Below are positions 1-49,487 of a stretch of 49,487 nt of DNA, in pieces. This DNA is from Bacteroidales bacterium (lineage in GTDB: Bacteria; Bacteroidota; Bacteroidia; Bacteroidales; UBA932), in the NCBI GenBank assembly GCA_017423025.1, contig JAFPGC010000007.1:1-49487 (forward strand), read 5' to 3'. Each line of letters begins with the position of its first letter. Position 1 is the stretch's first letter. A program made the position numbers and the translations under genes. The notes beneath the pieces are model-generated. The model saw only the letters and a list, made by a program, of their open reading frames with translations. It did not search any database and had not been told where the DNA came from.

Positions 1-437
1 CAGATGCTGTGTCCTTCGCCTTCCTGAATCTGCAGCTCGGCATCCGGGCAGATGGCGTCCAGCTCCTCCTTGACGATATCCTCTCCCTTCAGGAACCTTT
101 TCTCCATATAGAACCTGTAGCGTTTCTCACCGGGATTCTTTTTGATATAGTCCGCCATGATTTTCAGCGCATCCTGCTTACCGTCGGGCTCAATCCGCTC
201 TCCCATGGGTGCGTACTCAAAACCTACTGGAATGGTGACATGCACGTGGCTGTCGATGATGCCGGGCATGATGAACTTGCCGCCCAGGTCCGTGACTTCG
301 CCTTCAAAATCCTTGAGGCCGGCTTCGTCGCCGACATAAACGAATTTGCCGTCCTTTACCGCCAGTGCAGTGGCCTGCGGATGGTTCTTGTCAGAAGTGA
401 AGATCTTAGCGTTCTTGATAATGTGGTCAGCTTTCAT
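1..437 (-). CDS. Amidohydrolase family protein (N-terminal part, cut by window edge)
   Basis: The frame opens at the ATG at 437 and stays open to base 1, so about 145 N-terminal residues are present and the rest lies outside. The start MKADHIIKNAKIFTSDKNHP is typical of the small beta-sandwich of YtcJ-like amidohydrolases. It is followed by the metal-binding strand MPGIIDSHVHV, whose HxH motif supplies two ligands in the amidohydrolase superfamily. Substrate cannot be told from this piece. It is the last gene of a same-strand run, 23 bp after the DUF3089 hydrolase, so it probably shares that transcript. Confidence 0.85.
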   Translation of the reverse strand, partial: MKADHIIKNAKIFTSDKNHPQATALAVKDGKFVYVGDEAGLKDFEGEVTDLGGKFIMPGIIDSHVHVTIPVGFEYAPMGERIEPDGKQDALKIMADYIKKNPGEKRYRFYMEKRFLKGEDIVKEELDAICPDAELQIQEGEGHSI

Positions 438-460
438 AGTTTCTTTCTTTTATTTGGTTA

Positions 461-1417
461 TTATTTATTCAGATAGGCGGCCACGCGCTTGGCGACGTTG
501 GCCTTGATATTGTTGAAGTAGTACATATAGTCGTATGCGTGGCGGCCATCCGGGCCAAAGAACTGGGCCGATACTTGGGCCACATACTCCGACACCGGAG
601 GTACTTGGGCATGCGTCACCACCACTCCGCGCTTGAGGTTAATCTGCGCATCGGCCCCGACATCCCCGATGGAGCGCTCTCCAGTTTCCTCGTCCAGGAT
701 GATGGAACCCAGGTTCATGCTGGCCGGAGCATAGGTCTCGTCCAGTTTCCAGTTGAGGGGGTTGATGCTCATGGTTTCGGGCAGGACCACCACATTGTGG
801 GCGTTGGTCTCCACATTCCCGGGTCCCTCCGTGTTAAAGGCAATGATGACGCCCGTGTCGGTTTCGCCGGTGGCGAACTTCAGGTGCGGGTTGGCCGCAA
901 GATAGCTCTTGGTAACAGAGTAGCCGATGGTGTAGGCCGCGAGCATACGCGAATAGTACTCGGGGTGATCCTTGAAGTAGGTGCGGAGCAGCAGCAGTGC
1001 CATAGCCGATCCCTGGCTGTGGCCGGCGATGATGAACGGACGTCCGCCGTTGCAATTTTCAAAGTAATAGTCCAGCGCGGCGGTAATATCCTCATAGGGC
1101 ATCCCCACAAACGCGCCGTCGGCGTTTCCGGTCTTCTTGAAAATTTCACCGGCATACTTCAGGCCGGACTGTCTGTAATACGGCACAAATACATTGGTAG
1201 CCTCTGCGAAGGCCGCTGCGTGGTCCCTGTATTCAATCTTGGCACCTTCCCGCATCTCGGCGTTGTCGATGGTCGCAAAATCGGGGGCACCTTCCTCAAA
1301 GCTGCCCAGGATGTACTCCGTGGCGTAAATATAAAACGTGTCAACCTTCTTGGTAATCTCAGGGAGCTTATACCAACTTGCTTTCTTGGAATAGTCGATA
1401 GGAATAATCTTGTCCAT
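461..1417 (-). CDS. DUF3089-type alpha/beta hydrolase
   Basis: A 318-residue protein with a clear alpha/beta-hydrolase nucleophile elbow, GHSQGS at residues 132-137, so Ser134 is the likely nucleophile. The N-terminal part with VFVPYYRQSG and the overall length fit the DUF3089 (PF11288) family of predicted lipase/esterase-like enzymes. No signal peptide or membrane segment is visible, so it is probably cytoplasmic. It lies between the histidine phosphatase and the amidohydrolase with short gaps. Substrate unknown. Confidence 0.85.
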   Translation of the reverse strand: MDKIIPIDYSKKASWYKLPEITKKVDTFYIYATEYILGSFEEGAPDFATIDNAEMREGAKIEYRDHAAAFAEATNVFVPYYRQSGLKYAGEIFKKTGNADGAFVGMPYEDITAALDYYFENCNGGRPFIIAGHSQGSAMALLLLRTYFKDHPEYYSRMLAAYTIGYSVTKSYLAANPHLKFATGETDTGVIIAFNTEGPGNVETNAHNVVVLPETMSINPLNWKLDETYAPASMNLGSIILDEETGERSIGDVGADAQINLKRGVVVTHAQVPPVSEYVAQVSAQFFGPDGRHAYDYMYYFNNIKANVAKRVAAYLNK

Positions 1418-1452
1418 AGTTCAGCATTATTATTAGTGTGGTTATTATTTCT

Positions 1453-2073
1453 TTAGAACTTATACCGGTCAATCGCAAGCTCCTGACCGTAATAAATTTT
1501 GTCGTCTGCTATCAGTGTGGGAGCTCCATCTTTAGCTTCTATGATATTCACGCAGCAATTATACGGAACGTGTCCATGCCAGAAATCATCCGGATTATCA
1601 TACAGGAAATTCAGCATGGCTCTCAGGGCGCATCCGTGAGTGGATACCAGATAGGTCTTATCATCATCTTTTGCTATAAACTCTTTCAGGAACTCCTGTG
1701 TTCTTATCATTAACTCTGTGGCGCTTTCGCCTTTTGGAAACTTAAAGTTCACATCCGGCTCTTTCAGAAACCGGACTATCTTTTCATCCCGGATGTCCAT
1801 CCTTTCGTAGCTGCCAAAATTCATCTCCTTGATGCGCTCGTCGAAGGAAACGGGAATGTCGTTGCCAGATTCCCTAAGGATAATCTCCGCGGTCTCCTTT
1901 GCCCTGCTTAACGGACTGGATATGCAATGGTTAAAACGGATGCCTTTCATGCCCCGTCCTGTAAGCTGGGCAAGCAGAATGCCGTTTTCATTCAACGGGT
2001 CATTGCTCCACCCCTGCAGATAGCCTTTCTTATTGGCCTCCGTCTCTCCGTGCCGAACTATATAAATCCGCAT
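1453..2073 (-). CDS. Histidine phosphatase (phosphoglycerate mutase-like) family protein
   Basis: A 206-residue protein beginning MRIYIVRHGETEAN. The RHGE motif (residues 7-10) carries the histidine that is phosphorylated in this superfamily, and the second catalytic histidine is His146 in VSTHGCALRAML. Size fits small broad-specificity phosphatases of the CobC/PhoE/GpmB type. The set cannot be split by sequence alone, so the substrate is open (sugar phosphate, alpha-ribazole phosphate and others are possible). It starts 4 bp downstream of the SLC13 transporter stop, which implies cotranscription. Confidence 0.88.
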   Translation of the reverse strand: MRIYIVRHGETEANKKGYLQGWSNDPLNENGILLAQLTGRGMKGIRFNHCISSPLSRAKETAEIILRESGNDIPVSFDERIKEMNFGSYERMDIRDEKIVRFLKEPDVNFKFPKGESATELMIRTQEFLKEFIAKDDDKTYLVSTHGCALRAMLNFLYDNPDDFWHGHVPYNCCVNIIEAKDGAPTLIADDKIYYGQELAIDRYKF

Positions 2074-2077
2074 TCTT

Positions 2078-3880
2078 CTACTGCAAAGGAGTTAAGGGAT
2101 AAACGATGTTGACAATAAAGATATTGGCGGCGAGGATGATGAAGTTCATCGGCAGGCCGATTCTTATAAAGTCGCTGAAGCGGTAGCCGCCGGGCGCATA
2201 GACCAGCATGTGGGTAGGGGAGCCGATGGGTGTGGCGAAGCTGCTGCTGACGCTGATCATCAGGGCAATGAGGAAGGGGAAGGGGTCGTAGCCCAAGGTC
2301 ACGGCCGCATCATACATGATGGGGAAGAACATGGCACCCGCTGCCGTATTGGAAATGAACTCGGTGGCAAACGTGCCCACAAGGCAGATGGCCGTCATTA
2401 CCACCAGAGGGTTGGAGCCACAGACATCTAGGATGCCGAAGGCCAGCCGCTCGGCAATACCCGTTTTTTGGATGGCCAACCCCAGGACGACCGATCCGGC
2501 AAACACCATGATAATATCCCAGTCGATGGCCTTCATGGCCTGGTTGGGCGTACAGCAGCGAAACACGAGCATGGCCGCCGCCGCGATAAATGCACACTGC
2601 AGGAGGGGCAGGACTTTAAGGGCCGACAGCACAACCATGGCAATCATAATGAAGGTTGATACAAGGGTCTTGGGCCCGGAGTAAGGGATTTGCTGCGAAT
2701 CGAAGAACTGCACATCCTTACTCATTGCCTCGGTGTTGAGGTTCAGTTCCGGCGGGCATTCGAGCAGCAGCGTGTCTCCGGCGTGGAGTTTGATTTGTTG
2801 CGGCGCCCGCTTCAAGCATTCTCCCTGCCGGGCTACAGCCACCAGAACCATGTTATTGTCTTTCTCAAACGTGGTTTCTCTAATTGTTTTGCGGATGAGG
2901 CTGCTTCTAGGCGGGACGTGGGCCGTGCGGAGCTGACGGCTATGGTCCAGCTCATCCATTGAAAAGACCGTATGGTTGGCATTTACAAAACCGTGACTCT
3001 CCTTGAGGTCCAGAATCTCGTCAATCTGACCGGCAAAGATCAATCGGTCATTGCCCATAATGGGCTCCTTATCGGATACAGGCGAGATGACCGTGTCGAA
3101 ATGGACCAGTTCGATGAGCTTACCGCCGGGAACCTCGTTGAGACGGGCCTCGGCTATGGTCTTTCCAACATACGGATTGTCGGACGGAACCACGAGTTCG
3201 ACGGTATAATCAGCCGTCTCTTCAAAGGCCGATGAAGGGGTCTGCCGCTCCGGCAGCAGACGGCGCATGGCAATGATGGAGAGGATGCCGATGAGCAGGC
3301 AGAACAAGCCGGGGAGGGTGGTCGCCAGCACGTTCATGCTGGTGCCCGTATGGTCGGCATAGAGTCCCGAGATAATCAGGTTGGGAGGTGTGCCGATGAG
3401 CGTACACACGCCGCCCATGCCCGAGGCATAGCTCAGCGGAATAAGCAGCTTGGACGGTGAGATTCCCAGTTTCTTGGACCAGATCTTCACAATGTTCACG
3501 AACAGGGCCACTACCGTGGTGTTGCTGAGGAAGGAGCTGAGGGCCGCCACCGGTACCATCAGGCGCGCTACGGCATCCGGATAGGACTTGGGATGACCCA
3601 GGAGGTGCTTGACTATCCATTGCAGCACACCCGTATGCATGAGTCCTGCCACAACCACGAACAAGACCCCCACCACCACGACGGATGTATTGCTGAAGCC
3701 CGAGAAGGCTTCTTTGGCATCCAGCACGCCCGTCACATACAAAATGCCTATGGCTCCCAAAAAGACCACGTCGGAGCGCAATTTGGTAAAGAGCAGCACG
3801 CTGAACATGGTCAGTACCGTGAAGATGGTTATCCACGCGTGAAGGTTAAAGCCTAAAAACATAAAAGATTCAGCATCCAT
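2078..3880 (-). CDS. SLC13/DASS-type anion transporter with central TrkA-C (RCK_C) domains
   Basis: A 600-residue integral membrane protein. The first and last thirds are strings of hydrophobic helices. Residues of the type SNTTVVALF and GTPPNLIISGLYA in the first half, with the matching SNTAAGAMFFPI and GSPTHMLVYAPGGY in the second half, are the paired SNT and helix-hairpin signatures of the divalent anion:Na+ symporter family. Between the halves, about residues 215-390, lie two soluble RCK_C-like regulatory domains, as in many bacterial 'SLC13 family permease' proteins. Substrate could be sulfate or dicarboxylate; not decidable here. It follows the SpoIIE phosphatase by 22 bp. Confidence 0.9.
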   Translation of the reverse strand: MDAESFMFLGFNLHAWITIFTVLTMFSVLLFTKLRSDVVFLGAIGILYVTGVLDAKEAFSGFSNTSVVVVGVLFVVVAGLMHTGVLQWIVKHLLGHPKSYPDAVARLMVPVAALSSFLSNTTVVALFVNIVKIWSKKLGISPSKLLIPLSYASGMGGVCTLIGTPPNLIISGLYADHTGTSMNVLATTLPGLFCLLIGILSIIAMRRLLPERQTPSSAFEETADYTVELVVPSDNPYVGKTIAEARLNEVPGGKLIELVHFDTVISPVSDKEPIMGNDRLIFAGQIDEILDLKESHGFVNANHTVFSMDELDHSRQLRTAHVPPRSSLIRKTIRETTFEKDNNMVLVAVARQGECLKRAPQQIKLHAGDTLLLECPPELNLNTEAMSKDVQFFDSQQIPYSGPKTLVSTFIMIAMVVLSALKVLPLLQCAFIAAAAMLVFRCCTPNQAMKAIDWDIIMVFAGSVVLGLAIQKTGIAERLAFGILDVCGSNPLVVMTAICLVGTFATEFISNTAAGAMFFPIMYDAAVTLGYDPFPFLIALMISVSSSFATPIGSPTHMLVYAPGGYRFSDFIRIGLPMNFIILAANIFIVNIVYPLTPLQ

Positions 3881-3902
3881 AATTTATACTGCTTTCATAG
3901 TT

Positions 3903-5984
3903 CTAGTTCTTGGTATTTTTGATGGTAAGGCACATCATGGTGAGGTCGTCGTTGGGCTCGGCCCCATTCCTATGCTTTTCTACGTCGGCAACGATGGTTT
4001 CAATTACTTGCTGGGCCGATTCGTAGCGGCAATTTCTGAAGAAATGGAGCAGGCGATCATCCCCAAACTGCTCGTGGGCGGGATTTTCGGCCTCATTGAG
4101 TCCGTCGGTATAGACAAATAGCGGTTTGCCCATGATGCTCTCTATCTCATCTCCCACGAACTCCAGGCCCGGCAAGACTCCGATGGGGGTGTTGGGGTGC
4201 ATCTGGATGAAGTCGTAGCCCTGGTTGCCGTCTCCCAGGATGGGCGGATTGTGGCCGGCATTGCAGAACGAGAGGTGCCCCGTCTGCAGGTCTATAAGTC
4301 CCAGGAACATGGTGACAAACATGTTGCCTTCGTTATCGGCCCCCGAAAGGGCGTCGTTGATGCGTGTGCAGATTTCGGCAGGAGTCATAGACTGCTTGGC
4401 CAGCGTCTGGAACAGACGGGTGGCCTGCGCCATGAACAGCGAAGCGGGTACGCCCTTGCCGCTGACGTCGCCTACGGCAAAATAGAGGCTGTTGTCTGAA
4501 AGCAGGTAGCCGTACAAGTCTCCGCCCACTTCTCTGGCGGGCATCATGGACGCATACATGTCCAGGCCCGGATAGATGGGGAACATGCAGGGGACCATGG
4601 ACATCTGGATGTCCCGGGCGATGCGCAGTTCGCTCTCCATGCGCTCCTTGATGGTGGTGGTCTCTTCCAGCTGGTCGTAGGCCTCCTTCAGCGCCTCGTG
4701 GGCCTTGTGGAGTTTTTGATCGGCCCTGCGGCGGAAGACGATGTAGATGGTAAAGGCGATCAGGAGGATTACCACGACGATGCCGGTATAGATCTGCCGC
4801 TGGCGGGCCGAACGGGCTTCGGCCTCCACAATCTCCATGTCTCTCACGTGGATGGAATGCAGTTCGCTGGCGTCGAGGCGGCGGTTGTTGATGATGGCCG
4901 AATCCAACACTTCGCAGATCTGCCGCGCCGTAAGATTGGTCGAATCCTGCCGGTTGAGCATCTGGTAGGCGCGATACTTCTTGAGCAGATATCGCTGTAT
5001 GTTGTCCAGGGAGTAGACGTTGAGCTCCTTCTGGAGGTATTCCATAATGGTGCGGTAGCTGGCTACGGCCTCGTCCCAGCGCTGCGCAACGGTTAAATAG
5101 TCACTGGCGTTGGTAAGGCCCTCAGTGGTGTTGGAGAACTGGGTCTGGCGGTATTCCTGATAGGCATTCTCGGCCTCCTGGTGACGCCCCGTTCCCTCTA
5201 GCGAGATGGCCTGGAAAATCTTGAACCTGCCCCACTGCTTGTCAATGTAGTCCTCGTCGTCGGGATAATGCTCCTTGTACTCCTGCACCAGCTGTCCCAG
5301 GCGTTCCGTCCAGAAAAGCCCCTGCTCATATCCCTTGACATTGACCCAGATGTAGGCGATGTTGATGATTCCGGCCACGGCATCGCGATAGGCCGATTTG
5401 GAAGCCTTCTTCTGAATATTGTCCAGGTGCATCTGATAGGCCCGCTCCAGCATGTCGGTAGCCGTGGGGTCTTCCTTGTCGAAATAAGTCTTGGAGCAGC
5501 CCGCGAAAATGAGCAGGTTGGTGTAATCGCTGGTGGTGTCGCACTGGATTTTCTCGAGCCGGGTGATGATGGGAAGGGCCGTATGCAGGGCCGATGCGTA
5601 TTCGGCATACCGACAAAGCTGGCTGGTAAGGTAGCTGGCCGATTTGGCATAGTAGAACAGGTCGTTGGGGTCCGTGGAATTCTCCGTGACCCTTATGGCC
5701 TCCTGCCAGAAGTACTCGGCCAGTTCGCGCTGGCCCAGCTGATAATGGGCATAGCCCTGCCAGTAGTTGCTCTCGCCTTTGGAAAGCTTTCCGGCCTTTC
5801 CCAGGCTGTCGGCCAAGCTTTGCAACCTTTCATAGTCCCTTGCCTGGGAGGCTGCGTTAATCTGGCTGATGGCTTCCGGGGCGGAGGATTTATTGGCTCC
5901 ACTCTGACAGCCGGTGAAGGGCAGCGCCGTGAACATAAGCACGACGGCCGCCAAAGCAAAGGTCTGAACAACTGACTTTTTCAT
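3903..5984 (-). CDS. TPR lipoprotein with C-terminal SpoIIE/PP2C-type serine phosphatase
   Basis: A 693-residue signalling protein. An N-terminal lipoprotein signal ends at LPFTGC (Cys26). Residues about 40-380 are helical TPR-like repeats in the periplasm, followed by a TM helix at about 399-418, a coiled linker, and a cytosolic SpoIIE phosphatase at about 480-690. The metal-binding motifs GGDL (487-490), GDVSGKG (505-511), YTDG (625-628) and NDDLT (678-682) are all present, so it should be active. Such phosphatases usually dephosphorylate STAS-domain anti-anti-sigma factors. No STAS or HATPase partner is encoded in this window. It may be tethered both by lipid and by the TM helix. Confidence 0.9.
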   Translation of the reverse strand: MKKSVVQTFALAAVVLMFTALPFTGCQSGANKSSAPEAISQINAASQARDYERLQSLADSLGKAGKLSKGESNYWQGYAHYQLGQRELAEYFWQEAIRVTENSTDPNDLFYYAKSASYLTSQLCRYAEYASALHTALPIITRLEKIQCDTTSDYTNLLIFAGCSKTYFDKEDPTATDMLERAYQMHLDNIQKKASKSAYRDAVAGIINIAYIWVNVKGYEQGLFWTERLGQLVQEYKEHYPDDEDYIDKQWGRFKIFQAISLEGTGRHQEAENAYQEYRQTQFSNTTEGLTNASDYLTVAQRWDEAVASYRTIMEYLQKELNVYSLDNIQRYLLKKYRAYQMLNRQDSTNLTARQICEVLDSAIINNRRLDASELHSIHVRDMEIVEAEARSARQRQIYTGIVVVILLIAFTIYIVFRRRADQKLHKAHEALKEAYDQLEETTTIKERMESELRIARDIQMSMVPCMFPIYPGLDMYASMMPAREVGGDLYGYLLSDNSLYFAVGDVSGKGVPASLFMAQATRLFQTLAKQSMTPAEICTRINDALSGADNEGNMFVTMFLGLIDLQTGHLSFCNAGHNPPILGDGNQGYDFIQMHPNTPIGVLPGLEFVGDEIESIMGKPLFVYTDGLNEAENPAHEQFGDDRLLHFFRNCRYESAQQVIETIVADVEKHRNGAEPNDDLTMMCLTIKNTKN

Positions 5985-6004
5985 ATGGGGAGGATATAGG
6001 GGGA

Positions 6005-6562
6005 TTACTCTTGTGTTTCCTTAATGTAGCAGGCCACCAGCCCATAGGTAATGGTGGGACGGATCCAGATCTCTACCATCATATAGTTGCTGGTCTCATC
6101 GATGGGCTCCATATAGATGACGATGTTATAGATTATCGCCAGGAGCATATCGATGATGAAAATCATCCACAGGTTGCCCTTGGAATAGGTTTTCCAATCC
6201 TTCCGGGCATAGAAGAAGGTGAGCATCATGACCAGTGCCACGGCCAGGACCAAACAAGCCAGGTGGAGGGGATAATTGGAAATCTTGGGCGGGAAAAGGA
6301 TGTCCCTGAGCAGAACCGTGGTGCCCACGCAGACCGTGCACCAATAGTAGAACTGCTCCTTGCTAATGCGATACTTGAAGAAATACATCCCCATCATTAC
6401 CAGGCAGGCAATGTAGAACAAGTTGAGTACCAACTCGGGCCAAGTCTGACTTATGCCGAAATGCAGCACTCCGTAAAGCATTATCACCACGGACAGAATA
6501 GCGGCAACAGCGGTGATCCCGACATCGAAGATCTCCGACTTCTTCTTGAATCTTATTTCCAT
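6005..6562 (-). CDS. Six-helix membrane protein of unknown function
   Basis: A 185-residue protein with about six hydrophobic segments separated by short charged loops, and a positively charged N-terminus (MEIRFKKKSE). I do not recognise the family. It is the first gene of the minus-strand run that continues into the SpoIIE phosphatase 20 bp downstream. A multi-TM protein directly in front of a TPR-SpoIIE protein could be its membrane sensor or partner, but that is inference from position only. A weak -7-like TATCTTGC lies upstream near 6602-6609. Confidence 0.75.
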   Translation of the reverse strand: MEIRFKKKSEIFDVGITAVAAILSVVIMLYGVLHFGISQTWPELVLNLFYIACLVMMGMYFFKYRISKEQFYYWCTVCVGTTVLLRDILFPPKISNYPLHLACLVLAVALVMMLTFFYARKDWKTYSKGNLWMIFIIDMLLAIIYNIVIYMEPIDETSNYMMVEIWIRPTITYGLVACYIKETQE

Positions 6563-6698
6563 AGCTTTAGTGTTAAGCTGGTTGGTTAGTTATTCAACTA
6601 TGCAAGATAAGAAAAAAAACACGAAAAAACAAATGCCGCTTCTGCGCCCATGGAGCTCTTCGAGACCGAGATGAGCAAATAGTTTATATAGGCCAAAT

Positions 6699-6800
6699 CT
6701 GCCTCATTACCCACTTTTCTGCATCATTTCCTCAAATTTGATGCAGATAATTATAAAATGAGGCAGAAAAAAGCTATCTTTGCACTATAATAATGATGCA
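6699..6800 (+). promoter_or_regulatory. Repeated CTGCMTCAT operator-like words upstream of the fic gene
   Basis: Two nested inverted repeats are visible. The outer pair is CTGCCTCATT (6699-6708) and AATGAGGCAG (6757-6766), 10 of 10 complementary. The inner pair is CTGCATCA (6719-6726) and TGATGCAG (6739-6746). A fifth, partial word, AATGATGCA, sits at 6792-6800 just before the start codon. The words flank the promoter of a gene whose product has a winged-helix end, so autoregulation is a natural reading, but this is inference. Confidence 0.6.
6775..6782 (+). promoter_or_regulatory. -7 box for fic (TATCTTTG)
   Basis: TATCTTTG matches the Bacteroidota -7 consensus TAnnTTTG and lies 20 bp before the ATG at 6803. 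No TTG is seen at the -33 spacing, and that position is occupied by the operator-like words, which fits a regulated promoter. Confidence 0.7.
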
Positions 6801-6802
6801 CT

Positions 6803-7849
6803 ATGCATGAGTTTGATTTCATAAACCGCCCCAAAGACCTCCTCACTCCGGAAGTCGTTAGCATCCTGACACGCCTCCATGAATGCCGTGGCAGGCAGGA
6901 GCTTTTTATAGAAGCTGAAGCAGATGTGTTCACGGCTTTGCTGGAGGTAGCGAAAATCCAGAGTACCGGTGCATCAAACCGCATCGAGGGCATCTATACT
7001 ACTGACGAGCGCCTTAATGCTATTGTCCAGGACAAAGTCAAGCCTCGCAACCGCGACGAGGAAGAGATTTCTGGCTATCGCGATGTTCTGGCCACCATCC
7101 ATGAATCCTATGAATATATAGCGCCGCGTCCCAACAACATCCTCCAGCTACACCGGGACCTCTATTCCTTCAGCAGCAGTTCTGTGGGAGGCGTATATAA
7201 GAACTCCGACAACATCATCGCAGAAAAACGCTCTGATGGAACGAAGACCGTACGCTTCCGCCCGGTGCCGGCCTTCCAGACGGCCGACGCCATGCTGAAC
7301 CTTTGCACGCGTTTTAACGAGGCCATCGAAGCTGGTACCTACGACCCGCTCCTCATGATGCCGGTGTTCATCTTGGATTTCCTCTGCATCCACCCATTCA
7401 ATGACGGGAACGGCCGTATGAGTCGCCTCTTGACACTCCTGCTGCTGTACCGCGCCGGATTCATCGTGGGCAAGTATATCAGTATCGAGATGCTCATCGA
7501 GAAGAGCAAGGATTCCTACTACGAGGCTCTGCAGTCCAGTTCCCAGAACTGGCATGAGAACGGCAACGACTACCTTCCTTTCCTCAAATATATGCTGGGC
7601 GTGGTGGTCAAGGCCTACAATGAATTCGAAGACCGTGTTGCATACCTGCGTCACCGGAAAATGTCCAAGGCCGATCGCATCAAGGACCTCATCGAGAAGA
7701 CGCCCGGGAAGATTTCAAAGAAGGAAATCGCCCAGGCCTGCCCGGATATCAGTGTTACCACCATCGAGCGCACCCTTGCGGAGCTTGTAGCCAGCGGATT
7801 TATAGATAAAATCGGTGTTGGGCGCTCTACAGCCTACGTTAAGAAGTAA
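6803..7849 (+). CDS. Fic family AMPylase-type protein with C-terminal winged helix
   Basis: A 348-residue protein. Residues 197-208 hold the full Fic core HPFNDGNGRMSR, with catalytic His197 and the anion-binding loop intact, so nucleotide transfer to a target hydroxyl is expected. An N-terminal SNRIEG (58-63) matches the (S/T)xxxE(G/N) inhibitory helix of class II Fic proteins, so the enzyme is probably auto-inhibited by Glu62. Residues about 290-345 form a winged helix (TPGKISKKEIAQACP... SVTTIERTLAELVASG). No separate antitoxin gene is nearby. The start fits the -7 box 20 bp upstream. Confidence 0.93.
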   Translation: MHEFDFINRPKDLLTPEVVSILTRLHECRGRQELFIEAEADVFTALLEVAKIQSTGASNRIEGIYTTDERLNAIVQDKVKPRNRDEEEISGYRDVLATIHESYEYIAPRPNNILQLHRDLYSFSSSSVGGVYKNSDNIIAEKRSDGTKTVRFRPVPAFQTADAMLNLCTRFNEAIEAGTYDPLLMMPVFILDFLCIHPFNDGNGRMSRLLTLLLLYRAGFIVGKYISIEMLIEKSKDSYYEALQSSSQNWHENGNDYLPFLKYMLGVVVKAYNEFEDRVAYLRHRKMSKADRIKDLIEKTPGKISKKEIAQACPDISVTTIERTLAELVASGFIDKIGVGRSTAYVKK

Positions 7850-7863
7850 CGTGGGGAGAAAGA

Positions 7864-7913
7864 CACCTCCACAAAAAAGGCCGGATTATCCGGCCAAATT
7901 TTTTGTGGAGGTG
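7864..7913. terminator. Palindromic bidirectional terminator shared by fic and ssrA
   Basis: The core stem is GGCCGGAT (7879-7886) with ATCCGGCC (7888-7895), flanked by an A-tract on one side and a T-tract on the other, so it can stop both the plus-strand fic message and the minus-strand tmRNA. Outside it, CACCTCCACAAAAAA (7864-7878) is the perfect reverse complement of 7899-7913, which extends the palindrome into the tmRNA acceptor strand. Confidence 0.85.
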
Positions 7914-8300
7914 AGCGGACTCGAACCGCTGTCCAAACGTCGCACCAGGCGGCTTTCTACATGTTTATCCTGCCTTTGGTTTTCGGGGCAAGCCAGCCGG
8001 AAGGCGGGCAAACTCACCCTTAGCCTTTAAGTCTTAACCGGCTTTAGAGGCGTCCACCGGAGCAGCCTCAAATGGATGATACCCCTTGAGGGGCCCTTAA
8101 GAGGCGGAAGGGCCGAGGGATACTCGTCGGCCTCGCAGCCTTGGCGAGGCGGATTAAGTTAATTTGCTTGGCAAATTAAGCAGCGAGAGCGTAGTTGTTG
8201 TTGGCAACTAATTTTGCGAAGTCTGAGATTTACGGGCAAGGCTTCCACGCCCGACATGCTTACCGTCCAGCATCAGCGCTGTCAAAACCAAAACACCCCC
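7906..8300 (-). ncRNA. ssrA: Transfer-messenger RNA (tmRNA)
   Basis: A one-piece tmRNA of about 395 nt. The 5' GGGGGUG (8300-8294) pairs with the 3' CACCUCC (7913-7907), followed by discriminator A at 7906. CCA is not encoded and must be added. The T-arm reads AGCGG-UUCGAGU-CCGCU. The tag reading frame is on the minus strand at 8205-8176: after UAGUU the resume codon GCC starts ANNNYALAA and ends UAA. The ALAA end is the usual proteolysis signal. tmRNA with SmpB rescues stalled ribosomes. Expression starts from TATCTTTG at 8322-8315. Confidence 0.96.
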
Positions 8301-8314
8301 GTTGAACGTGAGGG

Positions 8315-8322
8315 CAAAGATA
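8315..8322 (-). promoter_or_regulatory. -7 box for ssrA (TATCTTTG)
   Basis: On the minus strand TATCTTTG lies 14 bases before the mature tmRNA 5' end at 8300, so little 5' trimming is needed. It is back to back with the promoter of the NlpC/P60 gene. Confidence 0.75.
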
Positions 8323-8334
8323 CGAATTTTTTAT

Positions 8335-8342
8335 TAACTTTG
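8335..8342 (+). promoter_or_regulatory. -7 box for the NlpC/P60 gene (TAACTTTG)
   Basis: TAACTTTG ends 6 bases before the ATG at 8349. Transcription would start at or next to the start codon, so this mRNA is probably leaderless. Confidence 0.65.
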
Positions 8343-8348
8343 CGGGCT

Positions 8349-8975
8349 ATGAGAAAAACTCTCATATACTTGGCTATGGCTTTCCTGATGGTCTCCTGCT
8401 CGTCCATGAGGCGGGCTACTCCCATTGCCGTGGAGGACGTCAAACAGTATCCCACCCCCGGGAAACAGGAGAAAAAGCCCGCCGCCACGCCTCAGCCCCA
8501 GGCATCGGCCGATAGTCAGAAGTATCCCACCAAGCTGGAGCCCCTGCCGGAAGAACCGGCGCCGGAGAAACAGTTGCCGCTGGCCCAGCAGATTATCAAT
8601 TACGCCCGCACGTACACGGGAACGCCTTACCGGCTGGGCGCCGCGGGTCCCGACCACTTTGACTGTTCCCATTTTACCAGCCACGTCTTCAAGAAGTTCG
8701 GCTATACCCTTACGCCATTCTCACAGGCCCAGTTCACAGAGGGCAGGGAAGTGGCCTCGTTCGGGGACCTGAGGCCCGGAGACCTGGTTTTCTTCGGCAA
8801 GCGGGGCAGCGTGCGCAACATCGGCCACGTGGGCATCGTGGTGTCTGTTAACGAAGAAAACGGAAGCTTCGATTTCATTCATGCTTCCGTCTCCAAGGGT
8901 GTTACCGAGGACAATTCCAATCATCCCTACTTTATGATGCGCTACATCGGCGCCCGCCGGGTTCTGCCGGAATAA
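8349..8975 (+). CDS. NlpC/P60 cell-wall endopeptidase lipoprotein
   Basis: A 208-residue lipoprotein. I chose the ATG at 8349 because a longer upstream frame would run into tmRNA and the -7 box. The signal peptide MRKTLIYLAMAFLMVSC ends at lipobox Cys17. A proline/glutamine-rich linker (about 35-75) leads to the NlpC/P60 domain with catalytic Cys106 in FDCSHFTS, His160 in GHVGIVV and His178 in FIHAS, which matches the Cys-His-His triad. Role: cleavage of peptidoglycan stem peptides at the cell envelope. It is monocistronic, convergent with the fimbrial cluster 5 bp away. Confidence 0.93.
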   Translation: MRKTLIYLAMAFLMVSCSSMRRATPIAVEDVKQYPTPGKQEKKPAATPQPQASADSQKYPTKLEPLPEEPAPEKQLPLAQQIINYARTYTGTPYRLGAAGPDHFDCSHFTSHVFKKFGYTLTPFSQAQFTEGREVASFGDLRPGDLVFFGKRGSVRNIGHVGIVVSVNEENGSFDFIHASVSKGVTEDNSNHPYFMMRYIGARRVLPE

Positions 8976-8980
8976 TCGGC

Positions 8981-9865
8981 CTACTGCCCGTAGTTTCCCA
9001 AATTGATGGGGTGCGGTTCCCAGGCAGCGACATTAACACTGAACATAACCTCTCTGGCGTCGCCCGAAAGTTGGGCCGTAATGGTATTGGTGGCTCCGCC
9101 GACCAGGTCTACACTGCACGTCTTTCCAGAGAAAGTCTTGGTATAATTTCCCTTTGTGGCAGTCCATTCAGCCGTGATCGTGTAGGATCCGGGAACAAGG
9201 TACAAATCGTTGGATTTGGTTCCCGGAGTGGTGTTGGCTATGGTCACGGGGGCGCCCACTGTGGGAGTGCTCCAACCGGTTCCGTCTGTCTGATCGGCTC
9301 CTGTGCGAAGATTGTAGGTTCCGCCGGTTTTGGGCGTAATGGTAACGGAGATGTTGGTTATGGTGTAGTCGTCCACAGCCGTTAAGGTTACGTCGGTGAT
9401 TCTGGCAAAGATGTGCTTGAATGCCAGGGTATTGGGCTCGTTATAGTTGGGGTCGGGCAGGTATGCGCACACCACGTCGACATCATTGGTGGCCGATACG
9501 GTGGCGCCGCCGGCCGTGTGGGTCAGGGTAATGTTGCTGGCATAGAAGTGGTAATTAGGGTCTGTAGAAGGCCACCATTTGCCGCCGGAAGCCTGGAAAA
9601 ATTCCGAACCTTTGGAGAAGGCTACATCGGTCCAGACTGGGTTTTCCGACGGTGCTTCACCTGTTGTGGCAGAGACCTTGAATCCACTGGCAACCAGAGC
9701 AGCCTGGTTTACTTCTGAGGCCTTGGTCTGTACGTCCACCGTGATTTTAGGCTGGGTCCGGAAGACAATCTGTCCTGGTTCTGAAGGAGATGGGGCCTTG
9801 TTGCAGGACAAAAGGAGAGAAAGCGCCATCAGGGACGCTACAATGGGGATAAGTTTTGTTTTCAT
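8981..9865 (-). CDS. Fimbrillin family lipoprotein (probable tip or accessory pilin)
   Basis: A 294-residue protein with a lipoprotein signal ending LLLSC (Cys21). The body is beta-rich, with the Mfa-like layout seen in fimbrillin family proteins (YHFYASNITL, then VVCAYL and TLAFKHIFARI), where the 'F-x-H-x-[FL]-[AS]-[RK]' strand is characteristic. It lacks any enzyme motif. It is the last gene of the ssb-OmpA-FimA-Mfa2 cluster, 18 bp after the anchor-type gene, so it is probably a tip or accessory subunit exported as a lipoprotein and assembled on the outer membrane. Confidence 0.82.
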   Translation of the reverse strand: MKTKLIPIVASLMALSLLLSCNKAPSPSEPGQIVFRTQPKITVDVQTKASEVNQAALVASGFKVSATTGEAPSENPVWTDVAFSKGSEFFQASGGKWWPSTDPNYHFYASNITLTHTAGGATVSATNDVDVVCAYLPDPNYNEPNTLAFKHIFARITDVTLTAVDDYTITNISVTITPKTGGTYNLRTGADQTDGTGWSTPTVGAPVTIANTTPGTKSNDLYLVPGSYTITAEWTATKGNYTKTFSGKTCSVDLVGGATNTITAQLSGDAREVMFSVNVAAWEPHPINLGNYGQ

Positions 9866-9883
9866 AATGGATTAGTATAATAG

Positions 9884-10726
9884 TTAAAGTTCGAATACCA
9901 GGTTGTCGCCCTTTTCCCATTCGGCAACGGAAATGCGGAATTTGGCCTCGGTATAGTCGAATTCCAGGTTTACATCGGCCAGGTTCTTGGCTTCCCAGGA
10001 GAAATCCTTCTGCTCCCGGAAAATGTTCCATAGATTATAGGAATCGGCCAGCCCCTCTTCCTGTCCCAGTTCCGGAATGCCGTAGAGTTCCATGATAAGG
10101 GAATGATCGGCCTGGCGGGGAACGATGAAACGGTAGATTCCGCTGGCCTCTTCCTCGGGTTCATAGCGAAAGACTCCTTTGACGGGAATGCCGGTAGAGG
10201 CGTCAATCCCTACGGTATGTCCGCTGATGGACAGGCGGAAGGGGAATCGGCCCCCTGCACTCTCGAATTGGTCGAAATTGGTAAAATGAATGGTTACACG
10301 GCAATAATCCTTCACGAATTCTACGGGGATCAGGATGGACTCTTCCTTAGCGGGGATTTTGTCGTAGGCAAAGCGGAAGAGCGGGACATAATTGGCCCCT
10401 TCCTCAACCACCCACTTGAATTCTCCCTCTTTCCGGGCCCCTTCAAATCCCATGATTCCATAGCCTTTAACCGCATCCGACTTCTTGACTTTCAGATAGA
10501 AAGACTGGTCCTGGATGTTGTCCACCATGGTGGTGTCGGCCGTCAGAAACACCTCTTCCGTTTGCGAATAAGCCGCGATATGTACATGATTGACCCCGTC
10601 GAAAGCGTCAGCATTCTCAATGTTGAACAGCAGCATACTGGGGCAGCTGATGCGATTTTCCAGGACCAGGTTCTGGCAGGAAAGCAGGAGGCCGATCGCC
10701 CCCAGTAAAGGGATCTTGGTTTTCAT
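9884..10726 (-). CDS. FimB/Mfa2-family fimbrial anchor lipoprotein
   Basis: A 280-residue lipoprotein starting MKTKIPLLGAIGLLLSC (Cys17). I chose the ATG at 10726, which follows the upstream stop by 2 bp and gives a clean signal peptide; a longer frame adds 13 residues without a signal. After the lipid cysteine comes CPSMLLFNIENAD, which resembles the conserved 'C-P-x-x-L-x-F' beginning of FimB/Mfa2 proteins. In Porphyromonas the Mfa2/FimB proteins anchor and limit fimbria length. Translation is probably coupled to the stalk gene. Confidence 0.8.
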   Translation of the reverse strand: MKTKIPLLGAIGLLLSCQNLVLENRISCPSMLLFNIENADAFDGVNHVHIAAYSQTEEVFLTADTTMVDNIQDQSFYLKVKKSDAVKGYGIMGFEGARKEGEFKWVVEEGANYVPLFRFAYDKIPAKEESILIPVEFVKDYCRVTIHFTNFDQFESAGGRFPFRLSISGHTVGIDASTGIPVKGVFRYEPEEEASGIYRFIVPRQADHSLIMELYGIPELGQEEGLADSYNLWNIFREQKDFSWEAKNLADVNLEFDYTEAKFRISVAEWEKGDNLVFEL

Positions 10727-10728
10727 GT

Positions 10729-11871
10729 CTATAGTTCGTAGGTGAGAGTGGTATGGCCTCCCCATTGGCCCACGGTGACGGTGGCCGAGATTTTGCCGAA
10801 CTTGGGACGGTCGCCGGGTGCATCGGTGGCACCGCCGGGCATGGTGATGGTAATGTTTTCGATGTCGTAGGTATGGTTGCGCTCCAGGGTGGCTCCATTG
10901 CTGGATTTGGGAATGTCAAAACAGTAATAGGACTCTTCTCCGTGGGCGGCATTGTCTCCCTGGTTGCGTCCCGCCGTGCCGCGGACATACCCGTGCAGGA
11001 TAATACGGGTCAGACGGGCCGAAGGAGTGGCCTCCGTGTTGTCATTGGATGCCGTAGACGCATTGGGATACACGTAGAAGAAGCGGTTGAGGTCCTGTGT
11101 CCCTGTGGTCGGGCCTATGGATACGTTGAGGTTTCCCCGGTCTCCCAGAAGGGAACGGGCGGCGGCGGGAACGGATTCATTCCAGGCTTCCAGGTTGTAC
11201 CAGTAGGCCGATGAGGCCAGCTCTGCCACGGTGCGGCCGGTGCCCGAGAGGCTTACGCTGTTGACGGCGTTGAGGACATAGACTTCCTTGATGTCCAGGT
11301 AGCAGCCCTCCAGGGACGTGTTGGAAAAGTCCACATTGACGTTTCGAACGGATATGCGTACTCCCAGGTGGCTGACGGTGATGGGAAGGGGAGTGATGCT
11401 CCCTACTGAACCGGCGGTATTGAGTTCGGCCACTTCTATGGCGGCGCTTCCGGTCATCACCAGTCCGGTTGCGGAGTTTTCTTCCAGCAGGGAATAGTGG
11501 GACATCAGTTCCTGCTCATTGTCAAAGGACTGACGGGGCGCATTCACCAGGGCCCAGACCTTCTTTTTTCCTATATAGGTGTTAAGCGTCAGGGTGGTGC
11601 TTCCGTCGGTCGTCCATTTGTCGGTTTCCCTTACGTTAAGGGTGAGATCCGTACTGCTGATATCTTTGAAGACAAAGATCTGCAGGTTATTGACGGCCGA
11701 TTCGTCCGTAGCGCTTCCCAATACCTTGGTGGCGGGGTCGCCCGGCAGAATCAGGTTCACCAGAAGGGTCCCCGTGGGATCGGATTCCGGGCTTTTCTCC
11801 CAGTTAGTGGGTGAGAAGGGTTGACACGCTGCCAGAAGCAGACTCATAGCAAACAGGATAGTTTTTCTCAT
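10729..11871 (-). CDS. FimA/Mfa1-type major fimbrial subunit precursor
   Basis: A 380-residue lipoprotein, signal ending LLLAAC (Cys16). The mature N-terminal domain has the FimA-type pattern of a beta strand TLLVNLILPG, then TKVLGSATDESAVNNLQIFVF, and later the alanine-rich YIGKKKVWALVNAP strand. These match P_gingi_FimA-type stalk pilins, which are exported as lipoproteins, cleaved by an Arg-gingipain-like protease and polymerised by donor-strand exchange. It sits between the OmpA-like gene (15 bp gap) and the anchor gene. Confidence 0.87.
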   Translation of the reverse strand: MRKTILFAMSLLLAACQPFSPTNWEKSPESDPTGTLLVNLILPGDPATKVLGSATDESAVNNLQIFVFKDISSTDLTLNVRETDKWTTDGSTTLTLNTYIGKKKVWALVNAPRQSFDNEQELMSHYSLLEENSATGLVMTGSAAIEVAELNTAGSVGSITPLPITVSHLGVRISVRNVNVDFSNTSLEGCYLDIKEVYVLNAVNSVSLSGTGRTVAELASSAYWYNLEAWNESVPAAARSLLGDRGNLNVSIGPTTGTQDLNRFFYVYPNASTASNDNTEATPSARLTRIILHGYVRGTAGRNQGDNAAHGEESYYCFDIPKSSNGATLERNHTYDIENITITMPGGATDAPGDRPKFGKISATVTVGQWGGHTTLTYEL

Positions 11872-11886
11872 GATAAATACAGGTTA

Positions 11887-13851
11887 TTAATAGTTAACAT
11901 CTTCTTTTTCTTGGTTGAGGCCATACCTCTGGATAAGGGTGTTGATTTCCGGATCCAGATTCCCTCGGAAAACATAGGAGCGGTCTTCGTGACAGGCATG
12001 CAGATACGACTGGACGGCATTCTGGTCATCTCCCTTTCGGGCATACAGCAGAGCCATCATGTAATTGACCTGCGGCGTCTTTTCCAGCTCTTCCAGAATA
12101 GCCATGGCCGATGCATTGTAGTCCAGGGAAACATAGGCGATGGCGGTGTTGTAGTCTTTATATTCCCTCAAAAGGCTGAGGGCTTTCTCATACTCCCTTT
12201 CCTTCAGGGCCGATACCCCTTCGAGGTAGGTGCTGTCCACTTCGGTAGTGTGTACAGTGTCTTTCACCATTCCTTTTCGGTGCAGATGGAAGTCGAAGCG
12301 GACCGTTCTGAGACGGGGATAAAGATTCTCACGAAGATACCGGTAGCAGGAGAGTTCCTGCAGCTTCTTTTCCCGAAGGTCGGGATCCGTGATGTCCTTG
12401 AGCTCGTTGTACCGGTCTTTATCGGCCTCCCTTATGGTACTGTCCTTTTGCACCAGGGCATCCAGCATGACCCAGTTTTCGGCATCGTAGTGGGGGAGGA
12501 AACGGATGGGTTCCTTTTTGGCTTTCCGGTATGTGTCGTCCATGGAAAGAATGATTCCCTGGCTCCTTCTGAGCGAGTCCTCCCTGCGTTTGAGGAAGGC
12601 CTGGTAATGCCTGGAGACCGACTGGGAGCGCTGCACCGAGAGTTTCCGGTTGCTCTCCCAGGTGCCTTCCGGGGAACACGAGGCCGTGATGACGATGGAG
12701 TCCAGGTCAAACACCTTGTCTTCCACCAGGCTCACCAGGTTTTCCTTGATGCGCCCCATTTCGACGGGGTTGTTCCCCTGGCTTTCCCGGATATCGGCCC
12801 GGCCCTGTTCAAATTCTATGTAACAGGCGGTATTGGCCTGGACCGTGCGGCTGATGACCTTGGTTTTGTAACGCACGCGGTTGTCCGTAAGGCTGCTCAG
12901 GGAACTGATATAGAACGTGAGGGGCTCACTGGCCGGTACCTTGTAAATGACTTGTCCGTCCTGGAGAACTTCTCCGCCCAGGACTATGGATGCTTTGCGC
13001 ATCTTGGGCCGGACCCGGATGGATTGCACGTATTCGTAGGCGATGTCGCCTCCAATCTGGTGAATCACCGTGTCCAGGCGCAGCCCCTCCGATACGATGG
13101 GCGCTTTCACATACTGCCGGAAAACTTCCTCCTTCCGTTCCACCTTCATGCGGTTCAGGCGTACACGCAAACGGTTGGTGTAATGCTCCAGGGCCCGTTG
13201 TTCCGTAATGCCGAAGGCCGATGTGAAGGCTTCGTCCGACACATAACTGCTGTCGGTACGGAACCGGTAAATGGAAGGGATGTTGCGGCGAAGGAAGTTC
13301 TCAAGTTGCCGATGGTCAACAAAGTGAAGCGAATCGGCGGCAATGGATTCCAGGAAGCGGCGGTATTGTTCGTATCCTTTTAACTGCGCTTTCCGGTATC
13401 CGCTGCCGGTGATGAGGACGGGCTCCAGGCGGATGCTGTCTTCCAGGACAAACAAGTCGGGATAGAAACACAGTTGCCAGTCGCTGTCCTGCATCTTTTC
13501 CGGGACCAGGATCTGGAAGCGAAGGTCTACACTTCCGCCGCGTTCCGCTACATTCCGGAACCGCGCGGTGACCTTGGCGGCCTCCAGGGTCTCATGGGCC
13601 ACCATTTCTCCGTTATCGTCTTTGACGGCTTTCATGATGATGACTTCACGGCCTTCCGGGTCCTCTACCACCAGGGTATCCCGGTGGACAGGCGTCCCTA
13701 CATCCAGGGTGGGGAGCTCCCTTTCCTCGCTTAGCGACAGCTGGGCCGTCACCTGACCCTCCCTCAACTGCCGGATATGGGAGGTCTGGGCACAAGCGGA
13801 CGCCAGCAGGAGGAAAGCCGGCAGGAGATAGCGTTGACAGGCTGTGTTCAT
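11887..13851 (-). CDS. DUF3868/OmpA-like lipoprotein of the fimbrial cluster
   Basis: A 654-residue protein with a signal ending LLASAC (Cys20). The N-terminal beta-rich half (to about residue 350) fits DUF3868. The middle has an OmpA-like stretch, YIEFEQGRADIRESQGNNPVE followed by DSIVITASCSPEG and a run of RSQSV, the pattern of OmpA_C-like peptidoglycan-binding folds. The C-terminal part (EGVSALKEREYEKALSLL, TPQVNYMMALLYARKGD) is TPR-like. Such proteins often accompany FimA-type operons in Bacteroidales and probably act in assembly or anchoring. It begins 5 bp after the ssb stop. Confidence 0.83.
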   Translation of the reverse strand: MNTACQRYLLPAFLLLASACAQTSHIRQLREGQVTAQLSLSEERELPTLDVGTPVHRDTLVVEDPEGREVIIMKAVKDDNGEMVAHETLEAAKVTARFRNVAERGGSVDLRFQILVPEKMQDSDWQLCFYPDLFVLEDSIRLEPVLITGSGYRKAQLKGYEQYRRFLESIAADSLHFVDHRQLENFLRRNIPSIYRFRTDSSYVSDEAFTSAFGITEQRALEHYTNRLRVRLNRMKVERKEEVFRQYVKAPIVSEGLRLDTVIHQIGGDIAYEYVQSIRVRPKMRKASIVLGGEVLQDGQVIYKVPASEPLTFYISSLSSLTDNRVRYKTKVISRTVQANTACYIEFEQGRADIRESQGNNPVEMGRIKENLVSLVEDKVFDLDSIVITASCSPEGTWESNRKLSVQRSQSVSRHYQAFLKRREDSLRRSQGIILSMDDTYRKAKKEPIRFLPHYDAENWVMLDALVQKDSTIREADKDRYNELKDITDPDLREKKLQELSCYRYLRENLYPRLRTVRFDFHLHRKGMVKDTVHTTEVDSTYLEGVSALKEREYEKALSLLREYKDYNTAIAYVSLDYNASAMAILEELEKTPQVNYMMALLYARKGDDQNAVQSYLHACHEDRSYVFRGNLDPEINTLIQRYGLNQEKEDVNY

Positions 13852-13856
13852 GGATC

Positions 13857-14219
13857 CTAATCTCTTTGGGGTTGCATGGTAGAAGCTTCTTCCTCTTTCG
13901 GGAGCAGGACCACTTTGCCGGCGATAACGTCCATGGCAGAACGCTCTTCTCCGGTCTGGGTAGTGTACTTGCGTACGCGCAGGCGGCCGATTACATGGAC
14001 CCAGGACCCCCTTTGGATATTATAGAGGTCCGTGATGTTGTTCCGGCCGCTCCAGGCCGATACATTGAACCAGGCGGTCTCGATGATGGAGTTGCGCTCC
14101 TTGTCTATGGTGCTGTATTCCGTCACCACCGAAAAGTTGCAGACCTGGCTGTTGTTGAAGCTGTTGATCTCGGCGCGTCCTACCACGCCTTTGAGCTCGA
14201 TTCTGTTTAGAAATTCCAT
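13857..14219 (-). CDS. ssb: Single-stranded DNA-binding protein
   Basis: A 120-residue OB-fold protein: MEFLNRIELKGVVGRAEI, the ETAWFNVSAW strand and GSWVHVIGRLRVRKYTTQTGEE are standard SSB features. It lacks the long acidic C-terminal tail with a DDIPF-like tip seen in the main replicative SSBs (it ends STMQPQRD), so it may be a secondary SSB. It is directly upstream of the fimbrial genes in the same direction, with 5 bp between stop and start, an unexpected partner. Confidence 0.9.
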   Translation of the reverse strand: MEFLNRIELKGVVGRAEINSFNNSQVCNFSVVTEYSTIDKERNSIIETAWFNVSAWSGRNNITDLYNIQRGSWVHVIGRLRVRKYTTQTGEERSAMDVIAGKVVLLPKEEEASTMQPQRD

Positions 14220-14527
14220 ACTCTCTTGATTATTTCGTTGAACATGGGCCCGGAACCGGCGCGCGCTGCCGCGGACCCCGGAAGCAAAGTAAAGGCGGAA
14301 ACCTGCCGTTTCCTTGTCCAGCGATAATCAGGGGAGCAGATTTTTCTGTTTTTTATGCTTTTTGTGTGTTTTGCCTGTTGTATCACAAGAAAAAAAGCGA
14401 ATCGCAAGAATAATTCTTACGACTCGCTTTTCTTGTTGTTCGGGTAAAACAGAAATACTTTCCGAAATGTTTTTTACGAAGCTTGGATTTGTCTCATCTC
14501 TTTTACACCTTTGCCAAAAACCGGTTG
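14220..14527. other. Divergent intergenic region between ssb and the zinc-ribbon gene
   Basis: About 308 bp with no convincing gene. On the ssb side it is GC-rich (14240-14290). The middle is T-rich. It holds one strong hairpin (14393-14431, listed separately). A degenerate -7-like ACCTTTG lies near 14508-14514 for the plus-strand gene. Confidence 0.6.
14393..14431. terminator. Strong hairpin with A- and T-flanks in a divergent intergenic region
   Basis: AAAAGCGAATCGCAAGAAT (14393-14411) pairs with 14413-14431 with two mismatches over 19 bp, followed by a T-rich run and preceded by an A-run, so it looks like a bidirectional intrinsic terminator. Neither flanking gene ends here, which suggests an unannotated short transcript or an attenuator. 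Confidence 0.55.
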
Positions 14528-14926
14528 ATGGCCTATACGCTCAAATACTTCAAGATCCAGACCCGTTGCCTGCAATGCGGGAGGGAGATTCTGTATGGCC
14601 GGTCCGACCGCAAATTCTGCTGCAACGACTGTAAAAACCAGTATCATAATAAGCGCCGTTATCCCATGAGGGAAGAACTGGAAAGCTCGGTTCTGAGGAG
14701 AATCAACCTCAATCACGCCATTCTGCAGCGCTTATACAAAATGGGCGTGAATACCATTGACCATATTGCTCTGGCTCAATTGGGATTCGACGCCCGTTTT
14801 GTCACCTCGTTCTGCCGGGTAGGCCGTCACGAGGTATTCGCTATTTTCGATCTCCAGTACGAAATGACCCCTTCCCGCCTAAAAAACCTGGTCAGCCTCC
14901 TGGAGGAAGAAGATAAGAAGCGCTAG
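14528..14926 (+). CDS. Small zinc-ribbon protein of unknown function
   Basis: A 132-residue protein. I chose MAYTLKYFKIQT at 14528 rather than the longer frame from 14483, because the zinc ribbon follows directly. Cys14-x2-Cys17 and Cys31-Cys32-x2-Cys35 (CLQCGRE... FCCNDCKNQYHNKRR) form a probable zinc knuckle like those that mark damaged or recycled RNA/protein-binding proteins in Bacteroidetes. The rest is helical and basic/acidic with no known motif. The stop overlaps by 4 bp the stop of the convergent MFS gene (CTAG). Confidence 0.75.
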   Translation: MAYTLKYFKIQTRCLQCGREILYGRSDRKFCCNDCKNQYHNKRRYPMREELESSVLRRINLNHAILQRLYKMGVNTIDHIALAQLGFDARFVTSFCRVGRHEVFAIFDLQYEMTPSRLKNLVSLLEEEDKKR

Positions 14927-16206
14927 GCTTCAGCCTTCTTCTGGGGATCTTTGAAGAGGATCCAGAAGAGAATGGCCACCACCAGGGCGTAGCCGGCAAA
15001 GATGTACCAGGCGTTGGGCCAGTTGGTGGGGGTGTTGAACACGTCGCAGGCATCTACCACGGCGCCGGCGGCCAGGGTGCCGATGGTGGCGCCGAAGCCG
15101 TTGGTCATCATCATGAACAGGCCCTGGGCGCTGGAACGGATGTCCGTAGCGGCATTCTGCTCCACGTACAGGGAACCGGAGATGTTGAAGAAGTCAAAGG
15201 CCATACCGTAAACAATGCAGCTGAGGATGAACAGCAGCACGCCGGGCATGGAGGGATGACCCATTCCAAAGAAGGCAAAGCGCAGCACCCAGGCGAACAT
15301 GGAGATGAGCATCACCTTCTTGATGCCAAACTTCTTCATGAAGAAGGGAATGAGGAGGATGCACAGGGTTTCGGAAGCCTGGGAGATGGAAATGAGGGCG
15401 TTGGAGTGCTTGACGGCAAAGGTGCCTGCCAGGGAAGGATCCGAGGCGAAGGAGCCCAGGAAAGTATTGGCGTAACCGTTGGTAATCTGGAGCGAGGCGC
15501 CCAGGAGCATGCTGAAAATGAAGAAGATGGCAAACTGGCCGTCCTTGAAAAGGGTAAAAGCCTTGAGGCCGAAGGCATCGGCCAGGGACTTCTTTCCGCT
15601 GCTGACGTTCACCGGGCACTTGGGCATGGTGAGGGCGTATCCGCAGAGGATGAGGGACAGGATGCCGGAGCTGATAAGCTGGGTGAAGCTGTCCTGCATG
15701 GCCACACCGTCAATGTGCAGGAAATTGGTGAGGAGCATGCTGCAGATGAAGCCTACGGTACCGAACACGCGGATGGGCGGGAAAGCCTTCACCGGATCCA
15801 TGCCTTCCTTGGCCAGGGCATTGTAGGCCACGGAGTTGACCAGGGCGATGGTGGGCATGAAGAAGGCCACGCTGAGGCTGTAGAGAATAAACAGCGGTGC
15901 AAACTCCACCCCTTCACCGGCCGTCATGCAATACACGCCGGCACCGGCCATGAACAGGCCTGCGAGGCCATGGCAGAGGGAGAGCACCTTCTGGGCCTCT
16001 ATCTTCTTATCGGCCACGATACCCATGAGCGTGGGCATGAAGATGGACACGACGCCCTGCATGGCAAAGAACCATTTGATGTGGGTTCCCATGCCGATAT
16101 TGCCCAAGTAGCGGCCCAGCGAAGTAAGGTAGGCGCCCCAGACGGCAAACTCCAGGAAGTTCATCACGATGAGCTTGATGGTAACGGGTTTGATCTTAAT
16201 CTGCAT
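14923..16206 (-). CDS. MFS transporter, nucleoside:H+ symporter (NupG-like) family
   Basis: A 427-residue protein with about 12 TM helices. The start (IKLIVMNFLEFAVWGAYLTSLGRYL) and the phrase FFAMQGVVSIFMPTLMGIVADK are typical of the nucleoside permease NupG/XapB branch of the major facilitator superfamily, common in Bacteroidetes. Predicted job: proton-driven uptake of nucleosides across the inner membrane. Specificity is not shown by sequence. It is a single gene with its own promoter (TAAATTTG at 16256-16249), divergent from tgt. Confidence 0.87.
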   Translation of the reverse strand: MQIKIKPVTIKLIVMNFLEFAVWGAYLTSLGRYLGNIGMGTHIKWFFAMQGVVSIFMPTLMGIVADKKIEAQKVLSLCHGLAGLFMAGAGVYCMTAGEGVEFAPLFILYSLSVAFFMPTIALVNSVAYNALAKEGMDPVKAFPPIRVFGTVGFICSMLLTNFLHIDGVAMQDSFTQLISSGILSLILCGYALTMPKCPVNVSSGKKSLADAFGLKAFTLFKDGQFAIFFIFSMLLGASLQITNGYANTFLGSFASDPSLAGTFAVKHSNALISISQASETLCILLIPFFMKKFGIKKVMLISMFAWVLRFAFFGMGHPSMPGVLLFILSCIVYGMAFDFFNISGSLYVEQNAATDIRSSAQGLFMMMTNGFGATIGTLAAGAVVDACDVFNTPTNWPNAWYIFAGYALVVAILFWILFKDPQKKAEA

Positions 16207-16248
16207 ATTTGGTATTCTGTGTTATTGTTTTCAATCGCTCAAATCACG

Positions 16249-16256
16249 CAAATTTA
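16249..16256 (-). promoter_or_regulatory. -7 box for the MFS gene (TAAATTTG)
   Basis: On the minus strand TAAATTTG lies about 43 bp before the start at 16206, which gives a leader of about 35 nt. It is divergent from the tgt promoter, 12 bp away. Confidence 0.6.
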
Positions 16257-16268
16257 CGAAATTTTCCG

Positions 16269-16276
16269 TATTTTTG
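16269..16276 (+). promoter_or_regulatory. -7 box for tgt-lptFG-dut-murF (TATTTTTG)
   Basis: TATTTTTG fits TAnnTTTG and lies 18 bp before the chosen tgt ATG at 16295. An in-frame upstream extension would have to cross this box. Confidence 0.6.
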
Positions 16277-16294
16277 CATGTTAATACCTGCCCG

Positions 16295-17437
16295 ATGTAC
16301 AAATTTGAGAAGATAGCCTCCGACCCTGCCAGCGCCGCCCGCGCGGGAAAGATTTCCACCGACCACGGGGAAATCCTCACCCCCATCTTCATGCCGGTGG
16401 GAACGGTGGGTTCCGTCAAAGGCGTGTATCACCGGGATCTGGAACAGGACATCAAGGCCCAGATAATACTGGGCAATACCTATCACCTGTACCTGCGCCC
16501 CGGTCTGGACACGCTTTTCAAGGCCGGCGGCCTGCACAAGTTTGAGCATTGGGACCGTCCCATCCTCACGGACAGCGGCGGCTTCCAGGTCTTCTCCCTG
16601 GCGCCCATCCGCAAACTCACGGAAGAAGGCTGCAAATTCTCCTCCCACATAGACGGCAGCAAGCACATCTTCACGCCGGAAAACAACGTGGACACTCAGC
16701 GAAAGATTGGGGCCGATATCATCATGGCCCTGGACGAATGCTGCCCGGGAGATGCCGACATCCGCTACGCCACCAAATCCCTGAAACTCACTCAGGGCTG
16801 GCTGGAGCGTTTTGCAAAGCACTTTGACGAAACGGAACCCCTGTACGGATACCAGCAGGTGATGTTTCCCATTATCCAGGGCTGCGTGTATCCCGAACTG
16901 CGCAAGCAGGCCGTGGAGCACGCCCTCAAACTGGACAACGCCAACCGGGGCGGTTATGCCGTAGGCGGCCTGGCGGTAGGGGAGCCCACGGAGAAGATGT
17001 ACGAGATGCTGGAGGTAACCTGCCCGCTGCTGCCGCAGGACAAGCCCCGCTACCTCATGGGCGTAGGCACGCCCGCCAATATCCTCGAAGGCATTGCCCG
17101 CGGAATAGATATGTTCGACTGCGTGATGCCCACCCGCAACGGCCGCAATGGCATGCTTTTTACATGGGAGGGAATCATGAACATGCGCAATGCCAAATGG
17201 ACGGACGATTTCGGCCCTCTGGATCCCCAGGGAACCTCTTTCGTAGACAGTTACTACACGCGCGGATACATTCATCACCTGTTCATAGCCAAGGAAATGT
17301 TTGCGGCCATGGTGGCCACGGAGCACAACCTGGCTTTCTACCTGGACCTGGTCCGCGTGGCCCGCGAGCACATCCTGGCCGGTGACTTCCTTTCCTGGAA
17401 GAACGCCGTAATCCCTAAACTGATGCAGCGCCTATGA
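16295..17437 (+). CDS. tgt: Queuine/preQ1 tRNA-guanine transglycosylase
   Basis: A 380-residue enzyme that swaps guanine 34 of GUN-anticodon tRNAs for preQ1. The catalytic DSGGFQVFSL (Asp93), YAVGGLAVGEP and MFDCVMPTRNGRNG (nucleophile Asp275) are present. The C-terminal zinc site is changed: the usual CxCxxC is replaced by PQGTSFVDSYY (about 311-321), leaving only the His344 equivalent. The start MYKFEKIASDP was chosen from the promoter position and family alignment. Its stop overlaps the next ATG (ATGA), so translation is coupled. Confidence 0.95.
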   Translation: MYKFEKIASDPASAARAGKISTDHGEILTPIFMPVGTVGSVKGVYHRDLEQDIKAQIILGNTYHLYLRPGLDTLFKAGGLHKFEHWDRPILTDSGGFQVFSLAPIRKLTEEGCKFSSHIDGSKHIFTPENNVDTQRKIGADIIMALDECCPGDADIRYATKSLKLTQGWLERFAKHFDETEPLYGYQQVMFPIIQGCVYPELRKQAVEHALKLDNANRGGYAVGGLAVGEPTEKMYEMLEVTCPLLPQDKPRYLMGVGTPANILEGIARGIDMFDCVMPTRNGRNGMLFTWEGIMNMRNAKWTDDFGPLDPQGTSFVDSYYTRGYIHHLFIAKEMFAAMVATEHNLAFYLDLVRVAREHILAGDFLSWKNAVIPKLMQRL

Positions 17438-18534
17438 CGTTCAAGTTCAAGGGACTCCAGCGGCTGGACTGGTACATCATCAGGAAATTCCTGGTGACGT
17501 TCTTTGTGGCCATCCTCTTCCTGGCGGTGCTCATCATCATCTTCGATATCAGCGAAAAGATTGAAGACTTCATCAAGAAGGAAGCCCCCCTGCACGAGAT
17601 TATCTTCGATTATTACGTGAACTGGGTGCCGTTCTTCATCAACCAGTACGCCCCCATGTTCGTGTTCCTGACGGTGATTTTCTTCACCTCCAAGATGACG
17701 CAGGATTCCGAGGTGGTGGCCATGCTGTCCAGCGGTATCAGCTATCACCGGTTTGTGCTGCCTTATATGCTGTCGGCCTGCTTTATTGCGCTGCTTTCCC
17801 TGGAACTGGGACAGTGGGTGCTGCCACATGCCAATGGCGTGCGCGTGGAGTTTGAGCAGAAGTACAATCCCTGGCGAAAGGTGAAGATAGGGCACGACAT
17901 GCACTACAAGCTGGAGAACGACCATTTTGTGTATCTGGAGAGCTTCAGTGCCTATAATAATACGGCGTACAATTTCACGCTGGAAGACCTTTCGGGAGGC
18001 CGTCTGCGCTCCAAGATTACGGCCGAAAGTGCCCAGTACGACACGCTGACCGGCGTCTGGCATCTGAGGAACTGGTTCATCCGTGACTATGACGAGGGTC
18101 TCCGGGACCATATTCGCAGCGGAAGGCAGATGGATACCACCCTCAGCCTCACCAGGGACGACTTTTTCCTGAACAAATTCACCATCCAGCGCCTGAACAA
18201 ACGGGAGCTGGACCAGCTTATCGAGACCCAGATCATGCGTGGCGACGCCTCCGTGAACCGGGCGCTCATCGAGAAGAACAACCGCTATTCGCTGCCCTTC
18301 TCTACCATCATCCTCACCATCATCGGCCTGGCGCTCTGTACCAAGAAGAAGAGGGGAGGAATGGGCTGGAACCTGGCGGCGGGAACGGCCCTGGCCTTCT
18401 CGTACATCCTGTTCATGCAGTTCAGTGAGATGTTTGTGATAACGGACACCCTGCCGGCCTCCATTGCCATCTGGCTGCCCAACTATCTCTATACCATCAT
18501 AGCCATAGTCCTGTATATAAAAGCTCCCAAATAA
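17434..18534 (+). CDS. LptF/LptG-family LPS export permease
   Basis: A 366-residue YjgP/YjgQ protein. It has TM helices at the N-terminus ([20 protein letters not shown]), then [30 protein letters not shown], a long periplasmic jellyroll-like middle (about 130-270), and three C-terminal helices starting at [20 protein letters not shown]. This fits the permease subunits that, with LptB, extract LPS from the inner membrane. Whether it is LptF or LptG cannot be decided. It overlaps tgt by 4 bp and dut by 1 bp. Confidence 0.9.
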
Positions 18535-18965
18535 TGAAGGTTAAGATCGTTAACAATTCGCCTTATCCCTGCCCGGCTTACGCGACTCCTCAGAGCGCCG
18601 GCGTGGACCTCAAGGCCAACCTGACGGAATCCGTGACCCTGCAGCCGCTGCAGCGCACACTGGTTCCCACGGGTCTTTTCATGGCACTCCCGGCCGGTTA
18701 CGAGGCCCAGGTCCGTCCCCGCAGCGGCCTGGCCGCCAAGCACGGCATCACCGTGCTCAACACCCCCGGCACCATCGATGCCGATTACCGGGGAGAAATC
18801 AAGGTGATCCTGGTGAACCTCTCTGACGAATCCTTCGAGATTGTCCCCGGAGAGCGCATAGCCCAGATGGTGATTACCCGCCACGAGCAGGTGGAATGGG
18901 AGCAGGTAGAAGAACTGGACGCCACCGAGCGGGGAGCCGGAGGCTTTGGCAGTACTGGAAAATAA
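18534..18965 (+). CDS. dut: dUTP diphosphatase
   Basis: A 143-residue trimeric-type dUTPase with all five motifs: [47 protein letters not shown] and the C-terminal [11 protein letters not shown]. It hydrolyses dUTP to dUMP and pyrophosphate to keep uracil out of DNA. Its ATG shares an A with the stop of the permease gene (TAATG), and its own stop does the same with murF, so the chain is translationally coupled. Confidence 0.97.
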
Positions 18966-20218
18966 TGGAAATCAAGGAATTATACGATATCTTCCTGCAA
19001 AGCGCAGGCGTATGTACGGATACCCGTACCCTCAAGAAGAACCAACTCTTTTTTGCCCTCAAGGGAGAAAACTTCGACGGCAACCGCTTCGCCCTCCAGG
19101 CGTTGGAGAAAGGCGCATCTTATGCCGTGGCAGGGGAGGACCTGGAGGCCGATGATCCCCGCCTCCTCAAGGTTCCCGATACCCTGGAAACGCTGAAAGC
19201 ACTGGCGGCCTACCACCGCCGGCAGCTGCGCATTCCCGTAATCGGCCTCACCGGCACCAACGGCAAGACCACCACCAAGGAACTCATCAAGACGGCCCTG
19301 GGTGCCGCCTATCGCGTGAGCGCCACCGAGGGCAACCTGAATAACGAGATTGGCGTACCGCTGACGGTCCTCAAAATCGGCCCGCGTGCCCAGATTGCCA
19401 TTGTGGAAATGGGCGCCAGCCATCCCGAGGATTTGAAACCCCTGCTGGCAGTGGCGCAGCCCAATCTAGGCCTTATCACCAATGTGGGCAAGGCGCATCT
19501 GGAGGGATTCGGCAGCTACGAGGGCGTCAAGCACGCCAAAGGCCTTCTCTACGACTACCTGAAAGAGCACGACGGCGTGGTATTCGCCAATGCCGATGAC
19601 CCAGTGCTGCAGGAAATGCTGGCCCAGAGGGGCCTGGAAGCCATAGGTTACACCAAGGAAGGTATTGGAATATCGGCCGATCCCTTCGTGGAACTGGACT
19701 TTGGCGACGCCTTGCTGCAGACCCAGCTGGTGGGCGCCTACAACGCCGACAACATCCTGGCTGCCCTCAAACTGGCCTGGTACTTTGACGTTCCCCGTGA
19801 GGATGCGCTGCAGGCCATCGCCTCCTACATTCCTTCCAATAACCGCAGCCAACTGGTCAAGACCGGGAAGAATACCCTTATCGTGGACGCCTACAATGCC
19901 AATCCTTCCTCCATGGCCGTGGCCCTGGACAACCTGGCCCGGATGAAAGGCCGCAAGGTGGCCATGCTGGGAGACATGAGGGAACTGGGGGCCGATGCCG
20001 CCCAGGAGCATGACCGTATTGTGGCTCGTCTGGAAGGTTTGGAGGCCTGCCTGGTGGGCGAGGAATTCACCCGCGCCGCCGCCGGCAAGCCGTATAAAGC
20101 TTTCGCCACGTCCGAAGACCTGGCGAAGTATCTGAAAGAGAATCCACTGGAAGGATGCACGGTGCTGCTCAAGGGCTCCCACAGCATCCAGATGGAAAAG
20201 GTTATAGATTCGCTTTGA
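18965..20218 (+). CDS. murF: UDP-N-acetylmuramoyl-tripeptide--D-alanyl-D-alanine ligase
   Basis: A 417-residue Mur ligase. The ATP-binding loop is GLTGTNGKTTTK (residues 94-105). The NNEIGVPLTVL and VEMGASHPEDL segments and VDAYNANPSSM are MurF-type signatures. It adds D-Ala-D-Ala to UDP-MurNAc-tripeptide in the cytosol. I chose the ATG at 18965 because it forms the TAATG junction with dut and starts the MurF N-terminal domain; an upstream start at 18896 would sit inside dut. The 3' end overlaps the convergent PAP2 gene by 17 bp. Confidence 0.95.
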   Translation: MEIKELYDIFLQSAGVCTDTRTLKKNQLFFALKGENFDGNRFALQALEKGASYAVAGEDLEADDPRLLKVPDTLETLKALAAYHRRQLRIPVIGLTGTNGKTTTKELIKTALGAAYRVSATEGNLNNEIGVPLTVLKIGPRAQIAIVEMGASHPEDLKPLLAVAQPNLGLITNVGKAHLEGFGSYEGVKHAKGLLYDYLKEHDGVVFANADDPVLQEMLAQRGLEAIGYTKEGIGISADPFVELDFGDALLQTQLVGAYNADNILAALKLAWYFDVPREDALQAIASYIPSNNRSQLVKTGKNTLIVDAYNANPSSMAVALDNLARMKGRKVAMLGDMRELGADAAQEHDRIVARLEGLEACLVGEEFTRAAAGKPYKAFATSEDLAKYLKENPLEGCTVLLKGSHSIQMEKVIDSL

Positions 20219-20786
20219 CTATCAGTTTGTGCGCGGCGAAAGCCAGCACAAGTCCCAGGGTTAAGCCAAACAGGCTTCCTACCAGAATATCTCCCAGGTA
20301 ATGGGCCGCCAGCATGGTGCGGCTCAGGGAAACCAGCATGGCCCACAGCATGATGAAGCAGCCGTAAAGGCCGTAGTGGCGGCTTTTGTCATTTAGCTGG
20401 AAGCCAGCCCAGGAGCCCGCCGCAAAGCCGAAGGCATTGCTGGCATGGCCGGAGAAAAAGCCGTACAGGCCACCGTGGATGCCGTCCGGGCACAAGACCC
20501 CGTTGGCTATCATCCAGGGATCCCGGCAGGGGCGCAGGCGCATGAAACCGTCTTTGAATAGGTTGGCTATCTGGTCGGTAATGAATACTCCCAGAGCCAG
20601 GGTGAGGACAACCACCAGCCCCTTTTTCCAGCCCAGCCGCCAGATAAGGGCCACTATCACCAGTACATACAGGGGAATCCACTCCCGGATGCCGGACAGG
20701 GCATGCCAGAAGCCGTTCAGGGCTTCCGGATTGTTCTGGTTGAGCCAGAGGGATATTTGCTGGTCTATTTGGACAAGGCGGTCCAT
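20202..20786 (-). CDS. PAP2-family membrane phosphatase
   Basis: A 194-residue multi-TM protein with the three phosphatase motifs: KDGFMRLRP (residues 78-86), SGH (112-114) and [12 protein letters not shown] (155-166). Members dephosphorylate undecaprenyl pyrophosphate, phosphatidate or lipid-A phosphates in the periplasm. With no further context the substrate is open. Its start lies inside the end of obg (22 bp overlap), so expression is coupled to obg. Confidence 0.9.
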
Positions 20787-21757
20787 AGCGCTTCCTTGAG
20801 TTCGTTCAGACCGGTCTGCGTGACCGAAGAGATGAAGACGTGGGGAATATCGGCCGGAAGTTTCTTTTCTATCTTGGCCTTCTGCTTTTCGTCAATGAGG
20901 TCCGTCTTGGTGACGGCCAGCACGCGGTCCTTCACCAGCAGTTCCGGATTGTATTCTTCCAGTTCCTTGAGCAGGATCTTGTAGCCCTTGGCCACGTCCG
21001 GTTCATCGGCCGCTACCATGAACAGCAGCACCGAGTTGCGCTCAATGTGCCTCAGGAAGCGCATGCCGATGCCCTTTCCCTCGTGGGCGCCCTCGATGAT
21101 GCCGGGGATATCGGCCATGACGAAGGAACGGTTGTCGTGATATCGGACGATGCCCAGGTTGGGCTCCAGCGTGGTGAAAGCGTAATTGGCAATCTTGGGT
21201 TTGGCCGATGTGATGGCGGCCAGCAGGGTGCTCTTTCCGGCGTTGGGGAAGCCCACCAGGCCTACATCGGCCAGGACCTTCAGTTCCAGGATGAACCAGC
21301 CTTCCTGGCCTTCTTCGCCGGGCTGTGCGTAACGGGGCGTCTGGTTGGTGGCGCTCTTGAAATGGTCGTTGCCCCAGCCGCCGCGGCCGCCCTGGCACAG
21401 GATGTACTCCTGGTCCTTTTCTACCAGTTCGGTGATGACCTCTTCCGTCTCGGCATCCTTCACCACTACGCCCTGGGGAACTTCCAGGACGATGTCTTCT
21501 CCATTCTTGCCCCGTTTGAGGGCCTCGGCCCCGTTGCCTCCGTTCTCGGCCTTTACCACCTTGCGGTAGCGAAGGTGAATGAGGGTCCAGAGCTGGGGAT
21601 TCACCCGCAGGATGATGTGGCCGCCCCGGCCGCCGTCACCGCCGTCCGGGCCGCCTTTGGGCACGTATTTGGCGCGATGAAGGTGTGCACTGCCGGCTCC
21701 TCCGTGCCCGCTGGCACAGAAGATACGGACGTAGTCTATGAAGTTGGATTCGGCCAT
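20765..21757 (-). CDS. obg: Obg/CgtA family GTPase
   Basis: A 330-residue GTPase. The glycine-rich Obg domain (about 1-160; [28 protein letters not shown]) is followed by a G domain with GFPNAGKST (169-177), [16 protein letters not shown] (216-231) and TKTD (283-286). It lacks the extra C-terminal OCT domain of longer Obg proteins. Obg acts in 50S ribosome maturation and stress signalling, and binds ppGpp in other bacteria. It follows an outer-membrane protein gene by 8 bp and precedes PAP2. Confidence 0.95.
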
Positions 21758-21765
21758 AGCTTTAA

Positions 21766-22365
21766 TTAAAATCCACGGACTCCCAGGTCAAATACCACAC
21801 CGAGGGTTGCACTGGAGATGACGAGGAAGCCACCGCTGTGGTCTGTGCGGAAGGCTTTCTCGTTGGTGAGGACGGCATTGACATCCAGGGATATGCTCAT
21901 AAAGTCGTTGACTCGGAACTGATTGGCGAGGCCGGCGCCGGCGCCTCCGTGTCCTTTGTGGGCTCCCAGGCTGGAAGCGAGGATGCCGTCAATTCTCAGA
22001 TAGAAGACAGGATTCCAGACTCTGTTGGGTTTATATTTGACGAATGTGTTCCGGATATTCCACAGGAAATCCGCATAGAGCTGATAAAGGCCGAAGGCGG
22101 TGTTTTCGGAGAACCAGTTGCGGGCATCGGCCGGGCGGCCCAGGATGCCGCTCACACCGGCGCGGAAACCCAGGGAGGGGTTGAACCAATCACCTACATA
22201 GACTTGGCCGGAAGGGGAAACGGGAGAGAGTTGGCCATTATCTATAAGCATATTGCATCCAAGGCCGGCTCCAACGAACCAGTTGTTCTTCTTTTGGGCC
22301 TGGGAAAGGTTGGAAGTAGCCAGCATGGCCACAAACAGAGTCAGAATATAAAGGGTTCTTCTCAT
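21766..22365 (-). CDS. Outer-membrane beta-barrel protein
   Basis: A 199-residue protein with a Sec signal ([20 protein letters not shown], probable cleavage after SQAQ). Alternating hydrophobic strands ([48 protein letters not shown]) and an aromatic C-terminal end ([10 protein letters not shown]) indicate a small 8-stranded barrel. No catalytic motif. It is the first gene of an operon with obg and PAP2, with its own -7 box at 22404-22397. Confidence 0.8.
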
Positions 22366-22396
22366 ATAGTATAAGATTCTTATTATTCAATTTGCA

Positions 22397-22404
22397 CAAA
22401 AGTA
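22397..22404 (-). promoter_or_regulatory. -7 box for the OMP-obg-PAP2 operon (TACTTTTG)
   Basis: On the minus strand TACTTTTG matches TAnnTTTG and lies 31 bp before the start at 22365. Confidence 0.65.
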
Positions 22405-22450
22405 CGAAATTCTTTTGAAAATACTATAAGTCTATGTCGGATAAAATGCT

Positions 22451-22458
22451 TATCTTTG
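22451..22458 (+). promoter_or_regulatory. -7 box for the arginase-fold gene and gcv operon (TATCTTTG)
   Basis: TATCTTTG ends 4 bases before the ATG at 22463, so the message would begin at or within a base or two of the start codon. Confidence 0.65.
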
Positions 22459-22462
22459 AAAG

Positions 22463-23143
22463 ATGAAAAGCCTTGTGTTCCATTTTAGCGAAGCGTACCG
22501 GGAAGAGGGGTTTCTCTCCTGGCTGCAAGAGGCTCAGGTTCTGGATTTTACCGGCTTGGAAGGCTGCTGCTGCTATTGTGACCCGGAGGCCCGGAAAAAG
22601 TTGGAAGAGGCCTTTCCCCAGCCTTTGCCCCGGCTGCGGTGGCTGGACAGCGGAGACTACCACTACCTGTCTCACTTGCTGGCGCTCAGGGAAACGGAGC
22701 CCTTTCACCTGGTGCTGCTGGACAACCACCCGGACAACCAGGACGCCGCGTTTGAGGGCGTGCTCTCCTGCGGAAGCTGGGTGAAGGAAATGGAAGGGGA
22801 GAATCCGCTGCTGCGGGACATTCTCACCATCGGCCCTCCCGGCTGTGAGAATGAGATTCCCCAGGCGTGGCTGGATAAGAGAAGGGGAGAGCGGGTGTAT
22901 GTATCGCTGGACAAGGATATCATGGACAAGGCCTATGCCCGCACGGACTGGACGCAGGGAGGCCATTCGCTGGAAGACGTGAAAAAGGAATTGGGCCTGT
23001 TGGCACAGTCCATGGAGATAGCGGCGGTGGACATTTGCGGGGAACTGGCACCCTCCAAGGGCGCCACGCCGGAAGACCTCCGGATAAACATGGAAACAAA
23101 CATAGAACTGTATCAATTTATTATAAATAACCTTTTAAAGTAA
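22463..23143 (+). CDS. Arginase/ureohydrolase-fold protein
   Basis: A 226-residue protein, shorter than classical arginases (about 300) but with all metal-ligand positions: DSGDYHYLS (His67), LLDNHPDN (Asp87, His89, Asp91) and VYVSLDKDIMD (Asp150, Asp152). A binuclear-metal hydrolase of a guanidino or amidine compound is therefore expected, but the substrate loops differ from arginase and agmatinase, so I do not assign one. It starts the run that continues into gcvT 10 bp later, which suggests a link to glycine or one-carbon metabolism. Confidence 0.8.
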   Translation: MKSLVFHFSEAYREEGFLSWLQEAQVLDFTGLEGCCCYCDPEARKKLEEAFPQPLPRLRWLDSGDYHYLSHLLALRETEPFHLVLLDNHPDNQDAAFEGVLSCGSWVKEMEGENPLLRDILTIGPPGCENEIPQAWLDKRRGERVYVSLDKDIMDKAYARTDWTQGGHSLEDVKKELGLLAQSMEIAAVDICGELAPSKGATPEDLRINMETNIELYQFIINNLLK

Positions 23144-23153
23144 CGCGCTAACT

Positions 23154-24272
23154 ATGTCAGACGTTCAAATCCCTCTGGACCAGTTGCAGAAGACCTGCCT
23201 GTACGATGCCCACGTGGCCCTGGGAGCCAAGATGAGCCCCTTCGCCGGATTCATGATGCCCATCCAGTATAGTTCCATTACCCAGGAACACATGGCCGTG
23301 CGGCAGAAAGTGGGTATGTTCGACGTGTCCCACATGGGCGAAATCTTCGTGAAAGGCCCTGAGGCCGAGGCTTTTATCAACCACATCTTCACCAACGACA
23401 TCCGCGGATTCGAGCCCGGAAAGATCCTCTACGGCATGATGTGCTATCCCGACGGAGGAACGGTGGACGATCTTCTTGTTTACCGTGAGTACCTGGCCGA
23501 CCATTTCCTGCTGGTGGTGAACGCCGCCAACATCGAAAAGGATTTCGCCTGGATCCAGGAGCAGGCCAAGGGCTTCGACTGCAAGCTGGATAACGCATCC
23601 GACCGCATCGGCCAGATTGCCGTCCAGGGTCCCGAGGCCGAGAAGACCATCATCGAGGTACTGGGTTACAAGGAAGCGGCCGATCTTGCCTTCTACACTT
23701 TCTGCGACGTGGAGTACAAGGGCGAGCGTCTGATCCTGAGCCGCACCGGTTACACCGGAGAGGACGGTTTCGAGCTCTATACCACTCCCGAAAACATCGT
23801 GGAAATCTGGGACCGTCTGCTGAAGGCGGGCGTTGAACCTTGCGGCCTGGGTTGCCGCGACACCCTGCGTTTCGAGGCCGGTCTGCCCCTGTACGGAGAC
23901 GAACTGAGCCCGGAAATCAGCCCGGTGATGGCCGGTCTGGGCATGTTCTGCAAGTTCGAGAAAGATTTCGTGGGCAAGGAAGCCCTCCTGGACCAGAAAG
24001 CCGGCAACATCGGCCGCAAACTGGTGGGCATCGAAATCGAGGACAAGGCCATCCCGCGTGCCGGTTATCCGGTAGAGACGGCCGATGAGAAAGAGGTAGG
24101 CGTCGTTACCACCGGTTATCATTCCCTGTCCCTGGACAAGAGCATCTGCTTTGCCCTGGTGGACAAGGAATACGCCGCTCTGGACACCCCGCTGAACATC
24201 CGCATCCGCAAGAAGGTGTTCCCTGGCAAGGTGGTCAAAAAGAGATTCTATCAAACAAATTACAAAAAATAA
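23154..24272 (+). CDS. gcvT: Aminomethyltransferase (T protein) of the glycine cleavage system
   Basis: A 372-residue THF-dependent aminomethyltransferase. MFDVSHMGEIFVKGPEAEAF, LSRTGYTGEDGFELY and CGLGCRDTLRFEAGLPLYG are standard GcvT motifs, with the catalytic Asp in the GMFDVSHMGE segment region. It releases ammonia from aminomethyl-lipoyl-GcvH and makes methylene-THF. It is in one direction with gcvH, gcvPA and gcvPB. Confidence 0.97.
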   Translation: MSDVQIPLDQLQKTCLYDAHVALGAKMSPFAGFMMPIQYSSITQEHMAVRQKVGMFDVSHMGEIFVKGPEAEAFINHIFTNDIRGFEPGKILYGMMCYPDGGTVDDLLVYREYLADHFLLVVNAANIEKDFAWIQEQAKGFDCKLDNASDRIGQIAVQGPEAEKTIIEVLGYKEAADLAFYTFCDVEYKGERLILSRTGYTGEDGFELYTTPENIVEIWDRLLKAGVEPCGLGCRDTLRFEAGLPLYGDELSPEISPVMAGLGMFCKFEKDFVGKEALLDQKAGNIGRKLVGIEIEDKAIPRAGYPVETADEKEVGVVTTGYHSLSLDKSICFALVDKEYAALDTPLNIRIRKKVFPGKVVKKRFYQTNYKK

Positions 24273-24284
24273 ACACAAAACACT

Positions 24285-24665
24285 ATGTCTAAGATTCTTG
24301 AAGGAATTAAGTATTCTGAGTCCCACGAGTGGGTAAAGGTAGAAGGCAACATTGCTGTCATCGGCGTTTCCGACTTCGCCCAGAAAGAGATGGGTGACAT
24401 CACTTATGTAGATATGCCGGAGGTAGACGACGAGGTGACCGCCGGTGAGGAATTCGGCGCCCTGGAGAGCGTGAAGGCCTCTTCCGAACTCATCGCCCCC
24501 GTTTCCGGTACCGTGGTGGAAGTGAATTCCGAGCTGGAAGACACCCCCGAGAAGGTGAACGAGGATGCCTATGGTGCCTGGATCATCAAGGTCCAGATGT
24601 CCGATCCCGCCGAACTGGACGCCCTCATGGACGCCGCTGCATACAAGGCTGCAATTGGCGAGTAA
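24285..24665 (+). CDS. gcvH: Glycine cleavage system H protein
   Basis: A 126-residue lipoyl carrier protein. The lipoylation site is Lys64 in GALESVKASSEL. SESHEWVKVEGN, and the conserved KVNEDAYGAWIIKVQ near the end, confirm GcvH. It shuttles the aminomethyl group between the P and T proteins. It starts 12 bp after gcvT, and its stop is 1 bp before the gcvPA start. Confidence 0.97.
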   Translation: MSKILEGIKYSESHEWVKVEGNIAVIGVSDFAQKEMGDITYVDMPEVDDEVTAGEEFGALESVKASSELIAPVSGTVVEVNSELEDTPEKVNEDAYGAWIIKVQMSDPAELDALMDAAAYKAAIGE

Positions 24666-24666
24666 G

Positions 24667-25992
24667 ATGGCCCAGCTTCCTTATTTACCCCAGACGGAAG
24701 CGGATGTGAAGGCCATGCTGGCCCGCATTGGCGTGAACAAGCTGGAAGACCTGTACAGCGACGTTCCCGCCCAGTTCCTGCACAAGGGGGCCTATGCCCT
24801 TCCGGACGCCCTGTCCGAGCAGGAAATCCGCGACTATTTTGCCTCCCTGGAGGCCATGAACACCCGGCTCAAGGTGTTCGTGGGCCAAGGCGCCTACGAC
24901 CACTACACGCCGTCCGTCATCCCTTACCTGTGCTCCCGTTCGGAGTTCCTGACGGCTTACACTCCTTATCAGTGTGAGATTTCCCAGGGTACGCTCCGTT
25001 ATATCTTCGAGTATCAGAGCATGATGTGCGGGCTCACCGGCCTGGATGTCTCCAACGCCTCCATGTACGACGGCCCCACCGCCGCCGCCGAGGCCATGAA
25101 GATGGCTATTGCCTGCGCTCGCAAGAAGACCCGCGTACTCCTGTCGGCCACCCTTCTTCCCAACGTGATTGCCGTAGTCAGAACCTACGCCAAGTTCCAC
25201 GGGGTAGAGATCGGCCTTATTCCGGCCGATGCCGGTCAGACGTCCCTGGAGGCCTTGAAGGCCGAACTGGCCAAGGACGACGTCGCCGGTGTCATCGTAC
25301 CTTCGGTGAACCGTTACGGCATTGTCGAGGACCACAGCGGCTTTGCCGATGCCATCCACGAAGAGAAGGGCATCCTGGTAGAATACTGCGACCCTTCGGC
25401 CCTTGCCGTGGTGAAGACGCCCGCCGAATGGGGGGCCGATGTAGCCGTAGGTGACGGCCAGTCCCTGGGCCTGCCGCTTTGCTACGGCGGTCCTTACGTG
25501 GGCTTCATGACCGTGAAGAAAGAGCACATGCGCAAGATGCCCGGCCGTATTGTGGGGCAGACCACGGACAAGGAAGGCCGCCGCGTCTTCGTCCTTACCC
25601 TGCAGGCCCGCGAGCAGCACATCAAGCGCGAGAAGGCCACTTCCAACATCTGCTCCAACGAGAGCCTCATGGCCCTCTGGGTCACCGTATACCTGTCCCT
25701 GATGGGTCCGGAAGGCATGAAGCAGGTGAACAAGCTCAGTGCCGACGGCGCCCATTACCTCAAGGCCGAACTCATGAAGACCGGCAAATTCGAGGATGTG
25801 TTCCCGGACAAGCCTTTCCTCAAGGAGTTTGTGCTCAACTACAAGGGAAGCACTCCGCTTCAGGAGAAGCTGGAGAAGGCCGGCTATTTTGCCGCCTATC
25901 CCACCGAGGAAGGCTACGTGAGCTTCTGCGTAACGGAGAAGCGTACCAAGGAAGAAATCGACCGCATGGTCGCCATTGTAAAGGAGGGCTAG
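24667..25992 (+). CDS. gcvPA: Glycine dehydrogenase (decarboxylating), subunit 1
   Basis: A 441-residue N-terminal-type P-protein subunit: YTPYQCEISQGTLRYIFEYQ, LDVSNASMYDGPTAAAEAM and SLGLPLCYGGPYVGFM are typical. Start chosen at 24667 (MAQLPYLPQTEAD), one base after the gcvH stop; the longer frame from 24565 lies inside gcvH. With GcvPB it forms the PLP enzyme that decarboxylates glycine onto lipoyl-GcvH. The P protein is split as in many Bacteroidetes and Gram-positives. Confidence 0.95.
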   Translation: MAQLPYLPQTEADVKAMLARIGVNKLEDLYSDVPAQFLHKGAYALPDALSEQEIRDYFASLEAMNTRLKVFVGQGAYDHYTPSVIPYLCSRSEFLTAYTPYQCEISQGTLRYIFEYQSMMCGLTGLDVSNASMYDGPTAAAEAMKMAIACARKKTRVLLSATLLPNVIAVVRTYAKFHGVEIGLIPADAGQTSLEALKAELAKDDVAGVIVPSVNRYGIVEDHSGFADAIHEEKGILVEYCDPSALAVVKTPAEWGADVAVGDGQSLGLPLCYGGPYVGFMTVKKEHMRKMPGRIVGQTTDKEGRRVFVLTLQAREQHIKREKATSNICSNESLMALWVTVYLSLMGPEGMKQVNKLSADGAHYLKAELMKTGKFEDVFPDKPFLKEFVLNYKGSTPLQEKLEKAGYFAAYPTEEGYVSFCVTEKRTKEEIDRMVAIVKEG

Positions 25993-25995
25993 ACT

Positions 25996-27402
25996 ATGAA
26001 ATACTACGACAAACTCGTTTTCGAACTCTCCCAGGAAGGCCGTACCGGTTTCTCCCTGCCCGTCAATAAGTTCCCGGCTGCTCCGGAGGTTCCCGCAAAG
26101 CTCCGCCGCGAATCGGCCCTGAACCTGCCCCAGGCCAGCGAGCCCGATGTGGTGCGCCACTACACCAACCTCTCCCAGATGAACTTCGGCGTGGATACCG
26201 GCTTCTATCCGCTGGGCTCCTGCACCATGAAGTACAATCCCAAGATCAATGAGGAGATTGCCGCCATGCCCGGGTTCGGCGGTCTGCATCCGCTCATGAA
26301 AGACAGCCTGGTGCCCGGCGCCCGCAAGGTGTACGAGGAAATGAACAAGGCCCTGGCTGCCATCACCGGTATGCATACCTTCACTTTTGATCCTTGCGCC
26401 GGTGCCCATGGTGAGCTTACTGGCCTCATGATTATGCGTCAGTATCACATCAAGCGTGGAGACCTGGCCCGCACCAAGGTCATTGTCCCGGACAGCGCCC
26501 ACGGCACCAATCCTGCATCGGCCGCCGTCTGCGGTCTGGAAGTGGTGGAAGTGAAGTCCCTGGAGAACGGCCGGATTGACGTGGAGGCCCTGAAGCCTTT
26601 GCTGGGTCCGGATATCGCCGGTATCATGATGACCAATCCCAACACCCTGGGCCTGTTCGAGACCCAGATCGAGGAAATCGCCTCCCTGGTGCACGGAATT
26701 GGTGGTCTGCTGTACTACGACGGCGCCAATATGAACCCGCTGATGGGTGTTGTGCGTCCCGGAGACATGGGCTTTGACATCATGCACCTGAACCTGCACA
26801 AGACCTTCTCCACGCCGCACGGCGGTGGTGGTCCCGGTTCCGGTCCCGTGGGTGTGGCCAAACATCTGGAAGGCTGCATCCCGGCCATCAAGGTGTCCGG
26901 TTTCCACGGTAACTTCGGCGTAATCCTGCGTGCATACGCATACATCCTTTCGCTGGGTAAGGACCACCTGCAGAAGGTGGGGCAGTATTCCGTGCTGGGG
27001 GCCAACTATATCAAGGAATGCCTCAAGGATGTGTACAAACTGCCCATCGAGGGTGTCTGCAAGCACGAGTTCGTGTTTGACGGTCTCATCAACGACGGTG
27101 CCCACGACGATGTTCCCGGCGCCACCACGCTGGATGTGGCCAAGCGCCTGCTGGACTACGGTTTCCACGCACCCACCATCTACTTCCCGCTCCTGTTCCA
27201 CCAGGCCCTTATGATCGAGCCCACGGAGACCGAGAGCAAGGAGACGCTGGATGCCTTCATCGAGGTCATGAGAAAGATTGCGGCCGAGGCTGCGGAGGAT
27301 CCCAACATCCTCCACGAGGCCCCGCACAACACGCCCATCTCCCGCCCCGACGAAACCACCGCTGCCCGTAATCCTATTTTAAAGTATCAGGATACGCTAT
27401 AA
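25996..27402 (+). CDS. gcvPB: Glycine dehydrogenase (decarboxylating), subunit 2
   Basis: A 468-residue PLP subunit. The PLP lysine is Lys269 in LNLHKTFSTPHGGGGPG, with YDGANMNPLMG and PDSAHGTNPASA upstream. YPLGSCTMKYNPK matches the C-terminal P-protein domain. It begins 3 bp after gcvPA. The stop codon is immediately followed by the left end of a MITE-like element. Confidence 0.96.
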   Translation: MKYYDKLVFELSQEGRTGFSLPVNKFPAAPEVPAKLRRESALNLPQASEPDVVRHYTNLSQMNFGVDTGFYPLGSCTMKYNPKINEEIAAMPGFGGLHPLMKDSLVPGARKVYEEMNKALAAITGMHTFTFDPCAGAHGELTGLMIMRQYHIKRGDLARTKVIVPDSAHGTNPASAAVCGLEVVEVKSLENGRIDVEALKPLLGPDIAGIMMTNPNTLGLFETQIEEIASLVHGIGGLLYYDGANMNPLMGVVRPGDMGFDIMHLNLHKTFSTPHGGGGPGSGPVGVAKHLEGCIPAIKVSGFHGNFGVILRAYAYILSLGKDHLQKVGQYSVLGANYIKECLKDVYKLPIEGVCKHEFVFDGLINDGAHDDVPGATTLDVAKRLLDYGFHAPTIYFPLLFHQALMIEPTETESKETLDAFIEVMRKIAAEAAEDPNILHEAPHNTPISRPDETTAARNPILKYQDTL

Positions 27403-27604
27403 TAGAAAAGGTAGTCTCTCTGAACCGTCGCTTCGCGACCCTTCCCTGCGTGGGTATAAAGGCGCCATCAGGCGCCCGGCCGTACCCGGGATTTTGCGCC
27501 CGCAAAATCGTAGAGGGAGAAAAGGCCGCGGGGGATAGTAGGGGGCAGAGCCCCCTCAAATTAGCCGAGGGTGGCTACGGGTTCAGAGAGACTACCTTTT
27601 TCTA
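27403..27604. mobile_element. MITE-like element with 24-25 bp terminal inverted repeats
   Basis: The left end (27403-27426, core AAGGTAGTCTCTCTGAACC) is repeated in reverse complement at the right end (27580-27604) with one extra T. The 202-bp body is GC-rich and holds small hairpins: GATTTTGC/GCAAAATC, GGGGGC/GCCCCC and two GGCGCC copies. No reading frame of note. It looks like a non-autonomous element or REP-type repeat lying exactly between the gcvPB stop and the next promoter. Confidence 0.7.
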
Positions 27605-27613
27605 TTTTTTTAC

Positions 27614-27621
27614 TACCTTTG
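27614..27621 (+). promoter_or_regulatory. -7 box for the SEC-C gene (TACCTTTG)
   Basis: TACCTTTG lies 8 bases before the ATG at 27630. The preceding ACTACCTTT copies the end of the neighbouring element's right inverted repeat. Confidence 0.6.
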
Positions 27622-27629
27622 CAATCCTT

Positions 27630-28859
27630 ATGAAAGAGCGCACGTTACATACCATTCTGGATGGCTTTCAGAAGATGGAACTGGAAGACCTGGGTAGTAT
27701 CCTGGGTAATGAACTGAGCCCGCGTCTTCGGAAATCCCAGCTGGTGGACCAGCTTCACACCTACCTGCACGCAGAGCCGCGCCGGTGGATGTCGCATTTG
27801 ATGGAGCGGGACGTGCGTCTTTTGCGTGAACTCGTTCATGCCGGTCCGGAGAAGGTACAGTACCAGGATTTTGCCGATTATCCCTCCCTGCTGGAGGTGA
27901 CGGGTCTGGTACAATATGACGATTCCGACGAGAATTTCCACAAGGTGTGGATCAGCCGGGAGATGTACGACATCGTGGCCCCGGATGTGGAGAAGGTGCT
28001 TCGCTCTTGCGAGAAGAGCGGACAGTTTGAAGTGGAGCGGGTTGGACTGGGTTACTTGAACCTTTACGGCATCCTACCCACGGAACGTTTCATAGATCTG
28101 GTGATGGACTGGTATGAGGAGGCGCACGGGGGAGACTTCAAGGAACTTTCCAAGATGCTGCACCAGAGCCCTCTGGTGAAGATGTACCGCTATACTGATG
28201 AGTGGGGAGACTATGTGTGCTCTCCCTGCGTAGAGAATGTGGAAGAAATCTTCACCCAACGCAAAGCGTTGGGACAGAAGAGCTTCAAGCCTTTCACCGC
28301 GGCCGAGGCCCGGGAAGCCGGTGCCGGTGCGCCGTACTTCACCATCGGCCTTAAAACGCCCGAGGGGATGCGTCTGGAACAGATGTACCGCCGCGTGGGA
28401 TACGAGGGCTACGAACTGGTGAAGGCCCAGCACGATACCTGGATGGAGGCGCAGTACACCCTTGAGCAGAATGACGCCCTGTTCCAGCCGTTGATGGAAA
28501 GCCCCCTGAGCCCGGATCTGGACGAGGACAGCTGGCTGGCCTGCTGCAAGATTGTAAGCGATTACGCCGACAGCGTGCCCAAGTGGTTCCTTTGCGGGTA
28601 CAGCGCCGCCGAGGCCGATACCTGCAAGGCCGATTGGCCCGCCTGGCATACGCCGCGTTCGCAGGAACCCGTATCGGCCGAAGAAGAGTACCCCCACTGG
28701 ACCATGCCCGAGCCTACCATCACGGAGGGCTATGCAGGGGACCTCAATTCCGATTTCCTGCCGCTGGGATTCGCCATTCCTCATGTGGCGGCCGATGATC
28801 CCTGCCCCTGCGGCAGCGGACTCCGTTATTGCCGTTGTCACGGAAAATACCTCTCATAA
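27630..28859 (+). CDS. SEC-C zinc-motif protein of unknown function
   Basis: A 409-residue cytosolic protein. The C-terminal DDPCPCGSGLRYCRCHGK is a SEC-C-type zinc motif, as in SecA tails and many proteins of unknown role. The rest is helical and acidic with no recognised domain; an early part (ELEDLGSILGNELSPRLRKSQLVDQL) resembles a SAP-like or Rho N-terminal-type helix pair. Start chosen at MKERTLHTILDG from the -7 box position. It runs into trmO with 1 bp between stop and start. Confidence 0.75.
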   Translation: MKERTLHTILDGFQKMELEDLGSILGNELSPRLRKSQLVDQLHTYLHAEPRRWMSHLMERDVRLLRELVHAGPEKVQYQDFADYPSLLEVTGLVQYDDSDENFHKVWISREMYDIVAPDVEKVLRSCEKSGQFEVERVGLGYLNLYGILPTERFIDLVMDWYEEAHGGDFKELSKMLHQSPLVKMYRYTDEWGDYVCSPCVENVEEIFTQRKALGQKSFKPFTAAEAREAGAGAPYFTIGLKTPEGMRLEQMYRRVGYEGYELVKAQHDTWMEAQYTLEQNDALFQPLMESPLSPDLDEDSWLACCKIVSDYADSVPKWFLCGYSAAEADTCKADWPAWHTPRSQEPVSAEEEYPHWTMPEPTITEGYAGDLNSDFLPLGFAIPHVAADDPCPCGSGLRYCRCHGKYLS

Positions 28860-28860
28860 G

Positions 28861-29532
28861 ATGGCCGATGAACTTCTTCTGAAGCCGGTGGCTTATTATA
28901 GGGGACCTTTCGGTTCCAAATTCGGCATACCCCGCCAGAGTTCGCTGGTGGCCGATATCGAGGGACGCATTGTGTTTACGGACGTTTTCCGCGTACGCGA
29001 GGCGCTCCGTGGGCTGGAAGGCTTCAGCCGCCTGTGGCTCGTGTGGGGCTTCAGCGCCAACAAACCGGCCAAGGGGGACTGGCAGCCCACCGTACGGCCT
29101 CCCAGGCTGGGAGGCAACACCGCCATGGGCGTGTGGGCCACCCGTTCGCCTTATCGGCCCAATCCCATCGGCCTTTCCTGTGTGGAATTGCAGCGGGTGG
29201 ATGGCATGGAACTTGTGATTAGGGGAGCGGACCTGATGGACGGGACGCCTATTTACGACATCAAGCCGTATATAGCTTATGCCGACAGTTTCCCGGATGC
29301 GTTTTGCGGTTTTGCCGGTGAGGCGCCCGGGAAGAAACTCCAGGTGGTGATTCCCCAGGAAATTCCGCTGGACAGCCGCCAGCGCCGCATTTTGGAAGAA
29401 GTGCTGGCCCTGGATCCCCGCCCAGCCTATCAGGACCAGGCCGATAAGGAATACGGAATGCCCTTTGAAGGGGGCGAAGTCCATTTCCGGGTAGAAAACA
29501 ATGTATTAACGGTTAGTAAGTACTTATTATGA
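28861..29532 (+). CDS. trmO: tRNA (t6A37) N6-methyltransferase, TsaA/TrmO family
   Basis: A 223-residue protein. The TsaA/TrmO signature ATRSPYRPNPIGLS is present, together with GIPRQSSLV and the FSRLWLVWGFSAN strand and DIKPYIAYAD. The family uses SAM to methylate t6A37 of tRNA-Thr in other bacteria. Start at 28861, immediately after the SEC-C stop; a longer frame from 28732 overlaps that gene. It overlaps the next gene by 4 bp (ATGA). Confidence 0.9.
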   Translation: MADELLLKPVAYYRGPFGSKFGIPRQSSLVADIEGRIVFTDVFRVREALRGLEGFSRLWLVWGFSANKPAKGDWQPTVRPPRLGGNTAMGVWATRSPYRPNPIGLSCVELQRVDGMELVIRGADLMDGTPIYDIKPYIAYADSFPDAFCGFAGEAPGKKLQVVIPQEIPLDSRQRRILEEVLALDPRPAYQDQADKEYGMPFEGGEVHFRVENNVLTVSKYLL

Positions 29533-29936
29533 TGAAGAAGTATTGGATGCTGGCGGCCCTGTGCCTGCTTTTCCCCCTGGCCTCCCTGCATGCCCAGGAA
29601 CAGCCCACGTTGAACAAGAAGAACCTGGTGGTGAAGGAATGGAATACGGACCCCAAGGGGGCGCACAAGGTATTGGACCACGTGACCACCTACAATACCG
29701 AGGGCCGGAAGATAGAGGAGATTGAATACAGCACCGACGGGCAGAAGTGGCGCAAGCGCTATGAGTACGACGCAAACGGCCGGATGAGCAAGGAATACGT
29801 GTACGATAACCGCAACCGCCTGCAGACGTACAAGACCTTCGAGTTCAACGAGTTTGCCAAGAAGAAGGTACAATACACCTACAATGCGAAGGGAAAACTC
29901 CTAAGCATCAAGCATTACGAATATATAGCGCAGTAA
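29529..29936 (+). CDS. Small secreted YD-repeat-like protein
   Basis: A 135-residue protein with a signal peptide (MMKKYWMLAALCLLFPLASL, cleavage near HAQ) and four short repeats of the type Y-D-x-x-G-x-x-x (YEYDANGRMSKEY, YTYNAKGKLLSIKH), like RHS/YD strands. It probably forms a small beta-sheet in the periplasm or outer leaflet. No function assigned. Its start overlaps trmO by 4 bp, and it is followed convergently by the AraC gene. Confidence 0.75.
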   Translation: MMKKYWMLAALCLLFPLASLHAQEQPTLNKKNLVVKEWNTDPKGAHKVLDHVTTYNTEGRKIEEIEYSTDGQKWRKRYEYDANGRMSKEYVYDNRNRLQTYKTFEFNEFAKKKVQYTYNAKGKLLSIKHYEYIAQ

Positions 29937-29939
29937 GGC

Positions 29940-30689
29940 CTAGCGGTCGTTTCTGAATTCGGACGGGGTTTGCCCCGTCTTTTTTTTGAAGAAACGGGAG
30001 AAGTAGGACTGGTCCGGCAAGCCGGTTTTGGCCGATATGTCTGCGATGGAAATGGTGGGATCCTTCAGGAGTTTCTTGGCAATGTTCAGGCGCGCAATCT
30101 CAATCCAGTCGATGGCTGTGCGCCGGGTACGGTTCTTCACGGTCTTATTGAGGTAGTTGGGCGTAACACCAAGCATCTCTGCGTATTCGGCCACAGACAG
30201 GGGCACTTTATCCCTTTCAAAAACCAGTTGCAGGAAGCGCTCCGAAACGGCTGCGACCTTTCCACCGGGCCTCAGCTGGCCCAGGATGAGGTCCAGGGCA
30301 CTCTGGAGGAAATTCTTGTCCTTGTCTTCATGCGCTGTCTTCATGCGCTTGAAAAGGGCTCCCATAAAGACGGCATCCTCGAACCAGAAACTCTGCTGGA
30401 TGAGAGTATTCGCACGCAGGACAGAGTAGGAGGCATCTTTCACGAACTCCAGGGTAAAACAGCCGTCAAAGCCCTGGCATCCATTGAAGTACTTGATATC
30501 AATGCTCTTTTCCGGCGGAACCAACACAAACTGGCCCGGGCCGATGAGGATGTTCTGGCCGTCAATCTCGGCCAGGACCTCTCCATCCAGGAGAAAGCAA
30601 AAGACATAGAATGGGCGCTTCAGAGGCTTGGGAACGAAGGAGGTATAGCCTTTTTCGTTGAGCTCGTAAATGTTGAACTGGTTTTTCAT
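29940..30689 (-). CDS. AraC-family transcriptional regulator
   Basis: A 249-residue protein. The N-terminal half is a cupin-like sensing domain. The C-terminal half has two HTH motifs: LSVAEYAEMLGVTPNYLNKTVK and SIADISAKTGLPDQSYFSRFFKKKTGQTPSEF, the second being the classic AraC signature. It likely activates envelope or sugar genes, but no ligand is evident. It starts 4 bp after the DUF5686 gene stop and is probably cotranscribed with it. Confidence 0.92.
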   Translation of the reverse strand: MKNQFNIYELNEKGYTSFVPKPLKRPFYVFCFLLDGEVLAEIDGQNILIGPGQFVLVPPEKSIDIKYFNGCQGFDGCFTLEFVKDASYSVLRANTLIQQSFWFEDAVFMGALFKRMKTAHEDKDKNFLQSALDLILGQLRPGGKVAAVSERFLQLVFERDKVPLSVAEYAEMLGVTPNYLNKTVKNRTRRTAIDWIEIARLNIAKKLLKDPTISIADISAKTGLPDQSYFSRFFKKKTGQTPSEFRNDR

Positions 30690-30693
30690 AGTG

Positions 30694-33168
30694 TTAAAAT
30701 TCTACGTCGAATCCGACATTTATGGTAAAGTTCTGTTTGGGTTCGGGAAGACGGTGAGTAATGCGCCAGAAAGCGTCTACCCGGAGTACCCGGAAGATAT
30801 TGCACAAGCCAGCGCCAATCTCTATGTAGGGCTTTTCCAGGGTTCCGGAGCCTTTGGGCAGCAGGAACGGGCCATGGAGGCGGTTGGCATCGGTCAGGGT
30901 ACCCCAGGCGAAGCGGAAGGTGAAGACTTCGCGGAGGTCCAGCTTCTTGATCAGAGGAATCTTCCCCAGGAAGAAACCGTTGAAGTTGTGCTCGTAGTAG
31001 CCCGATAACCAGCGGTCTGACATAAACTCATAGTAGTTCATGCAACTGAAGGAGGTCCGGTCCATGAAAAAGGTCTGGTTGCCTTCATGAAGCTTGAGCA
31101 TAGGATAGGGGATGCTGCCCCAGATGGCGCCTGCATCCAGGTATATCCGGCCAAAACCCAAGGCATGGGAGGGAATGTGCCAGCTGAAGATGGCGTTGGT
31201 GCGCACGAAGGGGATGTCGTCCTTGGTAATGCCTTTGATGCCTCCTATCACATCCAGCAGGAGAACGGGATACTGGGAATATATATACGTCTTTTTGAAC
31301 GTATTGCGGGTAACCCTTTCGTCTTTTGAGAAGCGGATACTGGCGTGGATGCTGTTGGACGAGAAACTCTCCTGGATGCTGCCGTCGGGCCTTTCAAAAG
31401 GCACCAGAGGATTGCTCCAGACCCGGGAAGTGGTCCATTCCAGCGAGGCGTTCACGGAAGGGGAGAATTCATGGTCGTACAGGATATCAAAGGAGCGCAC
31501 CATGCTCTGGCGGTTGGCACGGGAGCGTGCAAACAGGGAGGAAAGCATGTTCTGGGCCGAGAAGACCCCTGCTCCGCTACCGAACTGGATGAGGTCGTGC
31601 TGGGCCAGGAGGGTTAGTTTGCGGGTGACCTCCCTGCGGAACATGAATTCCGCGGAGGCCTGCCATTTGAATTGTTTGTCGCGGAATCCGTAGGCTACAT
31701 AGCCTCCCAGTCGCACGAATTTAGAAAAGTCCTTGTATGTGCGGCCTCCCAATTCGAGACGGAAACCCTCCATTTCGTTATAGGATGCCAAACGGGCCCA
31801 TCGGCCCAGTTCTATGCCTACGCGGGGAATCTGGTAATATTCACCGATGAGGGTGTGCAAAAGGGTGTAGGAGTTGCGGTAGAAGCGGGTCTGCTGGAAA
31901 TTTTCCACCATGTCGTAGATGCCTTGCTCACGCGGCTCCAGGGGAATGGGCCGCAACTTGGCCCACTCTTCCTTATCGCCTTCCTGGACGTCCCGTTCCA
32001 CTACCACGTTCTGGGAATTGAGGGCATCGTAGTCCTCAATGGGGCCGAATACGGGCTCCTGGAAGGAGAGCTGGCGGCGTCCCAGGAAAGAAAGGATGCG
32101 GGAAGAATCGCTGGTGGCGATGGAGAAGTCTATGAAGAGGCGCTCGTCGTCGAAGAACCATCGGCCCTCTTCCGTGCGCCGGTTCTGGATATCCATGTTG
32201 ATGTGGCGGATCCAGTTCACGTTGGAGTCCTTGGAAAGGGCGGCGTGCACGCTCCGGATACCGTAATCCTGCGCGTCAATCTGCATTTCGCCGTCCAGGG
32301 TGGGGGACGTGACCAGCTTCTTGGGATGGAAACGGAGCACATAGGTCTTGCGCCCGTCCACCTGCAGGGAGTCTACCAGGAAATAGTTGTAGAAGACCTG
32401 GGATGAGGTAGTTACCGGGTTGGGGATGGTCAGGTTGAAAAGGGAGATCTGGGGCTTGAAGAAATTGGCCCGCAGCAGGTGGGCACCCGTATACTGGCGC
32501 AGGACATTCTCTTCATTGAAGCCGGACATGTGGCTGTAGCGCATGACTTCCCGCTGGAATGCCGGATCCTGGCTGTGATACACGTCCGAGATATTCTCCG
32601 AGATAAGCGCAGGGATAAAGGCTTTGCCGGTAATGGCCGATGTGTCGGCGTATTCTTTCATGAAACCCAGGTTCCGGTTTATGAAACCTATGTTCATGAC
32701 GTCCTCAATGTTGGTGACGTCCAGTTCGATTTTGCTGTAAAGGCGGCTGCTCCAGTCGGGGGCATTGTCGGGATCGTGGACCTCCAGATTCTGGCTTATC
32801 TTCCGGAGGATGGACTTGATGTAACGGTTGTCGGGCCTCACTAGAGCGGCATTCAGCTGGCGGGGGTCCTGGCGGAGGTTGAAATTGATTTCCGAGAAGG
32901 TGCCTTGCTGGATGCGGATGGAAAGGCTTTCATACCCAATGATCTGGGCCGTGAGGACCCGGGCTTCGGGAGAGCGGGTTTCCAGGCTGTACCGGCCTTC
33001 CATATCCGTGGAAATGCCGATGGTGGTGCCGTCAAAGTATACGCCTACGAAGGGAAGGGGCTCTCCGGTGTCCGCATCTTTCACAACACCGCGGACACGG
33101 GTCGTGCCCTGGGCTGCGGCTAAAACGCTGACCAGCAAGCACAAAAATATAATGCCCAATCTCCTCAT
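30694..33168 (-). CDS. DUF5686 outer-membrane protein with carboxypeptidase-regulatory-like domain
   Basis: An 824-residue protein. A signal peptide (MRRLGIIFLCLLVSVLAAAQ) is followed by a CarboxypepD_reg-like beta-sandwich (RVRGVVKDADTGEPLPFVGV, about 24-100) and a long beta-barrel-like DUF5686 body ending in aromatic strands (FTINVGFDVEF). It lacks a plug domain and TonB box. Start chosen at 33168 rather than 33174 because the -7 box (33183-33176) leaves the first ATG upstream of the likely transcription start. Role in the outer membrane unknown. Confidence 0.85.
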   Translation of the reverse strand: MRRLGIIFLCLLVSVLAAAQGTTRVRGVVKDADTGEPLPFVGVYFDGTTIGISTDMEGRYSLETRSPEARVLTAQIIGYESLSIRIQQGTFSEINFNLRQDPRQLNAALVRPDNRYIKSILRKISQNLEVHDPDNAPDWSSRLYSKIELDVTNIEDVMNIGFINRNLGFMKEYADTSAITGKAFIPALISENISDVYHSQDPAFQREVMRYSHMSGFNEENVLRQYTGAHLLRANFFKPQISLFNLTIPNPVTTSSQVFYNYFLVDSLQVDGRKTYVLRFHPKKLVTSPTLDGEMQIDAQDYGIRSVHAALSKDSNVNWIRHINMDIQNRRTEEGRWFFDDERLFIDFSIATSDSSRILSFLGRRQLSFQEPVFGPIEDYDALNSQNVVVERDVQEGDKEEWAKLRPIPLEPREQGIYDMVENFQQTRFYRNSYTLLHTLIGEYYQIPRVGIELGRWARLASYNEMEGFRLELGGRTYKDFSKFVRLGGYVAYGFRDKQFKWQASAEFMFRREVTRKLTLLAQHDLIQFGSGAGVFSAQNMLSSLFARSRANRQSMVRSFDILYDHEFSPSVNASLEWTTSRVWSNPLVPFERPDGSIQESFSSNSIHASIRFSKDERVTRNTFKKTYIYSQYPVLLLDVIGGIKGITKDDIPFVRTNAIFSWHIPSHALGFGRIYLDAGAIWGSIPYPMLKLHEGNQTFFMDRTSFSCMNYYEFMSDRWLSGYYEHNFNGFFLGKIPLIKKLDLREVFTFRFAWGTLTDANRLHGPFLLPKGSGTLEKPYIEIGAGLCNIFRVLRVDAFWRITHRLPEPKQNFTINVGFDVEF

Positions 33169-33175
33169 TATCATT

Positions 33176-33183
33176 CAAAGATA
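33176..33183 (-). promoter_or_regulatory. -7 box for the DUF5686 gene (TATCTTTG)
   Basis: TATCTTTG on the minus strand ends 8 bp before the ATG at 33168. The first in-frame ATG, at 33174, is too close to be transcribed. Confidence 0.65.
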
Positions 33184-33210
33184 AGGCAAAAAAATGAAAA
33201 GTACAAGAGG

Positions 33211-34023
33211 TTAGCTGTACAAGAAATTCAAAAGGGCCAGTTTGGACTTTTCGGGTAAATAGCGGACCAGAGCGCCCACAGCGGCGTAGTCTATTCTGGG
33301 AATGACTCTTACGCGCATATGCTTGCGCTTAAGCTGCTTCAAAATGGCCTTGCCGATGACTTCGGGTGCCATTCCGCCCTGCTCATCGGCCTCTATCTTT
33401 TTGAGGTTCTTGTCCATCCTGGCGCGGTAGGGGGAATCCGGGTCCTGGGCGGCTACATTGAGCTTGCGAGCGCCGGTGAAACCGGTGGCTACGTCTCCGG
33501 GCAGGATGCTGCAGCACTGGATACCGCTACCCTTGAGTTCCAGCGAGAGGGATTCGGACAGGGACAGGAGGGCGGCCTTCACAGAAGAGTAGAATCCCTG
33601 GAAGGGGAGCTGCAGAATGGCCATCACGGAAGTGACGGTGATAATGCGTCCATGGCCTTGTTTGCGGAAGACCGGCAGGCAGGCCTGAATGGTTTTGAGT
33701 GCGCCGAAGTAATTGGTTTCGAACTGGCTGCGGGCTTCTTCTTCCAGCGTTCCTTCAATGGGGCCGTAGATGCCGTTTCCGGCATTGCACACTACGGCGT
33801 CCAGCCTTCCTTCGCGGGCTACGATATCGGCCACCACTGCCTCTGTGAGGGCGGCGTCGTTCACGTCCAGCTTGACGGCGGTAACGCCTTCGGTGGGCGA
33901 TTCAAGCGTACCGCGGCGGCTGCCGGCATACACTCTCATGCCGGCCTGGGCCAGAAGACGGGCGGTGGCGGCACCAATTCCGCTGCTGCCGCCGGTAACC
34001 AGGACAACTTTTACTTCTTCCAT
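33211..34023 (-). CDS. Short-chain dehydrogenase/reductase
   Basis: A 270-residue classical SDR. NAD(P)-binding TGGSSGIG (residues 10-17), NAG (80-82) and the catalytic Ser132, Tyr145 and Lys149 (YSSVK) are all present. It overlaps the acyltransferase gene by 13 bp and ends the lipid-synthesis gene run, so it may reduce a 3-keto-acyl or keto intermediate of the same lipid. That link is inferred from position. Confidence 0.88.
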   Translation of the reverse strand: MEEVKVVLVTGGSSGIGAATARLLAQAGMRVYAGSRRGTLESPTEGVTAVKLDVNDAALTEAVVADIVAREGRLDAVVCNAGNGIYGPIEGTLEEEARSQFETNYFGALKTIQACLPVFRKQGHGRIITVTSVMAILQLPFQGFYSSVKAALLSLSESLSLELKGSGIQCCSILPGDVATGFTGARKLNVAAQDPDSPYRARMDKNLKKIEADEQGGMAPEVIGKAILKQLKRKHMRVRVIPRIDYAAVGALVRYLPEKSKLALLNFLYS

Positions 34024-34880
34024 AATTCAGAACGCAAAGTGAAAGATTCGGGTAGGGGAATATCGTACACGCTGTGGCGGAGGAAATCCTTGAAATCGGC
34101 CTCGGAAACGGCATCCAGCTGCTCTACCGTAATGGTTTCCCCTATGTCCATGCGGGGATGCGTTCCCCGTTTGTTAAAGAGTTCGTGGAAGAGGCGCACA
34201 AAGCGGATGCGGTAGTCCAGCAATCCAAGCACATAGTAGAACCAGGTGTTGTGGTCAAAGAAACGGATGGGTACAACAGGCACACGGGCCTTGCGGATGA
34301 GTTTGATGGCGGCTTCCTGCCAGTCTCTCTCGTGCAGGGTCCAGCCCAGTCTGGGTTTGAGATCGGCCACGGCGCCGGAGGGGAAGATGGCCAGGGGTTC
34401 ACCTTCGCGGATATTGAGCAGGGCGGCCTTGACGCCGTTGATGCTGGTGGAGGTGGCCCCGGCTTTGACTCCCAGCGAGGGATTCACCGAGATGAAATTG
34501 GGTGTAAGGCCCTTGATCCACATAAGGAACTCGTTCACCATGACCTTGGTCTTGGGCCGTACATGCCCCAGAACATCTACCAGGCAGATGCCGTCCACGT
34601 GTCCGTAGATGTGATTGGCTATGGCAATGAAGGGCCCCTCGGGCAGGCTATTAAGCCTTTCGGCATGGCCGATACGGAAATCAATTCCCACGTCGTCCAG
34701 GATGCCTTTGGCAAACTCCGGTCCAAACGGAATGCCGGCTTCACATACACGGTTGTGGGTCTCGTTCACGTGGTTAATGCCCGTGAGTTTGAGTCCTATT
34801 TTATACAAAAGCTTTCCCTTCCATCCTTTGAAGATGGGGGAAAGCTCATTGGCTGCTTTTTCGTGCGTGATGACGTACAT
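34011..34880 (-). CDS. PlsC/GlsA-like O-acyltransferase
   Basis: A 289-residue acyltransferase. The catalytic block is IANHIYGHVDG (His90 ... Asp96), an H-x5-D spacing common in the haemolysin-type branch of this family, with the substrate-binding AIFPSGAV. In Bacteroides thetaiotaomicron such a protein (GlsA) adds the second, ester-linked fatty acid to N-acyl-glycine. Its neighbour upstream is a CDP-alcohol phosphatidyltransferase starting next to it, and a GlsB/OlsB-like gene lies further upstream. Substrate here is inferred. Confidence 0.85.
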   Translation of the reverse strand: MYVITHEKAANELSPIFKGWKGKLLYKIGLKLTGINHVNETHNRVCEAGIPFGPEFAKGILDDVGIDFRIGHAERLNSLPEGPFIAIANHIYGHVDGICLVDVLGHVRPKTKVMVNEFLMWIKGLTPNFISVNPSLGVKAGATSTSINGVKAALLNIREGEPLAIFPSGAVADLKPRLGWTLHERDWQEAAIKLIRKARVPVVPIRFFDHNTWFYYVLGLLDYRIRFVRLFHELFNKRGTHPRMDIGETITVEQLDAVSEADFKDFLRHSVYDIPLPESFTLRSELWKK

Positions 34881-35588
34881 CTAGTTCTGTTTCTTGGGCG
34901 GGTCTATTTTGCTGTAGTAGGCAGCGTCCCGGAAGAAGCTCACGACATAGAAGATAATCAGAAGGATGGCTACCGCGATGGCTGCATAATCGAACAGGCC
35001 CACTTGGAACTCATTGTGGAAGAGCCAGATGGTCTTTTTCCAAGTAGAGAGCCAGGGAACGTACATGAACAGGATGTTGACGATGATGAGGATTATGCGG
35101 AACTCGGTGGGGCCCAGGCCGCCGTAGGTGAGGCGCATCTCTCCCTTGAGGTGGCAGTCAATATAGACGTAGATGCTGAGCATGAAATAGCCCACCAGGG
35201 CAAACATGGCAAAACTCATGTTCACCAGAGGGCTGCAGCCTACGCCGATGAACATGATCATCTCGTTGACAACATCCACGTTGTGGTCGATGAAAAAGCC
35301 GTAGGTCTTGCGCTGGGCATTGCGCACACGGGCCAGACTGCCGTCCAGGGAATCTCCGAACCAGTTGACGAACAGGCCTAAGCAGCTGAGCCACAGCCAT
35401 TGGAGGTTCAGGTTGGACAGGGCATAGCCGGCGGCCATGATAAGGGAACCGCAGAAGCCCACGAAAGTTAACATATCTGAAGTGACCCACGACGGCATTC
35501 TCTCTGCCAGCCAGACGAGTACCTTCTTTTCAGCGGCACTGAGGATGGATGTCTGGATGCGGGCGGCTTGTTTATTTTCTTCTGACAT
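34881..35588 (-). CDS. CDP-alcohol phosphatidyltransferase family protein
   Basis: A 235-residue protein with about six TM helices. The active-site motif is D-G-x2-A-R then G-x3-D-x3-D (DSLDGSLAR ... YGFFIDHNVD), with nine residues between AR and G where eight is usual. It should transfer a phosphatidyl or similar group from CDP-lipid to an alcohol. The alcohol is not known. It has its own -7 box at 35622-35615 and is followed directly by the PlsC-type gene. Confidence 0.87.
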   Translation of the reverse strand: MSEENKQAARIQTSILSAAEKKVLVWLAERMPSWVTSDMLTFVGFCGSLIMAAGYALSNLNLQWLWLSCLGLFVNWFGDSLDGSLARVRNAQRKTYGFFIDHNVDVVNEMIMFIGVGCSPLVNMSFAMFALVGYFMLSIYVYIDCHLKGEMRLTYGGLGPTEFRIILIIVNILFMYVPWLSTWKKTIWLFHNEFQVGLFDYAAIAVAILLIIFYVVSFFRDAAYYSKIDPPKKQN

Positions 35589-35614
35589 TATTTAGGACAC
35601 TTTTAATAAGTCTA

Positions 35615-35622
35615 CAAAGATA
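35615..35622 (-). promoter_or_regulatory. -7 box for the CDP-alcohol transferase-PlsC-SDR genes (TATCTTTG)
   Basis: TATCTTTG lies 26 bp before the start at 35588, inside the 49-bp gap after the N-acyltransferase gene, so the lipid genes can be transcribed apart from it. Confidence 0.65.
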
Positions 35623-35637
35623 GCAATATTTGCGGAA

Positions 35638-36615
35638 TTAGCTTCTTTTCTGGAAGCGCCGGAGCAGTTTGCGGAGATGCTGGAGCCCCAGGGCCATGAA
35701 ACTGGCGGCATGCCGCTCCCGCTTCTCGGGATACATTTCTTCGAAGTTGATGAGGAGGCCGGAATCGTAAACGTCTCCGAATTCGTCGTTTATGCCGGTT
35801 CCAAAATAGGACATGGTGGGGGAGAGGTTCATGTAGGTGTTTACCAGCGGGGGAATGAATACGCCCATCTTGGTGATTTCGCTTTTGAGAACCTTGTAGC
35901 CTTCCTTGAAATCCAGGCCCTTGAACAGTTTGGCGTAGCGCTGGGGATTCTCTACCTTTACCTCCTTGCGGATTCGGATGAGCCGGCTGTTCTTGCCGAA
36001 GTACTTGCGAAGGAAGACCATAATCATTTCACGGGCCTCAACGGGATAACCGCGGTAGATGGTGGCCTTGCCGAAGAAATACTTGATGCGCCGGTTATAG
36101 AGGATGCCGATGGCGGCAATTCCGTCAAAGAGGTTGTCCAGGGCATAGAGGCTCTTGGCGCCGGCCTTGGAGCTTTGGTACTCTACCTGTACGAAACTCC
36201 GCCCCAGTTCCAGGGTATAGGGAAGATAATCCTCCAGGAAACGCTTGGAGAATTCGAACATGTGGGACGAGGTAAGGATGGGCTGGCCGAAGCGGTTGAA
36301 AACGGCTTCGTCGCAGATGCAGAAGCGGTAACCGCCTATGATTTCCTGTGCATCCGGATCCCAGAGGACCAGCTGTTTGTATCCGTAGGCCTTATTGGTG
36401 TCAAATTCGTCTATATCCAGCTCCCGGCCGGTTCCTCCGCCGTCGTTGCGGAAGGCGATTTCCCTTAATCGGCCTATTTCCCTTATGACATTAACCGACT
36501 CAGGGCCAACCAGATACAGTTCGTTTCCTGCACGGTTGGTTTTGCGGAGGAGGGTTTTTTCGTTGAGTTCGGACAGCAGGGCAGCCCTGTCAACGGGAGG
36601 GATGATCGGTTTCAT
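35638..36615 (-). CDS. GlsB/OlsB-like N-acyltransferase (GNAT, haemolysin family)
   Basis: A 325-residue protein of the Acetyltransf_5/OlsB type: LREIAFRNDGGGTGRELDIDEFD, then YKQLVLWDP and IIGGYRF, and LELGRSFVQVEYQ, are the conserved blocks. OlsB N-acylates ornithine, and GlsB in Bacteroides N-acylates glycine to start glycine-lipid synthesis. With the PlsC-type gene of this locus it makes a likely GlsA/GlsB pair. No promoter of consensus quality; TATCTTAG near 36643-36650 is a possible -7 box. Confidence 0.87.
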   Translation of the reverse strand: MKPIIPPVDRAALLSELNEKTLLRKTNRAGNELYLVGPESVNVIREIGRLREIAFRNDGGGTGRELDIDEFDTNKAYGYKQLVLWDPDAQEIIGGYRFCICDEAVFNRFGQPILTSSHMFEFSKRFLEDYLPYTLELGRSFVQVEYQSSKAGAKSLYALDNLFDGIAAIGILYNRRIKYFFGKATIYRGYPVEAREMIMVFLRKYFGKNSRLIRIRKEVKVENPQRYAKLFKGLDFKEGYKVLKSEITKMGVFIPPLVNTYMNLSPTMSYFGTGINDEFGDVYDSGLLINFEEMYPEKRERHAASFMALGLQHLRKLLRRFQKRS

Positions 36616-36674
36616 GGTTTAGTACAAAAGCTTTGGCTAAGATAGGCCAATTTTGTGACATTTACAAAAATTTG

Positions 36675-36682
36675 TATCTTTG
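36675..36682 (+). promoter_or_regulatory. -7 box for gtrA-type gene (TATCTTTG)
   Basis: TATCTTTG ends 6 bp before the ATG at 36689, so the message is probably leaderless. A TTG-initiated extension at 36680 would lie inside the box. Confidence 0.65.
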
Positions 36683-36688
36683 TATGAT

Positions 36689-37156
36689 ATGAGAAGAAGG
36701 GTAGAAATACTCAAAAAATTCGTCATGTTTTCCTTGACGAGTGTGGCCGGCACCATTGTAGACCTTGGTTTGCACTGGGCGCTCAGCCATTTCGCCTTTG
36801 ACGATTCCTACTGGGGCAGTTTCTGGATTGCCCCCACCATCTCATTTGAAGTGGCCACCCTTACCAATTTCTTCATTGCCTACTACCTGGTATGGAGGGA
36901 GCGGGTGTCCAAGCCCGGGAGCATGCGTTCCCTTTTCCGGCATCTGGCAGCTTACAATGCCACCTGTATCGGCGGTTATGTCCTTAAGTTCATCGCCATG
37001 CAGGGCTTCCACTTCCTGTTCGTCTCGCTTAACTGGCTGCAGGACTGGTCCGTGGAACCGGTGTTCTGTAATCTCCTGGGTCTGTGTTTCTCCGGCTGCT
37101 TCAATTTTGTGATGAACGAGTTCGTAATATTCAACAAGAATAAAGTTAAAAAGTAA
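36689..37156 (+). CDS. GtrA-like membrane protein
   Basis: A 155-residue protein with four TM helices. FVMFSLTSVAGTIVDLGLHWAL and the second-half TNFFIAYYLVWRER and CFNFVMNEFVIF are GtrA family signatures. GtrA-type proteins are thought to carry undecaprenyl-phosphate-linked sugars or act with glycosyltransferases; no glycosyltransferase is in this window. It starts with MRRRVEILKKF just after the promoter and runs into the HD-domain gene. Confidence 0.88.
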   Translation: MRRRVEILKKFVMFSLTSVAGTIVDLGLHWALSHFAFDDSYWGSFWIAPTISFEVATLTNFFIAYYLVWRERVSKPGSMRSLFRHLAAYNATCIGGYVLKFIAMQGFHFLFVSLNWLQDWSVEPVFCNLLGLCFSGCFNFVMNEFVIFNKNKVKK

Positions 37157-37158
37157 AT

Positions 37159-37749
37159 ATGGCCAACAAACCACTTGATACTCAGTTGCTGGACCGGGCT
37201 ATTGTGTTCGCGGTCAAGGCGCACGCCGGTACAGAACGTCGCGGCAAGGGTTTCCCTTATATTGTTCACCCCATGGAAGCCATGGAGATAGTCGCCACCA
37301 TGACGCCGGACCAGGAACTGCTGGCCGCCGCCGCCCTCCACGATACCGTGGAAGACACTGATGTGACCATCGAACAGATCAGGGCCGAATTCGGAGATCG
37401 CATTGCCTCGCTGGTAGCGGCCGAGAGCGATGATGTGGTAGAGGGTGTGAGCGAAGAGGACAGCTGGCATGGCCGCAAGCAGGCCGCCATCGACCGTCTG
37501 GCCCGTGCCCCGCACGATGCCAAGATGGTGGCACTGGGAGACAAGCTCTCCAATATGAGGGCTATCGCGCGCGATTATGCCATGCAGGGAGACAAACTAT
37601 GGTCCCTGTTCCACACTACCGATCCCAAGGAACACGAGTGGCATTATAGGGGTCTGGCAGATTCCCTGCGGGAATTGTCCGACACTTTTGCTTTTAAGGA
37701 ATTCGAATTGTTGATCAATCAAGTCTTCTCCTCGAGAAATGAAAATTAA
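37159..37749 (+). CDS. Mesh1-like HD-domain (p)ppGpp hydrolase
   Basis: A 196-residue stand-alone HD protein. The motif order matches SpoT/Mesh1 hydrolases: RRGKGFPYIVHP (His37), AAALHDTVEDTD (His61, Asp62, Glu65, Asp66) and LGDKLSNMRAI (Asp128). No synthetase or regulatory domain follows, so it is a small alarmone hydrolase of the Mesh1/SAH type. It probably removes the 3'-pyrophosphate of (p)ppGpp. It starts 2 bp after gtrA-type and overlaps the SpoIIE gene by 11 bp. Confidence 0.87.
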   Translation: MANKPLDTQLLDRAIVFAVKAHAGTERRGKGFPYIVHPMEAMEIVATMTPDQELLAAAALHDTVEDTDVTIEQIRAEFGDRIASLVAAESDDVVEGVSEEDSWHGRKQAAIDRLARAPHDAKMVALGDKLSNMRAIARDYAMQGDKLWSLFHTTDPKEHEWHYRGLADSLRELSDTFAFKEFELLINQVFSSRNEN

Positions 37750-39466
37750 GGTTTCCGATAGCCTCAAGCATGGGCATGGCATTCGCGCTGGTGTACTGCT
37801 GGTCATAGTGGCCACCATTACCTTGGAAGCCACCACCCTTATCCAATATTATTTCTCCCAAAGGGGAATCAAGGAGGAAGCTACCGCCCGGGCCCAGAGC
37901 CAGCTGGAGAGCTCCCGCAACCAGATTATGGACATTGTGAACCAGACGGAAGCCGCCGTTCGCAACAGCGTCTGGATTGCCCAGTGGTGCCTCAACCAGC
38001 CGGACAGCCTTATCCGGGTAGCCCAACGCATCGTGGAGGACAACCCCGTGGTGGTGGGTTCTACCGTGGCCGTGGTGCCGGGTTATCTCAAGAGGTATCC
38101 TCTGTTTTCCCCTTATGTGTGTGAAGGACCGGATGGCCTGGAATTCAAGACCCTGGCTACGGAGGAATACGATTATCCTTCCCAAGAGTGGTTTGCCGAG
38201 CCTTTGAAGTTGGGGAAGGGCTATTGGTCTGAACCTTATATCGATGAAGGCGGAGGAGAAATCCTCATGACCACCTACTCTCTGCCCATCCGGGACGCGG
38301 AAGGCACTATTGCGGCCATTTTGACGGCCGATATTTCCCTGGACTGGCTCACGCAGCTGGTGGGAAGCATCAAGGTGTATCCGAAGGCATACGGCATCAT
38401 CGTCAGCCGGACTGGCCAGATTATGGTGTCTCCTGTGGATGGTGAACAGACAAACCGGGCTGTTCAGATGGTAATGGATGCCGCCAAGCCCGGAGAATCC
38501 GGCTGTGTAACCGTCAACAAGAGGGCTCTCACCAGCCTGGTTTTCTATTCTCCGGTCGAGCGCACCGGTTGGATCATGTCCATCGTTATTCCGGAGAGCG
38601 ATATCTATATGGGTATCCACCGGGTAGCCCTGATTGTGATCCTGCTCCAGGTTCTGGGTATCCTTATGATTGTCCTCATCATCCGTTCCGTCTTCAGGAG
38701 CCAGAGGGAATACAATGAGGTCAGCGCCCAGAAGGAGCGCATGCAGAGTGAACTTCAGGTGGCCAGCGACATCCAGATGTCCATGGTCCCCAAGATTTTC
38801 CCTCCGTTCCCCAACAGAGATGACCTGGACATGTCGGCCTTCCTCGCCCCCGCCAAGGAAGTGGGCGGAGACCTGTACGACTTCTTTATTCGCGACGAGA
38901 AACTGCATTTCTGCATTGGTGACGTATCCGGCAAGGGTGTTCCGGCCTCTTTGCTCATGGCCGTGACCCGTACCCAGTACCGTACCCTGGCCGCTCATTA
39001 CGACAGCCCGTCCAAGATTGTGACTTCCATCAACAACGGTATGTCGGACATGAATGACAATAGTATGTTCGTCACCTTCTTCTGCGGTGTCCTGGACCTC
39101 CAGACCGGCCTTTTGAAGTACTGCAATGCCGGTCATAACGCTCCTTACATCCTTACGGACGCCATCCGGGAACTGGACGTGATCCCCAACCTTCCGCTGG
39201 GTATCATGGAAGACATGACCTTTGAGGAGCAGGAGGTTACCCTGCACTACGACGACGCCATCTTCCTGTATACCGACGGTCTTAACGAGGCAGAGAACAT
39301 AGACCACGATCAGTTTGGTGACGAAGGCGTACGCGCTGTCCTCCATACCCGCCGAGATGCGGATCATCACCTGAAAGCCATGCATCAGGCCGTGATTGAT
39401 TTCCGCGGAGAGGCAGACCAGAGCGACGACCTCACCATGCTCTTCATCCACTATTTGAAGAAATAG
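37739..39466 (+). CDS. Cache-sensor SpoIIE/PP2C-type serine phosphatase
   Basis: A 575-residue membrane sensor phosphatase. TM1 at about 17-37, a periplasmic dCache-like sensor (about 40-290, with PSQEWFAEPLKLGKGYWSEPY), TM2 at about 296-316, a coiled linker, and a SpoIIE domain at about 370-575. Metal motifs GGDLYDF (376-382), GDVSGKG (394-400), YTDGLNEAEN and QSDDLTM are intact. The linker QVASDIQMSMVPKIFPPFP is close to that of the 3903-5984 phosphatase. Target likely a STAS anti-anti-sigma factor, not in this window. Confidence 0.92.
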   Translation: MKIKVSDSLKHGHGIRAGVLLVIVATITLEATTLIQYYFSQRGIKEEATARAQSQLESSRNQIMDIVNQTEAAVRNSVWIAQWCLNQPDSLIRVAQRIVEDNPVVVGSTVAVVPGYLKRYPLFSPYVCEGPDGLEFKTLATEEYDYPSQEWFAEPLKLGKGYWSEPYIDEGGGEILMTTYSLPIRDAEGTIAAILTADISLDWLTQLVGSIKVYPKAYGIIVSRTGQIMVSPVDGEQTNRAVQMVMDAAKPGESGCVTVNKRALTSLVFYSPVERTGWIMSIVIPESDIYMGIHRVALIVILLQVLGILMIVLIIRSVFRSQREYNEVSAQKERMQSELQVASDIQMSMVPKIFPPFPNRDDLDMSAFLAPAKEVGGDLYDFFIRDEKLHFCIGDVSGKGVPASLLMAVTRTQYRTLAAHYDSPSKIVTSINNGMSDMNDNSMFVTFFCGVLDLQTGLLKYCNAGHNAPYILTDAIRELDVIPNLPLGIMEDMTFEEQEVTLHYDDAIFLYTDGLNEAENIDHDQFGDEGVRAVLHTRRDADHHLKAMHQAVIDFRGEADQSDDLTMLFIHYLKK

Positions 39467-39477
39467 GAAATATTATT

Positions 39478-39508
39478 TTTGCAGATTCGGGAATATCTGC
39501 TATCTTTG
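39478..39508 (+). promoter_or_regulatory. Promoter for tRNA-Cys (TTTG-N19-TATCTTTG)
   Basis: A full -33/-7 pair: TTTG at 39478-39481 and TATCTTTG at 39501-39508 with 19 bp between. The tRNA starts 11 bases later. Confidence 0.8.
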
Positions 39509-39519
39509 CATTCCCGTTT

Positions 39520-39593
39520 GGTACTATGGCCGAGTGGTTAGGCACAGGTCTGCAAAACCTGCTACAGCGGTTCGATTCCGCTTGGTACCTCCA
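39520..39593 (+). tRNA. tRNA-Cys (anticodon GCA)
   Basis: A 74-nt cloverleaf: acceptor GGTACTA pairs with TGGTACC, anticodon stem CAGGT/ACCTG with loop CTGCAAA (anticodon GCA), T-arm GCGG-TTCGATT-CCGC, discriminator T and encoded CCA. The U73 discriminator is the known CysRS identity base. It marks the left edge of a variable region and may be an integration site. Confidence 0.95.
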
Positions 39594-39948
39594 AAAATGC
39601 CTCTGGACGCACTCCAGAGGCATTTGCGTTTCCAAAATGTGTCTCAAATGTGTCTCGTTTTTTTTGGCTATCCGAAATATCTGGTTGAATATTTCTTGGC
39701 TGACACTTTGTTTGGAAGTAGGGTATGGTTGGATTTGTACCACCTATGCTTAAACACACACATCGTGACCGAACTGTGGCGTGGACAGTTTTTGTTGTTT
39801 CACGCCTCTGATTCATGTTTCAAATCGCACAAAAATCAAAGAAATGCCTCCATTTTGACCCCATTGTTATTTCGTATCGTTTTCTCTAATTTCACCTAAT
39901 TTTTACTCCCAACCCTAGAATAAATTTTATACAAATCAAATACTTATC
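39594..39948. other. Non-coding region after tRNA-Cys
   Basis: About 355 bp without a supported gene. After the terminator there is a tandem pair of ATGTGTCTC (39637-39645 and 39648-39656) and a T-run. The rest is AT-rich. Short frames here are artefacts of the tRNA end. The tandem words next to a tRNA could be an attachment-site scar, which I cannot confirm. Confidence 0.4.
39595..39625 (+). terminator. Terminator of tRNA-Cys
   Basis: AAATGCCTCTGGA (39595-39607) and its reverse complement (39613-39625) form a 13-bp stem with a 5-base loop directly after the tRNA. Confidence 0.75.
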
Positions 39949-40074
39949 ATGAAAGAAAACAAAGAACTTTATGATGCCCCCACGCTTACAGCCGTGGAAT
40001 TAAAGCAGGAAGGCGTCATCTGCGCCAGTCCGGAACCATACAATAATCCATATGGAGATGAACTGTCATTTTAA
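39949..40074 (+). CDS. 41-residue peptide of a family found upstream of lipoprotein genes
   Basis: Starts MKENKELYDAPTLTAVELKQ and goes on with EGVICASP, then a hydrophilic Asn/Tyr/Pro tail ending DELSF. The motif Y-[DE]-A-P ... K-x-E-G-[VI]-I-C-x-S-P has the same spacing in a second peptide gene at 43572-43706. No signal peptide. It ends 13 bp before the lipoprotein gene, and its last codon overlaps a strong Shine-Dalgarno-like AAGGAGGG (40073-40080). Function unknown. A precursor peptide, chaperone-like leader or regulator is possible. Confidence 0.7.
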   Translation: MKENKELYDAPTLTAVELKQEGVICASPEPYNNPYGDELSF

Positions 40075-40080
40075 GGAGGG
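40073..40080 (+). promoter_or_regulatory. Unusually strong Shine-Dalgarno (AAGGAGGG)
   Basis: Lies 7 bases before the ATG at 40088. Bacteroidota genes seldom use a strong Shine-Dalgarno, so this decides the start of the lipoprotein and suggests high or separately tuned translation. Confidence 0.6.
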
Positions 40081-40087
40081 TACGACA

Positions 40088-41491
40088 ATGAAAAAAGCAC
40101 TGCTTATTATGAGTGCCCTTCTTGCACTCGTCGCATGTAACAAAGAAACTCCCGTTAAGGAGAGCGCTATCGATCCGTCCAAGATTGTTTTCAACATCAA
40201 TGTAGAAAACGGTGAAGCAACCAAAGGAGTCAAGACCGTCTGGCAGAGTGGAGACGTAGTCTATGCATTCTTCCAGGAAAACACCTCTCAGTATGTCAAG
40301 ATGACCTACAACGGCACCACCTGGGACTTTACGGACAAGAGTGGTGGTACCACCTTCAGTGGTCTTGTTCTATCCGCCTCCGGCAAGAAGTTAAGTGCCA
40401 TATATATGCCTGGCTTCGTGTGCTCCGCGGCTCCTACTTGGAGCACCGACCGCTGGACTTTCGGGACAGTCGGGGGCCATTACCAGACCGCCGCTTCAGA
40501 TTATACCGTCACATCAACCAGTGAGGTGAATACGCTGAGCGCCACTCTCCACATGGTTGCTCCTGCGAACATAATGCAGGTTTGTATCCCTGCCCCCAAT
40601 CCCGCTTCCGGCAACGAGTATGTTCTGACGGCTACTCATTTCATCCCCTTCTCCTTCAGCGGCATTGTTCCTGGAGAGGCGGCAGCTTACGGTGCCGGTA
40701 CAAATGGTTTCCCTATTACGGCATACAAGGGAACGATGGGCGGCGAAGAGGCATATTACTTCTGGGGTATTCTGGAAGGAACTTCCCTCGGGACAACCAG
40801 CTACACTTTCCAGCTCGTAGAGCGCAATGCCGATAAAAAGTATGCGATATCCTCGAAATCCCAGACCATCAACACTAATTTTACAGGTTCCGCAGCCATT
40901 AAACTAAGCACCAACCTTGTCGACAATGGTAAATTTGTGAGCCTGGGTTACGACGGCGGTCCCCTCTGGGCTACGGGTAACTTGAAAGAGGCAAGTCCTT
41001 TCATCGCCGATCCTCTTGAGGCTGGTAATTATTACAAGTGGGGCTATACCACTCCCTACGACGTGACAGGTATTACGGACGCATACAACAATTATAAGAT
41101 CGCTGCAGGCTTTATGGATACTGCTGCCGCCAAAAATAGCAATTGGTGTATTCCCACCATAGCCCAGTTCGATGCGCTCATTAGTGATTCGAACACCAAT
41201 GCTAAGACAGAATCCGAGAGTTGGAAGACGGGTTGGACCACTCTTGGAGGTAATAATGGTGGTAGGCTCATCACCAGCAAGGCCAATGGTATTTCATTGT
41301 TCTTTGCGGCTGCAGGCTACTACCTCAATGGATCGCTCGGCTATGCGGGTAACTACGGTTACTGTTGGTCTTCTACACCTTACGATTCCTACTACGACAA
41401 AACCTACTACCTGGGCTTCAATAGCTACGACATCAGCAAGTACGGCGACGTCCGTTACTACGGGTTCTCTGTTCGCCCCGTCAAGCCGTAG
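40088..41491 (+). CDS. Fimbrillin-like lipoprotein with C-terminal FGE/lectin-type variable domain
   Basis: A 467-residue lipoprotein, signal ending LLALVAC (Cys17). Residues about 30-290 are fimbrillin-like beta strands. The C-terminal part (about 320-467) has NWCIPTIAQFDALI, GYCWSSTPYDS and GFSVRPV, the layout of the Fibrobacter-major-paralog/FGE-sulfatase fold used by diversity-generating-retroelement targets in Bacteroidetes. The last 50 residues are very rich in Tyr, Asp, Ser and Asn codons of the xAC type. Surface display and ligand binding are likely; no reverse transcriptase is in the window. Confidence 0.8.
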   Translation: MKKALLIMSALLALVACNKETPVKESAIDPSKIVFNINVENGEATKGVKTVWQSGDVVYAFFQENTSQYVKMTYNGTTWDFTDKSGGTTFSGLVLSASGKKLSAIYMPGFVCSAAPTWSTDRWTFGTVGGHYQTAASDYTVTSTSEVNTLSATLHMVAPANIMQVCIPAPNPASGNEYVLTATHFIPFSFSGIVPGEAAAYGAGTNGFPITAYKGTMGGEEAYYFWGILEGTSLGTTSYTFQLVERNADKKYAISSKSQTINTNFTGSAAIKLSTNLVDNGKFVSLGYDGGPLWATGNLKEASPFIADPLEAGNYYKWGYTTPYDVTGITDAYNNYKIAAGFMDTAAAKNSNWCIPTIAQFDALISDSNTNAKTESESWKTGWTTLGGNNGGRLITSKANGISLFFAAAGYYLNGSLGYAGNYGYCWSSTPYDSYYDKTYYLGFNSYDISKYGDVRYYGFSVRPVKP

Positions 41492-41714
41492 CCGCTCCTG
41501 TAGCTAAGGCGCTTGCCGATGCTACATCAGGGGACATTGGCAAGATAGCCGGGAAGGACGGAAAAATCTATGATACGAAGGCCGATGCTGAGGCTGTGGC
41601 TACAGGAAATGCCGTGGCTATGATTGCCTATGTTGGCACAGAAAGCGACTGCGCCCACGGTCTGGCTATCTTCGGCGACGACAGCGAGTCGATACAACTC
41701 CGCGTTCGTGCCTG
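41492..41714 (+). pseudogene. Remnant of a second FGE/lectin-domain gene
   Basis: In the frame starting at 41491, with no start codon, the sequence reads AAPVAKALADATSGDIGKIA, then GKDGKIYDTKADAEAV and MIAYVGTESDCAHGLAIFGD before a stop at 41712-41714. 'IGKIAGKDGKIY' and 'AMIAYVG ... HGLAI' are the usual entry strands of the same lectin-like domain family. It lacks both a start and the C-terminal half, so it is a broken paralog or a leftover of recombination with the upstream gene. Confidence 0.65.
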
Positions 41715-41741
41715 ACTCGCTTTTTAACCTATAGCAAATGA

Positions 41742-41769
41742 ATTGCCGCCATCTCAAGATGGCGGCAAT
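41742..41769. terminator. Perfect 13-bp hairpin terminator
   Basis: ATTGCCGCCATCT (41742-41754) pairs with AGATGGCGGCAAT (41757-41769) around a 2-base centre. It ends the plus-strand lipoprotein region. The T-tract after it is weak. Confidence 0.65.
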
Positions 41770-41863
41770 GCTTTGGCTGTTTCCAACCAGAAATTGCAGT
41801 GAGGGGTTAAAACTCACCCTTAAGCGAAAGGAGTAATCCAACCACATTTTGCGGATGCCAAAA

Positions 41864-41889
41864 TAAGCCAGCCTTTGATGGCCGGCTTA
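41864..41889 (-). terminator. Terminator of the DUF285-like lipoprotein gene
   Basis: TAAGCCAGCC (41864-41873) and GGCCGGCTTA (41880-41889) pair with one G-U. On the minus strand it is followed by TTTT, 77 bp after the stop at 41967. Confidence 0.65.
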
Positions 41890-41966
41890 AATTATCGTGT
41901 CTGTAGGAATGTCTGCTCTGGTTGTTTTAACTAATCAAAGAGTGTTGCCATACAAAAGACTTAAAG

Positions 41967-43547
41967 CTATTTTTGGTAGTTCACTACTGTCCATCCACTA
42001 GGGATACCGCTAGAGGTTATAGGCCATGAAGACAAAGAGCTCGCTTTGGTAAACGTTCCCTTATTGGCAACACCATGAAGCCATTCATGTGTGTAACCAG
42101 AGGCAGGTATATTAGTAGCCAAACAAGTAACAGATTGTAGTTTTGAGCAGAATCGGAACATATAATTGTAGCAATCTTGAACTAGTGTCGCTGCAGGCAG
42201 GACGGGGCTGGAAGTCAGGTTAGAGCAGTTTTCAAACATATTACCGTAGCATCCTTGAGCCAGCGTCATTGCAGGCAATATTTCGGGGGCAGTAGTCAGG
42301 TTGGCGCAATTACCGAACATGTACGAGTAGCAACTTGCTGAAAGTGTAGTTGCAGGTAGTTTCAGGCCGCTCGCGTCAGTTAGTGCGGAATAATAATTAA
42401 AAAGTCCACTAAATGCACCTGGGAATGTTAGAGTCTTTGCCGTTACAAAACTATCCTCGTTAACAAGGCTCATGATGTTGCCATATACCTTCACTTGGGC
42501 TGTCCCGTTACTGAATGTGGTACTGTAATATGAGGAAATCGCGTTTTTATTACCGTAGAACGCCACCTTATCGCCAGTTGTTACATCTATGGTGCAAGTT
42601 GGACGGCTCACAGTGGTCTTATCGCCTCCATTCAGGGAGTACTGCATGCCGTACTGTGCATTATTCACTACAATGGTTCCGTCCGTTATGGCCTCCAGCG
42701 TCAGCGGAACAGATAGCGGGTCTCTCTCCATCCTCCAGCTTACGTTGTAGCCGTTACCATACGTATAGGACTTATCGGTCAGCGACTTAACATAGTAGTT
42801 GGTCCCGTCGTTGGCAGTAATCTCGACGTTTGCGTTGTACTGTGCTTCAATGGCCACGTAGATGGGCCCTTCTGCGGCCGTGCGGTTGATAGTGTAGGAG
42901 TGGCTGTAATCTTCAGTGAAAGTGAGGGTCATTTGTTTGATGTCTCCGGTGATTTCGCTTGTACCATCGCTGTTTTTCAGAGTAATGGCAAGGATGGCGA
43001 GCCGGTTCTCCAGCGTGACAGAGGCCGGCAGTTGGGCATCCGAGAAGTTGCCCATATAAGAGCAAAGGTCCAGACTACTGCCGATGGTGGCAAGCAAACC
43101 GTCCTGCGTATCCAGTTTGGAGTAGTCAACGATCCTGGAAGTGTAGACTTCGTCATCAGGATCAATCTCCTCCTTGACCATAGCGGCAGGATAGATGAAA
43201 TTAAAAGCACCGCTATTTGCAGGAGTATAATCAAGGGTGAATTTCAAATGAGCCGACTTGCCTTCGTTATATATATCATCAACTGTAAGAGGATTACTGA
43301 CGGCCTTCCGGGATTGATTATTCTCGTCTTTATACACGAGAGCAATCCGATCATCTACGGAAAAAGTCTTCACGCCTTCGGCCGTGAGGGCCTTGGTACC
43401 CCCTTCATCGCTAAAACCGATGGTCGTGGTCAGAGTAATGCTTTTGTCTTCCTGCTGCTGGTCCTCTTCGACCTTGGCACAGCCCGCCAGGATGGCTCCC
43501 ATTGCTACGAGGGCAGCCATGCCAAAAAGTTTCATTGTCTTTTTCAT
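41967..43547 (-). CDS. Fimbrillin-like lipoprotein with C-terminal Cys/Tyr-rich (DUF285/BspA-like) repeats
   Basis: A 526-residue lipoprotein with signal ending AILAGC (Cys23). The N-terminal half is fimbrillin-like (FIYPAAMVKEE, SVTLENRLAILAITL). Residues about 400-490 hold three repeats of about 26 residues with the pattern LPAxTLxxxCYxxMFxxCxxL, as in BspA/DUF285-type leucine-rich surface proteins. The mosaic layout fits a variable surface adhesin. It is preceded by a 44-residue peptide gene of the same family as at 39949, 24 bp upstream. Confidence 0.82.
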   Translation of the reverse strand: MKKTMKLFGMAALVAMGAILAGCAKVEEDQQQEDKSITLTTTIGFSDEGGTKALTAEGVKTFSVDDRIALVYKDENNQSRKAVSNPLTVDDIYNEGKSAHLKFTLDYTPANSGAFNFIYPAAMVKEEIDPDDEVYTSRIVDYSKLDTQDGLLATIGSSLDLCSYMGNFSDAQLPASVTLENRLAILAITLKNSDGTSEITGDIKQMTLTFTEDYSHSYTINRTAAEGPIYVAIEAQYNANVEITANDGTNYYVKSLTDKSYTYGNGYNVSWRMERDPLSVPLTLEAITDGTIVVNNAQYGMQYSLNGGDKTTVSRPTCTIDVTTGDKVAFYGNKNAISSYYSTTFSNGTAQVKVYGNIMSLVNEDSFVTAKTLTFPGAFSGLFNYYSALTDASGLKLPATTLSASCYSYMFGNCANLTTAPEILPAMTLAQGCYGNMFENCSNLTSSPVLPAATLVQDCYNYMFRFCSKLQSVTCLATNIPASGYTHEWLHGVANKGTFTKASSLSSWPITSSGIPSGWTVVNYQK

Positions 43548-43571
43548 GCTTTCTTCGTTCTAATGGGAAAC

Positions 43572-43706
43572 TTATTCTTCGTCAATGGTGTTCCAATTGT
43601 AGTTTTGCAATCCCCCGTCAGGGCTCTGGCAAATAATACCTTCTGCCTTAACCTGGACAACCATTGCCGAGGGGGCCTCATAAAGCTGCTTTTCTTGTAA
43701 AACCAT
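43572..43706 (-). CDS. 44-residue peptide, second member of the small family
   Basis: Starts MVLQEKQLYEAPSAMVVQVK and continues AEGIICQSP, then a Gly/Asn/Asp tail ending IDEE. The positions of Y-E-A-P and K-x-E-G-I-I-C-x-S-P match the 39949 peptide one for one, with one residue more at the N-terminus. It sits between a near-perfect promoter (43779-43750) and the lipoprotein gene. Single Cys26 (Cys25 in the other copy) is conserved. Too short for gene finders. Function unknown. Confidence 0.7.
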   Translation of the reverse strand: MVLQEKQLYEAPSAMVVQVKAEGIICQSPDGGLQNYNWNTIDEE

Positions 43707-43749
43707 AAATAAAAGGAATAGAATACTTTATTACTACTTAAAAACCGCG

Positions 43750-43779
43750 CAAAGTTACACTTTTCTGCCAGAACCACAA
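43750..43779 (-). promoter_or_regulatory. Promoter for the small peptide-lipoprotein pair (TTG-N19-TAACTTTG)
   Basis: On the minus strand TTG (43779-43777), 19 bp, then TAACTTTG (43757-43750). The predicted start near 43743 gives a 37-nt leader to the peptide ATG at 43706. Confidence 0.8.
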
Positions 43780-43815
43780 TAATTATTTCCATCGTATCCA
43801 CTATCCTATGAAAAA

Positions 43816-43842
43816 GCCCCGGCAGATGCACTCTGTCGGGGC
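43816..43842 (-). terminator. Intrinsic terminator after the truncated gene
   Basis: GCCCCGGCAGA (43816-43826) pairs with TCTGTCGGGGC (43832-43842) around a 5-base loop, with TTTTT next on the minus strand. It lies 26 bp after the stop at 43869 and ends the gene fragment there. Confidence 0.8.
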
Positions 43843-43868
43843 CGATAAACTCGGTTTTCAGCCGGAGA

Positions 43869-44062
43869 CTAACCGTTGCTCAGCACGGCACTCACAAGCA
43901 TCTCCGCACTCTTCTCGCCGGTGGCGGTATTGATGTAGAAATACTTGAAGAACACCTTCGGGAATCCGGTGGAAGGAGCGCCACACTTGGCGTCATACTT
44001 CGCCTTGATGTCAATGGCGGTATCCACCAACCCGTGCACGAGAATCCGCCTTTTGGTGTACG
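43869..44062 (-). pseudogene. C-terminal fragment of an unknown gene cut by a MITE-like element
   Basis: On the minus strand, from 44062 to the stop at 43869, the frame reads ILVHGLVDTAIDIKAKYDAK, then GAPSTGFPKVFFKYFYINTA and EMLVSAVLSNG. It has no start and is cut at its 5' side where the inverted-repeat element begins. Followed by a good terminator. I do not recognise the family. It looks like the end of a beta-rich surface or phage-structural protein. Confidence 0.55.
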
Positions 44063-44238
44063 GGTGGCAGGTTGCCTATGCCCTTCGGGCGGCGTAGACG
44101 CCCATGTCTCGTGAATGGGAGGGGCCCGACAGCAGTTGTTCCGGCGGGGAAGCTTGCTTCCCGGACGGTGCAACTGCAGGTGGGAGGGATAGGGCCGAAG
44201 GCCCGTACCGCCCGAAGGGCATAGGGCAACCTGTCACC
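44063..44238. mobile_element. Second MITE-like element with about 30-bp terminal inverted repeats
   Basis: The left end (44063-44092, containing CAGGTTGCC and TATGCCCTTCGGGCGG) is matched in reverse complement by 44208-44238 with one substitution and one indel. The 176-bp body is GC-rich and holds GGGCC(GAA)GGCCC-type hairpins. Its family differs from that of the 27403 element. It interrupts or abuts the gene fragment at 43869-44062. Confidence 0.7.
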
Positions 44239-44265
44239 ACCTTCCAACAGGGGAAATGATTAAAT

Positions 44266-45285
44266 TTAATGTTTTAGTTGTTTCCTGACCTGGTCCATGA
44301 TCCTCAGGACGGAAATGGAAGTGTCAGGGGAGTTGATGCGGCTTTCGTGGCCGGAGAGGACGCAGGAGATGAATTCCTGGAATTCATAATAGTAGTCGTC
44401 CCTTTGCGCGACCTCCGGCACAGTCAGGTCTGTTCCGGTTGAATCCTCGCCGCGTCCAGACGCGGGCGTTCCGTGCGGGAAGTAAGTGACTTGGCGACAG
44501 ATGTGAATCTTATCCAGCACGAGGCTGCCGCCTTCGCCGGAAATTTCCGTCGGGAGGAAAGAATCGGCAATCTTGGAATAAAAGACGGTGGCATTGAGGC
44601 CGGGATACACAAAATCGAGGGTTCCCTGGAGGTCCGTTACGCCCCTTCCAGGCAGCTCTCGCGTGAGGATATGCTGCCCTGAAATGCCCGTTGGCTCGCC
44701 CAGGAGATACACCATCGGCCATATTGTATAAATGCCGATATCCATGAGGGCGCCGCCGGCGCAGGGGGGGTCGAACGAGGCGGCGACTTCCCCTCTTTGC
44801 AGCGCTTCATACTTGGACGAGTATTGGCAGTAGGTGGCGCTGTAACGCCGAATAGGGCCGATTTCCTTCAGGAAAGAGGCGGCCTTGAGGAAGTTGGGGT
44901 TCAGGGTGGAGATCATCGCCTCCATCAGGATCAGGCCCCGGCGACGGGCTTCGGCCACCATCTCCACAGCCTCTTCCGCGTTGGCTGCGAGCGGCTTTTC
45001 GCAGAGGACGTGCTTACCCGCCTGCAGGCATTTCAAGGCAATCGCATGGTGGGTATGGTTGGGCGTGCCGATGTACACGGCATCCACCTGGGGATCCCGG
45101 AGCATTTCATCCAGGTTGTCGTATGCGGCGGGAATGCCCTGGCTTTGAGCAAATAAGCGGGCACGCTCGATGGAACGGGAGCAAACGGCTGCGGCGACGA
45201 AGCGTTCATTTTCCCTTGCGCCGCGCAGCACCCAGGACGTAATCCTTCCCGTGCCGACAAGCCCGAACCTGACGATATCCGGCAT
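44266..45285 (-). CDS. Gfo/Idh/MocA-family oxidoreductase
   Basis: A 339-residue NAD(P)-dependent sugar-type dehydrogenase. RFGLVGTGRITSWVL is the Rossmann nucleotide-binding start, DAVYIGTPNHTHH the next strand and GKHVLCEKPLA carries the conserved E-K-P. The C-terminal domain is the usual alpha/beta substrate half. Substrate unknown. It starts 6 bp after the lipocalin-like lipoprotein gene in the same direction. Confidence 0.9.
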   Translation of the reverse strand: MPDIVRFGLVGTGRITSWVLRGARENERFVAAAVCSRSIERARLFAQSQGIPAAYDNLDEMLRDPQVDAVYIGTPNHTHHAIALKCLQAGKHVLCEKPLAANAEEAVEMVAEARRRGLILMEAMISTLNPNFLKAASFLKEIGPIRRYSATYCQYSSKYEALQRGEVAASFDPPCAGGALMDIGIYTIWPMVYLLGEPTGISGQHILTRELPGRGVTDLQGTLDFVYPGLNATVFYSKIADSFLPTEISGEGGSLVLDKIHICRQVTYFPHGTPASGRGEDSTGTDLTVPEVAQRDDYYYEFQEFISCVLSGHESRINSPDTSISVLRIMDQVRKQLKH

Positions 45286-45291
45286 CCTGTC

Positions 45292-46833
45292 CTAGAGCTT
45301 CCTGACGAGGGAGATGGTGTAGAAGTAACGGGAGCCATCCTCGTTTTCGCGGAGGGCGTACCAGTTCATAACATCCCCGTTAATGGAGACCTCCCACCAG
45401 TCGCGAACTTCCTCCGAGCCTTCTTCCTTGCTCTTCCAGCGGAAGCACAGCAGGGTGCCGTCCATGAAGTATTCGTCAAACTCATCTTCAATGATCCACT
45501 CCTCCGGGCCGTTGGCAATGGAGAAGACGTAGGTGCCGTCTTCGTTTATCTGCCAGCGGCAGTCTCGCAATTCTGTGCTGCCCTGCGATATATCGTAGCC
45601 CTGCAGGGAAACACGTGCTTCCCAGGTGCCCACGATGGCTTCGCGGAAGTCGGAGGTTTGTTTTACCAGTCTCATGGGAGTCCAGTCTCCGGTGCTGACA
45701 ATCAGTTCTCCGCGGATGGTGGTATGCCTGAACTCGCAATCCATTTCCTCTTCATCGATGCGGTTGATGATGAACTCGTCGATGAGGGTAATCTCTGCGC
45801 TGGACTGGCCGGTAAGGGTTACTTTGTTTCCTTCGATCTTGACATCGTACTCACGTAAGTGGCCCCATTTGGCGGCGGTCTCCGTGAAGTCGGGCTTGGA
45901 GGAACTCACCAGGGCCAGGGAGGTGGAACGGAAGGTGGTAACGGTCTTCTGGTTGGTAAGGGCTGTTTTTCTGTTGACCTCAGTCTGCATCCACTTGCCC
46001 AGGATGTTCTTCTCGATTTCCTGCTGGGAGGGGACGCGGACCTTCCTCAGGCTCACTGCATCGGTGTAGGTGGAACCGTCTTCATTCCGGCGAAGGGCCG
46101 TCAAAATGAGATTCTCTTTATCAAGGGCGGCAATTTCCCACCAGTCCCGTCCTTCCTGGGCTTCCGGGCCCACCTCTTTCCAGCGGGAGCAGAAGAGTTT
46201 GCCATCCACAAAGTACTGGTCGAACTCGTCTTCAAAAGTGGTCCACCGGCCCGGGGCGGTACTCATGGAGAAGACGTAGGTCCCATCGGCCTTAAGGTCC
46301 CATCGGCAGTCCTGGGGGTCGTCGAACTCGTCCAGGGGATAGAGTCCTTCCCAGGATCCGATAATGGCGCTGCCGTAGTCCTCGGCAACCTTTGCCAGGT
46401 GAACGTTTCCATGGGTTTCTTCATTGGCCAGTTTTCCGCCCTTGAGGGTTTGGTGCCTGAACTTGCAAATCATTTCCTTGGAATTGAGGGAATAGATTGT
46501 ATAGCGGTTGATCAGGGTGACATCCGGTTCGGGGTGGCCGGTGAGGATAACTGTATTGCCGGTAATCTTGACCTCATAATCCAGACGGTCATTCCATTTG
46601 GCGGCTTGCTCGGTATAGTCTGTCTTGGAAGAACTGACAAAGGCCTGAGTGCCCGACACAAACGTCGTAACGGTCTTCTGGGTGGTAAGGGCGGGCTGGC
46701 CGTCTATATCGGTTTCCATCCACTTGCCAATAAGCAGTTCCACGGTTGCGGGGTCCAGGTCCCTGTCTTTGTAGCAACTGACAAAGAACAACGAGCTGAT
46801 GACCGTTGCAAAGAAAAGTAATGCTTTCTTCAT
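45292..46833 (-). CDS. Tandemly duplicated lipocalin-like lipoprotein
   Basis: A 513-residue lipoprotein with signal ending FFVSC (Cys20). Two homologous halves are seen (about 28-270 and 275-513), each with LLIGKWMETD / ILGKWMQTEV, TTQKTVTTF / TNQKTVTTF, FVSSSKTDYTEQAAKW / LVSSSKPDFTETAAKW, and IIGSWEG / IVGTWEA with CRWDLKADGTYVFS / CRWQINEDGTYVFS. Each half holds two lipocalin-type units. Extracytoplasmic ligand binding is likely; ligand unknown. It starts 33 bp after the kbl stop. Confidence 0.8.
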   Translation of the reverse strand: MKKALLFFATVISSLFFVSCYKDRDLDPATVELLIGKWMETDIDGQPALTTQKTVTTFVSGTQAFVSSSKTDYTEQAAKWNDRLDYEVKITGNTVILTGHPEPDVTLINRYTIYSLNSKEMICKFRHQTLKGGKLANEETHGNVHLAKVAEDYGSAIIGSWEGLYPLDEFDDPQDCRWDLKADGTYVFSMSTAPGRWTTFEDEFDQYFVDGKLFCSRWKEVGPEAQEGRDWWEIAALDKENLILTALRRNEDGSTYTDAVSLRKVRVPSQQEIEKNILGKWMQTEVNRKTALTNQKTVTTFRSTSLALVSSSKPDFTETAAKWGHLREYDVKIEGNKVTLTGQSSAEITLIDEFIINRIDEEEMDCEFRHTTIRGELIVSTGDWTPMRLVKQTSDFREAIVGTWEARVSLQGYDISQGSTELRDCRWQINEDGTYVFSIANGPEEWIIEDEFDEYFMDGTLLCFRWKSKEEGSEEVRDWWEVSINGDVMNWYALRENEDGSRYFYTISLVRKL

Positions 46834-46866
46834 AATGAATATGTCGAGTTCGTTTGGTTTTAAGCT

Positions 46867-48057
46867 TTACTTGATGACTCCCAGCTCCTTGCCCACCTTT
46901 ACGAAGGCGGCGATGGCCTTGTCCAGGTGCTGCTTCTCGTGGGCGGCGCTCAGCTGCACGCGGATGCGGGCCTGGCCCTTGGGAACCACGGGATAGTAGA
47001 AGCCGGTGACGAAGATGCCTTCTTCGGCCATCTTGGCGGCAAATTTCTGGGAGAGGGGAGCGTCGTAAAGCATGACGGCGCAGATGGCGCTCTGGGTGGG
47101 CTTGATGTCGAAGCCGGCAGCCAGCATCTTGTCACGGAAATACTCTACGTTGGCCTGCAGTTTGTCGTGCAGGGCGTCGCTTTCCTTCAGGATCTTGAAG
47201 GTTTCCAGGGCCGCACCGGCAATCATGGGCGGGATGGAGTTGGAGAAGAGGTAAGGACGGCTGCGCTGACGGAGCATGTCGATAATCTCTTTGCGGCCGG
47301 TGGTGAATCCGCCCACGGCGCCGCCGAAGGCCTTGCCCAGGGTGCCGGTAAAGATATCGATTCGGCCGTAGCAGTTAAACTGTTCGGCTACGCCGTGACC
47401 GGTGGGGCCTACTACGCCGGCGCTGTGGCTCTCGTCCACCATTACCAGGGCGTCGTATTTTTCGGCCAGGTCGCAGATCTTGTCCATAGGGGCCACATTG
47501 CCGTCCATGGAGAACACACCGTCCGTGACGATGATGCGGAAGCGGCAGGCCTGGGCCTCCTTGAGCTTTTCTTCCAGATCGGCCATGTCGGCATTGTTGT
47601 AGCGGAAGCGCTGGGCCTTGCACAGGCGCACGCCGTCAATGATGGAGGCGTGGTTCAGGGAATCGGAGATGATGGCGTCCTCGGCCGTGAAAAGGGGCTC
47701 GAAAACACCGCCGTTGGCGTCGAAGCAGGCGGCGTAGAGGATGGCGTCTTCCGTGTGGAAGTAGTCTGCAATGGCCTTTTCCAGCTCTTTGTGGATATCC
47801 TGGGTGCCGCAGATGAAGCGCACGGAGGACATGCCGTAGCCGCGGGCGTCCATGGCCTTCTTGGCGGCTTCGATGAGGCGGGGGTTATCGGCCAGTCCCA
47901 AATAGTTGTTGGCGCAGAAGTTGAGGGCTTCGCTGCCGTCCTGCAATTTGATGCAGGCGCTTTGGGCCGATGCTATATTTCTCTCTCTTTTGTACAGGCC
48001 GGCCTCGTCAATGGACTGGAGCTCGGCGCTCAGATGCTGTTGAAATTTTCCGTACAT
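46867..48057 (-). CDS. kbl: Glycine C-acetyltransferase (2-amino-3-ketobutyrate CoA ligase)
   Basis: A 396-residue alpha-oxoamine synthase. The PLP lysine is Lys242 in FTGTLGKAFGGAVGG, with VMVDESHSAGVVG and SDSLNHASIIDG before it. The start MYGKFQQHLSAEL fits Kbl. It splits 2-amino-3-ketobutyrate with CoA to glycine and acetyl-CoA. It is divergent from tdh, whose product supplies its substrate. Confidence 0.94.
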   Translation of the reverse strand: MYGKFQQHLSAELQSIDEAGLYKRERNIASAQSACIKLQDGSEALNFCANNYLGLADNPRLIEAAKKAMDARGYGMSSVRFICGTQDIHKELEKAIADYFHTEDAILYAACFDANGGVFEPLFTAEDAIISDSLNHASIIDGVRLCKAQRFRYNNADMADLEEKLKEAQACRFRIIVTDGVFSMDGNVAPMDKICDLAEKYDALVMVDESHSAGVVGPTGHGVAEQFNCYGRIDIFTGTLGKAFGGAVGGFTTGRKEIIDMLRQRSRPYLFSNSIPPMIAGAALETFKILKESDALHDKLQANVEYFRDKMLAAGFDIKPTQSAICAVMLYDAPLSQKFAAKMAEEGIFVTGFYYPVVPKGQARIRVQLSAAHEKQHLDKAIAAFVKVGKELGVIK

Positions 48058-48080
48058 GGTTATTATCTCGTTTATGCTTT

Positions 48081-48088
48081 CAAATTTA
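48081..48088 (-). promoter_or_regulatory. -7 box for kbl (TAAATTTG)
   Basis: On the minus strand TAAATTTG lies 24 bp before the kbl ATG. A TTTTG near 48117-48113 is too far for a standard -33. Confidence 0.5.
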
Positions 48089-48099
48089 GCGATTTTATC

Positions 48100-48130
48100 T
48101 TGAAAATATACGCAAAATGTAATAAATTTG
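48100..48130 (+). promoter_or_regulatory. Promoter for tdh (TTG-N20-TAAATTTG)
   Basis: TTG at 48100-48102 and TAAATTTG at 48123-48130 with 20 bp between. An ATG at 48132 is too close to be transcribed, so the tdh start is moved to 48150. Confidence 0.65.
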
Positions 48131-48149
48131 CATGGATAAAACAGAAAGT

Positions 48150-49103
48150 ATGAAGAATGTTCTGGTGATTGGCTCTACGGGCCAGATTGGATCGGAACTC
48201 ACGATGAAAATCCGTCGTGAAGTCCCTGGAAGCACGGTTGTGGCAGGTTATATCCCGGGCGCAGAGCCCAAGGGTGAGCTTCTGGAAAGCGGTCCTTCCG
48301 CCATTGCCGATGTCCGCGACGCCGCCGGCCTGGCCGCCATCGTGTCGGAGTATAAGATTGACACCATCTATAACCTGGCCGCCCTCCTGTCGGCCGTGGC
48401 GGAGAGAAAGCCCCTGCTGGCCTGGGACATCCAGATGAACGGTCTCCTGAACATCCTGGAGATTGCCCGCGAAAAGGGCTGCGCCGTCTTCACACCTTCT
48501 TCCATCGGCTCCTTCGGCCCGGAAACCCCGCATGTGGGAACGCCTCAGGATACCATCCAGCGCCCCCGCTCCATGTACGGCGTTACCAAGGTTGCTACGG
48601 AACTTCTGAGTGACTATTATTTCCATAAATATGGGGTGGATACCCGTTCGGTCCGTTTCCCGGGCCTCATCTCCTATACCACCCTTCCCGGCGGCGGCAC
48701 CACGGACTATGCCGTTGAAGTGTATTATTCGGCCGTGAAAGGGGAGGAGTTCGTATGCCCCATCGCTCCGGGTACCTATATGGATATGATGTATATGCCG
48801 GACGCCCTGCATGCCGCCATCCAGCTCATGGTGGCCGATCCGTCCCGCCTGAAGCACCGCAATTCCTTCAACATTGCGTCCATGAGCTTCGAGCCGGAGC
48901 AGATCTTCGCCAAAATCCGTGAATACATTCCGGACCTCCGCGTCCGCTACGAGGTAGATCCTGTGCGTCAGGCCATCGCCACCTCCTGGCCGGACAGCAT
49001 GGACGATTCCTGCGCCCGTGAGGAGTGGGATTGGAAGCCCACCTACGACATGGATTCCATGACCCGCGACATGATCCGTCACCTCAGAGATAAATTGCTC
49101 TAA
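48150..49103 (+). CDS. tdh: L-threonine 3-dehydrogenase, SDR (epimerase-like) type
   Basis: A 317-residue extended SDR. MKNVLVIGSTGQIGSEL is the NAD-binding start. FTPSSIGSFGPETP and RPRSMYGVTK give the catalytic Ser and Tyr-x3-Lys, and MYMPDALHAAIQLM is typical of short-chain threonine dehydrogenases. It oxidises threonine to 2-amino-3-ketobutyrate for Kbl. I prefer the ATG at 48150 over 48132 because of the -7 box at 48123-48130. Confidence 0.93.
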   Translation: MKNVLVIGSTGQIGSELTMKIRREVPGSTVVAGYIPGAEPKGELLESGPSAIADVRDAAGLAAIVSEYKIDTIYNLAALLSAVAERKPLLAWDIQMNGLLNILEIAREKGCAVFTPSSIGSFGPETPHVGTPQDTIQRPRSMYGVTKVATELLSDYYFHKYGVDTRSVRFPGLISYTTLPGGGTTDYAVEVYYSAVKGEEFVCPIAPGTYMDMMYMPDALHAAIQLMVADPSRLKHRNSFNIASMSFEPEQIFAKIREYIPDLRVRYEVDPVRQAIATSWPDSMDDSCAREEWDWKPTYDMDSMTRDMIRHLRDKLL

Positions 49104-49132
49104 ACGGGTTATTCAAGAGTGAAAGAAGAAAA

Positions 49133-49167
49133 AAGGCCGATGCTTTAAGATTGTAAGCATCGGCCTT
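49133..49167 (+). terminator. Terminator of tdh
   Basis: AAGGCCGATGCTT (49133-49145) and AAGCATCGGCCTT (49155-49167) form a perfect 13-bp stem with a 9-base loop and AATTTT after it. Confidence 0.85.
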
Positions 49168-49487
49168 AATTTTGCTTTTAAAATGAAAGTATCTAAATAA
49201 CCAATAATTACCTCATAAATCTTAATTTGCTGATAAATAGTTAATTAAATCTTTTTAATAAGTATTCCAAATTATATACTCAAAAATAACTTATTTGTAA
49301 CACTATTGATAATCAGCGAATTAAGAAATTTTTAAAAAATTTTGTTAAAAAAGTTTTGAAAAAATTTGCAAATCCAAAAATTTGCCGTACCTTTGTATCC
49401 GGATTGAGGAAGTGAGGTTCTCTCAACGGAATCAGTCTATTGGTTATTAGTTTTAGTGTTATTAATTATGTGGTTAGTGAGAGCGTC
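49168..49487 (+). promoter_or_regulatory. AT-rich upstream region with a near-perfect promoter at the window end
   Basis: No gene is supported. 49170-49385 is very AT-rich with A- and T-tracts. TTTG at 49365-49368, 19 bp, then TACCTTTG at 49388-49395 form a consensus promoter pointing out of the window, with a leader that contains CTCTCA and TGAGAG. An ATG at 49468 may or may not be a start. The target lies outside. Confidence 0.65.

Follow-up and report, generated by a model that had tools for sequence, protein, structure and literature searches.

In translationally coupled leader cistrons, which form reinitiation operons, a short first cistron ends only a few bases upstream of the start of the next, with a Shine-Dalgarno (SD) site between the two. 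In surface antigen cassette exchange, an expression end and a surface-gene cassette recombine independently. Little is understood of how the large, variable lipoproteins with which Bacteroidales coat gut and rumen are made and exchanged. One report describes Bacteroidia ribosomes as not recognising SD sites, and the SD-led rpsU/rpsR genes of Bacteroidota as having a strong SD, in a phylum otherwise without, that serves autoregulation of ribosomal proteins (PMC9976891). A second report describes GG-leader RiPP and bacteroidetocin precursors of Bacteroidales as short, with a conserved N-terminal and a variable C-terminal half (PMC10352776). Here, we describe a peptide family present as two peptide/lipoprotein gene pairs in a 49,487-nucleotide stretch of DNA (the window) from a Bacteroidales bacterium of gut or rumen (Table 1).

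Both small ORFs proposed in an earlier sequence-only reading were confirmed, as were the Y[DE]AP and KxEG[VI]ICxSP motifs common to the two peptides at identical spacing, the distances of 13 and 24 bp between peptide stop and lipoprotein start, and the lipoprotein signal sequence that opens both downstream ORFs. The promoter suggested for one copy was recovered as a -7 element upstream of copy 2; no match to this Bacteroidota-type element was found in the stretch upstream of copy 1, where a generic sigma-70 scan was uninformative (9 sites vs. 5.5 expected). The description of the lipoproteins as fimbrillin-like was not borne out: no fimbrillin or Mfa-like model in Pfam or NCBIfam matched either of them up to E 1, and these databases gave sub-threshold C-terminal matches only (Lcl_C/FISUMP for lipoprotein 1, LRR_5/PARCEL repeat for lipoprotein 2). 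Four relatives of lipoprotein 1 in its class have a peptide tail of the same kind. An Rfam scan of window positions 39400-44000 gave nothing above the gathering score except one tRNA. A tRNA-Cys precedes peptide copy 1; tRNA-linked integration was considered and rejected, with a tRNA or tmRNA at just 12 of 52 other loci scanned (of >200 loci).

Table 1 Features of the two peptide/lipoprotein pairs in the window
Feature	Position	Strand	Description
Peptide copy 1, first cistron	39949..40074	+	41 aa; profile match; head shared with a paralogue on contig C32
Predicted SD GGAGG	40075..40079	+	Abuts stop of peptide copy 1; 8 nt to ATG of lipoprotein 1
Lipoprotein 1, second cistron	40088..41491	+	467 aa; weak Lcl_C/FISUMP C-terminus
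Front module (upstream region and peptide head)	39662..40028	+	88% identity to the front of another lipoprotein operon (contig C32)
Remnant like C-terminal part of another FISUMP-type lipoprotein	41492..41715	+	Frame +2, by eye
3' flank common to contig C32 operon	41700..41869	+	85% over 180 aligned positions
Peptide copy 2, first cistron	43572..43706	-	44 aa
Lipoprotein 2, second cistron	41967..43547	-	526 aa; no GGAGG before start; weak LRR/PARCEL matches
Bacteroidota-type -7 promoter element TAACTTTG	43750..43757	-	44 nt before start of peptide copy 2

The likeness of the window peptides is far beyond chance. With a window peptide as single query, nine places in the genome matched at E<=10, the best paralogue at 3.8e-11, and a profile search of the genome returned 14 family matches at E<=1. 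Members have ~45 residues, with a head (Y-x-A-P...E-G-[VI]-[IV]-C-x-S) followed by a tail and, in most copies, a conserved Cys at the head/tail boundary; at least one member is present in 106 of 151 genomes of the host genus. Searches of 74 peptides against Pfam and NCBIfam gave chance-level matches only, and a search of solved structures (PDB) with the 74-peptide profile gave one chance match (E 0.83). One member had a lasso-peptide match among the chance-level Pfam/NCBIfam results (E 0.098). Among the open-access papers listed by literature searches, none named the family in its title or abstract start. Similar entries presumably exist in Bacteroidales as 'hypothetical protein' without assigned function. 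The family is unnamed and is in neither Pfam nor NCBIfam, and its signature can be used by annotators.

The proposal that the peptides are enriched directly before lipoprotein genes withstood the check: of the 65 distinct copies in five whole genomes, 62 have their end no more than 60 bp from a gene for an exported protein, nearly always a lipoprotein. After refinement, the gap between peptide and lipoprotein has a median of 16 nt and lies between 0 and 60 nt in 139 of 145 cases, with six overlapping, so that the first-cistron stop lies near the second-cistron start, as in translationally coupled leader cistrons. In a sample of lipoprotein classes drawn from peptide-holding loci, the peptide accompanies 49 of 107 classes, one of which is mixed; p-values in this work are optimistic because the loci were chosen for holding peptides and the sequences are related. 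Around 64 loci, no neighbour family was recurrent except one separate lipoprotein family at 15.

A candidate SD site is linked to the peptide. GGAGG precedes 67 of 166 peptide-bearing lipoproteins vs. none of 65 without peptide, the latter figure being a recount using profiles; counted by lipoprotein class, the numbers are 11/49 with and 0/58 without peptide. Apparent exceptions, 25 of 130 'other' lipoproteins with GGAGG, were discarded, because a family-type small ORF preceded every one of them (21 recognised by pattern, four by eye). The site begins 0-6 nt past the peptide stop in 52 of 64 cases and lies 8 nt from the ATG in 45 of the 67 lipoproteins. Within the loci examined, this predicted SD was found only before peptide-bearing lipoproteins. 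The remaining 99 of 166 peptide-bearing lipoproteins, including that of window copy 2, have no GGAGG, and none of 139 peptide starts is preceded by it. The 67 SD sites and the lipoprotein start codons were no more hidden than in shuffled contexts (unpaired probability 0.398 vs. 0.359, p=0.42, and 0.434 vs. 0.422, p=0.53, respectively), which argues against an unmasking switch. Upstream of the peptides, the putative promoter element TAnnTTTG was enriched (42 of 142 vs. 7.6 in shuffles).

As judged from substitution patterns, protein-level selection acts on both head and tail. Over 22 independent pairs, in-frame dN/dS was 0.31 for the head and 0.32 for the tail vs. 0.71-1.27 in other frames, and the idea of a coding peptide thus survived; a first estimate of 0.27 and 0.28 (27 pairs) was replaced because the tail-identity filter biases the result. 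Codon agreement at the conserved Y, A, K, and C was at the level predicted by codon usage and in excess at G, S, and some E and V positions, a pattern indicating conservation at the level of the protein, some positions having a modest excess of codon agreement.

Head and tail behave as modules. Tail identity reached at least 0.6 in 52% of 170 same-class pairs vs. 0.07% of 8427 different-class pairs; hence, the tail, earlier called divergent, is so between lipoprotein classes but is conserved within a class. Promoter and head travel together, as do lipoprotein and tail, and chimeras break inside the peptide gene: among 11935 pairs, six were chimeric with a common front only and 16 with a common back only, although one of the latter (L089/L076) is a contig-end artefact. 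Within the peptide ORF, aligned identity stops between +80 and +89 for four of five front-only pairs and starts between +39 and +57 for four of five back-only pairs. That the tail tracks the lipoprotein can be explained by linkage alone. The idea of the tail as a mimic of its own cargo was rejected (mean local score 23.26 vs. 22.54 for other cargos; 133 peptides, p=0.11). For the suggestion of a co-translated partner of mosaic surface proteins, placement, selection, and chimeras thus support partnership and mosaicism, while translation is predicted.

Among more distant relatives, 27 of 61 rows sit after a large ORF and not before a neighbour, so that acting as a first cistron cannot hold for the family as a whole. 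GGAGG preceded the peptide in none of the 27 'after' loci and was present in four of 25 'before' loci. TIGR04183, the type IX sorting domain, scored above cut-off in three of ten upstream proteins scanned (L118, L235, and L256) and in none of the seven scanned from family f111.

Our working hypothesis, which we favour tentatively and hold at a little less than even confidence, is that the peptide would be a conserved microprotein encoded by the first cistron, its translation coupled to that of its surface protein, in which a generic head is joined to a tail matched to the cargo. We infer its coupling and molecular role as follows. Translation of the peptide would begin by the SD-independent route usual in Bacteroidota; a ribosome ending at its stop would restart at the lipoprotein a few bases downstream, probably aided by the SD in many units, and the peptide cistron would thereby gate lipoprotein synthesis. 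Because amino acids are conserved and not the reading frame alone, the product itself may act, and we suggest with less assurance that the generic head might meet a shared cell factor while the tail matches the adjacent cargo, the peptide being an assembly, export, or feedback partner of the surface protein. The head region is also the site where promoters and cargo cassettes recombine. A wider proposal, on balance clearly unlikely, is a Bacteroidales class of adaptor microproteins serving surface proteins exported by two routes, as lipoproteins or as type IX cargo, in which the head docks on a shared factor, the tail names the cargo, and the cargo in the host genus is made by dedicated SD reinitiation not used in ordinary initiation of the phylum, possibly by ribosomes lacking bS21.

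A peptide acting only in trans, as a cytosolic escort, chaperone, or regulator of the exported protein encoded next to it, while the operon merely co-expresses the pair without coupling in cis, would account for selection on both halves, for the flexible position before lipoproteins or after large proteins, some of them with a type IX sorting domain, and for the absence of GGAGG from most peptide-bearing lipoproteins. However, mere co-expression predicts neither the tight link of SD and peptide with correct spacing nor the short median gap, and we regard this explanation as possible but somewhat unlikely. A cis-acting leader (attenuation or ribosome arrest), sensing a signal during its own translation and switching the lipoprotein gene, would have the short first cistron, conserved sequence, and nearby second start seen here; yet SD and start are not hidden, the Rfam scan of the window region gave only the tRNA above gathering score, the conserved residues lie in the N-terminal half, and the 27 distant rows lie after their neighbour, and we hold it to be improbable.

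The conserved N-terminal half, class-specific tail, and boundary Cys would also suit a RiPP or pheromone precursor with a leader and a variable core, matured by enzymes encoded elsewhere, and the sequence-only reading had likened the peptides to precursors. This likeness was not supported: no maturation, transport, or immunity gene recurs in the vicinity of the 64 loci, the 74 peptides match no precursor model in Pfam or NCBIfam beyond chance, the tail is under purifying selection within a class, and the position of the 27 distant rows fits poorly. Published Bacteroidales RiPP clusters are described as combining GG-motif leaders with a peptidase-containing transporter (PMC10352776), whereas the heads here have no GG motif by eye; a precursor is very improbable. 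Breakpoints and chimeric pairs within the peptide ORF could indicate that the stretch serves only as a DNA site or hinge at which cassettes recombine, its peptide reading a by-product, but this is disfavoured by the dN/dS of 0.31 and by codon agreement no higher than codon usage predicts at Y, A, K, and C, although G, S, and some E/V positions show an excess; breakpoints there are expected if the peptide stretch is the sole sequence common to the loci; of all explanations, we give it the least credence.

Under the favoured reading of a coupled first-cistron microprotein, the data suggest that a tiny gene helps to make or handle the adjacent surface protein. The peptide appears to be a selected, unnamed microprotein that marks a promoter/cargo recombination point, and it is accompanied by SD sites, which these bacteria reportedly lack almost entirely except at ribosomal-protein genes. 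Two questions become testable: the role of the microprotein and SD reinitiation for surface proteins in Bacteroidota.

Compared with known systems, window-type units resemble translationally coupled leader cistrons in their short first cistron, close stop and start, and, in part of the units, a predicted intervening SD, and differ in that the first cistron is conserved and modular in amino-acid sequence, SD use is reportedly absent from the host class, and some relatives follow their partner. As for rpsU/rpsR, a strong predicted SD stands out in an SD-poor phylum; unlike there, it would serve the second cistron of surface-lipoprotein units. The peptides are short with a conserved N-terminal and variable C-terminal half like GG-leader RiPP and bacteroidetocin precursors, but lack the GG motif by eye and a recurring nearby transporter or enzyme, and their tail is conserved per cargo class. 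Finally, front and cargo cassette recombine independently as in surface antigen cassette exchange; no invertase or silent array was noted, and the point of joining falls within a conserved peptide gene of its own.

Re-reading of the sequence bore out what the sequence-only reading had stated about the two small ORFs, their common motif and their spacing to the next start codon. Both downstream ORFs carry lipoprotein signal sequences; no fimbrillin model matched them, so that the label "fimbrillin-like" is not borne out, and their weak matches, every one under curated cut-offs, were to Lcl_C/FISUMP and to LRR/PARCEL repeats. Searching the window's 2.39-Mb draft genome with one of its two peptides gave nine places at E<=10; with a profile built from 74 peptides as query, fourteen matched at E<=1. 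We conclude that the small-peptide finding is real. The data below give good support to its central proposal, that the peptide gene is a partner of mosaic surface proteins; the reading as a precursor peptide is not supported.

Features of the window, of other contigs of its genome (C) and of sampled peptide loci (L)
Feature	Sequence	Position (strand)	Observation
Peptide copy 1	window	39949-40074 (+)	41 aa, before lipoprotein 1 (40088-41491)
Peptide copy 2	window	43572-43706 (-)	44 aa, before lipoprotein 2 (41967-43547)
tRNA-Cys gene	window	39520-39593 (+)	immediately 5' of copy 1 front module
86-bp piece	window	39666-39751 (+)	97% identical to C58 29695-29780; all that the window retains of the AraC-like ORF stretch found on C58
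AraC-like ORF	C58	29695-29780	coordinates of the matching segment, which overlaps the 3' end of the ORF; AraC-type regulator by eye
Region behind lipoprotein 1	window	41492-41715	resembles remnant of another FISUMP-type lipoprotein (by eye)
Lipoprotein-like run	window	8981-13851 (-)	four ORFs in a row, no recognised peptide ahead; perhaps a pilus-type operon
tmRNA	window	7905-8300	tag ANNNYALAA, unlike that of L074
tmRNA	L074	3136-3529	predicted tag GNYNYSYAC
Tandem array	L069	581-7018	full copies of the peptide at four places in 7 kb (581, 3059, 5015-5021, 6893); lipoprotein ORF next in three, the fourth at contig end
Odd copy	L069	2473	head only
Frameshifted copy	L111	3986-4081 onward	head intact, tail out of frame shortly past Cys, lipoprotein start at +66
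Single ORF	L245	1501-2607	peptide motif in frame with lipoprotein-like signal sequence, 369 residues

Selection was estimated from 22 independent pairs, picked by lipoprotein similarity and with equal tail lengths. dN/dS was 0.31 (bootstrap 0.24-0.40) in the head, the conserved N-terminal half, and 0.32 (0.21-0.44) in the tail, the remaining C-terminal half; the other two frames gave 0.71 and 1.27 (head) and 1.18 and 0.99 (tail). Among 136 representatives, codon agreement was close to the codon-usage expectation at conserved Y, A, K and C, slightly above it at P and clearly above it at G, S and some E, V and I positions, an excess that recent exchange would also give. Overall, it is the amino acids that are conserved, in head and tail alike.

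A first profile yielded 112 peptide rows, 106 of them at >=25 bits and 102 of these with 250 nt downstream. The next ORF had a lipobox in 87 and another signal peptide in 12 (by eye 7 lipoprotein-like, 5 not); the three with neither were a fragment in L069, the frameshifted copy in L111, and L025. A looser version of this test on 304 other ORFs in the same loci gave 51 lipobox and 83 signal-only ORFs. To avoid selection by neighbour, we included all matches from five genomes (67 in number, 65 of them distinct sequences): an exported-protein gene began <=60 bp from the peptide end in 62 of the 65 (59 by lipobox pattern, 3 further lipoprotein-like by eye), in two a lipoprotein lay 168 or 193 bp away, and the last had none nearby. 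Genome G424 had 23 matches and 22 distinct copies, 21 of them <=60 bp from a lipoprotein-like gene (for example, L201-L211, L215, L218, L219 and L223). Across 64 loci, the only recurrent neighbour was one separate lipoprotein family (15 loci), all others occurring in <=3. The sampled loci contained 107 lipoprotein classes, 49 with the peptide (one of them mixed) and 58 without.

Tail identity tracks lipoprotein class and head identity much less so: tails were >=0.6 identical in 52% of 170 same-class pairs versus 0.07% of 8427 different-class pairs, and heads >=0.75 identical in 22% versus 3%. Among 11935 pairs, six had upstream DNA and head in common but neither tail nor cargo (the adjoining lipoprotein), and sixteen had tail and cargo in common and not the front, including L089/L076, a contig-end artefact. 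We aligned five pairs of each kind. Four of the front alignments lost identity between +80 and +89 of the peptide ORF; in the fifth, L052/L084, identity continued owing to the relatedness of the two cargos. Four of the back alignments gained identity between +39 and +57 and kept it through the greater part or the whole of the lipoprotein; the remaining pair, L015/L014, was alike from end to end. Copy 1 itself matches contig C32 from -287 to +80, and the match resumes only in the 3' flank (41700-41869). To explain the mosaic pattern, ectopic homologous recombination at the one stretch that the loci have in common suffices.

A single scan across named genome contigs yielded 69 loci, most from ruminant-gut MAGs as judged by isolate names; 68 were titled Bacteroidales, Bacteroidia, Bacteroidaceae or Prevotellaceae, and the Oscillospiraceae title of the remaining one (L089) was taken for a binning error. 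Matches at E<=0.01 occurred in 106 of 151 genomes of the window's genus. Order-wide, 8 of 393 genomes matched the genus-based profile at E<=0.001, and 24 of 384 (16 of 205 genera) matched a broader one; 2 of 296 genomes in a phylum sample matched, one being the window's own.

For more distant relatives we took 61 rows scoring >=17 bits in chosen loci, of which six belong to the window's own genus. An exported-protein gene followed the peptide in 27 ("before" cases), a large ORF ended shortly ahead of it in another 27 ("after" cases), 3 showed both arrangements and 4 showed neither. In family f111 of these relatives, 21 of 25 come after a large ORF, and most of these ORFs end in a similar K-rich tail, sorting-domain-like by eye. 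Three of ten scanned upstream proteins (families f19 and f30) passed the TIGR04183 (type IX sorting domain) cut-off, and no sorting-domain model matched the seven from f111. The 369-residue ORF of L245 (family f41) could reflect a fusion, loss of a stop codon or an error in sequencing. The association is thus with exported proteins, apparently of two routes, and a purely cis-acting leader cannot account for everything.

Upstream of the peptide, TAnnTTTG was present in 42 of 142 fronts versus 7.6 in shuffles, with 24 of 43 sites at -70 to -41. The Shine-Dalgarno (SD) site GGAGG preceded 59 of 138 lipoprotein starts versus 0 of 139 peptide starts and, counting all 232 lipoproteins called in the sampled loci minus one ambiguous, 67 of 166 with the peptide versus 0 of 65 without. 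By class, the count was 11 of 49 versus 0 of 58, which eases non-independence without removing it. As for other genes, none of 61 internal operon genes and 9 of 423 first genes had GGAGG ahead of them; among the distant relatives, the site lay ahead of the lipoprotein in 4 of 25 "before" cases, and none of the 27 "after" cases had it in front of the peptide. Of 67 GGAGG sites, 45 stood 8 nt ahead of the ATG; of 64, 52 began 0-6 nt past the stop codon of the peptide. Pairing energies with the anti-SD, which we take to be the usual 16S end, were <= -7 kcal/mol for 45% of lipoproteins with the peptide versus 2% without; of 41 genomes searched, 2 showed CCTCC in 16S-end context, the window's own draft not among them.

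A simple unmasking switch would expose the SD and start upon peptide translation, and against it count both that these were no more hidden than in shuffled contexts and that 99 of 166 lipoproteins with the peptide have no GGAGG. According to PMC9976891, Bacteroidia ribosomes do not recognise SDs, their anti-SD being held by bS21 and its neighbours, and strong SDs are reported there for rpsU and rpsR. From this reported blindness and the SD pattern we infer that ribosomes that have just terminated on the peptide may reinitiate at the lipoprotein, or that bS21-poor ribosomes may be used. This mechanism of the peptide-lipoprotein units is a proposal, its steps part observed and part inferred.

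Against Pfam and NCBIfam the 74 peptides gave only chance-level matches, the best at E 0.0048 and 0.095, respectively; among PDB sequences, nothing matched their profile below E 0.83. A limited search turned up neither a curated family nor a PDB sequence or paper describing the peptide family and its operon design, which on that ground we regard as new; the parts of the design, namely coupled cistrons and cassette exchange, behave like known things.
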